This document shows, piece by piece, positions 1-64,000 of a stretch of DNA of 64,000 bases. The position numbers and the translations under genes were made by a program. Source of the DNA: Isoetes taiwanensis (Eukaryota > Streptophyta > Lycopodiopsida > Isoetales > Isoetaceae); assembly GCA_021234155.1 (NCBI GenBank), contig JAJEKV010000001.1:1921927-1985926 (forward strand). The letters are read 5' to 3'. The notes beneath the pieces are model-generated. The model saw only the letters and a program-made list of their open reading frames with translations, was not told the DNA's origin and did not search any database. How positions within the stretch are numbered: position 1 is the stretch's first letter; each line of letters opens with the position of its first letter.

Positions 1-1368
1 AAGGATAAAGGGAAGTGAATAATTATAGAAACTGTCTCTCTTTTGCGGGAAGGACAATTATTGCAAATTACGCCCTAGCTTCTTCTCATGTCTATTTCTC
101 CTCTGCCCTAGTTGCCCCTAAAGCAATTTATTACGAAGTTGGAGAAAGTAATCCGAAATTTCATCCGAATGGGTCTCATCCGTAAACTGGAACTCAATCT
201 CTAGACCTAAAAAATTTGGGAGGTCTTGGATGTAAAAATCTCCATTTCTGTGCTTGTTCTCCTCAAGGTAAATATATATGGAGAACAATTATGGGCAATA
301 ATTCTCCCGCCTCCATTTTCATTGCTCATTGTTTGAATATTTCCTATCCTTGGTCATCCTTCTATTAAGCATTCACTCCCCTGAATCTGCCTTTATTAAT
401 ATTCATCCTGCTCCAAATACTTCTCCTTTGATGAGGAATATGATTATGGCACGGAATAAAATCCCACCCCGAAATAAGAGAGATGATCTCCAAGATGCTA
501 CTATGAACACTAGCCTATTTTGGTCACCCTGATCCACATTCAAAAGTTATGGCTATCAAGCATCCAAAAATTTATAGCAGATGGGCCACTAAAGGGATCA
601 CTACTATCAAGGATCTTTATAGAAATAATAATTCCTTTATTTCTTGGATGCTTTAAAAATCCGGCTCGAGAGGGACTTCCACCGATAAGAAAATGTATGT
701 CTACTTTAAGACTATCCTAGCTACTTTCAATAATTTCAATGACTTCAATAACTTTTTGGTTGCACTATAAATGGGAAGTTAGTTTATAAGGTAAAGGAAA
801 TTTACTCTTTGATAAATATTTTTGATGCTCCTCTAAAAGCTATGATGAAATGGTCTTTGGATCATCCCCAAGTCCTTTCTCTTTTCAAAAATGTTTGGAA
901 CTCCCATCGCACTCCAAAAATCGATTCTTTGTTTGGTTAATTGCACAAAAGAGCCTCACAAATTTGATTTCTTTGTCTAGGAGAATTAATGTATCTACCG
1001 GCCTGTCACCGGGTTTGTTTTGAGAATGAGACTTTGGAGCATATCTTTCTTTGTCCCAAGCTTAGACCTTTTTGGATTTGGTTCATTGATAAAACTGGCC
1101 ATTACCTTAAAAAAGGAACTTTGATGACATTATTGACTTCGTGCAACAAGATGATATCTTTGCTAATACTCTTGTCCATCTTGCCTTATGGAACATTTGG
1201 AAGTCTAGAAATAGAATCCTTTATGCCTCTAAACCTCTTTCTACTTTACGGATTAAAATGCATTTCCAGTTAGATATTGAAGCTATTGCCACATGTCACA
1301 AGAGAAAAGTCGGAGATAAATACAACACTTGTTGGAATGTGATAGGGCTTTTAAGGGGGCCACTTTGA
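1..1368 (+). pseudogene. L1 ORF2 C-terminal remnant (end of RT, zf-RVT domain)
   Basis: This is the decayed C-terminal part of a LINE ORF2 polyprotein. Open pieces lie at 329-532, 520-720, 989-1273 and 1141-1368 in different frames. The piece at 989-1273 has the pattern Cys-His...Cys...ETLEHIFLCPKLRPFW, typical of the zinc-binding domain following reverse transcriptase in plant L1 elements. The overlapping piece ends with LWNIWKSRNRILYA, matching LWNIWKHRNRCLHG of the copy at 23.9 kb. No RT catalytic motif falls inside the window. The domain assignment is confident; the frameshifts rule out function. Confidence 0.8.
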
Positions 1369-2290
1369 CTTATTTGTTTCCAACCTCAATGTTATTGATT
1401 CTAATGCTCCATACTCGATTGTGACAGATTATCTTAAGTTTCTTAAAGGAGAAGGATCCACAAAAACTGAATCTGAGATATTGGACGACTATGAATTATC
1501 TCTCGCACCAAAATCGGGAGTCTGAAAAGAATTAACACCAAGCAAAGCTATGTGACATGACGGATGAATTTTACGAGGAGATAGAGAGATCTAAACAAAA
1601 GGAAGCAGTATGGGCAGCAATATACACCGGGGAACTCATGCAAATGCATATTCATTCCATTTTCTTGCTAATTCCCACTTTGCTACGTAAGAAGCGGTTG
1701 AGTAGTTATAGAGAAATGTATTACATCACAAGCTTACGGATGATTTACATGGTACTTCTTTGTTACTCATGGGGAAGGAAAGTCTGAATATGCTATTAGT
1801 ACGTAATGATGGGTGGTAAATACTTACTCTATGGGTTCGACAAACAGAATTCTACCAAAGACTACAATGAGTGGTTTGACAACAACCTTAATGACCAAGA
1901 CCAATCCTCTTTACTATTCTAAACCCTTCCCATGCACGCCAATCATGTTCATGATCCCTATTTCCGAATTCATTTTTTTTGAAGATCATGTTTGGTATTT
2001 TTGTTTACATTTACAGGAAATTTGAAGACTCTATTTTGAGGTGCTCAACACGGATAGTGACTTCTTCGCTGCTCGAAATATTTAACTCTCTTTTGAGATT
2101 CTCACTGACATTTGATATTACTCATTGTTGGTACCATTGATATTAGCTGGATTCTATCACTAATTGTTTTTGTTTCTCTCGATGCTCAACTCTTGTGAGT
2201 ATCAAATTTTCACCTTTGTCATGCTATCTTCAAGCTTGACAATTGGTTTGTATGGCTTTATCTAATTAATGAAAAAATCAACCCTTACTC
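1369..2290 (+). other. 3' tail of L1 copy 1, no intact gene
   Basis: This is about 920 bases between the zinc-binding domain and the poly(A) tail. Only short ORFs occur (for example 1557-1787). L1 copy 2 has a similar stretch before its own poly(A), with a comparable open piece (ERSKQKEAVW here, and an acidic EEDIMAK piece there). It is probably a degraded ORF2 extension and 3' UTR. Confidence 0.6.
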
Positions 2291-2398
2291 AAAAAAAAAA
2301 AAAAAAGAGTGAAGCTCGCCTCCAAGTTTTTACGTGTTCTTCGAAAGCTCCGGCTTTAGTGCAGCGTCCGATCCGGCTCCGGCATAATTCAAATTAAA

Positions 2399-2929
2399 AT
2401 GGATAAGGGGAAGAGGGTCATCAGCGATGGCGATGGGGATAGGCAGTCAGCCAGGAAGCGCCCAAGAATGGGGGTTCCGGGCAATCTCAGCGTGCCATGG
2501 AACCCAGATCTTGAAGATCTCAACCCGTGGTGCATTTGTGAGCCGGAATGTATATGTTTATATAAGGGTATGTCGTCATGCATAAGCTGTGGGCGCGTCC
2601 ATTGCTTGTTTTGTGATTGTATCCACCATGCGCAGTCGATGAAGGATGCAGGTTATAACCTTGGTCTTCTAGGAGTGCTTGGAGTTTTAGCAGACAAGAA
2701 CGATACAGTCTGGCGCCAAGACATGGACAGAGTGATGCAATGCTTTAACAGGCTCCAGATGCATGCAGCAATACAGAAGTCTTCCAGCTACCAACATAAT
2801 CTTATGATATTCGACTACGGCAAGGTATGCATATTCTGTTGTGAGAAAAACCCAGGGGATTTTATATGCCAGGCTTACATGCATAGAAATCTGGAAAAGG
2901 TCAAGAAGATAGGAGAGCCTTCGACATGA
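2399..2929 (+). CDS. Unrecognised Cys-rich 176-aa protein
   Basis: I do not recognise this protein. It begins MDKGKRVISDG with a basic stretch SARKRPRMG that could be a nuclear signal. A dense cysteine cluster follows at about residues 46-79, with repeated C-x-C and C-x2-C spacings ending in HCLFCDCIHH, suggesting zinc binding. A helical-looking region follows, then a basic end (HRNLEKVKKIGEPST). The ATG follows a GC-rich leader that starts right after the L1 poly(A), so the L1 landed in or just before its 5' UTR or promoter. An AAG|GTATGC donor-like site near 2824 and an AG near 2871 leave open that the 3' part is spliced. It could be a host gene, a retrocopy, or a piece of an unrecognised element. 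Confidence 0.45.
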   Translation: MDKGKRVISDGDGDRQSARKRPRMGVPGNLSVPWNPDLEDLNPWCICEPECICLYKGMSSCISCGRVHCLFCDCIHHAQSMKDAGYNLGLLGVLGVLADKNDTVWRQDMDRVMQCFNRLQMHAAIQKSSSYQHNLMIFDYGKVCIFCCEKNPGDFICQAYMHRNLEKVKKIGEPST

Positions 2930-3430
2930 AAGAAGCAGAAGAAGTGAATCCATGGAAGAAAGCAACAAGGAAGGGACGGAAGGAAGGGCAGAAGTGGAGG
3001 GGTTTGAAGGGAATAGGATATAACCTTATGTTTTTCTTTTCTTTTGAATCAATCCTTTTTAGCTCATGTTTCATAGGTGGTCTCTATCAATTGCCAAGAA
3101 GAGTAATCCGTAGCAGCCCTTGGCTGAATATAATTATTTAACTGAAGTGGATGAAACCTTACAGAAAAGAGAACTGTGTTTCTTGAGGAAACACCAGGCT
3201 TTAAGCATGGCTGAATTAGCCAATGTTATCTTTGAAAAGAGAATTTTTGAATATAAAATTAAAATGTCGGAAGTTACTTGTAAAACAGCTTTATTGTGTA
3301 GCTTAAATCGCCTGCTTCTTGTGTGAATCGCTTCTGGTCTAAAGTATTATATTCTATAACGAATATGAACAATTGATTATGGAACTGCGAATACCTTCAT
3401 ACATTTATGTTATGACCATGCAAATAAGCA
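2930..3430 (+). other. Possible 3' UTR or spacer between Cys-rich ORF and LINE-A
   Basis: This holds a purine-rich start (GAAGGAAGG-type) and then AT-rich sequence with only small ORFs. It could be the 3' UTR of the preceding ORF. I see no domain, repeat or RNA gene here. Confidence 0.4.
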
Positions 3431-3584
3431 CCTCGGATGGCATATGATAACAGGAGGAAGAGTCTCAGGAGGTACACTTTGACCGGTATCACCCATGGAC
3501 ATATACATGGTAGGTCGGCATGCTAAACAATAACAGAATCCATTCAACAACAAAGGAAGGGGATAGCAGACAAATCAAAGGAAT

Positions 3585-4777
3585 ATGGACCACATCATGG
3601 TAGAAACCAATTCTGAACGCAGAAAAGATGGCGAAGATGGGAGAACCGGGAGAAACACAGGACAAAGGATGACAGGTAAGCAAATAGATAATAGACGACA
3701 ATACCAACAGCAGCCAGCAGAAGAGAGCAGATGCACGAGAGTGCCAGTGAGCCAACAGGACCTTAGGGATTTTTTGGCACAGATGGACAAGCAGTTAGAA
3801 TCGAAAATTCCGAGCATGGATGCACTCAACGACCGGCAAAACATGCAATCAGTAACAAATTAGCTATCTCCGGTATGGACGTGAGGATAGGAGGGTGGAG
3901 AGGACCTAACGAGGAAATGCTGGCATGAGAATGGGCCGAGATTGAAGAGGAGAAAGCAAAAATTCTGCAAAGGTTGGTTGAATTAGAGAAATCAAATGTT
4001 GAATTAGATGCATGGGAGTCATTTGATAGGATAAACCCACATATAATGGAATATGAGGAGCAGAGTAAAATTAAACATGATGTTAGGCTAATTGGAGTAG
4101 CGGAGAAACCTAACGAGGACATATATCGAGTTACTGCAGAGGTGATAGAGACAGTGTTCAAGGAATACAGGAGCGTCATTGTCAAAGCATTACAGTCAGG
4201 TCAATGGAGAGAGCGATCGAGACACATAAACCTGACATTGAGGGACTTGGCAACCAAAGAAAGAATATTGCGGATGGGATCCAGATTGAGGAACGGAATC
4301 AAGGTACAGGAGTCTCTAACAGTAATGCAGCGTCAAGGGCTACACAGAGAGCTAGCCAAAGCCAGGGAGCTGAACCAAGCAGGGATACAGGCGGGGGTCA
4401 GGAATGGCAAAGTCTACCTTCACAAGTGGGTAAGAGAGCAGGCTACCCTGTCGCAAGAACAGAATGTGGGGACACAGGGAGTAGCAAAATTAACAGAATT
4501 GGAGAAGGAAAACATAAATTCCCTGATGACTATACAACAGGGACAGGAGAGCAGAGTGCTGGGGGGAGCGCTAAGAGCGATAACATTGGAAGGGAATCAG
4601 AACAGAGGAGCAGAAAGAAGCGGAAGCGGGAGCGGGGGAGACGAAGACCGAACAACGCAAGCAGGGTTCGGGGGCCCAACCTCGACAATGAAGACCAGAG
4701 GAAGACCAAGAAGAACAGTCAACGGGACAGAAGGCACGGAGACCTCGAAGGAGCAACCTCGAGGGAAGAGACGCTGA
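3585..4777 (+). pseudogene. LINE-A ORF1 (L1 ORF1p-like RNA-binding protein), frameshifted
   Basis: The first piece (3585-3863) is a charged N-terminus rich in Gln and Arg. After a frame change, 3974-4777 gives 267 aa. It starts with a likely coiled-coil (MVELEKSNVELDAWESFDR). An RRM-like core follows (VRLIGVAEKPNEDIYRVTAE), with a fold similar to LINE ORF1p, and then a C-terminal part with ERILRMGSRLRNG and QGLHRELAKAREL followed by NGKVYLHKW. That order (RNA-binding, then 'R-L-A-K-A-R' and 'G-K-V') is the classic ORF1p C-terminal domain. The tail is Gly/Ser/Arg rich. Its role would be RNA chaperone and RNP formation. It is broken by at least one frameshift near 3870-3970. Confidence 0.7.
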
Positions 4778-5900
4778 CAATATGGTACTGGAACTGTACC
4801 GGGTATCCGAGGGATGACGGAGAGAGACTGGAAGGTGCCCACAGCTGCGACATAGTATGCCTAGTAGAGACATGGGAGTATAACGTCAAGAGGCTGCCAG
4901 AGGAAGAAGGATATCAGCTGTTCACATGTTGGAAAGATAAGGATTTCAAGATAGGGAGGGGAAGTGCAGGCCTGGCCTGTTATGTAAAGAATAGTATAGC
5001 TAGCAGCGCATGTATTTTACATTCAGATATCAATAAAAAGATACATGGTGTTGAATGTTCAATTGCAAAACAAACAAGACATATTTCTGATAATAGCATA
5101 CTATCCGCCAAACAGTGACAAGCTAGAGTTGCTAGACCTAGGGGAAAGTATGATGAAATGGAAAGAACAGGGGCCAATAATACTAGTAGGGGATTTAAAT
5201 GCCAGAACCAGACAAGAACAGGCACAAAGCACGAACATTGATGAAACGGATGGTTAGATAATATATACAGCAAGAACACAGGAATGGCAGAGAGATACAG
5301 AGGATAAGGCGTAGGTCAACGCTAAAAAGGCTTAATTGTCTTTGGAAGTCTCTTGACGGCAAGGGGTAATCATAGCTAATGGAGTGAAAAAATGGAGGGG
5401 ATCGGGGGAGCTTTTACAGTGGGAATGCACATGGTAAGAGCATAGTAGATTACGTAATTTTGAACGATCGAGCAGTAGAAAGAGTAGTAGGACTAGTGCT
5501 ACAGGACTGGCCGACTGGAAAAAGGGAAAGTCATAGACCGATCAAATTAACACTCAAAGGGAGTGGGACGACACAGATCAATAACACAGGGGAAAAGGGG
5601 GAAGAGAAATCGAGGATGAGGATCCAATTTCAAGAAAAATACACAGATACATTCATACAAACGGTCAGGGAGGAAATGGGAAAATGGGAATGTGAAAAAC
5701 ACAATGCGAATGACAATGGTAATACACTCAATGACATCATGGTGAGAGTAGCAACAGAGGTATTCGGGAAAAAGAACAGAACCAGAAAGAACAGGGCCTT
5801 CAAGGCATCAGTATGGTACGATGATGAGTGCAGAGAACAAAAAAGAAAGACCAAAGAGCACATAGGGAAGGAGACATACCGCATGGAAAAAGCAAAGATA
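4771..5900 (+). pseudogene. LINE-A APE endonuclease domain and linker to RT
   Basis: This is the endonuclease that nicks target DNA in target-primed retrotransposition. Visible motifs in order are WYWNCTG (the N of motif I), DIVCLVETW (the catalytic E), IIAYYPPNSD, ILVGDLNAR (the GD-x-N motif), and VDYVILND...ESHRPI at 5448-5550 (the terminal S-(D)-H motif, here with the Asp lost). The linker WYDDECREQKRKTKE follows. The pieces lie in three frames (to about 5118, 5045-5257, and 5460-5900), so the domain is frameshifted. The last frame runs directly into the LTR insertion at 5901. Confidence 0.8.
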
Positions 5901-7571
5901 TGTGACGTCCCCTACTGTGATTATCTGGCGACTCCGCAGGTATACAAGCAGGAGTTCATCCCCATACCAGCTCCATGCCATCTGTGGGGCCCTCCACATA
6001 ACTTCAAGAACCGCGGATCGGTTCCAGTGGGAAGAGTGAAGGGGTCATTTTACCCCGTCTCCCTCAGGGCCTACCTAGCTGCAAAAGCGTAAACATACAT
6101 GTCGTTATATAACATAAGCACATATCCACCTCGAAGGGTGGTCCATCCTATCTCTGCATAAACAAGGTGAGCACAATACATATGGGGAGTTCTACCCAAG
6201 GCTCGGACTCATGGGGATGACCGGGACGGCTTGGGTCTCGAGTTCCCTTGGGGACGTAATTCATGGCAATGGATTTGGCTGGCATATGAACATGGCATAG
6301 GGTTGTCCACTCCATCCGCCCCTCCTGTGCACACTTTGCAGAGTAGGCTGAAAAGTGTCGGGACCTGACTGTAGCCCGCCGGATGCATAGCCAAAAGGGC
6401 TATTCCTGGGTTTCATCCTCCCGGTTCGATGGGGCGAGGGAAGGGATCACTCCCTCCGAGAGATCTACATCTTGACTCAAAGGTGACTAGAGGGCCTTTG
6501 CCCGTGATTCGAGTGAACCCACTGGAAAGTGTATACCACTTCACGGGTGTCGAGTCCATGCCTCACCACTTTTCAGTGGTGAGCCATTAGACCTAGTCAC
6601 AATGATCCCTGGTAGGCCTTACACACCAGAGGGATCGTTCAAGAGTCAGGACATGAACCTCCTTCTTAGCCAGTCTGGCCCCTTCACCCACAACCAGGTG
6701 TGGTTCTTGTACCAAGGCGAATCTATAGTGTGCTAGAGAGGCTACTCTAGGAGCATCTACTACCAAGCTTTAGGTCTCTACCCCCTTCCCAATACAAGGA
6801 GTTCATAGAGATACATCATCCATATACATCACGTAAGAACTAAAGAACTATATCTAATCTACATCATAGAGTTAGGTTCTTTAGTTAGAGGTCGGGTATC
6901 TAAAGATCTAGAAGGCTGCTATGGGCAATTTAATAGGCTAAACCTACTGATTCTATATTTGAATTAGGGTTTTAGACTATCTAATTGGCCAAATACCTGA
7001 TCCTTGAGTGGCTCCTCGACTGAGCTCGACCATCCCTTTTTGGCATTTCGAATCGAGGGAAACTAATGGTGCAATTCTCTCGGCGAAGTGCGGGGGGCGG
7101 GTTTTGGTGTTGAGGCAGCCAAAAGCGGGGGTTCCAAAACCCTAGAAACGAAAATTGGGCAAGTTAGGGTTTCCCTCCCTTAATAGACAAGGGGTTGGCT
7201 AGGGTTTCCAATTATCCCCTTTAGGCATGTGGGATAATTGGTAATGGGCCCACTTGCCTTTAATGGCTAGGTGGCAAAATGTGCCCACATGGAAATGTGT
7301 GCCCACATTAATGTGTACATTGGAAAATGTGCACATTAATTGGTACCTATAGGTGTGGCCCACTTGGCATCAAGTGTCCACATGGAAATGTGTGCCCACA
7401 TTAATGTGTACATTGGAAAATGTGCACATTAATAGTTGCACATATTCGCACGCGTTGCCCCCTAGGGCTACCCACGGCTGCGTTAGCGTGTAACGTCGGT
7501 CGAGTGGCGTTAATGCGTGTGACGGCGATGCGATGATCGTCCCGGGACCGTATATCGCGTCCGGAACGCCA
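5901..7571 (-). repeat. 3' LTR of the chromovirus
   Basis: The left copy of the LTR on this strand is the 3' LTR of the minus-strand element. It begins TGTGACGTCCCC at 5901 and ends ...GGAACGCCA at about 7571, so on the minus strand it opens TGGCGTTC and closes in CA. It aligns along its whole length with 17756-19416. Long perfectly matching runs alternate with clusters of indels in GC-rich parts. It has no gene. Confidence 0.9.
7285..7433 (-). repeat. 56-bp direct duplication inside the 3' LTR
   Basis: The 56 bases at 7285-7340 (starting CCACATGGAAATG, ending GCACATTAAT) recur without change at 7378-7433. The same two units are present in the other LTR, so the duplication predates insertion of this copy. 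Confidence 0.9.
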
Positions 7572-7590
7572 CATTCTCCCCACCTTGAAA
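7572..7590 (-). promoter_or_regulatory. Polypurine tract of the chromovirus
   Basis: Read on the minus strand, the bases just before the LTR are AAGGTGGGGAGAATG, a purine run immediately upstream of the LTR start TGGCGTTC. This is the expected plus-strand primer site. A similar purine run lies about 40 bases further inside (near 7620). Confidence 0.75.
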
Positions 7591-8450
7591 TGATCTTTGT
7601 CCGCAGCAGATCATTGGGCCTCCCCACCTTGGGATCATCCTGCAATCAACCTGATGCATACTATAACTACTATAATACTTACACATTTATTAAGATTACC
7701 TTAAGGTAATATTTTTAGGACATTATCACGCCGTTATATTATGAAATAACTTATCAATTCATAACATCATTAAAAGAGGTTACTCAATAATTCACTTAAC
7801 ATGACAATTAAGTTTATCAAATTAAAATTAACGTCCGAGGTACTCTTCATTCCTTGCAACACATTCCAACAAAATTTGTGTTGCAAGTCTTCGTAGCTCG
7901 ACCTCCTTGCCCTCCGGAGCGCTCTATTGGCCTGCAGGTCGACACTACGTTAGTACCATTTTAATTATTAATAAAATTTTGGTTATATGGTGACCAACCC
8001 ACCTATCTACATGGATGCATGGCTAATCTCCCGGCGTAGGAAGAGGGTGAATCTTCCATTATGGCCGAGGAGACAGCGCCTATATGCCTATATGCCGCTC
8101 ATGCCTACACCCTAGTTGCCCAGCGTGGAGGATAGGTCCTTCCCGTATATGGGGCGTGAAGGCCTGATTCCTCCTATCAAAGCATATATGGGGCTAGAGG
8201 TGCTTTTCCTACCAGTGCATTCCTTCATGACCTCCTTTCTCCGAGGTCGTCTACTTCGATGGGGGCAGTAGACTTTCTAGTCTACCTTCCACTTTCGCCC
8301 AGCGAAAGCGGTCATGCCTACATTGACATTATACCTGCGCCCTAGAGATCCGTAGTGGTCTCATCGCCAGTCACAACGCATGCGACCCATACCTAGCATA
8401 GGTTGCATCGTAGATTAATCTTAACTATACATAGAATTAATCTACACAAA
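7591..8450 (-). other. 3' untranslated region of the chromovirus
   Basis: This is about 860 bases between the chromodomain end and the PPT. No coding match was seen. It contains AT-rich stretches (7650-7850) and a more GC-rich block with repeated TATATG and GGCGTGAAGG-type words. Only short ORFs are present. Confidence 0.6.
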
Positions 8451-9665
8451 TCAACATGCACGGGCGATTTCTTGGAGATGACCTTGCCGTCCCATTGCTC
8501 CATAAAGCGTGGGTGCTTGCTTCACTAAATCTTTCTTAAGTACCCATGTCGCGTCTTCCAGCGGTAAGTGTTTCCACTTGACCAAATCTTTGGAGGAATT
8601 CGATCTCCTCATTTTCTTGAAAGCTTTATCAAGAATCAATTGCGGAACTATTTCGGTTGCTCCTCCGTCATTTCCAACAACGTTGGAGAGTCCAAGACCG
8701 TGCGGATTTGGAGTGTGCTTCTTCAACAAACTCACGTGGAAGACCTTATGAATCTTTAGGTGTCTTTGGCAAGTCTAGCTTGTAGGATTGATTACCTACT
8801 CTTGACTATTCGGAAAGGTCCGGCCCACCTTGGAGCAAGCTTCTTGCAATTCGGGTCGAAGCTTCACCGCTTCACCTTGATCTTGAGCCAAACATCCTCT
8901 CCAACTTTGAACTCTCTTAACGTTTCGATGCTTGTCGGCGATGCTCTTACGTCGACTTCTTTCTTGCTAGCAAATACCCTCGAACTTCTTCCACGAAGTG
9001 CCGCATATGGGCCAACATCTCGCTTGCCGAAACTTCCACTTTTTGACGGGGTTGTGCCAAGTGTCTGGAGTTAGGCACTGATAGCCGTAATTGATCATAA
9101 ATGGCGACATTTGGGATGATTCCTGCTTGGTGCTATTGTATGCAAACTCCACCAAGTGAATAAATTCTTCCCACATACCTTGCTTATTCCAGACATAGTT
9201 TCGTAGCATGTCTTCTAAAATCCTGTTGGTCCGCTCCGTTTGGCCATCCGTCTGAGGATGATATGCCGTGCTCATGGATAGCTTTGTCTGAATGGTCGCA
9301 AAGAGGTCTTGCCAAAAGGCGCTCATGAACTTCGGATCCCTGTCGGAGATAATCTCCCTTGGCATGCCATGAAGCCTGAAGATCTCTTTGGTGAAGAGCT
9401 TATTTGTATCCATAGCCGTATTCGTGGTCCCCGCAAGGCACAAAATGTGCCATTTTCGACAACTTGTCGAGCTACTACCATCAAAGCATCTTTCCCTCTA
9501 CGGTCCTTGGGAGTCCCGTGATGAAATCCATCTTTGATCAGCGGCTCTAAGGCCCCCGGAATTGAGCTGTTCCGCTTTGTCTGGCCGACATAGGCGGCAT
9601 TCCTTGATGTAGCGAGCTACTTGCTTCTTCATTCACGGCCAATAATAGGCTGCTGCGCTTTTGAA
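8451..9665 (-). pseudogene. Chromovirus integrase with GPY/F module and chromodomain
   Basis: On the minus strand this reads: a zinc-finger remnant (IKECRLCRPDKAEQL, about 9600); the catalytic core with DALMVV, IISDRDPKFMS (catalytic Asp) and AYHPQTDGQTERTNR (catalytic Glu) in the 9443-8967 piece; a C-terminal module REFKVGEDVWLK and PRWAGPFRIVKS (GPY/F-like), ending SLLKKH; and a chromodomain-like end VPQLILDKAF...LVKWKHLPLEDATW (about 8650-8530). Integrase joins cDNA to host DNA; in chromoviruses the chromodomain steers insertion towards modified histone H3. Several frameshifts break the region, including before the GPY/F part. The fold and order are clear, so identity is firm although function is lost. 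Confidence 0.9.
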
Positions 9666-9837
9666 ATATGTTTTCATGAATCGCATGGCCAGCTATTGGG
9701 TTGTTGTCGCGTGTCATGGATGATCAATTTCCTTACACGATGATTGAGGCACGCACAACTTGTTCTTATGGTATAACAGGTTGCCTTCCTTCTTATAATG
9801 TTTAAAGGCTTCCCGCTCCTTATCATTTCTAGCCTCC

Positions 9838-11103
9838 TTAGAGGCTTGCCCATACTTCCTTGAAGTCCCACATCCGTTGGCAAGGACTCTTCAACCTTCT
9901 TACCAAAGTCATTTGGAGGCGTCGAAATTGCATTGCAATGCACTCTAGTTGTCGGGGATGCCTTGAAAGCGCATCCGCTACCACATTGAGCTTCCACGGC
10001 TTGTAGACTATAACAAAGTCATACTCTTCAAGGAACTCCATCCACCTTCTCGCCTCGGGTTGAGGTGTGGTTGCGTGAATACATCTTTGGAGGCTCGATG
10101 GTGCGTATCCAACTGGAACTTCCTTCCCAAAAAGATAGTGCCTCCAAATTCTTAATGCCCACGACAACCTTAAGCAATTCCGATCGATGGGTGGGGTAAG
10201 CGCGTTCGGCGTCGTTCATCTTCCACGGAATCATCGCTACCACACGCTCTTCTTGCCAAACCCGCACTGTAGCTATCTTACTTCGCGTCTGTCGCTACAA
10301 GCTTGTCTTTCTCTGCAGGTCAGTGCGAAGGGGTTAAAGGCGGTTGTTAAAGCTTCCTTCAATAATTCAAACCACCGCTTGGGCTTTCTTGTGCCAATGC
10401 TCTTGCCCAATCTTTCACTTTCTCCGCCCTCATGAAGTCATTAGCGGGGGGCGCTATCTTAGCGAAGTTCTTCACGAATTTCTGTAGTACCCGCTAAGCC
10501 GAAAACTTCGGACTTCATGCACATTCTTCGGGCGCTTGGACCCCTTGAATAGCGGCTTCAATCTTGGTAGGATCCGTCGAGATTCCTTCTGGCGAGATCA
10601 CATGACCAAGGTATTCCACCTTCTCCCGCGGAAGTGACACCCGACAACTTTGGCGCATAACTGGTGCCTCTTCAACTTCTCTAGCACTCTCCTTAAGTGT
10701 TGTGCGTGCTCTTCAAGGGATACGCTATACACGAGAATGCCATCAAAGAATACAATCACAAAGGTGTCTAAAACTCCCGAAGATGTCGATTTCATGAGCC
10801 TCATGAGCGTCGCGGGGGCATTCGATAAGCCGAAAGGCATTACCGGAACTCATAATGCCCATACCGCGTTCAAGAAGGGTCTTATGGATATCTTCTTCCT
10901 TTATCCTGATCGATGATAAACGACCTTAAGTCGATTTTGGAGAAGACCTTTGCACCTTGGAGTTGATCCATCAAGTCATCCCGATCCGGGGGCGCATATT
11001 TGTTCTTAATGGTATGCTTGTTCAAGCGCCTATAGTCTATGCACATCCTTAAAGCGCCTTCCTTCTTCTTTACAAAGAGAATGGGCTCCAAATGGCGAGA
11101 CAC
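9838..11103 (-). pseudogene. Chromovirus reverse transcriptase and RNase H
   Basis: The 11103-10882 piece has [22 protein letters not shown] and FSKIDLRS (first catalytic Asp). The 10840-10598 piece has MPFGLSNAPAT and FVIVFFDGILVYS, where the family norm is Y-x-DD: the second catalytic Asp is Gly here, so this copy could not polymerise. Further on, the 10167-9838 piece has RRWMEFLEEYDF and VVADALSRHP, the end of the RNase H domain. Frameshifts separate the pieces. This region would copy the RNA genome into DNA and degrade the template. Confidence 0.9.
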
Positions 11104-11239
11104 TAGGTCTAATGAAGCCTAGGGTCGAAAGCAACTCCGCAATTGCTTCTTCAGCTCGTCAACTCCTCGCGTCATTCCGTGATGGAGCCTTGCTTGCCCG
11201 CTTTGCTCCCGGTTGAGTGCTATCTCACACTCGACTTCC

Positions 11240-11965
11240 CTATAAGGCTTTAAGTCGCTTGATCTCGCCTCGGAAAGAGATCATGGAACTCGTGATCAGC
11301 TGAGCTATTTGCTTTGGCAACTTGCCGAGCACCGCCATCTTCTTTGCTTTCCTGCTTTCGTGCTCGTCAATCTCAAGCTTGAAGATGTATGCCACCTGTT
11401 CGCTCTTGATGCAATTTGAGCGGTACCGCTTAGAAGACATGCATCGCATGATGGGAACAACTTCTTTACCTCGCGTGATCTCGATGATCTTGCCGGCCGA
11501 AAGTGTTGGGAAGGTCACCTTCCGCTTTCCACAATCGATAATGGCCCCGCTGGTCCAAGGTACTCCATTCCTATGATCAAGTTGTACTTGCCAATGCCCA
11601 TTATACGCCCCCATCCGGATCTTAATCCCCGGCAAGTCGATGTCGGTTAATTCTCTTGGGCAGCCGCGCCTTCTTGCACCACTTGCTAAGACAACGGGCC
11701 TTGGCTTGGACTTTAGCGGTTTCAACTTCAACATTTGAACCATTCTGGGGGATGCAAAGTTATGGCTACTTCCCGAGTCTATCAAGACTATGAAGGACTT
11801 GGCCTTGGCCTTCCCTACTGTGGAGATTACTTTATACTGGCTCTCTGCTTGCTCTGTATCTATTGCGGCAAAGATATGACACTCACCCTGAATGTAGTCG
11901 CGGCCTTCCTCGCCGTCGTCGTCAGACAGGATGTCCCAATCTCCCAACTCATGCCGTATTTGCAC
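11240..11965 (-). pseudogene. Chromovirus aspartic protease region
   Basis: This 241-aa open piece contains SFIVLIDSGSSHNFAS, the retropepsin active-site loop in its DSG form, at about residues 53-68. It would cut the Gag-Pol polyprotein. It lies directly downstream of gag and upstream of RT, as expected. It is not in one frame with RT, so the polyprotein is broken. There are no internal stops in this piece. Confidence 0.85.
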
Positions 11966-11990
11966 TCATGACGTAAGGGGCGTTCATGTT

Positions 11991-13136
11991 CTATGGCTTT
12001 GGCTGGAAGCTTTGAAGCAAAGCCGCTTTTCTATGCATTCTGTCTCTTTTCCTTGGGCATCGCTTTTGCAAAAGGATCGCCTTTGCTTTGGAGTAGTTTG
12101 ACCCCTCCTGCTTGTCCTTGAAGGACACCGCTTCTTCCTCCTGTTTCCCACAGTTTGCCACCACCATATGGGGCTCTATTTGGACACGGGTGGCTGCCCT
12201 AGGGCTATAGCTTCCTGTCGCCTTGCCTTTGTCACCGAAATGCCTGCTGCCTGGGCTATTCTGAGGTCCCGTCCCTTGCAAGCTTATAACCTTGGACTCT
12301 GCTTCTGATACTGTCTTAGGGTTTATTGCCCTCACAAGCTTGCGGATCTCCTCATTCAGCCCCTCAATATAGCTTTCTACCGCATGCTTCTCACCCAACT
12401 TTGGCACATACAGCCTCAGTCTCATGAATTCCTCTGTATACTTCTGGACAGATTTGTTGCCTTGCTGCAACCTGTAGAACTGCTGCATCATGCTGGACTT
12501 ATGTTCCCTCGGGACGTAATGGCGCTTGAAGGCTTTAGCAAACTTTCTGAACTTACAAGCATCCCTGCTTAAGCCATGTGCCTTTGCATAACCCTTCCAC
12601 CAAATCCGTGCGGCTCCTTTCAAGTTGGCTGTTGCCACTCTTCCTTTGTCTTTATCCTTCATGCCATAAGCATTGCCGTACTCACTCATTTCGTCCAGCC
12701 ATGCCTCTGCTTCTAATCCTGACCTGTTCTCCCCCGAGAACTGTTCCAGTTTCCGGGCCTTCCATACATTGCCCAACGCGGAATCTACTTTCTTCTGGTA
12801 GTCAGAGGCCCTGGTGTCTCTTTGTCGTCCATCTGGGGTGTTCCTCTGCCTTCCCTCTTCAGTGTTCCTTTGCCTTGCGTCTGTTCGGTCCTGGGCCTGA
12901 TCTTCTTCTTCCTCGGAGTCGGAGTCTGACTCTGAGCTTGAGTCGGAGGAGTCCGAGCTGGGGGATCTTCTTCTCTTGCTCCTCTTCTTGTCTCTTCCTG
13001 TTTTCCGAGCTGATGCTTGTGGCAATTGAGCATTGCCCACCGAACCCGCTCCTGCTTGTGCGGCTAACAGAGCCTTTATCTGCTCAAGGTCCGTCCTCAT
13101 CTGGGATATCTCCTCCTCTGGGGTCATGGGTTCCAT
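11991..13136 (-). CDS. Chromovirus Gag (retrotransposon capsid protein)
   Basis: This is a 381-aa open frame. The N-terminus MEPMTPEEEISQMRTDLEQ is likely coiled-coil. It is followed by a low-complexity SR/acidic stretch (KKRSKRRRSPSSDSSDSSS). The capsid domain of the retrotransposon gag family spans about residues 125-290: AEAWLDEMSEYGNAYG, ARIWWKGYA, FKRHYVPREH, LQQGNKSVQKYTEEFMRL. I do not see a normal CCHC knuckle; the C-terminus (about residues 330-381) is where it should be, but it looks frameshifted (VVANCGKQEEE...KRCPRKRDRMH). Its role is to form the particle that packages element RNA. It is the longest intact ORF of the element. Antisense ORFs over this region are shadows. Confidence 0.85.
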   Translation of the reverse strand: MEPMTPEEEISQMRTDLEQIKALLAAQAGAGSVGNAQLPQASARKTGRDKKRSKRRRSPSSDSSDSSSESDSDSEEEEDQAQDRTDARQRNTEEGRQRNTPDGRQRDTRASDYQKKVDSALGNVWKARKLEQFSGENRSGLEAEAWLDEMSEYGNAYGMKDKDKGRVATANLKGAARIWWKGYAKAHGLSRDACKFRKFAKAFKRHYVPREHKSSMMQQFYRLQQGNKSVQKYTEEFMRLRLYVPKLGEKHAVESYIEGLNEEIRKLVRAINPKTVSEAESKVISLQGTGPQNSPGSRHFGDKGKATGSYSPRAATRVQIEPHMVVANCGKQEEEAVSFKDKQEGSNYSKAKAILLQKRCPRKRDRMHRKAALLQSFQPKP

Positions 13137-13404
13137 ATCTTCAAATAGGTTCCTTGCCGGGGGTGGTCAGGGATGCATTTCTTCCCTAAGGTCTTGGCGT
13201 TGTCGTTCCCCTGAGCCTAGGCCTCTAACTGCATACACAAGTAATTCATGGCTATATGGTTAGTTTTCCTTGTTCTCTTGCATTGTTTATGTTTGTTGGT
13301 ATAGTTGTGGGGCAAAAATACATCAACAAAACATTTAAAGTGCAACAGAGATTATATTCATATATTATATAATATTTTAGTACAAAAGTCTCGGGATCAA
13401 GAGT
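13137..13404 (-). other. Spacer between ORF B and gag
   Basis: This is a short AT-rich segment on the element strand between the end of ORF B and the gag start, with TATATTATATAAT-type sequence near 13355-13375. No gene is visible. Confidence 0.5.
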
Positions 13405-15034
13405 CTAACTAATCTTGAAATTGCTTGCATCTGACGGGTTGTCCTCAAGGAACTTCTTAACTTGGGCGTTCCTCTTGAATGACCCAAGTTCACTGAAGAC
13501 GCTGGCGGACGAGCCCGCTGCAAACTCTCGCCAAGTCCTCCACTCTGCGGTCGGATGTGAGGGGCGCGGCCCATAATAATCTGCCGCCGATGAGGTATGG
13601 TAAAGTCGAAGAGATCGAGTGCCATTGCTCTCTTGACTAGGACAGCATAGTGGAGCATTTGCCGCTATTGAGCATGCCTGCGAAGCACGAGAGTGCAATC
13701 AGCATGAACACTCCTTCCTGCGCCCACAGGGCTGAATTTGCGGTGTACCACCGCTATTCTCCCCGTCTAGCGGTGGTGTAAGGGTAGTACCTCGGCGACT
13801 TTGTCGTTGTGCGTCATGGATGATTCCCCGCTTGTTTGACCCCCTGTCTATGCCGCCCTGCATAATCGTCGACCTCGATCTCTGTAAGCTCCCGATAATC
13901 TTCAATTGTGGAGTCGACTCTCCTGAGGTCAATTCCTGCTCCTCTTGTTGGGGTGGTGTTGAGGGACTCGGCATCAGGATGCTAGTGGTCTTGCCTCGAT
14001 CCCCATCCGTTCACGAATGGCGAGGGAACTCTTCTTGGATGGGCGGTCTCGGTCTCCATGACTGCCTTATCTTTGCTGTATGCCTGGATGTCGGAAGTCG
14101 CTTCCCCTGTGTAGGTGTCGGCTTCCCTGACTTGAAGCGGGAAGTCTGAGACTCCCCGGACGATGAAGTCGTCCATGTCGGTCTGCCGCAGTTGGTGGAG
14201 TAATTCGTCCAATCTGAGCTCCCTCTCCACACTTTTCGGGGAAGGTTACGGATGTCATTTGAGGAGCAAATACTCCTCTCCGTTGATGATAATTGGGGCT
14301 AGGCTTGTGATGCCTAGCCCGAGTGGGGGAGCAACTCTGATGTTCTGCCGGTTCTGCTCGAAGTTCATCATCTCCTGTTCTGCTTGTTGCCGTTCCTCCT
14401 CTGAGTCGAGCTCCGTGTACTTATCGTCGTCGGACTCCTCTTCTTCATCGTCTTCTCCTTCCTGCTCTTGCTGATACTGCAAAAGCATCTGCTCTTCTTC
14501 CTGTACTGCTATGGGATCCACCTCCATTGGAGGAATAGAGGTTGCCCCCATTGGGTTTTCGGCACGGTGGGATAAGAAAATGGCTAAAGCAGCGGTGTAG
14601 GAGAAGTACTTGGTCCTGTTAGCTGTCAGGACCATGTAGTCGGGTAGCCTCTGCGCTTTGTTGGTTAAGTACTTGGCGATGTTGGGGACATCACCCAAGG
14701 CTGCTTGAAGGGATTGGCGGGGAACAAAGTATCCTATGCAGGGGGGAACCTGGACAAGGGAGGGTTCTACCCTAGCTTGGAACTCTGCTAATACTTGCCT
14801 ATATGCTGGGGTTGCATTCAGCGTAGCTTGGATATCAATTTCCTTCCCGAAGACGCGGAAGATGTCATCGACATCTGCTTCGGCAAAGATGGGCACGGGC
14901 GGCGCACCATCACCCATCGGTGGCCATTGATCTAGCAAGGAAGGGAGTATCAAGCGAATCGCCAGCGCCGGGGATTTGGAAGATAAGCAAAGCAAAGGGT
15001 CGGGGGATTCACCTTTGATCACCGTATAACCCAT
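13405..15034 (-). pseudogene. Extra leader ORF B of the chromovirus, unknown function
   Basis: The family is not recognised. The first piece (15034-14255, 259 aa) has a globular-looking part (ADVDDIFRVFGKEID, YRQVLAEFQARVEPSL, GDVPNIAKYLTNKAQRL) followed by a Gln/Glu/Asp-rich acidic region (EGEDDEEEESDDDKYTELD). Frame changes then continue through 14230-13982 (ERELRLDELLHQLRQTDMDD), 13974-13699 (Ser/Gln/Pro rich) and 13698-13405, ending with VKKFLEDNPSDASNF. An ancestral protein of roughly 540 aa is implied. It sits between PBS and gag, where chromoviruses normally have no such gene. It may be an accessory ORF or captured sequence. Confidence 0.55.
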
Positions 15035-15472
15035 GAGAGTTCAACGGAGGGGTGTTTTTTGGACCATTTGTGTACGTATACTTAGGGGTTAGGGGTGTTT
15101 TTAGGCACTGATTTGGAGCAATATCTATACACAGAGGGGTCAAATTGCCTTTTAAAATTGCGTATACAAGGGGGTTTTTTTGCTACCCTCCGAACGCAGA
15201 TGCCATACCCCCCTTATGTATAAGTGCATCCCCCGGGAGCAGTGGAGAGCAAACTTGCAGGGTGCTAAATGAAAAATGATGGGCCTATTTATAGAAAAGG
15301 GAAAAACCCTAATTTTTGGATGACCTAGAATTTGCTGGAGTTGGGCGATTCTGACCTATTAGGAGGTGCAATTGAGGGTTTGAAGGCTGATTTTTGGTTT
15401 AAAGCATGCTAAGAACAACTAATGAACCTATTGCAACAACCGGAGGTCATTTGGTGAAGAAAATGGTGCGAG

Positions 15473-15536
15473 GTCTCACCACGTTGCTTGAACCGATTTT
15501 GAGAAGTTCATTATCCGCCTGGGCGGCGTGTGAGAC
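15473..15536 (+). repeat. Leader hairpin repeat, copy 1
   Basis: This 64-bp unit starts GTCTCACC and ends GCGTGTGAGAC, so its ends are inverted. It shares the interior GGCGGCGTGTGAGACATGG end with the copy at 17280. The middle is the most divergent of the four. Confidence 0.75.
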
Positions 15537-15668
15537 ATGGGTCCTAAATGGGCTAAACTTAATCAATTTGGGTAATTTAAGGCTGTAATTCCACTAAACT
15601 CGTCGAGTTACGCAGAATTGACCCCTTATTTGGTCGATTTGGAGTAGCTTTGGGCACTTTTGGGCATG

Positions 15669-15735
15669 GTCTCACACGTTGAGCCCAGCCCGAAAATGAG
15701 AATCTCATTTTTACGTCCGGCGCGACGTGTGAGAC
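15669..15735 (+). repeat. Leader hairpin repeat, copy 2 (most perfect)
   Basis: This 67-bp unit has perfect inverted ends GTCTCACACGT and ACGTGTGAGAC. An inner near-palindrome, AAAATGAGA-A-TCTCATTTT, sits between them. It could fold as a nested hairpin in RNA or DNA. Confidence 0.85.
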
Positions 15736-15899
15736 ATCGTCTCAATTTTGCTCAAAACTCCAATTTTATCAAAACAAAAGCTAGAATTCTATATCTTAAC
15801 TTAATTAAGCTAGATTAGACATATTATTTATCCACAAAATTCTTTATATTAACAAAAATTTCTGTTATTTACAAAAATCTCAAGGCGTTCTCCCTTGAT

Positions 15900-17149
15900 G
15901 TGCGGGCAAGATACATATCCACGCCTCATGAGGGTAACCCTCTTGGCGTGTCTTGGCGGCCGCCGAATCTTCAAAATGCTGCACTATTTTCGCCTCCGCA
16001 TTTGCCTCCCGTAGTTAATGCGGCATGACATCTCGTCGGTTACTCGCGATGTCGTGTTGTACTCTGCATGACTTCACCGGACCAAGCGTTGGAGGCGGTG
16101 CAGAGGGATCAAGAGTCCGTAACTCTTCGGAAGTGCGGATCTCCTTGAGAGCTCTCGTCCTCCGACTTCTTCTTCTTGCCGCTTCTTCCACGGTGCTTTC
16201 GGGGGAGGCTTGGGCTGGGTGGTGGCGGCTTCAAGGTTTGGCTTCTTGTGGGATGTCGCCTTGATTGTTCTCACCACTGTGCTCTGGTAATAGGCATTGT
16301 AGGCCTCCCGCCCGCCATGTAAGCGTTGTGCTCCTTGATCCTCTTCGATAGACCCTTACGGGGTCTATCACATAACTTTCCCGTTGCGGCGCGGGGCTTT
16401 GACTCTGTCCCGTCGGGGAATGGTGGGGGCCTTGCGGCTGTCCAGCTGCTGCCCATCGGCGCCACCGCTTTCGGGTACCTCCTTCTCCACAGGCGGGGTT
16501 TTGAAGAGCTCGCCCCTGCGGGTTGGGGGCGTAATCCTCGTCCGAATCGTCGGTGGAAGGCGGGGTCTCTTCGCCGATGGTTCGTTGATGGCGGGGCCCA
16601 CCGGCTCGCTTCCGGCCTTCACAACTTTTCTTACGCCGCGCCTTGATGCCCTTGGCCTTCCTCTTCGGACCCCGGCTATGTCTTCGGTTCTTAAATCCTC
16701 TGCTCCCGTGGCGCTCCTTGTCTTCATACTTGCGATGAAGGCGGAGGTCCGCTTCTTCAGCGGGGTAAGCTTTGGCGAGCTTTGCTCTTGTCTCTCCTCC
16801 TCCTCTTGCGAGGCCGGGCCTAAGCTTCGATTTGTTGTTCGAATGATCATTTGTCCCCTCTCGCTCCGTTCCTCCCTGCTTCTCCTTTCCTCCTCGTGAT
16901 CTCTTGAGGATTTCTTTTGCATGATGTCCGGGCTCCTCCTCTATGATCTCCGTCGATCGCTCCGGTCGAAGTCATCCCCCTCGCTGATGAAGATTCCCCG
17001 ATTGAGAAGGCATTCGAAGTGCCCTTTGAATGTTGGGGTCCTCTGGCGTTGGAGGATGTGCTTGGGCGAGGCTTTCTAGCAGTTTGTTTCGTAAGGGCCA
17101 TGTTCGACGGTTCGCCGTCGGAGTTCGCGCCAAAAGATCGCCTTGGCAA
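15900..17149 (-). pseudogene. Extra leader ORF A with histone H3 tail-like N-terminus and AT-hook
   Basis: This is a broken accessory ORF just inside the PBS. A methionine at 17101-17099 starts MALTKQTARKPRPS, matching the histone H3 N-terminus (MARTKQTARKST) at nine of the first ten residues; the frame is open back to 17149. The rest is unlike H3: Ser/Asn-rich, then basic. After a frame change the 16922-16368 piece carries RSREERSERGQ, KKRTSAFIASMKTRSATG, an AT-hook-like RRGRPRASRRG (about 16670-16638) and a nuclear-signal-like AKRPRLPP. Basic/Pro-rich pieces continue at 16465-16271 and 16277-16074. A nuclear chromatin-binding or chromatin-mimicking protein is my inference. The identity of the H3-like run is read directly from the codons. 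Confidence 0.6.
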
Positions 17150-17279
17150 GGAGGCGAATTTTTCTAAGCGGTGGTGAAAATGGGGGTCGAGGTCTATTTA
17201 TAGGGGCAATTTTTAGGTCAAACTTGAAACTACCTTTTAGGTTATCTAGAGCACCTAAAACACCTTAATCTAAGCAAAG

Positions 17280-17344
17280 GTCTCACCGTTAAGCCCAGCC
17301 CGAAAATGAAAAGCCCATTTTCTGTCCCGGGCGGCGTGTGAGAC
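17280..17344 (+). repeat. Leader hairpin repeat, copy 3
   Basis: This 65-bp unit starts GTCTCACCGTTAAGCCCAG and ends GGCGTGTGAGAC. Its centre, CGAAAATGAAAAGCCCATTTT, matches copy 2 with changes. Confidence 0.8.
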
Positions 17345-17479
17345 ATGGTGGAATCCACTATCAATTTTGCTACTTTTTAATTATGTAACTTGCTAATTTC
17401 TCTTTGATTCTTAGCTCTAATTTAGAATTATCAAGCTATTTTCTTGTAATTTACAACTTTTGGTGTGTTTAATTTGAAT

Positions 17480-17547
17480 GTCTCATCAAGTTTGGCCCGG
17501 CCCAGAAAATGAAATTCTCATTTTACGTCTGGCGCGACGTGTGAGAC
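17480..17547 (+). repeat. Leader hairpin repeat, copy 4
   Basis: This 68-bp unit runs from GTCTCATCAAG to GACGTGTGAGAC. Its inner palindrome, AAAATGAAATTCTCATTTT, matches copy 2 closely, as does GGCGCGACGTGTGAGAC at its end. All four copies are in the same orientation. Confidence 0.8.
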
Positions 17548-17737
17548 CATTCCTACTTTTGGATGTTGGCTCACCAATTCTTAATCTTTTTATGTTTTCA
17601 TTCATTTTAAGCTGTTACTAGCTTAGCATAAACTACAAAAATGAGAAAATTTTTTCCCATTTTTCGAGGTTTAAGAATCCTATCAGGTTAGTACTACTTG
17701 GGGACATGGCGATTGCTTTGCTCTTGGTCCCCAAGAA

Positions 17738-17754
17738 CCTCGACTCTGATACCA
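17738..17754 (-). promoter_or_regulatory. Primer binding site (initiator-Met tRNA type)
   Basis: On the minus strand, immediately after the LTR end, the sequence reads TGGTATCAGAGTCGAGG. The first eleven bases match the complement of the 3' end of plant initiator methionine tRNA (TGGTATCAGAG), the usual primer of plant Ty3/gypsy elements. Confidence 0.92.
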
Positions 17755-17755
17755 C

Positions 17756-19416
17756 TGGATGGCCCCTACTGTGATTATACGGCGCACTCACCGTATACAA
17801 ACAGGGAGTTCATCCCCATACCAGCTCCATGCCGATCTGAGGGCCCTCCACATAACACCGCAACCGCGGATCGGGTTCCGAGTGGGAAGAGTGAAGGGGT
17901 CATTTTACCCCGTCTCCCTCGGGGCCTACCTAGGCTAAGCGTAAACATACATGTCGGTATATAACATAAGCACATATCCACCTCGAAGGGTGGTCCATCC
18001 CTATCTGCATAAAACAAGGTGAGCACAATACATATGGGGAGTTCTACCCAAGGCTCGGACTCATGGGGATGATCGGCTTGGGTCTCGTGAGTTCCTTAAG
18101 GACGTAATTCATGGCAATGGATTTGGCTGGCATATGAACATGGCATAGGGTTGTCCACTCCATCCGCCTCCTCCCAGGCACACTTTGCAGAGTAGGGTGA
18201 AAAGTGTCGGGACTGGATCCGAAGCCATGGGATGCATAGCCAAAAGGGCTATTCACGGGTTTCATCCTCCCGGTTTTGATGGGGGCAGAAGGGATCACTC
18301 CCTCCAGAGATCTACATGCCGACTCAAGGTGACTAGAGGGCCACCGCCGTATTCGAACGAACCTTTGGAAAGTGTACACCACTTCACGGTGTGTCGAGTC
18401 CATGCCTCACCCTTTCGGTGGTGAGCCATTAGACCTAGTCACAATGATCCCTGGTAGGCCTTACACACCAGAGGGATCGTTCAAGAGTCAGGACATGAAC
18501 CTCCTTCTTAGCCAGTCTGGCCCCTTCACCCACAACCAGGTGTGGTTCTTGTACACAGGCCGAATCTATAGTGCGCTAGAGAGGCTACTCTAGGAGCATC
18601 TACTACCAAGCTTTAGGTCTCTACCCCCCTTCCCAATACAAGGAGTTCATAGAGATACATCATCCATATACATCACAGAAGAACTAAAGAACTATATCTA
18701 ATCTACATCATAGAGTTAGGTTCTTTAGTTAGAGGCTGGTATCTAAAGATCTAGAAGGCTGCTATGGGCAATTTAATAGGCTAAACCTACTGATTCTATG
18801 ACTGAATTAGGGTTTAGACTATCTAATTGGCCAAATACCTGATCCTTGAGTGGCTCCTCCTGACCTGAGCTCGACCATCCTGCTGAAACGCTCGAATCGA
18901 GGGAAACTAATGGTGCAATTCTCTCAGGCAGAGTCGGGGAGGCGGTTTTGGCCGTTGAGGCAGCCAAAACAGGTTCCAAAACCCTAGAAACGAAAATTGG
19001 GCAAGTTAGGGTTTCCCTCCCTTAATAGACAAGGGGTTGGCTAGGGTTTCCAATTATCCCCTTTAGGCATGTGGGATAATTGGTAATGGGCCCACTTGCC
19101 TTTAATGGCTAGGTGGCAAAATGTGCCCACATGGAAATGTGTGCCCACATTAATGTGTACATTGGAAAATGTGCACATTAATTGCACCTATGGGTGTGGC
19201 CCACTTGGCATCAAGTGTCCACATGGAAATGTGTGCCCACATTAATGTGTACATTGGAAAATGTGCACATTAATAGTTGCACATATTCCTGGCACGTTGC
19301 CCCCTAGGGCTACCCACCTGGCTACACGTTAGCGTGCACGTCAGTCGGAGTGGCGTAATGCGGCGTGGCGGCGATGCGATAATCCCCACGGGACCGTGAT
19401 TACGTCCCGAACGCCA
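17756..19416 (-). repeat. 5' LTR of the chromovirus
   Basis: This is the right-hand LTR, starting TGGATGGCCCC at 17756 next to the PBS and ending ...GAACGCCA at about 19416. It aligns with 5901-7571 throughout, including the internal 56-bp duplication (19127-19182 and 19219-19274). It would carry the element promoter; I could not place a TATA box or start site with confidence. Confidence 0.9.
19127..19274 (-). repeat. 56-bp direct duplication inside the 5' LTR
   Basis: These are the same two 56-base units as in the other LTR, at 19127-19182 and 19219-19274. Confidence 0.9.
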
Positions 19417-19421
19417 CGGCA

Positions 19422-21470
19422 TACATAAGACTACTGAAGTTAAAACGGAATAAGAACCTGCTGCAACATCAATGGGGTATGGCAAAATTGCTGAAGAAAC
19501 AGCCCCAAAGATTTTGGAGGGGATTCAAAGGGAAGGGAGGGGAGAATATGAAAACAGGGAATGAGCAGGACAGTATTGGAACAGCCGGATGGGAGAGATA
19601 CCTGGAGAAATTGTATAAGACAGGGGCACCCCCTGTATCAATACCAATGCTGCAGGATTCAGATAAACCATGCTTCAACATGCAAGAGGTAATGGTAGCC
19701 CTAAACAGGATGGCTAACCACAAAGCCCCGGATCTATACGGTCTGACCGTGGAATTACTGAAATGTGCTAAGACAGAAATTGGCAGACAGGTCATGGACA
19801 TTTTCAACGGCATAATACATACAGGGCTTCCAGATAGGTGGACATACAATAGAGTCATACCTCTACATAAGGCAGGAAGCAGGCAAGATCCAGGAAACTA
19901 TAGAACAATAATGGTGAGTTCCATTTTCGCAAAGTGGTTCGGAAAGGCACTGGATAACAAATTAAAGAAATGGGCAGAAAAGGGAAACATGAGAGCACAA
20001 GGGCAAGCAGGGTTCAGGCCGGAACACTCAACCATAGACCATCTAGTAACCCTTCGGATATTAACAGAATAGAACAAAACACAGGGAAGAAAGATCATCT
20101 GCTGTTTTGTAGATTTCAGAAAAGCATTCGACACAGTCCCGAGGGAGAAGCTATTACAAAGGTTGATGGACATGCAAGCCCCAAGAAACATGGTAAGATC
20201 GATTGCAAGACTATACCATAGGGTATATGCCAGGATAGAGCAAGAAGGACAGCCAATAAACTATGACATAGGCGTTAAATAGGATTGCCCGCTATCCCCA
20301 ACTCTATTTGGGATATACATAGATGCTTTGCAGGGCTACATAGCAAAACATCAAGGGGAAGAATACGCCCCTACGTTAGGAGACACGAAGGTACCGATTA
20401 TGCTATACGCTGATGATCTGAGTATGATGGCCACAAAAAATAAGGAGATGCACAGACTGCTAAAAATTCTAGAACAATTCTGTGAAAAAATCGGGCTAAC
20501 GGTAAATCTAGCAAAAACTAAGATAGTCATCTTTGGCCATAAGAACAGGCATAGACCCTTCAGATATAAGGAAACAGAAATAGAGGAAACTACGGAATAC
20601 AGATATCTAGGGTACGACGCACATGGCATAGGAAAATGGGCTAAGGGTGCAGACACCAGGTTCCAATCAGCTATAGGGAGTTATTTCAATATGAAGAATT
20701 TCTGCAGCAAAAGCAGAATAATTGATTGGGACATCAAATGCTACTTATTCAGTGCAGTAGTAGCTACTACCCAATTATATGGGGCAGAAGCTTGGGGGCC
20801 AGGCCTAACAGACAGAAAATGGGAAAAACAGGAAGGAATCCTAAGGCAATGGCACAGACAGGAATTTAAAGTACGGACAAATACGCCACTGACAATCATG
20901 GTCCTCGAAACAGGGCAAAAACCAATGGAGGTGAGAGCATGGGAGAGGGCCATAAGGTACCTGATTAGGGACAATGCAGGAGAACTCCAGGGGAAATTGT
21001 CTAGTATTGCAATCACCGAGTCAGCAAAATCACACATTCTCATAGGCAACGGATGGTTTAAAGATGTGGCAAATTGGACCAGATAGATGGGATTAAACCT
21101 GAGCGATCTAATAAACGAAGGGCAGTGGAATGAGGAGTGGGCAGACAGAGCCACAAGAGCATGGCTGCAAAAACACACAGGACCCAAGACAACCTGACTC
21201 ATGACAGTTTTTAACCCAGATTAGCAAATAGGACATCAGATGTATCGGGATAACATACTGGGAAAAACCAGAAGAGATATCTTGACTAGATTCAGGATGG
21301 GGAGTCATGATCTGAGAATCGAAAAAGACAGGTGGAGGGGAATAGACAAGGATGACCGGATATGCAGAATCTGTGACAATGGGAGAGTGGAGGATGAGAA
21401 CCCCTGATTAACGATTGCCCGATATACGGAGACATCGAGACAAAATGTAAATATAAGATGGGGGAACCGG
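19422..21470 (+). pseudogene. LINE-A reverse transcriptase and C-terminal CCHC region
   Basis: A single frame holds for about 2 kb. RT motifs in order are HKAPDLYGLTVELLK, NRVIPLHKAGSRQDPGNYR, GQAGFRPEHSTIDHL, FVDFRKAFDTVPREKLL, DCPLSPTLFGIYID, and IMLYADDLSMMA (catalytic YADD intact). YGAEAWGPGL follows, and a C-terminal zinc-type motif ICRICDNGRVEDEN near 21370. Six in-frame stops interrupt it (20070 TAG, 20280 TAG, 21084 TAG, 21195 TGA, 21222 TAG, 21405 TGA), with no frameshift. The stop at 20280 replaces the Gln of the conserved G-V-K/R-Q-G-C-P motif. The role would be target-primed reverse transcription. Confidence 0.9.
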
Positions 21471-21800
21471 GTATATATTCCGATGACAAACGTAATCACC
21501 GAGATTTGGCGACGCGATCCGGTGGAATGATGATCGAGATACGAGAAGTACACAGTGAAAGAGGGTTTCTAATATGAACCGCACAAAAACGGATCATAAA
21601 CCCCATACAAATTGTTCAGTTAAAAGCTGATTGATAACGACGCATCACTGAAGTAAAGCGGGATGCTGGTAATAATAGAAAAAAGTCAGCCTTCAGAAAA
21701 GGCTATATCATAACAGCGTGATGTGCTAGTAGCGCCCTTTTAGGGAGCTCGCCCATGCTACACAAGTCCAGGGGCCTCAGGGCACAAGGGACGTTAATGT

Positions 21801-21870
21801 CTATTCTATTCTATTCTATTCTATTCTATTCTATTCTATTCTATTCTATTCTATTCTATTCTATTCTATT
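21801..21870 (+). repeat. (CTATT)14 microsatellite, LINE-A tail
   Basis: Fourteen uninterrupted CTATT units lie between the end of the LINE-A 3' UTR and the 5' end of L1 copy 2. It is best read as the LINE-A 3' tail. An ORF crossing it (21755-22294) is open partly by chance because the pentamer array has no stop in that frame. Confidence 0.9.
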
Positions 21871-21872
21871 CT

Positions 21873-24201
21873 CTAGTCAGCAAAATATCAACAGGGATAA
21901 TGCTGAGGCAAAGGGATTCTTGGATATTTTAAACTCTTTGCCTATTAATATTGTTGATCCTTTAAGTGACCAGATTCTAAGAATGCCTTCAGAAGAGGAG
22001 ATCAAGCAAACTCTAAATATCCTGGCTAAAGGAAAGAGTCCAGGCCCTGATGGACTACCCCCTGAATTTTACATTAAATTTTGGGATATTATTAAGCATG
22101 ATCTGGTTCATATGATTAAAGGCTTTTGGTTCTCCAATCATCTGCACCCTGCCTTGTCCTCTGGATTTATTTCCCTTATTCCTAAAATTGATAATCCCGA
22201 GACTTTTAGTGATTGGAGGCCTATATCATTGACCAATACAACTTATAAACTCTGTGCAAAAATAGAATCAAAGGTTTTCTTCAAAAAAATATAAGCTTGC
22301 ACCAATCAGCTTTCTTATCCAATAGGTATATTCTTGACAACTATATAGCAGCTATGGAGGGCATGCATTGGGCTAGAATTTCAAATCAAAACCGTGTTTT
22401 ATTGAAGCTTGACTTTTCTAAACCATCGGCAAGTTGGAAATATTGAAGGATTATGTCTTCCTGATAATGTAAATCAATTATCTTTAATGCAATATGCTGA
22501 TGATTCCTTCAGCTTCTTGAAGAATGAGATTAATAATATTGAATTCTTCCTGAATACCATTAAGGGATTTAGTGTTGCCTCTGGGATCTACCTTAATCAG
22601 CAAAAATGCATCATCCTTGGAGAGTCTAATCGACCTGATATCTTTGGTATTAAATGTTTTGACTTCAGTTATCCTACTACTCTCCTTGGTATGCCTCTCT
22701 CTTTGGACACATCTGTTAAGAATCTCTGGTCTCCCATTGTCTCCAAGATTAGGAGAAAGCTCAATAACTATGGCAGTTGTTTATCTTTAGCTGGGAGAAC
22801 TATCATTGCTAACTCAGTTCTCTCTAGTTCTCATATTTATTTTTCATCTGCTCTTTTGGCTCCAAAATGTATCTATCAGCAGATTGAGAAAATAGTTAGG
22901 AACTATATTTGGAGAAAAAATCACATGGTTAATTGGAACTATGTTACTCAGAAAAAAGATAAAGGAGGGCTTGGTTGTAAAACTTGCTTCTTCAAGGTTA
23001 TGCTTTAGCAGGAAAATATGTCTGAAAGACTTTATATAATCAGGGCAATCCAGCTACTTCTTTTATCAAGTATTAGCTCCAAAATAGTAGATTTGAAGGG
23101 CACCCCTCAGTCAATCATCATTTGCCTCATTCTGCCTTCTTTGAGCTCAGGCCTGGCCCCAACACCTCTCCTTTAATGAGAAACTTAATTATTTCATGGA
23201 ACAAGGTCTCTAAAGCTTACTCTTATGATCCAATTCTTGATTCTTACCATAACTCTAGTATTTTATGGAATCCTAACTTAGCTTCTCGAGATCAAAGGCC
23301 TTTAGCTCTGAAACATCCCAGAATTTATAGAAAATGGTTGCAAAAAGGTATTTCTTGCTTAGAGGATATATGGCAGGATAATAAATGGATCTCCTGGACT
23401 AGATTCAAATCCAAAATTGGTGGCACTTCTTCTGACAAAATCCTTTTTGATCATATTATGAGATCTGTGAGAACTATTAAGATTGATCCTAATTCAATAT
23501 GTAATATTCATTGGTCTTGTGGAGGTAAGAAAATCTACAAAGTCTCCAACATCTATGCCTATCTAACTCGAGACTTTCCCAAATCTAAAGCTGCAAAGTA
23601 TTGGAATATTAATTCTGATATTGAATCTGTGCTATTTAAAAATATCTGGAGAAATTACTGCCCGCCAAAGGTTGCTTTCTTCACCTGGCTATTAGCTAAT
23701 AAAAGTATCCCTTGTTTGGATCTTATTCACAGAATCTATTCAAGCTCAGATCATGTTATATCTCAACTTTGTCCTCTTGATTGTAATTCCATTGAAAGTG
23801 TCCAGCACATTTTTACATGTCAAAAAATAGATATTCTTTGGGTTTGGATATTAAGCAATTTTGGCATTTCTAAGCCTAAGAATATAATTGATTTCATTTC
23901 CAATAATGAGCCTTTTAGAAATCCAGTCTGTTACATTATTTTATGGAACATTTGGAAACATAGAAACAGGTGTCTCCATGGTGGTCATCAAATTTCTATT
24001 GCTTAGATTAAATTTCAAATTATTTATGAACATTGAAATGATGGCTACTGCACACACAAAAAACAAATATGCTGAAAAATATGACAACAAATGGAATTTG
24101 CTTGGAAATTTTGCTGGTCCTTTTAATAGTTTTAAACTTTATTATCATGATCCTGCTTCTAATTTTGATGCTTTTGTTGCTAGATTACCTTTGGAATTGT
24201 A
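21873..24201 (+). pseudogene. L1 ORF2: RT and zf-RVT domain
   Basis: The piece at about 21880-22294 has the RT N-terminus (KGKSPGPDGLPPEFYIKFW, LIPKIDNPETFSDWRPISL). A frameshift near 22260 follows, then QSAFLSNRYILDN and LLKLDFSK. About 22425 the sequence jumps to QLSLMQYADDSFSF, so the region between the DFSKAFD-type motif and YADD, including the GCPLSP-type motif, is deleted. The 22409-23008 piece continues with the thumb. The 23122-24006 piece is the zinc-binding domain: NIWRNYCPPKVAFFTWLL, PLDCNSIESVQHIFTCQK, LWNIWKHRNRCLHG. A C-terminal extension follows in another frame. It is dead through deletion and frameshifts. Confidence 0.9.
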
Positions 24202-24897
24202 AGTACAAGCTTGATCTTCAGTATGATAAGGCAGAAGAGGATATAATGGCAAAATTGGAAAACAACAGGGTTGATACATTTCAGTATAATCATGATTATA
24301 GTTTCTGGACTGGCACAGTGAAAGGGCAACTAATGGACAGGCTGAGTGAAGTTCCAGCAAGGGAAATACAATGGGCAGAAGAGTTTTGTAAAGGCACTCA
24401 TCTAATGACTACACTATTCTGGTTCATTCATAGATATGGCAGGGAGATGACTGATTCCCAATTCGAACTCTACAGGGAGAGTTATTACTATCATAGGGAA
24501 AGAGCAGACTGCTTTGGGACTTTGATCCATCTAATGGCCACTTGTAACTCTGTTAGGCTTCTTGAGCTGGTGGACTGGGGGAGCAACCAAATCCCCATTT
24601 ATCAATCCCTCATCCGAGATCATTTCCATTTCCAGGTATAAGGGCTCAATTCTTCTTTTTCTGCACATAGACTCAACTGCTTGGGATTTCAGGATTTCTT
24701 CTTGGACAAATCTCATCGGATCAAAATATCTTGATCTATATTATTTTGCTCATTTCCTGCTATTTTAAGCTACTCTTAAATCCTTATTAGCTTAAATTTT
24801 ATGGCTTATCATTTTGGATATGCCTATCACTATGTAATTGTTTTCTATAATTAATGACCAAAAAGCTTCTTTCTCTAAAAAAAAAAAAAAAAAAAAA
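21873..24897 (+). mobile_element. L1-type LINE, 5'-truncated (copy 2)
   Basis: This is an L1-type element starting inside the RT domain immediately after the CTATT array and ending in a 21-base poly(A) at 24877-24897. It is 5'-truncated, as is usual for LINEs, and has an internal deletion in RT near 22425. It is the same family as the element at 1-2306. Confidence 0.9.
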
Positions 24898-26700
24898 GTT
24901 ACTTTAACCAAGTCGAACTTCCACATCCATAGAATCATTAACAGCAACTTGATCTGCTCCCTGGTGTCTCAATGCCACTGAATCAGGGACATCCACTGTA
25001 ACAATCGTAGCAGATACTAGAGCTACAGATTGAACTAACGCAGATTGAGGAGCCGAGCTATTTTTGCGACGTGCAAGCTTCTTCAAGCGTGGAGTAGACC
25101 ATCCTTCTTCCAATAATTCTTGCTTGTGAGCAATGTCTAGAAGGCGAGGAAGTGTTGATCCTCATTAAGAGGGTTCTTTGATATAGTGAGATGGAGATAC
25201 ACTCGAAGAAGGCGATGATGCGTAAATAGCTAGAGAAGAAGGCCAAGGAGCTAGTAATATCTTGGCCGGATTAACTAGTGCGAGAGAGGCAGATGAGGAA
25301 AAAAGATGATACAACCGACATTCGAAAGTGAAGTGGCTGCTATGTGATGGGGGATAGGAGCAATTGGAGAGGTAGAGACAAAAGTATGCCTAGACACATG
25401 TAAGTAGCGTAAGCGTCAACATTGGGAAACATCTTGGCAAGCTCGGGGTCCATTAAGCTGACGTAGTTTGTACTTGAAAAAAAGTGGGGCCACTTTTGAC
25501 CACTCTTGGCCCGAGGAATAGAAACACAAGTAGGAAGAGATACACAAATTCGAGGATCATTAACAATAGAATGGGCAAGATGCATACCCAATCCATTGGC
25601 TATAGCAATCATAAAATCGTATTAATTTGCGGTTCTAGTGGAAAATCCTCTAAGGCAAGCCAACAAGGCATGCGCAATGCACCAGACTTACTTGGTAACG
25701 AATCCGAAGAATACACAATACACGATATAGAAGATAATGTCCCCAAAGAGGATCAACACCACGCTCCACAAGCCCTGTCACCGCAAGTGAAGAGTCAAAC
25801 ATGACCAGGAAGAAATTATTATCTTTATCCAAAACTTTTAGAGACGATAGTGAGGAAAACCCGGTCTCGAAGGTGATGTTTTAGTTTTAATCCAACTCTC
25901 CTTAGATCCAAAAAGCGTCGGTGAAATGGCAAACAAGCGCATGAGACACAAGGTTTTTGAACACACTTTGCAAATGAGCATTATGATCAATTTCGACAAT
26001 AGGTAGGCCGGCACCGTAAACGATTTGAACACCTGCTGTGTCTCATAGAATACACCCTCGGAAGGCAAGCCCCGAACATCCATACGGTCATCTTGTGCTT
26101 GTAACTCATTTGAATCACGAGCTCACTTCTTTCTTGTTATTCTGTACCATAATATTCAATGCGGCGGACACACGGGCGTTATTGCTTTGGATGTCAAATC
26201 ATGTTTGATCCAATCGCTAAATCGTGTAGAAGGCGTCCTAGCCACGACATCGGAAAAAGAACCCCAAGGAGCGTAAGAGCGGACACACTCCCAGTGATAG
26301 ACAAACAAAAGCAGAAGCAATAGTAGAAGTATTTCTAAATGGTCTCTACTTGAGAAGTAGACAAAGGTCTTGATTTAGAAAGAGGGGAATTCGCAAGCTT
26401 GTACTCATATCAAGAAGAGAAGGGTCAAAAGCAAGAGGATTGAGGCGAGAATTATTGGGAAAATTAGGAAGCCGCAAAGGAGAATTCATATCATGCACAA
26501 AAGAAGAAGCAGAATCACCACCTACCACTTTCTTGGCTGACGAACGTGTTTCCGAAGCTAGCGAACTAGGGTTTGCCATGGTAGCCGAAATCTGTAAACT
26601 CCAAATCCGGCCCAAATAGACACTTTAAAACTGTATGAACTATACACCAATGGAAAGCTCACATCTCTAGCTTTCCAACGCACTAAAAAACACCCGAATC
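24898..26700 (-). mobile_element. ORF1-only (DUF4283-like) retroelement, minus copy
   Basis: This shares protein-level colinearity with 49.1-50.9 kb: a similar 5' leader (GGGCCGGATTTGG near the start codon in both), the same domain order, and no RT downstream. Its 3' end abuts the poly(A) of L1 copy 2, so its last part and tail are missing. Transcription direction is opposite to L1 copy 2, so it is not the ORF1 of that element. Confidence 0.6.
24906..26580 (-). pseudogene. DUF4283-like ORF1 protein, decayed
   Basis: It begins MANPSSLASETRSSAKKVV at about 26580. After several frame changes it reads DKDNNFFLVMFDSSLAVTGL and GVDPLWGHYL (25832-25700), then IAIANGLGMHLAHSIVNDPR (25612-25550), NYVSLMDPELAKMFPNVDAY (about 25470-25400), and finally EEGWSTPRLKKLARRKNSS (25110-25055). 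Each block pairs with one in the plus copy, for example KNFVLIMFESSDVVDSLVSR and VAIAMGLGVHISHSI. DUF4283-type domains are found in ORF1 proteins of plant L1 elements, presumably binding RNA. I see no CCHC knuckle. Confidence 0.65.
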
Positions 26701-27496
26701 TGACACCCGAGCCAGAAGTTATGAAGAAAACCGCGTCGAGACCCTACATGGCGGCCATCACCCTATTAGGATTTTCGACATCTATAAAATCTTCAAATGC
26801 TCAGGTTTCTCTTTCCTCCCTTTCTAAAAGAAACCATGTTCTTTAACATTTATCACGTTTATAGAGAGTGAACACTCTTGTTGTTGTATCTAATCTATTA
26901 TACAAAGTGCAGAACAAAAGCTGGACTAATGAACAACTTCTTCAAGTATTCTAACATTCATAGGAAATGCATGCATGTAATATGGCAATAATGCAATAAT
27001 GTCTTATATGCAGCTTTGTGAAAGCCTTTCCCAATGTAGTTTATACTCCATTGATCATCCTGGAGTAAAAAAACACGTCTTCTGTCTTTCCTTGTCACTT
27101 ATATTATGATCTATGAAACCTTTGATATAGCATCTTTTAGTGGCACCTCATGGAAGTACTTACAAATATTATCAGGGTCTTGCAATGAATGAAACTAAAT
27201 TATATAGTTGAGTTTGTATTGGAAAGTCACATATGAATTTAAATTAGCTTCTGTAATATTCATATTCGGATATATTTGTCATATGTTTCTTCTTTTTTTT
27301 TTTGTCATTTGTAAAGGATCAATGCTAACAGAAAAAAGAAGAGGTGTATTGTGTGAGTGCATCAGCAGAAATACTTGCATTGCTTATGAAGGTTAATTCC
27401 TAAAAGCCCTTTGCTCCCAACAGTTTATGTAATCTAACTGATAGTTTATAGTGTGCTAAATGTCTGAGTCAATCCTATAATAGACTAGTAACGGGT

Positions 27497-27515
27497 GCCC
27501 GGCGTTGCCGGGCAT
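27497..27515. repeat. Perfect 8-bp stem hairpin, TGCCCGGC-GTT-GCCGGGCA
   Basis: This is a perfect inverted repeat with a three-base loop. Related but degenerate words follow at about 27800 (GCGTTGCTACGC) and 27907 (TGCCCGTCGTTGCCAC). GC-rich hairpins of the form 'CCCG-x-GTTG-x-CGGG' occur at the ends of some plant repeats, but I cannot assign a family. Confidence 0.6.
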
Positions 27516-28417
27516 AAATACGTTTCTGTTCTGAGAATGGAACCTAATTCCTGTCATTTGTAGATGATGTTGCTTTTCAAAAATTAGTTGGATTTGCAAT
27601 TATTTCCTCTTCTAGATCTTTTATGGATTTCTCAATTATATGAGTGGATAATAAAATATATTAATATATAAAATGATCTTATTTAGAAACGAAAGGAGAT
27701 GCTTTAACTTTGGGATAGCCCTTTAGGCACAAAGTTAGAAAATTGTCACACAAACAAACTTTTGTCCTTGTATAATAAATCAATGTGCTCTTTGCACAGG
27801 CGTTGCTACGCATATACATGGCGCGTGCTTTTGTAGATGTTGTAATATTGCCGCGCATATTTTGGAGAGGCCAATAAGGACCTGGATTGTCTCATCATGT
27901 AGACGTGTGCCCGTCGTTGCCACATATATATAGGGCATATGTTTATATGGCTTTCAAAAAAAGATTGGATGTGATAGGATTCATCCGAAAGCAATTTTGG
28001 TCATAGCTCCACATGCATGGTTCCAACATGAAAGATGATTTTAATATTATTTGTTGTTCAATGGAGAGGTTAGATTAAGGCCACGTGTAACCAACAATGC
28101 AATGTAAATGTCGTGTATATGTGTTGTGTCTAGTTAAGTTTTTATGCATCGTGTCTCTCCATATAACCTCTCCAGGTATGTGCCTCCAACATGTCGTAAC
28201 TAAAAAAAATATAGCATCTGTCACGAACATTGCCGATTTGTCAATTGTCATTGCAAATGTGAAAATTGCTCAAACGAAAATAAAAGTTTTGTATTGTTAT
28301 GCACCAAAGTAATGCAAAGGAAACTTTGCGCCCAATCTTTTTTTACCAACAATCTATGCATCTATAACACACCCAATGCATGGGTGCCATTACACAGTCC
28401 GTTACTATTATTCGACT

Positions 28418-28462
28418 GGGCACCCATATGCCTCATGTTTGGGCACCCATATGCCTCATGTT
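28418..28462 (+). repeat. 22-bp tandem duplication
   Basis: The 22 bases GGGCACCCATATGCCTCATG-TT at 28418-28439 repeat at 28441-28462 with one extra base between them. Confidence 0.9.
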
Positions 28463-29254
28463 GTCAGGCATAATCTTGAGATCTCTATTGAAATCTTTCA
28501 TTTAATTCCATTCTACAATATAAGTCTCTGTATAGCTGCAATGATTCAAATAAGCAAAGCTAGAACAACTTAAATAAGACCATTACATTGCACAACATCT
28601 CAAGAAATTTTTTTTTTTTGCAAGGAATACAAATCATTTAATAAGCAATTACAACCTAGGCAGAGACACACACTACAACAATATTCTTAGTCCATGAAGA
28701 TACACACTACAACAAGGCTTATGGCCATTTTGGAATGGAGTCTATAAAGGCATATATCAAAATTATAACCAAAACTCACGAAGCAATGCCAAGTTATTAC
28801 ATAAATTTTTTAATTTCAGACTTTAGTTAATGCCATTGAAATTGTTGGGTTTTGTCCACATGGGGAACTAACTTTTGCAAAGCAAGAGGGAGAGTTGTTT
28901 AAGGATTATCTAGCTTGGACTTTAGTTAATACTATTTTTTTAATTGTTGGGTTTTGCCCATAAGTTCAAAAAGTTAAAAGCATTTTTTTAAATTGTTGGG
29001 TTTTGCCCATAAGTTCAAAAATGAAACTATCTATTTCAAAGTGTGCAAGGTCATGCCACAAATCACCAGCATATTTATTTCTGAGAAGTAGATATCCCAT
29101 TCTATTGTCACGTTTAGGGTAGGGATGTGAATGTTGCGTCCTCTGCCTTTCAGTTTCCAAACAAAATAAAGGAATTGGTCACATGAAAGTTTTTGACATG
29201 AAGGACTTGATGTCAACATGGATCCATTCCGCAGGTGGCAAAGAAAACATGGGA

Positions 29255-31590
29255 CCTGCTCACAAATGATCTACCGTAACTTAAAATACCCCTTATGCAT
29301 TCTCAGGGCCACAGAATCAAATACTAAGGCATTAGCAAAGGGAAACCGTGGCATATAGTACTGGTGCAATAAGAATCAAATACTAAGGCCATTAAAAAAG
29401 GGAAACCCTGGCATATAATACTGGTGCAACATTGGAAAACTTACAAATGGAAGCGTCTGTTGATTCAGACGAAAGAATACCCAGCTATGTGCAGTTGGCG
29501 TGGGAGGATCAGTCTCCTAAACTTAGATATTCAAAGCTTTTGCAGTAATATGGAGTCCAGAGAATGCAATTAATGAAAGGATTATGAACACACAATTTAA
29601 GTTGTTAAATTGTGTATTACCTGATGGAGAAAATAGGCTGGCCATATCAAGCTTTGAAGCAAAACCTGAATGACGGATCACAGCTTTCTGGAAAAGAAAA
29701 TTAGAAAAACTTAATGTTAAAGAAAATTAGAAAAACTTAATGTTACAAAAAATAGCAGGCACACAAAGAAGTACCAGTCGTATTGAAGATAAAAGGCTCT
29801 ATGGACCAGAAGGCAGGATTTGAAGCATTTAAACTCACATTGTAAAGCTGGCTATTCTCGCTTGCTATATCATCAGTATGAGTAGACAAAATGGGAATTT
29901 ACAATGGCCACAATCAAGTGCAAAATCAAATGCTATGCTGGAAATTTAAAATGGCCACAATGAAGTGCACCATAAAATTAGAATGGCCACAATTACAAAT
30001 TTTCTAATGGAGCAGTCCATGAAGTCATCTTTAAATTTAACTTTCTTGTCTTGCAATTCATATCAATAAAAATAACTCCATTCCAACCATTGCATCTTCA
30101 TTCTTAGAAACAATAAGACCCAATCAAATTGCGAAAGAAAACATTGTCAAACATTTTCTATATAAGAATACCATATAAGGAATGAATGAATGCCTTCCTT
30201 ATGTAAACTTAGTAAACTATTGGACCGCTCTTTAGCACCTGCAAAAAAATTAAAAGGAAATTTTTGTAGCACACAATGCATAATAATGCACATAGATAAT
30301 CATATATACTTATGTGATTTCTGCGTAACCCATCTCTAAAGCATTTGTTGGACCAGAAATGTTGATTACACTGGACCCAAATGAGAAATTCAGATCATAA
30401 AAGATAGTGACCGGATAAACATATGCCAAGATTCATGGGACTATAAAGCAGGCAAAGGCTCCCATCCCGGGTGCATGCAAAAACCTGAGTACACAATATT
30501 GGGAACAACTAATGAAAAATATGAATCTGTAAAAATGATTGGTAACAACAAAAAAATGAAGCAGGCATTTACTTATTCATTCTTTAACCAACAGTATTTA
30601 TTTATTTATTTTTTATTATTTATTCTTTAACCAACGGTATTTCAGCTTTAAACCAACAGTAGATACTTTGATAAACAAAAACGAAATACCTGGAAATGGA
30701 GGTACACTTGATATAGCCTGCAAAGCATTCATAGTTGTATAAAAATCACAGTCCAAATGAAATAACAATGAAAGCACTCAGTTCTCAAAATCGACTAAGC
30801 GTCAACAATGGTGCAAATCATTTTGGAGCAAAATATAGGAAGTTCAGACATATGAAGCACAGAAACTTGCAATTCAAAATAGAACTGGCAACGGAAGAAA
30901 ACCCATGATCGAGCATTACCAGAGAAGAGTCTGCCAGAATAAATAGAAAACGTGTTCAAGACTCTATTCTCGGCATGCATACAAATAGGATTACAGATAT
31001 AATGGTTCATAAGGAGAAAGCATGCCTCAGCAGAGCTCAATCATTGCAACATCTTAGCCTGCACGAAATTACAAAACCTTAGCTTCTTAAGAAGCGAAAT
31101 TGGCACAAACCTCAGCTTCAAGCTTAACTGCAAGCCCACTTCGTTATTCCTGAAAGATTAACCTTGATATTTAGTGCTGGACTACAAAACTCTGATATTC
31201 CAACAATAAAAAAAATCTGAGCTTTGATACAGAACCCGAAATCTGGCTCCTCCTTATGGCCGCCCTATATCCTTCAATCACTGTAAACCAATCCCGGACC
31301 TGAGAAAAAATAGGGAAATATACTCCGTTATCTGATTACGTTGAGCCCAAAGCAAAGCAAAAGTATAATATCCTATGCTAGTTAAGATCATGTAACAAAT
31401 CAAATACTGCTCTTCTCATGTGGACGAAAAGGCATCTGCTGCTCTCATGCGGACGAAAAAACATAGTATGAAAGATATGAAGCGGACCTTGGCCACAACA
31501 TACCGAATGTACAGAAGCAAAGCTATGCTGCTCAGAATTCCATAGAGATAAAGAAAAACTACTATTTTCTGTCTTCCACATGGCCTCCAT
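29255..31590 (-). CDS. Probable spliced host gene, unidentified (exon candidates only)
   Basis: The longest ORFs are short, but several minus-strand segments look like exons with good splice borders. The first (31590-31504) starts with ATG (MEAMWKTENSSFSLSLW) and ends TCG|GTATGT. The second (31299-31231) is in phase, TTTCTCAG|GTCCGG to TCT|GTATCA, giving VRDWFTVIEGYRAAIRRS. Others are 31150-31111 (one frame reads GLQLSLKL), 30717-30690 (AISSVPPFP), 29687-29621 (KAVIRHSGFASKLDMASLF), 29516-29445 (ends TTT|GTAAGT) and one starting at 29255 (LPPAEWIHVDIKSF). I cannot make all phases agree and do not recognise the family, so the model may be incomplete or the gene may be decaying. Repeats of LxLxL type (FSLSLW, LQLSLKL) hint at a repressor motif, but weakly. 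Confidence 0.35.
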
Positions 31591-31599
31591 GCCGCCCAC

Positions 31600-33419
31600 G
31601 CCCAAATCTATCTATCTATCATATCTCGAAACCCAGAAATCTTTCCAATTTTTGGAATTGACGGAAATATTTTCTGGTGATGAAAACCTTCAAAACCTTA
31701 GGAAACCAAACTAAAAAAAAATTCAAAAAGTTTCTCACTTATCGGAAAAACCAAATTTAAACAATAGATAATAACAAGGTCTTTCAGCCAATCCCATGGA
31801 AAACAACATGGCCTTTTAGCAATGTTTTGACATTTTTGGAATGAGATTTTGGATCTTGGTTTGTCTCTTCCTCTTAGCCTTTTCCACCATCCTAATTAAA
31901 TTTTTAGAATGCAACTAACTTAGAGTAATTGCAGCAATTTTAAAGCCTATTTTCATTTAAAGAGAGAACATAAAATCTACACATGATTGGATCAAGAAAT
32001 ATGCCTCAATAAATTTGTGCTTGTGGAGGTAAATGTGGTGTAAAGCGCTTAAGAACCCTTCTTAAACATTAGCATTCAAAAACAAATGCTATAAGTATGT
32101 TGTTCATCAAGTATGGAAGCTAGATCTTAAATCATGTGCTACTATTTATTTCTAGACTTTTGCTTTATCTTGAGGGACCATCATCAGAGTCACCATTTTG
32201 TACCATAAGAAATATTTAGCTTATATTGGTAACATTTCTTAAGCAATTGTCAATACCACAGCTACACAATGCACTACAACACATTGTTTAAAGTTCAAGC
32301 TTGACAACCTAAAAATAAAATATCAAATTTTCTCATTGGCACATGGTTATTAATTTGGTTTATATGTTATCTCAGATTTGAACGAATTCATATGTTATAG
32401 ATTTCAAATTAAGAACAATGACATTAGATTTTGAATTCAGAACTGTTTTACAACAGATATGGCAACTTTTGTGGAAATAGGTTTGTCTGGGTTGGCTTCA
32501 CAATACTATTGTTTGTGGTGCCTCTTCCTAATATTAATTTTGAAAGGACAACTCATTCTAACAGTTTGCTGGTTTACAACACTTCTGATTGGTCGATTAT
32601 AGAATTGGAGTTTTTCGTCATGATATAGAGCCTCAGAATGATTGTTGCCTAGATTTTCTTGGCAAGTAATTCCATCGTCCTATGAGAGAATGCCATGCAT
32701 ATTAGGATTTTTGACAAATCCTTATAATATGCAAATTTGAAGGCATAATTAGAAATATCTGAAAGAATGACTGATGGCAAAGGAATGCTGCTATTCTTGG
32801 CAAAGGACCATAAACAATGCATGTCTTCAATCTTGGTAAACACGTGGAAGTACAAGCCCTCCCCGATATATACAGGTTTCAATTGTTACCATATATATGC
32901 TTCTCAGATTGTCCTCAATAGTTTCAACGAGATAATAAGCTTAGCTTCTGTACCAAGACAGAGATTTGGAGATGACATGCAATTCTTCTATTATGCAAAG
33001 AAAAGCATGTCCTCAAATTTGAAGAACCCGTGGCATTACTCAACATCACCGCATCTCTTATATTGCCTCAGCATAGTGGTATTTAGTTGCAGATTGTAGC
33101 ATTTAGTACAACACGTTGTTTTTTTGCAAAGTTCGGTGCCTAATAGAACCTTGTATCTTCCAGCTGCAAATTGTGGTCCTTCATTCATGCATTCATAGAA
33201 TAGCAGACAAAGAAGCTTTGAATTTCCTATTATGATTGAGGCAATATGCTCAATCTATTTACATCCTAAATAGTTGCACTTACATATTTGTCACCTTTGA
33301 CCTACATTAACAAGTGTAAGGCCACATAGCAAAACTCCACTTGTTGCCAGTTACTCTAAACATGAGAGACTTCTCTCATAAAGCATTTGGTCATAACCTA
33401 TATGCACTCCATTCCAACT
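31600..33419. other. AT-rich region without recognised gene
   Basis: Mostly AT-rich. A CTAT array lies at about 31605-31620, possibly in the leader of the upstream candidate gene. The longest ORF (32767-33099, 110 aa, plus) has no recognisable motif. Nothing else can be supported. Confidence 0.6.
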
Positions 33420-33905
33420 AAACAAGGTCTACAATTAAGCACGAGTCCAAATTGCATGTGAAGCATTGCTTTCCTTTAGAGGATCTTGGGTTAAATCCAC
33501 CCTGTTGCTGTTGTTCTGCATTGCATAGAGCGCTTTCTAGCCTGCCGTCACCCTGAATCGCATGGATGGATGTGTCCCAACATAGTGAAGATGGAAACTC
33601 CACTCCCAAGTACTTGTAGATGGGTGTCATCTCCACAACTGTTCCCGATAGGTGAATGAAGGGGGTCTAGAGTGGCGTGCGGATGATATGAGGACCACCT
33701 TAGTCTTGGCGCATTGACGCCGCGCATGTCCGTGGGCCCCATTGCACGCGCCCAGAGCGTGTAAATCGATCGCGATATCCTCGGGAGTGTGGGCCAAGAT
33801 AGATGAGTTGCCCCGGGCGACTTGATGCAAAAAGCCCCGGTTATTGAGCGTGTTTTCAACTCGGGTCGTTGCATTCGCCGTAAACGACTCTCATACATCA
33901 CGTAT
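33420..33905 (-). pseudogene. Fragment of LINE reverse transcriptase (third LINE type)
   Basis: On the minus strand, after frame corrections, this reads EDIAIDLHALGAC, CAKTKVVLISS, SFTYREQLW and EMTPIYKYLGVEFPSSLCWD. It corresponds to the region after YADD in LINE RTs ('L-x-x-x-K-T-K-x-x-x-x' then 'Y-K-Y-L-G-I/V'). The similar LINE-C stretch reads NLSKSKIMVFG and ESYKYLGID. The fragment is clearly more GC-rich than its surroundings, and both ends are cut off. Confidence 0.7.
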
Positions 33906-34957
33906 TAATCGCGATATCCACGGGAAGCCCGGTTAGCCTTGATCTTGCCAACAAACTTTTCCAGAAAATACAAAGACATATTGACAAAAAAAGAATTTAG
34001 AATTGAGTTGAATTGAATTGGATTTATCATCCATGAAGACTAAGAAGGCCTATGGACCCAAATAAAGAATATAGCAGACTTATTATAGCTCAGGATTTCA
34101 AACTCCCACCCCGAAGGCGTTTTGAGGGAAAAAATCTTAGCAGTAATATGCTTGTTAATAAACTGTACGTTTTATCGTAGTGATGTAGAGAGAGAATTCA
34201 AAACGCATAAAACAATCACAGTAGTGGATCGGCTGTTTTGAGTCATTCTTGTGTAGTTGTCACTAAAGCTTACTCACTTAAAGCATTGTCCAACATATGC
34301 AAACTAGCTGGAAAAAGACTCCAATCACTTTATATTGCATGTTATTTTGTGAATAGCCAATCGAGACCTATTCATATCTCAATATTGCCTCTATTCTATT
34401 TAATGATAGAAGGTTTGACCCACTGTTTTTGTGTTCCATTGAAGTAGTAACAAGGATGAGCACTGGAAATAGGCACACCAACAGTAGCAAGGATGAGCAA
34501 GGATGAGCACTGGAAATAGGCACACCAACACTAGCCACGAAAATAGGCACACCAACACTAGCAAGGATGAGCAATGGGAATAGGCACACCAACACTAGCC
34601 ACGAATATATTGGATGATTTTAAAGTAGAGAAGAAGGTAAGGATAAGTGAGCTTCACTAAAAAAGAGAGAATTCGTCTTTTTTTGTCTACAGGGATTCCT
34701 TTAAATGTGAAAGAGACATGGTGTTAGGCCAATGTAATAAAATGTGGGACCCTTCATATAGACAAGTAATTGTGAAGAGGTTTTGGTATTTTGTAATTTT
34801 TTTTTTTTCTGAGAATCACAATGTACAGTATAATTGAATCCACTCGTTTTGGACCTACACGTTTTCAGTTGGTAGTGAAGAACATTCTTAATGTCTAACC
34901 AAAGACCAACCGGCACATGAGATGCACGTACCACTCAACATTGCTCAAATCATAATA
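33906..34957. other. Region between LINE fragment and JAZ gene
   Basis: AT-rich. It holds the degenerate tandem repeat at 34453-34606, a T run at 34799-34809, and what should be the 3' UTR and polyadenylation region of the JAZ gene (below 34958). No other gene was seen. Confidence 0.6.
34453..34606 (+). repeat. Degenerate tandem repeat (AGGATGAGCA / AATAGGCACACCAACACTAG)
   Basis: The word AATAGGCACACCAACA-(C/G)-TAG occurs four times, and AGGATGAGCA also four times, in alternating arrangement within about 150 bases. Confidence 0.85.
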
Positions 34958-36407
34958 TCATTCACTATCCTCGGTTAGATCCACAACCATTGTTGTCCCT
35001 GTAAGGTCTACTATGGCACTCGGGTTGGCTTTGCCTCGGTCTGCTATGGCACTGGTGTTGCCTTTGCCTCTGGACCTAGACATGCATTCTAGGCCTTCCT
35101 TTCCAGAGGGTCCTTCCTCGGTGTTCATCCCCTTTGCATAAGGTCCATGCTCTTTTATTCTGTGGAATAATCAATCCATATTAGTTAGTCTATCCGCAAC
35201 GAAAGTTTCTCGAGAATCTTAACTTTTAATGCCCATTGGCACTACTTTATCAAAAGTTTTGAATAACTTAGTTTTTGCATAATATTCATAATCTTAACTT
35301 TTAGTGTATGTTGACTCTGCTTAATTAAATCATAATCAATTTATTGACCCTAAGGCGAACTTTTCTAATGCCACCATAAATCTACTTCTTGTTCTTAGTT
35401 TATACAAAATTTATAGTAGTGTTCTAACCTTTCCTTCCGTTTCACCAGAAATCGTGCAAAAGATGCTCTTCTTGCGAGATTTATTCCTCCTGTATAATGA
35501 AATTTTCAGCAGAAAGATTAGGATCAATAAACTTCCAAATTATCTTTAAGGATTTGTAGATCTTTATAATAAAGACCTTGAGGCTGTGGATCTATGGTAG
35601 TTCCGGCAGGGTCATCATCCAATCTTTCTGATTGAGCAACAGAAGTTCTGCTTATGGGGGTACTACAAGAAACTGTTGGAGTAGCTACTGGACTGGCGAC
35701 TTCAGTTTTAGAAGCAGCAGCTTGTGCCAGGTGCATCACTGCTTTAGCCTAAAGAAATTGGAGAAATTTGGGTTAGAAAGAAGTTTGGACAATTCATCCT
35801 AACCAGATTTAAGAAACAAGGAAGTTTGGACAAAATAAACTTAGGAACAGGGAAGTTTGGACACAATCATCTAACCAGATTTAAGAAACTAATATGAAGC
35901 TAATCTCTGGTGGACTTACCGTGTCTTCCGATATATTTTCATATGTGCTGACAGACCCGTTGTAAAACAGGGTAAGCTTGTTCCGTGCCCCTTCATGGCC
36001 GGCTCTGTATCAGAATAAAATTGCTCTTTCTTTAATATGAGTCTTTTGCATAAACAGGGATGAAGCTTTATTAAGGCTTACATGTGTTTCGAAACATTTG
36101 CGGCTGGAATCTGCGCCTCCCCTGTTTGCTCTTCGGAGGTCAAAATTCTTTCAAAAGATTGCTTCCTCGCTGTTAAGCCTACTGAAAGACTAAGATCTAA
36201 GGGCATGAAACTGGAACTGGCTTCAGCGGCATTTTCATCCTCATTTCTGGAGCTGGTTGAAGAAGAACCTCTAAAAAAGTCATACATCTGCAGAATTACA
36301 GTTTCTTTTTTCAATTTCTAAACAAAGTACTCGAATGTAAGCCTAAAATGCGAAATCTTGAATCTTTTACTCACATTAAAATGGCGAGATTCTGCCCTTT
36401 CTTCCAT
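34958..36407 (-). CDS. JAZ: JAZ/TIFY jasmonate signalling repressor, six exons
   Basis: I assembled this from splice sites. Exons are 36407-36375, 36287-36082, 36004-35920, 35748-35577, 35489-35429 and 35159-34958. All have GT/AG borders and all phases agree, giving 252 aa and a TGA stop. It starts MEERAESRHFN. An EAR-type motif LDLSL lies at residues 41-45. The TIFY domain (residues about 89-120) reads NKLTLFYNGSVSTYENISED then TAKAVMHLAQAA, with TLFYNG in place of TIFYxG. The Jas domain (about 168-193) reads INLARRASFARFLVKRKER then IKEHGPY, keeping the S-(L/F)-x-x-F-L-x-K-R-K-x-R core and terminal PY. JAZ proteins bind MYC factors and recruit co-repressors; COI1 with jasmonoyl-isoleucine removes them. 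The degron start (LPIAR in many JAZ) is INLAR here. It is an apparently intact gene. Confidence 0.88.
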
Positions 36408-36830
36408 TTGTAAGCTATTAAATGCGCTCTAACTTGCGTTAAAGATCGCTTGAAGTATGGCTACTCATAACAGATCGGACCAGAAAGAACCTATTTGAAA
36501 TGGGGAAGAATTCTAAATGAAAGAAACTACCTATCGGCGTAAGAAATCGATCCGGAAACGATTCTCGAAAGAAGAGGATGGTCCAAGCACAATATTGAAG
36601 AGATGCGGCAGAGCTTTGAAATGGTAAAAGGATAGACAGATCAGAATTGTTATTCAATTCGGAAGCTATAACTTACGGCAAACACGTGAAGACCGCATCG
36701 CCATCGCCAATGGTTTTGAAGACCTGCCATGGAAAAAGAACAGTAAGTCTTGCCGGAATATTCCTTCGCATATTCTGTCAGCCAGTGGACACGCATGTAA
36801 CTAATAAACTAATAAACTTCGGCGGCAAGG
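36408..36830 (-). promoter_or_regulatory. JAZ 5' leader / proximal promoter
   Basis: This sequence directly upstream of the JAZ start is duplicated at about 41300-41650 with clear similarity (AACAGATCGGACC, AGATGCGGCAGA, AGTCTTGCCGGAATATTC in both). The transcription start is not visible. It contains an upstream ORF. Confidence 0.6.
36439..36657 (-). CDS. Upstream ORF in JAZ leader (72 aa)
   Basis: This ORF ends 31 bases before the JAZ start codon. It begins MNNNSDLSI and ends ISNRFFLVRSVMSSHTSSDL. The duplicated leader at 41328-41546 encodes a counterpart also of 72 aa, MNENSDLSI...ISNRFFGVRSVMNSH, even though the middle has length changes. If transcribed, it would limit translation of JAZ. 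Translation is not shown by sequence, and matching length may be coincidence. Confidence 0.35.
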   Translation of the reverse strand: MNNNSDLSILLPFQSSAASLQYCAWTILFFRESFPDRFLTPIGSFFHLEFFPISNRFFLVRSVMSSHTSSDL

Positions 36831-36837
36831 AATTTTG

Positions 36838-37119
36838 CACGTGTTTCACATTTCGATTATCATTTCGGCACGTGATCATTAGAATTTGCCATTTGCTTAT
36901 CATCCTCAAACTCCTTCATTCCCAATTTGCCCCCCCTTGCTGCTACATCTAGCCCTTCATTCATCATCTGCGCCTTGTCTGTTCCTCGGATTCTCGCCTG
37001 CGCCTTCCTTGGCATATGTCATTAGACTATTGTTCTCTGGATTCTCGCATCCCCCTCTCGAAGCATTTCCTGATGGGCCAAACACTCTGACAAAAGCATC
37101 AAGATTCTCTCTCCACGTG
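36838..37119 (-). promoter_or_regulatory. Three G-boxes (CACGTG) upstream of JAZ
   Basis: Palindromic CACGTG hexamers lie at 36838-36843, 36869-36874 and 37114-37119. G-boxes are the classic binding site of MYC2-type factors, which activate JAZ genes in the jasmonate feedback loop. The same three sites with nearly the same spacing are present in the duplicated promoter (41674, 41706, 41968). Confidence 0.7.
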
Positions 37120-38293
37120 TCTTAGGTTTTTGTCAAACAACAGTACAGTAACCTGAATCTGGTCGCTTCTCGCATGTCCACCTTCGTGTCGTTTAGTGTG
37201 TCCAGCTCATTGTCGTATGCCACTACTTCTCCATTCACCATTTCACTTTTCTTTTCATCGTACGTGCCTCTCAGTGGGCGTCTTACAATTATCAGCTCAA
37301 CTGCTTAAGTATACATTGGCAAACAACTTGATACTGTAATTGTCAGCTACCATCTGCCAGTTGTCTAAGCTGTATAGGTTGAACCTCTTTTGAAGCAAAC
37401 ACCAATAGGTTGAACCTCTTTTATCGATTGGGTGGCTATCATGTTTGTGACTATTCCAGCCATATCTGCGTTTGAATGGTTCGCAAACACTCAATGCAAT
37501 CAATGATATCTTTTGTGGATTTCTGCTAGTAGATTTTGTAGCCAGGAGAGTTTGGAGTTATTGTCTCAAAGACAATACAAAAATTGCATGTGGTAAATGT
37601 GCTCCTATTGCTTTGAAACATATCCTTCATCTGCATCCTGGACATAATGAATAGACTATTCATTATAGATATTCTTCCCACTGCCTTTTCTAAATTAATG
37701 GTAAAGGCTAGAAGATCCCTGCTCTATTTATCTTAAATAGTTCCTGCTCTATTTGTTTATTATCATTAATTAAATCTTTACTTACTTGTCGTGATTCAAT
37801 TTTAGACGTCTGCATTGTGGTTTTTTGCAGTGCCTTTTGCAAATTTGACTTCCTATATTCTCTTATTTTCTACTTTTCATCACACATGCCCTACTTGAAC
37901 TAGCCTTTACCAAAAGAAATGTCTAATTCCAAAGTACATTTTCTTATATAATTATCATTGTGCTTCACACTACAATATATGTTGTCATGCAGATTTAGAG
38001 ACATAAATCATGCTGGTTAACTACAATTTGTTGGACTATTATAGGGCAAGAGAACCACGCTAGGTAAGTAAATATGCATCTAGACAACACGGGATAGTCT
38101 GTGTAAATATTAGAGGAGACTTATTGTGATTATAGTTTCAAAAATATTTTGTAGTTCCAGAACATACAACATATTACTTGAAACTAATGAGAAAGATTCC
38201 CCCCTTTATTTTCAAATTAAAATGTACAACTTCTATATTTCTAAATTACATAATAATAGTCTCTCATGCCAACCGGTCTTTTTGGACACACAA

Positions 38294-38475
38294 ACACTAC
38301 TATAAAATAGGTATAAATGGCGCAAATAAACACAGAGCATAAATGCAGCAGAAATGACACATATATGCACAATGGCAGATTATGTGGCATTTATGCTGCT
38401 AACTATGCATATATGTGTCATTTATGCTCCGTCTATTATGCGACATTTATACCTTACTTGTACTAGTATTATCAG
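38294..38475. mobile_element. MITE-like palindromic element
   Basis: This stretch of about 180 bases is an imperfect palindrome: GGTATAAATGGCGCA...GAGCATAAATG on the left pairs with CATTTATGCTCCG...TGCGACATTTATACC on the right, with further pairing of CACATATATGCA. The left end reads CACTACTATAAAATAGG, resembling CACTA-type ends. The duplicated region at 45165 lacks it, so it inserted after the duplication. Confidence 0.75.
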
Positions 38476-38755
38476 GACTGACTGCATATGAACATGTTTT
38501 CAAACTCAAGTAAGTGTCCTCCAAACCAAGTGATCATCCCCATCGACCATAATATATCCATAGGCTAACTGCATATGAACATCTTGGACTCCAATGGATA
38601 AGGTCTAAAATTGAGTACTTTCATTAACAAGGAGGCAGAATTATACATACAACCGCATCATCCAGGTCACTCTATGATAACTCTCTATTGACATATTCAA
38701 CAAAATCTAGACTTATTCATACTTAATAGACAGCACTTCAAGGATGCCATTATAA

Positions 38756-39370
38756 GATTGTATGTATCGTTTAATCTTTCTTGATTTTAATAATTCTTAT
38801 AAGTTTTAATTATATAAGTTTATCTTTAAATTAAAATATAATAGTTTTCAATGCATAAAAATTACTTTTAAACTAATTTTATTTTAATCTAAACATTTCG
38901 AGAATATATAATTCCAATTTTCAGTGATTTAACATATTTAAAATTTGGAAATCAGGATAATTTGTGTATAAAACCTGAAGGCTATGTGGATTTCACAATT
39001 TATAAACTCCTAGCACTCTTAAAAATATTATAAAAAAAAGTTTAAGGTTGAAGTAAAATAAATGATAATTTTATGTTTTAATAACCATTCTAATATAGTT
39101 TATTATTGTTGAAGTATGTATTATATTAATTTCTAACATTTTTATAATTTACTTCATCAATACACTATTCAACCTGAAACTTCCTTTAAATATTTACTTT
39201 TAATTTAAAGATAATAAATTGATAAAATTATACAAAGTAACAAGAGTTAAAAAAGACATATGATCTTATCATGACATCCTTGAAATCTATCTATTAGATT
39301 TGAATAAGTTCATGTTTTATTAAATATGCCATCAGTATGCCCAAACTGAACCAAGTGCAGTAAACTAAAA
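38756..39370. other. Very AT-rich insert, no gene
   Basis: This stretch has no counterpart in the duplicated copy and no ORF of note. It looks like an insertion of very AT-rich, noncoding DNA. Confidence 0.55.
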
Positions 39371-39411
39371 TATGACCTGAAAAAAACCCACACCCTAAAG
39401 GCAAGCTTGTC

Positions 39412-39570
39412 AAGGCACGAGGGCCACCATATCTTGGCACAAGGGCCACCACAATGCACATACAAAAGACACAAAGGCCTCCACAACCTACCCACTTGAT
39501 ACAATACTTGGAACGAGGGCCACCACAATAAGACAACAAGCGTGAGGGTCACTACAACAGAAACATAGGG
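39412..39570 (-). repeat. Degenerate tandem repeat (GGCACGAGGGCCACCAC)
   Basis: Variants of CACGAGGGCCACCA recur about every 30-80 bases (near 39415, 39438, 39510, 39540). This keeps a minus-strand ORF open and gives it a false repetitive protein. Confidence 0.7.
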
Positions 39571-41299
39571 ACAAAGGCAACCCAAATACTTCTTGAATTT
39601 ACGTTTAATGATTTCTAGCACTCTTATAAAGGGGACACTAAGGGTTAAATTCAGTTAAATTAAAAAGATTTAAGTTAATTGGGCTCACACCTCTCCGTTA
39701 TAGACTACGATTAGACTTAGCCCCCTCCCCCCGGGGGTCTTTTCTTTTTTTGTTTTGAGGGGGAGTGGAGGAGGGGGTTATTTTAACAGATTTAGTTCCA
39801 TGAACGTTGTTGTTCGTACATGATTCCATTCTGTTAAAATTTTAAAAAATTCCTAAAAGCTATAATTGCTGTAGTGCAAATATTAAACCTTCCTTGAGAG
39901 CACACTTAATGGTGGTGGTGTTTCCCATACCCTTTGAGATGTAGGCTATTAGTGATATTTTGGCCTCAACGATGGAGATTGATCTTGAAGCCTGCTTTGG
40001 ACGGTTCATATAATTTCAACACCTGTGTAGGCAGCGTTACAAGTTGGCTTAGCTGCCGTCGATCTACGTTAGGGGTTTTGAAGATTCAATCTAGGTTCGA
40101 GCAAGCTTTTGGGAAGGCAATAAGGTAATGGTAAGTGCAAATAAAATCGACAAGTCTCCAGCTTCAATCTGAGCACATTTTTGCTTAGATTCGGGGAAGT
40201 TTTTGGGTTTTGAACTGCCAATAGTTTCTACCTAGATCTCCCGCGGCTTCCAATTCTGGATTCTTACTTAGCTTAGCTTTGGACATTTTTCTTTTGAGTA
40301 GAACAGAGCTCTCCGACAGTAGCAAAAAAAAGCCTTCCAATTCTAACCTTTGCAGTATCAACCAAGATTCTATCGCACTGATAGCATCATTTTCATGGCA
40401 GGATACACTCTTTAATCACTGTTTGACGAAGTAATATTTTTGGACAACCAACGGTGTGTTATCACATTTTTAAATCTGTTTATTCATTTTTTGACAACTT
40501 ATGTAGGAACCTAGATTAACGAAATCCATTATGCTAGTCACTAACTTGACATTTTGAGCGTGAATGTCCTTTTTCTCAAATCAGTTCTGTTAAATTTTTA
40601 ACGTAATTGTTGGTAATGGTTGGTGTGAACTGCAAGATAATTTAATCATAACAAGTAAGGTGTATAAACTTAAGTTTTAAAGATAAGTGTGAACCTCCCA
40701 AAAAAACAAGGAACATGAAAGGTAACCTTCAAGCGAGAGAAGAGCTTTAATACAAAAAGATAAATAGGGACTACATCAAATGTTGGTCGACCTCCTATTG
40801 TTCCCTTAACAAACAAACATGACAATTTGAAACAGATTAAGATTAACATAAGAATATGATTGCGCTATCACTACCTTTAGAAAATAAAGCAAGCGTTAGA
40901 CAAAAAAAGAATGGTAGAGAAAAGTGTACAACACATAAATTCCAAATGTACCACACCAAGTATCAAACCAACAGCCAAAGTGCCACTCTTCAAATTGAAT
41001 GTGCCACTCTTCAAATTGAATTGCATTCAACGCAAAACAATCAAATCTGGGAGCAACAAAAACCTCGAAATTTGTACACCAACTAGTCGAAATGACAATG
41101 ACAGAACTCAATGACAAAACTCGACAAGACTCGAAATGACAATGACAAAACTCGAGCAAGCAAATGAAAGTTCGAGGGAGCCGAAAAACAAAGCGAGAAC
41201 TAAGAAATATTGAACAAACGCTGAGATCGCGAGCTAACTTAATACAAGTCTTTGAGAAGAGAGCCTATGCACAGAACCACCGACTGTCAAAGCCACAGG
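39571..41299. other. Region without recognised gene
   Basis: It holds a C/G-rich spot (39721-39735), a moderately GC-rich segment at 39940-40140 with no recognised product, a short tandem GTGCCACTCTTCAAATTGAAT at 40979-41025, and repeated ACTCGA-(A/C)-AATGACAATGACA words at 41090-41160. No gene or element can be supported. Confidence 0.55.
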
Positions 41300-41327
41300 T
41301 AAGCTATAAGATACTCTCTAACTTGCG

Positions 41328-41546
41328 CTAAAGATTGCTTGACAGATACTCTCTAACTTGCTTATGGCTATTCATAACAGATCGGACCCCAAAGAACCTG
41401 TTTGAAATGGTAAACGAAAGAAAGAAACTGCTTAAGCATCGGCTTAGAACTCCATCCGGAAACAGACGAAGATGGAAGAAGAAGAAGAGATGCGGCAGAT
41501 CTTTGAATAGGTAAAAGAAAATAGACAGATCAGAGTTTTCATTCAA
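41328..41546 (-). pseudogene. Counterpart of the JAZ upstream ORF in the duplicated leader
   Basis: The 72-aa frame MNENSDLSI...FTISNRFFGVRSVMNSHKQVRE is related to the one at 36439-36657. It has no JAZ downstream. Confidence 0.4.
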
Positions 41547-41673
41547 CTCGGAAGCTGCATCTTACGGAAAAGCGCCTCTCAAGAGCTGCCTTTTCAAAAG
41601 AAAAAGAATAGTAAGTCTTGCCGGAATATTCGCGAGCATATTCGGGCCATTTTGCACGTTCCTCACATTATTC

Positions 41674-41973
41674 CACGTGTTTCACATTCCAATTCTTCAT
41701 TTCCCCACGTGACCATTATTTATTTGCCATTTGCTTGCATGTGGAACATCCCCACCATTTGCCATTTGCCCCCCACATCTAGCCCTTCATCAATCCTCTG
41801 TGCCTTCTTCGACATATGTCATTAGACTACCGTTTGTCGGATTCCTCGCCTGCACCTTTCTTCTTGTCATATCTAATTAGATTATTCTCCAAATTCTCGC
41901 CTTCCTCTCTCTCTCAGCATTTGCTTATGGACCAAAGACTCTGACAAAACCAAGAAGGTTCCTTCTCCACGTG
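41674..41973 (-). promoter_or_regulatory. Three G-boxes in the duplicated promoter
   Basis: CACGTG occurs at 41674-41679, 41706-41711 and 41968-41973, at positions equivalent to the JAZ promoter sites. Confidence 0.65.
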
Positions 41974-43145
41974 TCTTACTTTAGTAACCTCAATCCGTCT
42001 GCTTCTATCGTGTCCACCTCTGTGTCGTCTAGTGTGTCCATCTCATTGTTGTGTGCCACTGCTTCTCCATTCGCTATTTCACTTTTGTACTTTTCATCAT
42101 ATGTGCCACTCTGTGGTCATCTTTGCAATTATAAGCTCAACTGCATGGTGAAAAAAACTTCTGATACTGTATTTGTCAGCTACAATCTGCCAGTTGTCCA
42201 ACTTCTATAGGTTGAACACATTGTTGGGCAAAGTCCGCAGCATTATCCACATCGTGCGTCCATCTTTCGGTTTGACCGTCCAAAATGCCAGTGTGTCAGT
42301 TCTCTTTCCATTTAAAATACTCATACTGGCCGACATGATTTTTCCCAATTTGTAGGTTTCTATTGTGGCCCATTCTTTGTTTTATCTTAGCATATCGGAA
42401 TGGTGGGTTGAGTCCTGGGGCTGCAGCAAGATGATTCACACAGGCTTTTTGGTTTTGTGCTCCTAATTGTGCATCATGACTGCAGGTTTGTGGCAAAAAA
42501 GCACACAGAGCATTTGCCTATATAATCTTTGAAGAAGTAAATTTCAGTTCTTAATGTTCCGATTGACACATATAGTAGCAGGAAGTAGTCGATTAAGTTT
42601 TAGATATCCGATTAGATTGAGAAGGAGCAAGAAATTTTCTGATAGGGTGCAAAAAGTTTGCCCAACACAGTCAGGCTTGTGAAGTAACCACCAAGTACCC
42701 TTAGCGCGCTTTGCCTATTGACATTGCCATTGTAATGTACATACTATCAATGTTTGTGCCTATTATGATCGTGTCAGTATTTGAGTGATTCACAACCATT
42801 CAATGTGATCAACGATATCTTTGTGGGATTCTGCTAAGGGCTAGTGGTCTAAAAGTAATGTTAAATTTGGAGACACTAGAAAAATCTTCTTAGCAATCAT
42901 GTAGTTGCTATTTTAGTAAATTAAAAAAAAAAGTTTGTAGATATCGTCTCAAAGACCACAAAAGTTGCACGTGATACACGTGCTCTTAATGCTTTGAAAT
43001 CCATCCCTTCATCTGCATCGTAGACATATATGATTATGAATAGACTGTTCTTCAACAGATATTCTTCCACCTCTTTTCTTGAATTGGTGATAAAACGTAA
43101 AAGGTTTCTCTATGTCCTAAGTAGTTCCTATTGTATTTGTCAGTT

Positions 43146-43528
43146 AAACACAACTATTGGGTCCAACACATTTAAATTAAAATCCCCCTTAAACCCCCTT
43201 TGGTTTGGGTGCATATTCACACGGGGGGTGACTCCGGGCAACGAGAGTTGTTGGATAGGCATATTCACCCCTTATTCCTTAATCTACACCGTACGTAAAG
43301 TTCCTCGTTTGTGGGGTATGCAAGTACAAAATTTGCTATATATTGTATAACAAGATTCGCAAAATACTATAAAATTTCAAGCTTTAATACTATATGGTGT
43401 TGATTTTTGCGTGCAAAATACAATTATGAGGGCTCACGCCCCACGTCACCCCGTGTGAATATGCACCCAAACCAAAGGGGGTTTAAGGGGATTTTAATTT
43501 AAATGTGTTGGACCCAATAGTTGTGTTA
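43146..43528. mobile_element. Foldback element, copy 1 (87-bp arms)
   Basis: The left arm (43146-43232) and right arm (43442-43528) are inverted copies: AACACAACTATTGGGTCCAA...GGTTTGGGTGCATATTCAC pairs with GTGAATATGCACCCAAACC...TTGGACCCAATAGTTGTG. The spacer of about 210 bases contains GGGGGGTGACTCCGGGCAACG. It belongs to the same family as the elements at 45753 and 52046. It encodes no transposase. Confidence 0.85.
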
Positions 43529-44680
43529 ATTAATGTCAATGGTAGTTATGTGTTGGTTATTAATGTAAATGGTTGTTATGTGTTGGTTGTTATGTGTTGG
43601 GGATTTAATTTTTATATGTTGATGTTAATGGTTTGTGTTGCTAAAATTTTTTTGGCCCCTTTGAGGCCTTAGGGACCCCCCCCTCCCGGGTGACAAAAAT
43701 TTTAGAATTCAAACCAAAAAAACTAGAATTCATTTGAGGCTTTCATCAATTGTAGCTTTTGAATTTGATCAAAATAAAACAAATAGAACATAAGTAAAAG
43801 TTACTATAAAGATAGAGCGATTGATCCCATTATTTCAAAGTCATAAAGTTTGCAACACTCATACACAAACATTTTTCAACTGGAATTTAACAATGACCTT
43901 TGGCCTCCATGGATTCTTGTGGTGAGAAACCAAAGTGGAAAACTTTTCTACTTGTTAGCACAAGGATCTAGAAGCCTTTGGAATTTGCTTAATAAGCGCC
44001 TCAAAATCTAAAAAAAATACATGGTAATTTTTTGCAAGCTTCATTCGAATGATCCAATAAGCAATCCTCAGATTAATCACTTGGTAGGATGTGTTAGCCT
44101 ACCAAACCCGGCCGAAAAATTGCTGTTTTAGCATAGATAACTAAACCAAACATATCCATATCATACACTATCAAAAGATCTGGGAGAGAGCTTTCCAACG
44201 CAATAAAAATCATCTCAAGCGAGCTCGGATCAAAAGTTATGATAAGAAATGTGTTGCCGAAGGGAAACCGCACTCACATGCGCCCTTCAAGCACTTCATG
44301 TGCCCATTATGCACCACACACACAAAAAAAAGGGCTTTTGTTGTGAGCCATTGGTTATTGGGCTAAAATCAATGGTCCTTCATGTGCCCATTATGCACCA
44401 CACGCACAAAAAGGGCTTTGTTGTGAGCCATTGGTTGTTGGGCTAAAATCAATGGCCCTTCATGTGCCCATTATGCACCACACGCACCAAAAAAAGGGCT
44501 TTTGTTGTGAGCCATTGGTTGTTGACCATTGAAAAAAAAGGCTAAAATCAATGGCTCAGAAATGGTGCACTCTAGATGTACGCATTAGTACATCCATTTG
44601 AATACATCACGAAATCATAGGAAAACCTTAGTGAAAAGCGTACAAAAACACAAAGAAAACCCCCTGTTATTATGCTACAT
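43529..44680. other. Sequence inserted with or next to foldback copy 1
   Basis: This has no counterpart in the 37.7 kb copy of the duplication. It contains GTTATGTGTTGGTT repeats at 43545-43610, a C-rich spot (43675-43690), a 14-base word shared with the leader of the ORF1-only element (44189-44202), and an 80-bp tandem repeat. No gene. Confidence 0.55.
44294..44545 (+). repeat. Three tandem copies of an 80-84 bp repeat
   Basis: Units start at 44294, 44378 and 44458 with CTTCATGTGCCCATTATGCA and contain TTGTGAGCCATTGGTT and GGCTAAAATCAATGG. The A run in each varies in length. The ORF covering it only reflects the repeat. Confidence 0.9.
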
Positions 44681-45752
44681 ATTCATCAATTGGGTCTTTA
44701 CTTAGTTGTCGTGATTCGAGTCTGGCTTGCAGATATGACTTCCTTTACTCCTTTATTTTGTCCTTTTCATCACAAATACCTGTATTCTTGTCTTACGAGG
44801 ATCCATTATTCAAATTTGCAATTAAAATGATCTTTGAGGCCCTACTGGAACTATGATTTGTTAAAAGAAATGTTTAACTCCAAAGTATATTTCTTCTGGT
44901 ATAATCAACATCGTGAGAAATTTTAGCCTCATAATTAACTACAATTTGTTGGACTAGTGTATTCTAAAGAACAACAAGTCGTATATTGTCTTATTAATTA
45001 TTAGATGAGACTTCTATGGTTTGTCTATAATTTCAAGTATATTATGTAGTTCTAGAATGCAATTGAGAATATAAAACTAAAATTAGAAGTAAAACTGCTT
45101 GTCCAATACAGAAATATAGAATTTTCGTATTTCTAAACTACATACTCTGGCCTTTTTGAGTGCACAAATATCGAAACGACTAACTTCATATGAACATCTT
45201 TTTGATCTCCAACAAATAAGGTCCTCCAACAGAACTTGTCATTCCCACTAAGTAGAATAAAACATTTCCATAGACTAACTACATTTAAACATCTCAAACC
45301 TCCAACGAGCAAGGTCTAAAACTTAATAAGTACTTCGACCAACAAGGAGACAAAGGCACATATATAAGCACATCATTTAGGGCATTCCGTGATACTACTC
45401 GCCGAAGAAGTCTAATAAAGATCCAAAACATGACCTGCAAAAGCCACATCCTACAGAAGGCATAGTTCCTCAAAACAGGAATGGATCGGGAATGTAGATC
45501 CAAAAGTTAGAACGGGAAAGTGAATGGTGGGAATGAGAAAGAAAGCTTCGAATTGTTGGATTTTGAAAACATTTTTGGAGTTCCTTTTGCACAAGGGATA
45601 TCATAAACACTTAATGAAAACGTATCGTATGCGGGCCTATTTGGAACACAAAACATGTAACTCAATAGTCATACCGTTGGTTGGTTTTCAACTTATTCTG
45701 GTTAGAAATGACATAGTACATGGCGCATGTAACTAGTGAAATGATGTACTAG

Positions 45753-46585
45753 ATTGTGCATGTACATCAATTCTTTGGCCTTGTTGGAGCATATAACTAT
45801 TTTTTTTTTTTTGCTATTTCAAATTCCTAAATAAACATTTGAACATATCGATAATATCATTACAAATGTTTTATACTCTCTTCATCTAAGTTTACCTATG
45901 TTTGCTTTTGTTAGGGCCCGAAGGGCCCAAATTTTTTTTGGATGTAACAACCAACATATAACTATCATTAACATTACTAACACAAACCATTGCATCCAAT
46001 GCATTTAAATTAAAATCCCCCTGAAACCCCCTTTGGTTTGGGTGCATATTCACACGGGGGGTTACTCCGGGCAACGAGAGCTGTCGGATGGGCATATAAG
46101 CCCTTTATTCTTCGATCTGGATCGTACATAGCGATCCTCATTTGTGGGGTATCCCTGTACAAGGTTTTATATACTGTATATTGAGGTTTGCAAAATACTA
46201 TAAGATTTGAAGGAATGTACTTAATGGTGTTAATTTTATACATGTATTGTAAGTTTTAGGGGCTCTCATTTGCCCTCATGGCTTAGATGTGAATATGCAC
46301 CCAAACCAAAGGGGTTTCAGGGGGATTTTAATTTAAATGCATTGGATGCAATGGTTTGTGTTAGTAATGTTAATGATAGTTATATGTTGGTTGTTACATC
46401 CAAAAAAAATTTGGGCCCTTCGGGCCCTAACAAAAGCAAACATAGGTAAACTTAGATGAAGAGAGTATAAAACATTTGTAATGATATTATCGATATGTTC
46501 AAATGTTTATTTAGGAATTTGAAAAAAAAAAAAAATAGTTATATGCTCCAACAAGGCCAAAGAATTGATGTACATGCATGCACAA
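45753..46585. mobile_element. Foldback element, copy 2 (about 300-bp arms)
   Basis: This is the longest member of the family. The left arm (45753-46052) and right arm (46289-46585) are inverted over about 300 bases, including TTAGGGCCCGAAGGGCCCAA against TTGGGCCCTTCGGGCCCTAA, and CTCTTCATCTAAGTTTACCT against its complement. The spacer is about 235 bases. Arms of this length would form a very long hairpin if transcribed. ORFs across the arms are shadows. Confidence 0.9.
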
Positions 46586-46807
46586 TTTCGTGGCAAATGG
46601 GCTTTCTCCTTTGTTCACATATATCCTACAAAACACAAGTGTACATTTAAAAAAGATAAGGGTATTAATATATAGCACTTGACCACTTTCTTAACAACGA
46701 GACAAGCGGAGTTGTTGACCAATGAGCATTTGTGCATGATAGAAGAGCCGATTTGTCAAATGCAAACCTGAGGCGATAATATGTGGCTTTGGAAAAGCAT
46801 GTGTCTG

Positions 46808-47580
46808 GCAAGAACTCTTCCCATTGCCATACAATCTGAACTGCCATTCAAAGGCCCACAGATGCGCATTCTCCTCACTAGAACAGAGCAGAGAGAAGCA
46901 AGAGAAAGCGTGGATCTATCATTTTTTCCATGCCCTTGATACAAATACAAAATGACATGAACAGAGGCCATTTGGAAAAGTAGAAGAATGTGATAATTTT
47001 TGAACTAAGATACCCTTGTTCCACAAAGTTTTCCAATGTAATCTCCTGCTGTGGCATAAGGCTACACTGGTTTTAGGAAAAATTTATCAACAACAAATCA
47101 AATTCTTACATTACCTTCCATCATTGAGCAATGTCGAGCTTCTCGCTGTCGGGAATGTAAATTGGGATAGCACCAACACAATCATAAATTATTATTACTG
47201 GTCTTGCAAGAAATCTTACCATTGCCATACAATCTGAATCGCCATTTCAAAGGCCCACGGATCGCATTCTCCTCACTACAACAGAGATCCATCATTTTTT
47301 CCCACGCCCTTCATACAAAAGGACATCAACAGAGGCAATTTGGAAAAGTAGAAGAATGTGATAATTTTTGAACTAAGATACCCTTGTTCCACAAAGTTTT
47401 GCAATGTAATATCCTGCTGTGGCATAAGGCAATACTGGTTTTAGGAAAAATTTATCAACAACAAATCAAATTCTTACATTACCTTTCATCATTGAGGAAT
47501 GTCCGAGCTTCTACTTTGTCGGGGAATGTAAATTCGGATAGCACCAACACAATATATTCATAAAGATATTACCTGCATAT
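46808..47580. repeat. Tandem duplication of about 390 bp
   Basis: Two direct copies (about 46808-47206 and 47207-47580) share CCATTGCCATACAATCTGAA, AAGTAGAAGAATGTGATAAT, CCTGCTGTGGCATAAGGC and GGAATGTAAATT-(G/C)-GGATAGC. They have diverged with small indels. No gene is supported. Confidence 0.85.
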
Positions 47581-49080
47581 TTCATGTGCAGATCCTTTCC
47601 AAAATTACCGTAGACATCATTGTAATGCAAGCCGAAGATGGCATGGAGCTGGTAAAATATATGAAACCCGATCCATGTCGAAGTATTTTCATGCGAAGAA
47701 AAGTTGCAATTGTATTCTAAAATTGAGCAATCGAGTTAAAAGATACGGGTGTGAACAAATGCAAGATACCGGTGCGTTGTTTTACCTAAAATAGGGCAAC
47801 ATATTGAAGCCAACAAATAGGTAGGAATAGCTTTTTCTACGTATGGGCGGATAGTATTGATGATCTAGGAAACAACTTGCATAAGGCAGTTCCCTACAAG
47901 ACAAGTTCTGCTTGCTTTGGCAGAGAGACATTTAAACGGGGTGAAGAATGAAGCAAGAACAGAAAGACTCTTAAATATACCGGAAGCAAAATTTGTACCG
48001 CGAATCTTGAACTGTGTGGATCGGCCGATTTGTACAAGACCATTGCATCGTTGAATGCTTTGCCGTTTAGCCCAGATGCACTGCCGTTTAGCCCAGATGC
48101 CTTTCATTGCCATCCTGGCATCTCCTGTTTCGGCAACAAATGGAAACCCTAGAGTGCATATTGACTATTTGCATGTGTTAGGCTTGTAAGCTGTTTGATC
48201 TTGTCTTTTTTTAAGAGGGCTTTTGTTGTAATCCATTCGATCTTGATCATTAACGAGGGCCAAATAAAAAAATGCACAAGCTGCATGCAAATACTTGGTG
48301 CGCTCTAGATGTACCAATTAGTACACCTTATGCAATACGCCCACCAAATCATATGAAAACCTTAGAGAAAACTGTATAAAAATACAAAAAAAACCCCCTG
48401 TTATTATGCTACATATTTCATTCAATTTTGTAATAACAATACTATATTATGACAGAGGAAATTCGAGCTCTAAATCAGAGTTGAAAGTGAAGAGGGAAAG
48501 TATAAAAAAAGTTGTAGATGGTTGATTGTTTGATTTGAACGATGTAGCATGATCTTATATGCTATGATCTTATGGTATGGTAATAAAATAAATATAACAC
48601 TGTGCCTTCAAAAAAAAAAATATTTGAAGGACGAACAAAAAGTTTATTAACCAACAAGAAAAAGCACATGAACATTTCTCATCTAGTTGCGTAAGCATAA
48701 GATGGTTTCAGTGGAACACGGGCCTGCGGCACTAGGCACTTACTCCATGCTAGATACGTAAAAGGGGATACGACTCCTCTTAACAGACTAACCGCATTAC
48801 TTGTAATGGAGTCACATAAAATGCGACCATGGAATAATTTAAGGGCTAAACTTAGCTATTGGCAATTTCTTAGCACATTCTAAAAAAATGTTGGTTAAAG
48901 TAAATGGAAAAGATTAGAAAAAAAATAATTTTAATTTAACTTTTTTCATGCCTACATCAACATTTGAGCTCTTTAAATTCAACATGACATGGGCCGCCGG
49001 TGCTCGTGATGATGGCGCTTAGGGCTGCTGCCGTTTTTCCTTGTAACCATTGGAAAGCTTGTTTCGAGAGCTCTTTGTCA
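47581..49080. other. Region without recognised gene
   Basis: It contains a short direct repeat TGCCGTTTAGCCCAGATGC (48061-48101) and words shared with 44570-44670 (GTACAnnnnTTAGTACA, CCCCCTGTTATTATGCTACATAT), pointing to another old repeat. No coding region can be supported. Confidence 0.55.
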
Positions 49081-50866
49081 ACATCGGTTTTGTTAAGGTT
49101 TGATGTCAGGTTAGGGGCCGGATTTGGGTCTGTTTAATTTTGGCCACATATAATAGGGATGGGAAAGACAGATATGGTTCCAGCATCGAAGGCAGCGACA
49201 AAACGGCGTGAGTCTATCACCAGTTTGGTGATACGTGATCCCCCAATTGCTACGCAAAAAGAGGTAAATAATTCAATTGGAAGCTCTTTGCCTTTGGTGG
49301 TGGCTACTCCAGTGGTTCTTGAAGAAAGGGATTTTCCTCCCTTGCAAGGCACTGTGAGTAAGGAAGCAGAGGTTAATGGGAATTTGCATCAAACATGTAC
49401 AGATTCCAGTGCTAATGTAGTTTCTCAGCCCAGGCAAATGATAGTGCTTAAAGATCATCTGATTTAGTTACAAAAGTTTCATATCAAAGAGTTAATGATT
49501 GGCTTTGTAAGGATATATCTAGTGCATCTAGAAAGGCAAGGGCTTTACAGGTATTGTCTGAAGGGAGTAAGGATGAGTTGTCGGAAATCTTGGACACATT
49601 GAAAGCCCGACAAATTCAACTTCAACAACAATTGCCTTCAGATGACATATTTTACCCGTCTGACTGTCAGAATATGCTTCAAGTGCGTCTGGTTGAGGTG
49701 GACCATCAAACTCATATTAAGTGTGCTGAAAACTTATCTTCCTGTGCAATTCTTGGGTATTTTACTGGTAGCTATTTAGATTTTTCACAGTTCCGTGTTT
49801 GGTTATCTCGGCTTTTGAGATGCCTTCAATTTCCTCCTTTTTAATCCATCAAGTTGTTGGCAAAAAACTTTGTTCTTATTATGTTTGAAAGTAGTGATGT
49901 AGTGGACTCTTTGGTATCAAGAGGGATTGATCCACTTGGTGGGGAATATATAATGTCCCAGTATTACTCTCTTGGCTTTACACCAGATACAGTTCGTGCA
50001 TTAAAGATCCCTTGTTGGTTCTCGTTACCTAATCTTTCTTCTGATCTAATGGCTCATCAATTTCTAGTTGCAATTGCAATGGGACTTGGGGTTCATATCT
50101 CACACTCCATCATGAAGGTCCAAGGATTTGTGTTTCTATGCCAGTGGACTCGCCTTTACCAAATTGTATAGTTGTGACGAGCGGGCCTTGGTATAAAAAG
50201 TTGGATCTTAAGCTTCTAAATGGTCCAGAATTAGCCAGTTTATTTCCTGATAAGGAGGCTTTTGCTAGCTTTCGTCGAAGTACTCGTGCGTCTCAAGCAT
50301 CTGTTCAACATTCTTCTCAGGTTCAAGCTCCTATTGTTATTTCTTCATCTATTCATGATCAACCTTTGCCAGTTGCTTTGGATTCCTTGGCTATAGAAGA
50401 TGCTCTACATACAATTCCGATGGTGTCGTCCTTAGCACCATCAGCTGCAGCTATAGTTCCTACTACTCTCCATGTTGTTGCTTCTGCTTCTCATGCTTCT
50501 GAGGTTGTTATGGCTGATGGTCCTAATCTTCAGTGCGCTAAAGAGTCATGGCAACATGTCAATTGGAAGAAGGCAGTGAGGAAGAAGTCTCTTATGTCAT
50601 CTCATGAGGCTATCCTGCCTCGTACTATTCAGTGGCATGATAACTTGATGTCTGTTGATGATCATCTCGATGTTGCAGAATATGTTGATTGTGATGAGGC
50701 CATTAAACGCCTCAAGGTGGCACAAGGATTATGATTATATACTATGTATGGGTGGTTTTGTTTAGTGGAATATCTCGTCCTCTCCCATGTCACAGATCCC
50801 TTGTATGTATCTTGATGTTCCTTGATAATACATTGTCGTGCTTCAAAAATAAAATAAAATAAAAAA
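49080..50866 (+). mobile_element. ORF1-only (DUF4283-like) retroelement, plus copy
   Basis: This is a leader with GGGCCGGATTTGGGTC, then one ORF1-like coding region, then about 130 bases of 3' UTR, and an A-rich tail (AAAAATAAAATAAAATAAAA, about 50845-50866). No endonuclease or RT follows. The structure is that of a non-autonomous LINE-mobilised element. A diverged copy lies at 24.9-26.7 kb on the other strand. Confidence 0.65.
49159..50734 (+). pseudogene. DUF4283-like ORF1 protein, plus copy
   Basis: The first piece (49159-49467) starts MGKTDMVPASKAATKRRES. After a frame change come VNDWLCKDISSASRKARALQ and 49554-49844 (LKARQIQLQQQLPSDDIFYP). Then 49854-50171 has KNFVLIMFESSDVVDSLVSR, GGEYIMSQYYSLGFTPD, VRALKIPCWFSLPNLSSDLM and VAIAMGLGVHISHSI, the DUF4283-like RNA-binding fold. 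After another shift comes 50138-50734, a 198-aa C-terminus rich in Ser/Ala/Val ending WQHVNWKKAVRKKSLM and DEAIKRLKVAQGL. It has at least three frame changes but few stops, so it decayed fairly recently or the frameshifts are assembly errors. Confidence 0.65.
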
Positions 50867-51479
50867 CACATTTGAGCTCTTTATTCAAACGCTAGAAAGT
50901 AAAAGAGTAGAAATTTGTGATGCTTAGCTAAACCATAGAAAATCTTGGAATGATTTCGGGCTAGCTTAGCTAAAAAAAAATCTAGGGAACAAGAAATATA
51001 TTTTCTAGAATCCATGTAATAATTTGAGGCCTAGAATTAGCTAGCTGGAATGTCTTTAACATGTTTGCATGAAGAAAATGACCAAAAAAAAGGGAACCAA
51101 GTAGGAAAAAAATATAATAATTTTTTACCACAGAAATTTTTTGTGAATTTCTGGCTAGTTTAGCTAATCTCTAAAAAGTATGAGATTTTATAGAGTTTAA
51201 CCAAATTACAAAAAGTTTTGGGATTAGTTTTAGGTAAGTTTAGCTAAAGTCATTATGGCTAATAAGAAATATGTGTTTAGTAATTTAGTTCTTGGATGCC
51301 ACTACTGGATCTCAGGGAAGCATCGCTAAAGTCTAAGACTCTTAAGTCGAAGCCAAGGTTGATCAATATGGCAAGTGGCGCAATTCGTCATACTAAAGGA
51401 AGGAGAGTCAATTTCGACATAGCCTTTAGTAACTAATAGTCTTTAGTGGAACTAAATACGTGCAGAAGTCATGGACAAT
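50867..51479. other. Spacer with AT-rich sequence
   Basis: Repeated AGCTTAGCTAAA / GGCTAGnTTAGCTAA words occur at 50920-51250. The end (51290-51480) may already be degraded gypsy sequence. No gene. Confidence 0.5.
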
Positions 51480-51825
51480 AGGAAGATGGTATGGAGTTCT
51501 TGAAGCCGGCAAAAGCAATGGCTGACTGTGATAAGCATGAGATATCAGTCATGGCGCCCAATGGCAATCGTTTGGTCAAAGGTAAGGAAATTACTTCTAT
51601 AATGCAATGCATGTCATTAAAGCAGTAGCATAGATGCATCATAAAAGGATGAGGTTGAATATATATTTAGGCTAGAAGCCGTTGGCCCAAACCTTAAGCA
51701 TGAGAAGGAGGATGCAAATTCAAAGCAATTACCTAAGGCAATTGCTAAGCTAATTAAGAAATTTCAATACCTTTTTCCGGATGAAATCCATGAATCACTG
51801 CCCTATAGGGGCATGGAGTGTGATG
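51480..51825 (+). pseudogene. Degraded Ty3/gypsy pol, protease-RT linker part
   Basis: In shifting frames this reads MADCDKHEISVMAPNGNRLV, KGKEITSIMQCMSLK and later IAKLIKKFQYLFPDEIHESL-PYRG, which matches the segment just before RT in gypsy pol (the 'F-x-D-V-F-P-D-E-L-P-x-x-L-P' pattern). The continuation (SKAPYRM...) appears at 57.4 kb, so 51826-57408 was inserted into this pol. Confidence 0.7.
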
Positions 51826-52045
51826 TGACGCTCCCCACCAAATATACGATGCCCCATCCAGCACACCTGCCGCATGGGCCTTCCATCTATCCCGCATCTG
51901 GGATGGCCATGGTGCAGGAAGGGGACACGAAGGTGTCTTGTGCGCCCTTCTCCTATGGGCTCCTATAACAGCGAAAACATAAACATAAATATCAGCACTA
52001 GCAATAACAATACAATCGGCTACCTCGAAGGGTAGTACAACCTAT
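51826..52045 (-). repeat. LTR fragment related to the chromovirus LTR (first part)
   Basis: This begins TGTGACGCTCCCC, like 5901 (TGTGACGTCCCC), and ends CTACCTCGAAGGGTAGTACAACCTATC, like 6131-6155 (CCACCTCGAAGGGTGGTCCATCCTATC). The middle is diverged. It is cut at about 52046 by a foldback element. Confidence 0.75.
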
Positions 52046-52510
52046 CCCCCTTAAAATCCCCCTTAAACCCCCTTTGGTTTGGGTGCTTATTCACACGGGG
52101 GGTGACTTCGGGCAACGAGAGCTCTTGGATAGGCATATTGAACCCTTAATCCTTAATCTACACCGTACGTAAAGTTCCTCGTTTATGGGGTATACAAGTA
52201 CACAAATTGGTATACCGTATAACAACATATGCAAAATACTATAAGATTTGAAGCAAAATACTATATGGTGTTGATTTTATACGTGGAAAATATAATTACA
52301 AATGTTGTTGATTTTATACGTGGAAAATATAATTACAAGGGCTCTCGCTGCCCTACGTCACCCCCCGTGTGAATAAGCACCCAAACCAAAGGGGGTTTAA
52401 GGGGGATTTTAATTTGAATATGTTAAACCCAATGGTTGTGTTCATTAATGTTAATGGTAGTTATGTATTGATTGTTATACCAAAAAAAAATTTGGGCCCT
52501 TCGAGCCCTA
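52046..52510. mobile_element. Foldback element, copy 3
   Basis: The inner arms (about 52053-52113 and 52356-52413) are inverted copies of CCCTTAAACCCCCTTTGGTTTGGGTGC-type sequence. The right outer arm continues to AATTTGGGCCCTTCGAGCCC at 52490-52509, as in copy 2, while the left outer arm is missing. The spacer has a 38-bp internal duplication (TTGATTTTATACGTGGAAAA twice). Confidence 0.85.
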
Positions 52511-52659
52511 AAAGAAACAAAGATCCGCAAAAACATGTAAAACATGGAAAACATGTAGGAATATGTGAAATCTAATACAAAAATAAAGGAAACCTGTTAA
52601 GAAGCCTGAATAACTAATATGTAGCATTATAATGCGCTACCAGCATGCCTATTATGGCT

Positions 52660-55152
52660 CCATCCAAACACTTTTCTCAAGGTAGAACTATGCCTATCCA
52701 AGTTAGCAAATAATAAGGCTCCAGATGCTGACGGTTTATGCATGGAGCTCTTAAAGTGGGGCGGAGAGAAGACTCACGAAATCTTAATTAATTATGAACT
52801 TATGCCTCACCCGTGGACTGCCTCACGGTTGGAAACTAAACCGAGTACACCCAATCCATAAAGGAGGAAATCACAAGGTGGCGGCAAATTATAGAACAAT
52901 TCTTCTTGGCAAACATTTTCTCAAAAAATTCGGCGATCTTCTTGAGAACAAGCTTAGCGGTTGGCAGAGAACAAGCGAGAGGCTCGCTCACGATATGCAA
53001 GCGGGGTTAGATGTGATCATAACACCCTTGATCATGTCCTCACACTCGGGTGTGGATTGAGAAAGCTAAAACACCAAACTCTTCCTCAGATCTAGCATTC
53101 ATTGACTTTTCTAAGGCGTTTGATACAGTTCCTCGTGAAAGACCTTGGTGATAGATTGTTTCAACTTCTGAGTCCCCAAAGAAATTAGAGAGGCGGTATC
53201 CCAACTATATCTTTGAAGTTTCGATAACAATCTCCAGAGAGAGCAATTCAGTTTTGAAGAGCACGATAGGAGTAAGACAGGGATGCCCTTTATCCCCCAC
53301 TCTATTCGGCATTTATATTGATGAACTAGATGATTGGCTACGCCAGAGATCACTAGCAGGGACAAAACTGGGCAGCTACATCCTTCAGCTCCTCCTCTAT
53401 GCCGACGATGTAGTTATAATTGCCAGCAAGAAAAAAGCATTGCAAGAGCATCTCAATCAGTGATGACTTTAAGGTGTGAAACTTCGTAAAGTTGCTATAT
53501 TTTACCGTTTTTTAAAATCTGGATTCGATGGTTTACTAGGATGTGTATGCTAAAGAACTTCATAAAATCGCCAAAATTTGATAATATTGCATTCCAGGGT
53601 GAAAGCATGTTAGGGTGTCCCTTAAAAAGTATTATTTAGTGACTAAAAAAGTACCTAAAAAGGTACCCAGGACTGGGTACTGGGTACTTGTGTAATATAT
53701 CAATAAAAGGTACATTTTAGAACATTTATATATATTTTTTGTTTAGATAGCATTATATTTATCTTAACTTTAAAAATTAACACGTCCTTGACTTTTATTT
53801 TGGACTTTTGTACTAGTTTTAATGAAAAGAAAAATGAGAAAGTACCCAGTTCTGAAATACCTAGTGTATGTACTTTTGCAGGTTCCAAAAGTGGTACACC
53901 TTAGCATGCTTTTACCCTCCAATTATAGTAAATTCGCTAAATTAATGGACATTTTATAGTAAAAAACTCAATTTTATGGTAAAACATCCAATTCTACTAA
54001 ATTCGTTTCTATAAAAATGTTGGAAAATGGGAAACAATCGCCACCATTTCTATAGTCTAGAAGCAGCTAGAGGATGATAAAGTCATCACTGATCTCAATC
54101 ACTTAGCAGACTTCTGTGCAGCAAAGAAGATGACCATTAATCTGTCAAAGTCTAAAATTATGGTCTTTGGCTCAAGAGAAAGGCCAGATTTCACCTACAG
54201 GGGAGAGCTACTGGAAATAGTTGAGTCATATAAATATTTGGGGATTGACATGGCATCTAACTACAGTTGGAAAATCTGCATTAATAGAAGAGTCTCAGGC
54301 GGGAAAGCGGCACTATATAGCATGCTAGCTAAATGCAATAAGGCATCACTCACAGACTGGAATTTGAAGAAGCTTCTCTTCAAAACACTAGTACAGACGG
54401 TGGTGCTGTACGGTGCTCCAATCTGGGGTCCAGAGATCTCGGCCAAGCTGTGGAAGCAGATTGAAGCGATTCAAAAATCCTTCATAAAAGAAGAACTCGG
54501 CATTAGATCTCAAATCCCTTATCCGATTATGCTTGCTGAAGTAGGCCTGCTACCACTGGAGTTAGAAGGTTTATACCAGGCAATAAACTTCTTTAACAGG
54601 GTGAATGCTCAAGATACAACCCGATTATCTCACCATGCTTTGGAGAACTCAGAATGGAAGAACAAGTTATTAGCTTGGGCTGCTAGATGGGGGGTAACCG
54701 CTTGGCCACTCGAGAAAGATGAAATCCGAGCCATGCTAGAGAAGCAAGCAATGCAACACATGTGGGCAAACCCAGGAAAGAGAATGATACAGTACCAGAA
54801 AAATGTCAATCCCATGATAACAGGTGAAAGCCAACTCTATTTGATAGCGAATATACCTAAGTCTCAGAGATGCCTGCTGGCTAGGTACAGAACAGGGTCT
54901 CATAAGCTGGAAATTGAGACCGGGAGATGGGCTAAGATACAGGTAGAAGAACGCTTATGTAAAATATGTGAGACGAGACAGATTGAAGACGAAGATCATG
55001 TTTTCACATGCTTCCCGGAATACGCCCACATCAGAGATAGTTTTGGAATGCAAGCTACTGATTTTCTATCTTTGTTACAGATGCCACCAATGGCTTTAGG
55101 ACCCTATATTAGAGCTGTTGATACTCACCGCTCTTTTTTGTTAAAGTTGTAA
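52660..55152 (+). pseudogene. LINE-C reverse transcriptase and CCHC C-terminus
   Basis: The sequence reads LANNKAPDADGLCMELLKWG, LPHGWKLNRVHPIHKGGNHK, FSKAFDTVPRE (around 53115), GVRQGCPLSPTLFGIYIDEL and LLLYADDVVIIA (YADD intact) to 53463. A stop and a 605-base insertion follow. From about 54070 the frame resumes for more than 1 kb (54130-55152, 340 aa): MTINLSKSKIMVFG, YKYLGIDMA, VVLYGAPIWGPEI, and a C-terminal zinc-type motif RLCKICETRQIEDEDHVFTC. The 3' half is intact; the 5' half has frameshifts and stops. Confidence 0.9.
53596..53918. mobile_element. TIR element inside LINE-C
   Basis: Inverted ends AGGGTGAAAGCATGTTAGGG-TGT (53596-53618) and its complement at 53896-53918 match at 20 of 23 positions. 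The interior contains repeated GGTAC words (AAAGGTACCCAGGACTGGGT). It lies within a longer 605-base segment (53464-54068) that interrupts the LINE-C reading frame. No ORF of note. Confidence 0.7.
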
Positions 55153-55206
55153 ATAGCTTGTTCATGTGCTCCATGGTCTTTCGAGGCCCAAGAGAGCATC
55201 AGACAA

Positions 55207-55250
<44 letters not shown>

Positions 55251-56734
55251 ATGATAATGTAATTTAATTGCATACGCTTTAAAAGCATATTATTTTAAAA
55301 TTTATTAAGTCATTGAAGATGGCAAGAGTATTATAGCATCCGTTCGTGATGTTGAGCCTGGACCTTGCCTGTTTCGTGCTAATCGTCTCATTGTAAGATG
55401 TTGAACTAATATCTACAATTTTAAGAAAAAAATTTGTTAATAACCACCTTTAGTAATAACTAGTAATTTGGACAATAACTAGTAATTTTAAAGATAATAT
55501 GAGTAACACAAGTAATAATATGAATAATATGGTAGATATTTTGAGGAAGGGTTACATTTTAATTCACCAAGGTTAAAGGAAGGTTGACATTTCCAATTTT
55601 AAACAAGAATAGATAAGGGTTAGGGTTTTCAACATTCGAAATGGCAGGGTTAGGGTTTCGACATTGGAGATGGCAGGGTTAGGGTTTCGACATTGGAGAT
55701 GGCAGCTGAATGCTTCACGACATGCTTCTGAGTTCCGGATTTGACTATGGTGTTGCCAGCACATGGTGTAGATAGAGACCATTGTACAGCAGTTTCAAAG
55801 TGCTGGATCGATCTCTGAAGCCTGATTGCTACGGCCGATTTTTGCAGAGTTTTTCTTCTTAGGGTTTCAACCAAAGCGGGTATATACCATGAGTTCAGAG
55901 GTAAATCAGACAAATCAGAGGTATCCAAACTGATGGCAGCCTAAATATGTAGCACTAAGGGGTTGAAGACAAATCAGAGGCAAATCAGGGTTGAATATGT
56001 GCTACATATTCATGCTTCTGAGGTCATTTTAGAGCAGATCCAAACTGATGGCAGCCTAAACAAGGGGCAAATGCTAAACAGAGGAAAAATTAAGGAGGAT
56101 AAACAAAAAGAAAAGCCAGAAGATCTGTCTCCAATAATAATATCTGCTCATGCTAATATGAAGAACGGTTTCTGTAATGTGTAAAGAAGAAAATGAATGA
56201 AGCACGGTTTTTCTTCAAGTAATATCTGCTCATGCTAATGTATGACGAGCAAGAACAGAATATCTGTGCAAGAAGATGTATGACGAGCAAGAAGGTGTAT
56301 CTGTGCAAATGAATGAAGCACGGTTTTTCTTCAAATAATATCTGCTCATGCATGAGATTAACATAAGATTAACATTATGCTAATATCTGCATAAGATTAA
56401 AACTTAACACATCGTTAGCAAACAGAAAAGAGAAACCAAGCATACCACCACAACAGGACGGATCGAATACCACCAACAAGAACTTTTGAGAGAGAGAAAA
56501 GAACTTTTCTGGTTGCATGCATATGAATGAGGAGGCCCAAATAAGAATCGTTAGATTGTTGAAGCCAAAAAAGATCAACGATCCAAAAAAACTGCACTCT
56601 AGAAATACTATTTAGTATGGCCTAATAAATACAACACTAAAATCATAGGAAAACCATGCCAAAAAGCGTACAAAATCACAAAAAAAAAACCCTGCTATAA
56701 TGCTACATATTCCATCTATAGATCCTTCATAGAC
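55251..56734. other. Region of short repeats, no gene
   Basis: It holds three GGCAGGGTTAGGGTTTCGACATTGGAGAT-type units at 55617-55705, a duplicated GATGGCAGCCTAAA word (55932, 56048), and a duplicated block GAATGAAGCACGGTTTTTCTTCAA (56193 and 56310) with GTATGACGAGCAAGAA. Minus ORFs here are products of the repeats. Confidence 0.55.
55617..55705 (+). repeat. Tandem repeat with telo-box-like TTAGGGTTT
   Basis: About three copies of a 29-bp unit, each with GTTAGGGTTT. The first is diverged. It resembles plant telomere-type words but is not a telomeric array. Confidence 0.8.
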
Positions 56735-57080
56735 AACAATACGCCATAAAGCGGAATAGCTCCTACCCAGGCTCAGACTCATAAGGAAGGTAGACTGACG
56801 GCTGGGCCTCAAGATAGAGCAGACTGAGATATAACAATGGTGGGGCTGGCTACAGACAATGGCTAGGGTTGACCACTCTATCTGCCCCTCTTGTGCATAC
56901 TTTGCAGATGGGCTAAATCGGGCTCTGGCGTGACTATACCCTGCCGGATACGCAATCTCATGGCATCACCCATGAAGACTTCTGGATTGCATCTCCCCGG
57001 TCCGATGAGGCAGGAAGGGTTGCATCTCCCCTTCCTGAAGTCTAGTGGCTCCATGGGCGACTAGAGAATCATGGTGACAC
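56735..57080 (-). repeat. LTR fragment related to the chromovirus LTR (second part)
   Basis: Words such as CTCCTACCCAGGCTCAGACTCAT, GTTGACCACTCTATCTGCCC, TGTGCATACTTTGCAGA and CCTGCCGGATACGCA match the chromovirus LTR at about 6190-6390 (TTCTACCCAAGGCTCGGACTCAT, GTTGTCCACTCCATCCGCCC and so on). It continues logically from the fragment that stops at 52045, so the two are probably one LTR split by later insertions. Confidence 0.75.
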
Positions 57081-57265
57081 ATGAGCTGAACCCCCCCAAA
57101 ATAAGAGCCAGTCCGACACCTGCAACGCTTGAGAGCAAGAATAGGTTTTGTACGTACGAAATCTAAATTCCTGACATATAAAGTTAAAAAATATATATAT
57201 TTTTTGAAAAATATATTTTACATATTTTTTAGTCGTCGGCCGAATTTGTTTTTTTTCGTCGCGAG

Positions 57266-57391
57266 ACCTTCTAAACGGCGTATGCAAAGTTTTTTCGCGT
57301 ACGGGAAACAGTAAAAACCACGTACGCAGAAAAAAAAAATCGCTTCCGCGTACGCGCTTTATACTGTTTCGCGTACGCGGTTTAGAAGGTT
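57266..57391. repeat. CG-rich inverted repeat with GCGTACGC motifs
   Basis: CCTTCTAAACGGCGTATGC...GGGAAACAGTAAA...CACGTACGCAG is followed, after an A run, by the inverted CTTCCGCGTACGCGC...ACTGTTTCGCGTACGCGGTTTAGAAGG. The motif GCGTACG or its variants occurs five or more times in 110 bases, standing out from AT-rich surroundings. Confidence 0.75.
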
Positions 57392-57408
57392 TCATGTAAG
57401 CAATTGTA

Positions 57409-57600
57409 GGAATTCTTCACATGTAGATCACTCTTGTACCGGATGCGAAGCTGACTAGCAAAGCTCCCTATAGGATGAGCACCCTAGAGCTAGCAGATCT
57501 AAAGGAGCAATTGTAGGAATTGTTAGAATTTGGGTTCATTCTTGAGAGGCAGGGCGACACCATCGCCCTAGGAGGTGTCGGCTCCATATCTGGCCCACTC
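57409..57600 (+). pseudogene. Degraded Ty3/gypsy pol, start of RT
   Basis: This reads TLVPDAKLTSKAPYRMSTLE and LADLKEQL then ELLEFGFIL, the conserved N-terminal RT segment of gypsy elements (P-x-S-x-x-P-Y-R-M ... L-x-x-x-L-x-E-L-L-x-x-G-F-I). A TAG replaces a Gln codon between LKEQL and ELL. It is the continuation of the pol at 51480-51825. Confidence 0.8.
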
Positions 57601-57829
57601 AAAGTGACCGACTAATAGGCCTAGCCCGCTATGGATCCCAAGTAGCCGCGCTCAGCAGGGAACTCCATCCGCCACTAGCCTCGTTGTATGGTTCTAAGTC
57701 ACATCATAACCCCCATAGCTAGGTTGGTTCCTATGCACAAGCCGAAGATAATAGGATTTGCCACGTGGAGGCAGCAAACAAATTTAATAATCAATCTTAG
57801 ATTATTATATTTATACAGAAGAAGAATGT
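57601..57829 (+). other. Transition between gypsy pol and acidic ORF
   Basis: No conserved RT motif can be followed past about 57600. The sequence may be further degraded pol or a new unit. Confidence 0.4.
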
Positions 57830-58815
57830 TTGGATGTATATGTGCCTTCTTTTCCTTATGGAAGTTGCAGCTATGGAGAGTTGCAGCAAAAATCAGCCAT
57901 AACAGCAAGTCAATCAGCATGTTTGAAGGATAAAGAGGTCTCACATAATGTTTTCAAAGTGCCTTCTTGCATGGATACAATTGCCAAATCTGATGTGGAG
58001 CAATTAAAGCATGTTGGCAGCCATGACAGTCCAAGATTTGAATGTTTTAGCTACAAAACACATGAGGCCAGCATATAGTTGAGGAGTTTGAGCATGTTCT
58101 CTTGCATGATATTGTTAAGTTTGAGCAGCCAAGTAGTTGTTGTCATGAAAAAGAGAGTGACAGATGCATGAGCAGCCCTGAGTTTGAGACTTTTCATGCA
58201 TGTGAAACTTTTTTGGATGATGATGAACCATTATTGTGTGGATTAAAAGTGGAAGTCATTGATATTTTGGCATTTGAGCAGTTTAGGGATATGTTACATG
58301 CTCTTGAATCTAGTGACAGTCATGACAACAGCCCTCTTTATGAGATTTTCAGATTTGAAACATGTACACCAGCTGGAAAGACAGATGAGTATGATCTTTA
58401 CATGCCTCAAATAGAGAAATTTGTTTGCTTTGATGATTTAATGCCAAACTATGAGCTAGAATTGATAGTTTTTGATGGTTTGATAAATGAAGTGTGCATA
58501 GAATGGATCAAACCTGAGTTTCAGCTTTGTAACAGTCCCAAAAAGTCTGAGAATCATGGAAAATCAGTCCCTTGCATGTTAGAGCATGGAAGTATGAAAA
58601 AATTGAGTAAGTTTGAGCATGAATATATGATGAGCAATGAGAAATTGGACATGGATAGTTTCTTATCTCAGTTTGCAGCAGCTAAGGATGTTCATAAAGG
58701 TTTGTCATCATCATTTGAGACTAGTAAATTGGCTGGAACATTCCATTTCAGCAGATATTATTATGTCACATCCAATTTGCCTCCGTTACATGCTGCTAGA
58801 GTCATTTTTGAGTAG
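57830..58815 (+). CDS. Unrecognised acidic protein with internal repeats
   Basis: The family is not recognised. The piece 57830-58078 and the 237-aa frame 58102-58815 join by one frame change near 58075 (SHDSPRFECFSYKTHE, then VEEFEHVLLHDIVKFEQPSS). The protein is rich in Glu, Asp, His and Cys, and it contains loose repeats of the form (E/S)-HD-x-SP-x-(F/Y)-E-x-F: SHDSPRFECF, SSPEFETFHA, SHDNSPLYEIFRFE. No signal peptide or membrane segment is seen. It lies downstream of a plus-strand gypsy pol, so it may be an extra 3' ORF of that element, though a host gene is possible. Confidence 0.4.
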
Positions 58816-60480
58816 GTTATTAGCTTGTGGCATGTTTTTTGGCCACTATCCTTGATGATATTACATGTTATCAGCATCCTACCATTTGGAAAATGCATAT
58901 GTGACAGAGTTGGAGTTGGATGAAGCATGTACCATTCCATGATGTAGTCCAAAGCAAGACTTTACTTTAGCGCTACAGTAATACATGTGCTCATCATCAG
59001 AACATGTTTGCACATGTGAACATATCATACATTGCTCATTCTATCATAGTCCCATCATCCCATCATGTCCACACATGTGCACATCTCATTGGCCATGTTC
59101 CCACATCATTTTCCATCTCCACATCTCATTTGCCATGTACACATAAGTCCCATCATGTCCACACCATGTACACATCATTCCCAACCATTCATCTCAAGTT
59201 ACCATCATGCCTCCATATGGCACCTCTATTTTGCTAACTATACATTCATTTGTCATGCAGGTCCACCACATTCATAGTTCCATGATCATTTGCACATCAT
59301 TTGGCCTCCTACCATACTATCTTGCTCTTCTTTCTCATGAAAACCCATGTTGCCAACCATTTTTCCTCATTGGCAACCATCAAGGGCTCTTGTGAATTCA
59401 CATCTAGTTCAAGAGGTTGAGGGATCAGCCTGTCCTTCTTTGTTTGGCATGATGCTGCCACATTTTGGCAGCATAGAAGAGCCATGTGCATGAACTACAC
59501 CTTTGGCTAACATTTGGTTTGAGACATGTGTGCATGAGCTAATCAAGCAACAAAATTGAAGACATCTACCTTTGAAGACTCTTAGAAGACATTTGCGATA
59601 AAGAACCAAGGGAGAACATTGATTGGGTATCATACAAGTATGGCAATGAAGTTGAGATTCAAGCAAGAAGAATTGAGCTTAGTGTGAAGACCCCTCAAGA
59701 TTAAAGTTTGGATGATCCCTCAAGATTCATTGGTATGTGGCTAGATCCAAGTCCTTTTGGCATGAATTCTATTTCCCAAGACTTCTTTCATATTCCTACT
59801 ACCTTAATCCCATCCATGAGACACCCTACATGCTTCATGATTCACATTTACATGCTTCATCATCATCAGTATTGTCAGGTATGTTTTGTACGGTATGGGT
59901 ATTTTACGTACTTAACGTATTAATACCGGATGCATACCTCTTATTTAAAAAGTACTTTAAATACGTTTTTTGAAATTATAAAATACTTATTAAATATGTA
60001 ATGAGTTTGTCTTGAGATTCCTGCAACTAAAGAATACAATCAGCAACATGCTGCTCATACTCACACAAAGCTTGCCGAGAAGATTGGGGTGCACGATAAT
60101 GAACATCGTGAGGAATGGAAGCCCTGGAGTGTTGTTTGGGATCTGATGGAGTAGCCTTGGCTGAATGATGAGAAGAAGAGATAAATTATGGGAGAGGTCT
60201 TGTGTGGGGAGGGAGCCCAAACTTCTTCTTGAACAACATTAAGGTTCTGTGGCTGAGAAGTCTCTTCTATAAGCTCTTTGATAGCTGTGATCTTAGAAGG
60301 GACCTTTATAGAGGCATGTGAGAGAGACGTTGCTTGATACGTGGAAACTATACTTGGGACCGGAAGGCACTGGTTGATGAGAGCCTAAAAATGAGTACCC
60401 ATCGCAGAGTGAGGACTAGAGCCTGGTGCTTTTCGAAGGCAGTCAAGTTCTTTGAACATGCACTGCAGCAAAAGATAAGG
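58816..60480. other. Low-information region with C/A/T-rich word repeats
   Basis: At 59035-59200 the words CCCATCATGTCCACA, CACATCTCATT and ATGTACACAT recur in degenerate form. After that, a purine-rich segment (59540-59710) and AT-rich sequence follow. It could be part of an LTR or 3' UTR of the preceding unit. No gene is supported. Confidence 0.5.
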
Positions 60481-60954
60481 CTAGTCAACAGACGTATCTG
60501 AATGAATAGCGACAATTGCTATGTTGAAGAAATATTTGTTGATGTGTGTGTTCTTGACAGAATATTCGAAAAACTTTCTCCATAGAAACTTAACAAAAGA
60601 TTCATAATACTTAGCAAAAATGGTCACTTTCATGGAAGTGGTAAAGTAGGAGATATCTATATACGGTGTAACATCATAGTCTTGCAAGTCTGACCATCCC
60701 AAAGAATTGGGTGTGCTGACAAGCTGAAAGACCTTTGAGACGTGTGTCTGATTAATAAGGAATTGAGTGCCATCCACCAGAGTCTGAAAACCCATGGGAG
60801 TACTAACCAGATGTGCGACAAATTGACGCAGTTGCCCTGGATTGGGAACAGGAAGTTCTTGGTCCGCAGAATTTGCAAGGCCTGCCCTAGCCATAATGAC
60901 ACAATTGATACCTTGCAAAGGCACAGGAAGAGTGGCAGTGGAGAAACTTACCAT
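60481..60954 (-). CDS. Unrecognised 157-aa ORF downstream of gypsy integrase
   Basis: The frame reads MVSFSTATLPVPLQGINCVI, then NPGQLRQFVAHLVSTPMGFQ, TLVDGTQFLINQTHVSKVFQ and VKFLWRKFFEYSVKNTHINK. I do not recognise a family. A stop at the end is followed by in-frame coding-like sequence, so the original protein may have been longer. It lies about 1 kb 3' of the gypsy integrase on the same strand, where some large plant gypsy elements carry extra ORFs. Confidence 0.35.
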   Translation of the reverse strand: MVSFSTATLPVPLQGINCVIMARAGLANSADQELPVPNPGQLRQFVAHLVSTPMGFQTLVDGTQFLINQTHVSKVFQLVSTPNSLGWSDLQDYDVTPYIDISYFTTSMKVTIFAKYYESFVKFLWRKFFEYSVKNTHINKYFFNIAIVAIHSDTSVD

Positions 60955-62004
60955 GGAAAAAGCAGTAGCCGCTATTGGTGTGGGTTGTATGCAGAGTGCT
61001 GAAATGGAAAGAAGCAGCCATGGCGATGAGAACGTTGAGATGCTGAACGTGACTGGCAGTTTGTAGTGTAGTTTTTATGTAGATTCAGAGTAGAAATTAG
61101 TGACATTGAAAGAGACAGGTGGCAGGCATCGGTGAGACTCGGTGAGACTTGGAGAGTGAATGAGAATTTTTCTAAGTCCCAACAAGAGGCAGAGGAAGGG
61201 CACGATATCTGACGAGACAAGGCGGAGAATTGCTGACAGGACACTGGCATGAGGGGAGGGCAGCATAATTAACAGTGGCAACGTAGAGGAGCATAGGGTT
61301 TAATAGCACTCGTCCAGTCGGTGAAATAATGAAAGGTAGCAACGTTTGCGGCATGGTATGGTAATTTAAAAAATCCTTAAAAGGATGAGGAAGGGACGTA
61401 TGGAATGATGGCAAATGTGCCATTTGGTAGAGCGTTAAGCAGGTGGCCTATATAAGAGTAGACTGGGATGGAGTGAAAGGACCACCCGTCGAGCGCCATG
61501 AAGCTCCATAATGCTATGCCCAGCAACTGTATGGAATGACTGACCTGTCGAAGGAATAATCTAGACATCTGGAAGCGGGAGAATCATGGGATACCCATGG
61601 ATGGATGGCTAGAAGGGATGCAAAGAACCTCTGATTATCTGAATGTGATGATCACCTATGTTGGCATCCCGGATAGGAATATCATATCCTTTGCGTCTGT
61701 GCTGCAACAAATCTGGAATAAGGATTGAAGTTATATAATAGGTAGCGCCAGTAGATATAGAGGAAAAAACTATGTAAACCGTTGTTTGGAATATAGATGT
61801 TTTGCCTCAAATTGCTATGTCCCGTTTTATTGGTAGAGGAGAACAATCATTTGTGTGAAATTGTTTAAGACGAAATCCATTAACCAAAGATGGAAGTGGA
61901 ATGCCATCCAACTCGGTGACACCCGGGTATATGTCTATTTAATCTCATAAGATCCTAACCATTAAAGTTTAAGTTTGCCCGGATGGTGCACGTATCTAGA
62001 ATGA
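60955..62004 (-). other. Sequence between integrase remnant and downstream ORF
   Basis: Only short ORFs with no motif occur. It is probably the interior of the same minus-strand gypsy element. Confidence 0.45.
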
Positions 62005-62790
62005 TTAAAGTAGAACTAAATCACCCTCCTTGAACTCTTTTGTTTTAATCTTGTGATCGTGCCATGATTTTTTTAACTGGTGCTTTGCCAGGACACAGAA
62101 ATAAGCATCTCCTCGAATTTCATCCAGTTGTTGAAGTTGATAAACACGTTCTCTAAGAATAGAATATAATAGAATAGATTTTTTTAACGTCCACGGAGAC
62201 CAATAGGTCATGGGACCCATACAATGGGCTAGTACGCCTCGAAAGGTTTTCAAGGGAAAAACCTTTGCAGTAATGATGATACTAGACAATCAGAGATAAT
62301 GACTACTGAGGGCTCAGTAATTGACGACGTTCATCTAGAACCTCAAGTATGTATAATGCCAAGTCATGTACAGATGGTGCTCTGAGAAGTTGTGGAAGCG
62401 TGGAATGGAACATGAGGATTAGATGAGGTAACTAACTGAAATCTTAGTGTTGGTAGAACGTATTCGAAAGGCATCAAGGCTTCTTGACCATAAACAAGTT
62501 TGAAGGATGTTTGACCGTAGCAATTTTGTAGGTAGTGTTGTAAGCCCATAGAACAATCGGTAGTTTTTTATGCCAATCTTTCGAGAAGCATCACAAATTT
62601 CCTTGAGAATAGATATGAGTGTTTTGTTGGTACTTTCTGCGAGACATTGCCGTAAGAATAATTGATGATGAATATGAAGATAATCGGTGAGCTCTTTAAT
62701 GATGTGATTGAAAAAATGAACACCATGATCATTAACAAGTTCCAACCAGAGTTATTGATGCCTCTTTGTTGCAGCTATATTATGTCCGGA
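62005..62790 (-). pseudogene. Ty3/gypsy integrase fragment (non-chromovirus type)
   Basis: On the minus strand this reads ELVNDHGVHFFNHIIKELTD (catalytic Asp), LRQCLAESTNKTLISILKEI (catalytic Glu in A-E-S-T-N-K-T), YGQTSFKLVYGQEALMPFEY and, near 62150-62005, QQLDEIRGDAYFCVLAKHQL followed by WHDHKIKTKEFKEGDLVLL. The L-D-E-x-R plus 'F-K-x-G-D-L-V-L-L' ending is usual for the Tat/Athila-like branch. It has frame breaks. The upstream RT side is missing; the match ends near 62790. Confidence 0.8.
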
Positions 62791-62818
62791 AACACAATTT
62801 CAATCCGACCAAACTATC

Positions 62819-64000
62819 ATGCTGACAGACAGGAACTGGTGCATGAAAATAATGCGGGTGAGCCCCTCGACTGCTACAGGCTCGAAAGGAGACTGCAGAA
62901 GAGAGCTCTGCCTGCTTGTAAAGGAGACGGCCCCAGAATCAGCCGGAATTTACCAGCCGGGTATCTTGGTAAACATGAGGATGGTTAGCAAGAGCGGTCG
63001 CGATGATTGGATCCGGGTGGTCTGTGAGGACACTATGCAGCAGAGAATAATTGTCTACTATGTGGACTGGAAGTTTTATGATCCCACTGTGATGTCTGCT
63101 AGTATCGCAAATGTAGCTGGTTCGGCGAGGAAGCAAGGCTGGGCATTGCCATCATACAACAGCTTTGAAGAAGCTGACATCAAAGGTCCACAAGAAATCT
63201 TGAGGGGTTTTATGATTCTTCGCAATCGTTTGAACGAGTCGAAAAACTCGGCTTCATTCGTTGTCAAGGCATTAGCCCAGCAGAAACTACCCGTCATTGT
63301 GGACACGGCCTGGCTAAAAACAGTTAGCAGGAAGAAGACAAGACAAACTAGGGAGGCAGCTGCAGCTGCAGCCAAAAAAGACTCCTCATCTGCTACTGAG
63401 GATGTTCGCCAGGAAACTGAGCAAGGAAAGGCGGCGGACAAGGGGAAAGTTAAGAGAAAGGATCACGAAGATCCTGAGAAGGAAAAGAAAGAAAAGAAGG
63501 AAAAAGAAAGAAAGGAAAAAGAAAAGAAGGAAAAACAGGAAAAGAAAGAGGAAGGAAAGGAAAGAAAAGGTAAGGGACGGAAAAGGGCAGAAGGAAGGAA
63601 AGGTGGGACAGGAAAAGGAGGGAAAGGAAGTGGAGACAGAGGAAATGGAAGGGAAAAAGAAGAAGAAGAAGCACATGCTAGAGACCTCTGAGAAGGATAG
63701 GACACCTAAAAAACAAAGAAGACAGACTCAGAGTCATAGCCTTGCTGGAAGTCCAATACGGACGGAGAGGAGCGACGAGCAGGCCAGAAGTGGTGAAGTT
63801 CCTCCTAGCCCATCACATATCTAGAAGACTGCGGGCACACCGGCCAAAAGGATCACCATTCAGAAGCCAGAGCGTAAGCTTACATTAAGAATAGTTCAAC
63901 ACTTGCTCGAGGTGCCTGCAAATCTTAAGGTGGAAAGGTCTGAAGAGGAAAAGACGTCAGAGAACACACTGCAAAAAATCTTTGACCACCGGCATCTGTT
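62819..64000 (+). CDS. Unrecognised Lys/Glu-rich protein, runs off the window
   Basis: The frame from 62819 gives 290 aa: a possibly folded part (MVSKSGRDDWIRVVCEDTMQ, IIVYYVDWKFYDPTVMSASI, LRGFMILRNRLNESKNSASF, ALAQQKLPVIVDTAWLKTVS) and then Ala and Lys/Glu-rich low complexity (63370-63660). A frame shift in the low-complexity tract leads into 63402-63824 (EGKKKKKKHMLETSEKDRTP, SHSLAGSPIRTERSDEQARS). After an in-frame TAG at 63822 the frame stays open to the window end (KRITIQKPERKLTLRIVQHL). I recognise no family. It could be a retroelement gag-like ORF or a host exon. The start codon is uncertain. Confidence 0.35.

Follow-up and report, generated by a model that had tools for sequence, protein, structure and literature searches.

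A Ty3/gypsy leader ORF with an H3-like N-terminus

Why would the leader of a plant retrotransposon encode a peptide that reads like the start of histone H3? The peptide lies in a 64-kb stretch of Isoetes taiwanensis DNA (the window), where a first-pass annotation had described it as an H3-like tail on an otherwise non-histone protein of a chromovirus, and had left the choice between mimicry and capture of an H3 fragment undecided. The minus strand of the window holds a Ty3/gypsy element bounded by two LTRs, the 5' LTR at 17763-19417 and its partner, the 3' LTR, at 5909-7572 (both minus strand). The pair is 91.2% identical, has a K2P of 0.048 with gaps left out, and differs by 76 mismatches and 59 gap openings. 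Small gaps are numerous relative to mismatches here and are perhaps residual long-read errors. Since the assembly combines Nanopore reads with Illumina polishing, as described in the accessible text of PMC8566536, and since the LTRs differ by so many gap openings, the assembly itself may have introduced some of the frame breaks seen in the window copy. A clear target-site duplication was not found at the flanks of this copy.

Directly 3' of the 5' LTR we read a primer binding site, TGGTATCAGAG (17744-17754, minus strand), which we take to be of the initiator-tRNA-Met type; the same word was found in 9 of 15 loci checked, and three of the six loci without it have short upstream flanks. The coding region, also on the minus strand, comprises gag at 11991-13136 (PF03732, E=2.1e-18), an aspartic protease region at 11240-11965 (PF08284, E=2.4e-4, above cut-off), an integrase core piece at 8967-9443 (PF00665, E=2.2e-4, below the curated cut-off) and a chromodomain piece at 8451-8735 (PF00385, E=2.9e-5, just below cut-off). 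A relative, L059, has the domain order RVP, RVT_1, Integrase_H2C2, Chromo (Chromo E=7.5e-11). The window element is a Ty3/gypsy chromovirus, its reverse transcriptase being placed in the domain order from this relative.

The primer binding site and gag are separated by a leader of ~4.6 kb with two cassettes, each a TATAAATA box followed by an ORF. At 15669-15735, 17279-17346 and 17480-17547 this leader carries three copies of a ~70-nt motif with CGTGTGAGAC- and GAAAATGA-like words; the motif precedes both cassettes and possibly represents promoter parts. Just outside the 5' LTR, plus-strand ORFs at 19479-21086 resemble, by eye, pieces of a LINE-type reverse transcriptase.

ORF 1 of the first cassette starts with MALTKQTARK, read as ATGGCCCTTACGAAACAAACTGCTAGAAAG from 17101 (17072-17101, minus strand). 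Its TATAAATA box (17195-17202, minus strand) stands 101 nt upstream of the ATG, and the box is found 101-112 nt upstream of the ATG position in all 28 loci examined from the first genome search described below (L001-L028). The listed ORF at 16847-17149 opens upstream with a TTG, and the ATG at 17101 lies in frame inside it; by direct reading and the ORF list, the first open piece from this ATG is 84 aa long (16847-17101, minus strand). A charged linker part continues in another frame (16368-16922, minus strand; a listed ORF, to which the ORF of an intact relative, L018, matches by tblastn in several frames), and a relic of the H3 fold, with shifted frames and stops, lies at 15885-16160 on the same strand (start approximate). 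When the window was searched with the L018 ORF by tblastn, the two best stretches gave E=1e-29 and 5e-26 and the linker was also covered; a fold-only query gave E=1e-13 (L001). The earlier statement that the ORF beyond its start is not H3 arose because the reading frame of this copy is broken, and it is true of that frame only. On the window frame alone Pfam reports no histone match, and a protein database search with the broken window pieces returned no matches. Sub-cut-off Pfam matches of window pieces (YjbE, E=0.0017; DUF3997, E=0.39) were set aside as composition effects.

The H3-like start itself is real. In a six-frame scan of the 64 kb for ARTKQTARKS, the tail site agrees at 8 of 10 residues and is the only place above 5, with 13 other places at 5. 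Across the genome, DNA encoding exactly ARTKQTARK occurs at 1,064 sites and the backwards pattern at none. A chance match was rejected on these two grounds, in agreement with the first-pass annotation.

Intact relatives end in an H3 fold

A search of the source genome (1,658,258,908 bases) with the 84-aa piece gave 34 places besides itself at E<=0.001, and the 28 loci examined include the window copy. MARTKQTARK is exact in 10 of the 28; the rest carry at least one residue change or are broken by indels, and eight loci are interrupted within the first 10 codons. Three loci (L010, L018 and L021) hold ORFs of 418-427 aa that start MARTKQTARKPRRS. The C-terminus of the L018 ORF matches PF00125 with 97.2 bits (cut-off 26.4; E=1.1e-27), the L010 ORF matches it with E=3.9e-27, and the best 60 of 175 PDB matches of ORF 1 are all histone H3 (top E=1.2e-28). 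The tail is thus not attached to a non-histone protein, as had been supposed: a complete H3 fold closes the ORF of intact relatives.

Intact ORF 1 encodes ~376-439 aa: MARTKQTARK, then 246-305 mostly charged, variable residues, and then the H3 histone fold. When it is aligned with host canonical H3, the first nine mature residues, a GGxxPR-like motif and the fold are shared, and the 246-305 residues have no counterpart. From the second G of GGxxPR to the E of REIR there are 36-38 residues in 12 intact ORFs, compared with 37 in H3. These 12 were chosen for an open frame, a choice that favours working copies but in which the tail was not a criterion; three came via the linker of the first query, and L018 is the same locus as L072. 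Judged from the alignment, ORF 1 is a full H3 gene into which a large segment has been inserted between K9 and GG. Because the full fold and the H3-like spacing from GGxxPR are present in intact relatives, the choice between mimicry and capture falls to capture of an H3 gene.

The intact copies that the first-pass annotation had proposed to look for thus exist in the source genome, and family members with an intact ORF keep the H3-like start. Ten of the 12 have ARTKQTARK, one has V for K9 and one P for R8. The Leu reported in place of R2 does occur in some copies, the window included, but all 12 intact ORFs have Arg. The residue that follows K9 is P in eight of them, V in four and S in none, and ORF 1 is without recognisable K27 and K36 contexts. 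In L083 and L085 an extra ATG directly precedes the start, and the protein could begin MMARTK.

When the L018 ORF was used to search a protein database, none of the best 120 of 2,462 matches covered more than 40% of the query, and nine of the listed matches that were examined each carry at least two H3 stretches. The AlphaFold model of ORF 1 is poor (mean pLDDT 54.7); a Foldseek search with this model returned nucleosome entries with poor TM-scores and is given no weight here.

Copy number and genomic setting

We sampled 30 of the 1,064 ARTKQTARK sites: two are canonical H3 genes and 28 are not. With canonical H3 as query, 15 of the 150 scored places matched along their entire length at 99-100%, the next being at <=89%; this search misses intron-split genes. 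An H3-fold match (E<=0.01) lies downstream of the tail in 53 of the 56 non-canonical loci of L001-L058, window copy included, and at this threshold none was found downstream in L011, L045 and L046. LTR-like sequence of the window element lies upstream at 49 of the same 56 loci (in some short or partial) and at neither of the two canonical ones. First-look candidates for two fold types numbered 9,373 and 8,324, figures that are not copy counts, and all 150 scored matched in each. The H3-like gene is therefore carried by a mobile element present in many copies.

Two clusters of sites were noticed. At G000:C217:120970-132586 three ARTKQTARK sites lie ~5.8 kb apart and have an identical 27-nt sequence; at G000:C445:69970-238578 there are again three, a group that includes two canonical H3 genes.

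Selection on tail, linker and fold

Codon-level dN/dS across copies, the second check proposed at first pass, was carried out within the source genome and reveals purifying selection on both tail and fold. For the fold we used 17 uninterrupted retrotransposon folds and two host H3s, keeping the 60 of 171 pairs with dS of 0.1-1.5; the remaining pairs were dropped as saturated or too close. The maximum dN/dS over the 60 pairs is 0.099, and the median over the 59 pairs between retrotransposon folds is 0.037. A separate comparison over 90 fold residues gave 0.09 for L010/L021 and 0.02 for L018/L021, and 0.65 for L010/L018 because the L010 end is altered.

A search by tail pattern is biased, and therefore the tail was tested on copies found via fold or linker. 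Searching with the fold alone gave 15 loci, among them the already known L018, L023, L003 and L008; a tail region can be recognised in 13 of the 15, and eight encode the exact ARTKQTARK. The fold-found L072, L079, L083 and L085 have a frame of more than 400 aa from the first Met, and all four start MARTKQTARKP; in the next two copies, with frames of 389 and 377 aa, the tail lies in another frame. Six copies of a distant fold type, chosen for a long open frame, all start MARTKQTA, one continuing with P for R8 and one with V for K9.

Over the 12 intact ORFs mean pairwise identity is 0.97 for residues 1-10, 0.43 for the linker, 0.62 for the GGxxPR stretch and 0.77 for the fold. Synonymous and nonsynonymous codon differences, in which one change is counted many times because they are pairwise, number 298 and 22 in the tail, 2647 and 8522 in the linker, 763 and 1013 in the GGxxPR stretch, and 1989 and 1310 in the fold. 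Median dN/dS over the usable pairs is 0.0 for the tail, 0.165 for the linker, which is thus also under some constraint, 0.104 for the GGxxPR stretch and 0.012 for the fold. The K4/K9 peptide and the fold are maintained by selection, and the middle of the protein changes faster.

Fold residues and phylogeny

R83, R116, T118, C110, D123 and L126 are kept in all 17 uninterrupted folds, and R69 and R72 in 16 of 17; several of these are H4-interface or DNA-contact positions of H3. Two further positions are altered: R63 of H3 is replaced by P in every one of the 17 folds, and K79 by N, D or R in all but one. With both positions changed, nucleosomes containing the protein could therefore be unusual or absent.

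In a tree with canonical and centromeric H3s, the 17 retrotransposon folds group together in a single clade (support 100/99). Their identity to host H3 is 51-58%, and most are 52-59% identical to rice CENH3. The simplest explanation for this ORF 1 type is a single old capture, after which the gene diversified together with the element. CENH3 and CENP-A are likewise H3 variants with divergent tails, and the IRHF, LLIP and R.T.E-like residues of most retrotransposon folds resemble plant CENH3. Unlike the folds described here, however, CENH3 and CENP-A are encoded by the host, and their loop 1 carries an insertion, which is found in none of the 17.

A second ORF and a second H3-bearing repeat

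The second cassette has its TATAAATA box at 15286-15293 (minus strand, direct reading), and the largest open piece of its ORF 2 spans 259 aa at 14255-15034 (minus strand), the relic seeming to run to ~13405. In five intact relatives ORF 2 is 504-508 aa long with TATAAA 122-124 nt upstream. We paired 150 fold places with 147/148 ORF 2 places, all among the matches listed: 47 pairs emerged, every one on the same strand with ORF 2 939-1557 nt downstream, and no other arrangement occurred within 3 kb. Unpaired places mean little because both lists hold only the matches listed. Pfam gives no match for intact ORF 2 and the PDB no significant relative (two weak matches, E 0.93 and 3.2), and its fold is not predictable with AlphaFold (mean pLDDT 31.1). 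That ORF 2 is a second histone, as its C-terminal relic looked H4-like, was rejected, there being no match in Pfam and no histone among the two weak PDB matches. Searching the window, L059 and L001-L058 with H4, H2A and H2B by tblastn gave chance-level matches only (best E 0.40).

The canonical H3 query also brought up other sequences: 135 of the 150 scored places are 72-89% identical to it, most from residues ~8-36 to 135. Three such loci, L093 (G000:C1018:19365450-19367033), L094 (C1088:3246250-3247852) and L095 (C1074:5798330-5799900), represent a second H3-bearing type. Their ORFs of 411-420 aa start MANTKS or MANIKS, have a fold close to canonical H3 and contain no ARTKQTARK. The flank of this second type gave no match to the window element. 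Downstream of L093, on G000:C1018, a distant ORF 2 relative lies at L096:262-1437: one open piece resembles ORF 2 residues 207-438 (BLASTP E=3e-8, 24% identity; hhalign probability 88%), and a second open piece has no significant ORF 2 match. An H3-like ORF and an ORF 2-like gene therefore occur together in two distant types, at one locus for the second. The second type shows that repeats in this genome can keep an H3 fold even when the K4/K9 tail is absent.

The integrase chromodomain

The first-pass annotation had suggested that the integrase chromodomain of the element might bind the tail. Both are indeed found in one element. At the cage positions, however, the window and L059 have I, W and L (alignment by eye), where HP1 has Y, W and Y. 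Self-binding is thereby weakened, since two of the three cage aromatics are missing. As far as the accessible text of PMC12786077 describes them, group II chromodomains are without a cage and act by mechanisms not yet known, and heterochromatin targeting is still seen when they are fused to fluorescent proteins.

Discussion

The motif is probably the N-terminus of a whole H3 variant in a TATA-box cassette, captured by a chromodomain Ty3/gypsy family and most likely directed against H3K9-linked silencing. The starting point for this reading is what the copies themselves establish: the architecture, the high copy number, a single retrotransposon clade among the folds tested, and purifying selection on tail and fold. 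A retrotransposon would have captured an H3 gene long ago, between primer binding site and gag; a large insert that evolves fast would then have been added to it between K9 and the tail GG, and the resulting variant would have spread and diversified together with the element. Its protein may pair with host H4 and enter tetramers or nucleosomes, where a long tether would present the K4/K9 peptide, with S10 missing and no K27 or K36 context to be recognised. H3K9-linked silencing of the element would most likely be countered or redirected in this way, with ORF 2 as a possible partner. A bolder and rather doubtful version is that the element builds its own chromatin: ORF 1 protein with host H4, and perhaps ORF 2 protein, would coat new copies, K4 and K9 would be displayed while S10, K27 and K79 could not be read or written, and insertions would resist normal silencing.

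The main rival to deposition in chromatin is that the protein acts outside it as a free decoy, titrating H3K4/K9 writers, readers or H3 chaperones through tail and fold and so shielding the element. The tail is the most conserved part of the protein (0.97 as against 0.43 for the linker) and is borne on a long charged linker, and the change of R63 to P together with the loss of K79 could weaken nucleosome assembly. Strong purifying selection also acts on the fold, however, including residues that contact DNA in H3, which a tail decoy would not need, and we regard a decoy as the less likely of the two. It is improbable that the captured gene was, or acts like, a CENH3 and guides the element, or chromatin formed on it, to centromeres: the IRHF, LLIP and R.T.E-like residues and the 52-59% identity to rice CENH3 speak for it, but the loop 1 insertion is absent, the tail peptide is that of canonical H3, and the retrotransposon folds are not joined to CENH3 in the tree.

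Binding of the integrase chromodomain to the methylated tail of the element's own H3, which would target integration, looks quite unlikely with one of three cage aromatics kept in the window and L059, even though chromodomain and H3 ORF occur in one element and cage-less group II chromodomains still reach heterochromatin (available text of PMC12786077). Many copies are broken, the window copy included, as expected of a functionless H3 merely copied along with the element; the median dN/dS of the fold, 0.037, and the tail's pairwise codon differences, 298 synonymous and 22 nonsynonymous, make such a passenger very improbable. Finally, the window frame alone, with no Pfam histone match, could be taken for an unrelated protein that gained an H3-like N-terminus by chance or convergence. 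Intact relatives end in an H3 fold with H3-like spacing from GGxxPR on, and we give this possibility almost no weight.

Mobile elements that carry H3 have been described in fungi. The accessible text of PMC3538342 reports an H3-like gene, H3L, on a hAT DNA transposon of Pyrenophora tritici-repentis, with 26 very similar and recent H3L genes and ESTs. Like the gene described here, H3L is an H3-like gene present in many copies on a mobile element, beside an ORF of unknown function; unlike it, H3L belongs to a fungal DNA transposon, and no large tail insertion is described in that text, whereas the Isoetes gene sits in a plant LTR retrotransposon, has divergent types and is under strong purifying selection. 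According to the available part of PMC6710886, a hAT transposon has also amplified histone H3 in P. fijiensis as well as in five other fungal genomes; these fungal copies are RIP-inactivated except for the original, whereas many Isoetes copies are open and under selection. Unlike a DNA transposon with terminal inverted repeats and a hAT transposase, the Isoetes element is an LTR retrotransposon.

Plant LTR retrotransposons with extra ORFs beside gag-pol are known, an example being an m6A demethylase in orchid Ty3/gypsy elements, and the Isoetes element shares this arrangement with them; no histone is named in the accessible text of these sources (PMC6317226, PMC12786077). The word 'histone' has no occurrence in the available text of PMC7264820, a paper on additional ORFs, and a term search of the main text of the two Isoetes genome papers likewise did not find it. 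No histone in an LTR retrotransposon was found in the literature searched, a body that most subscription papers fall outside. The proposed logic, histone-like sequence turned against host chromatin, is shared with viral histone mimicry as described in the accessible text of PMC10208167, but there it is mimicry and here the element has a full H3 fold. A transposon-carried H3 is thus already in print from fungal hAT elements, and the Isoetes element is its LTR-retrotransposon, plant form.

Transposon silencing acts largely via histone H3 marks. A retrotransposon that has a conserved H3 of its own, in which the K4/K9 peptide is left whole but most other parts of the tail are exchanged, would let nature itself test directly which of the marks on H3 are relevant to this conflict, and the divergent natural variants of ORF 1, being under selection, are a ready experimental object. 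The conserved H3 variant gene suggests that genomic parasites may make a chromatin protein of their own.
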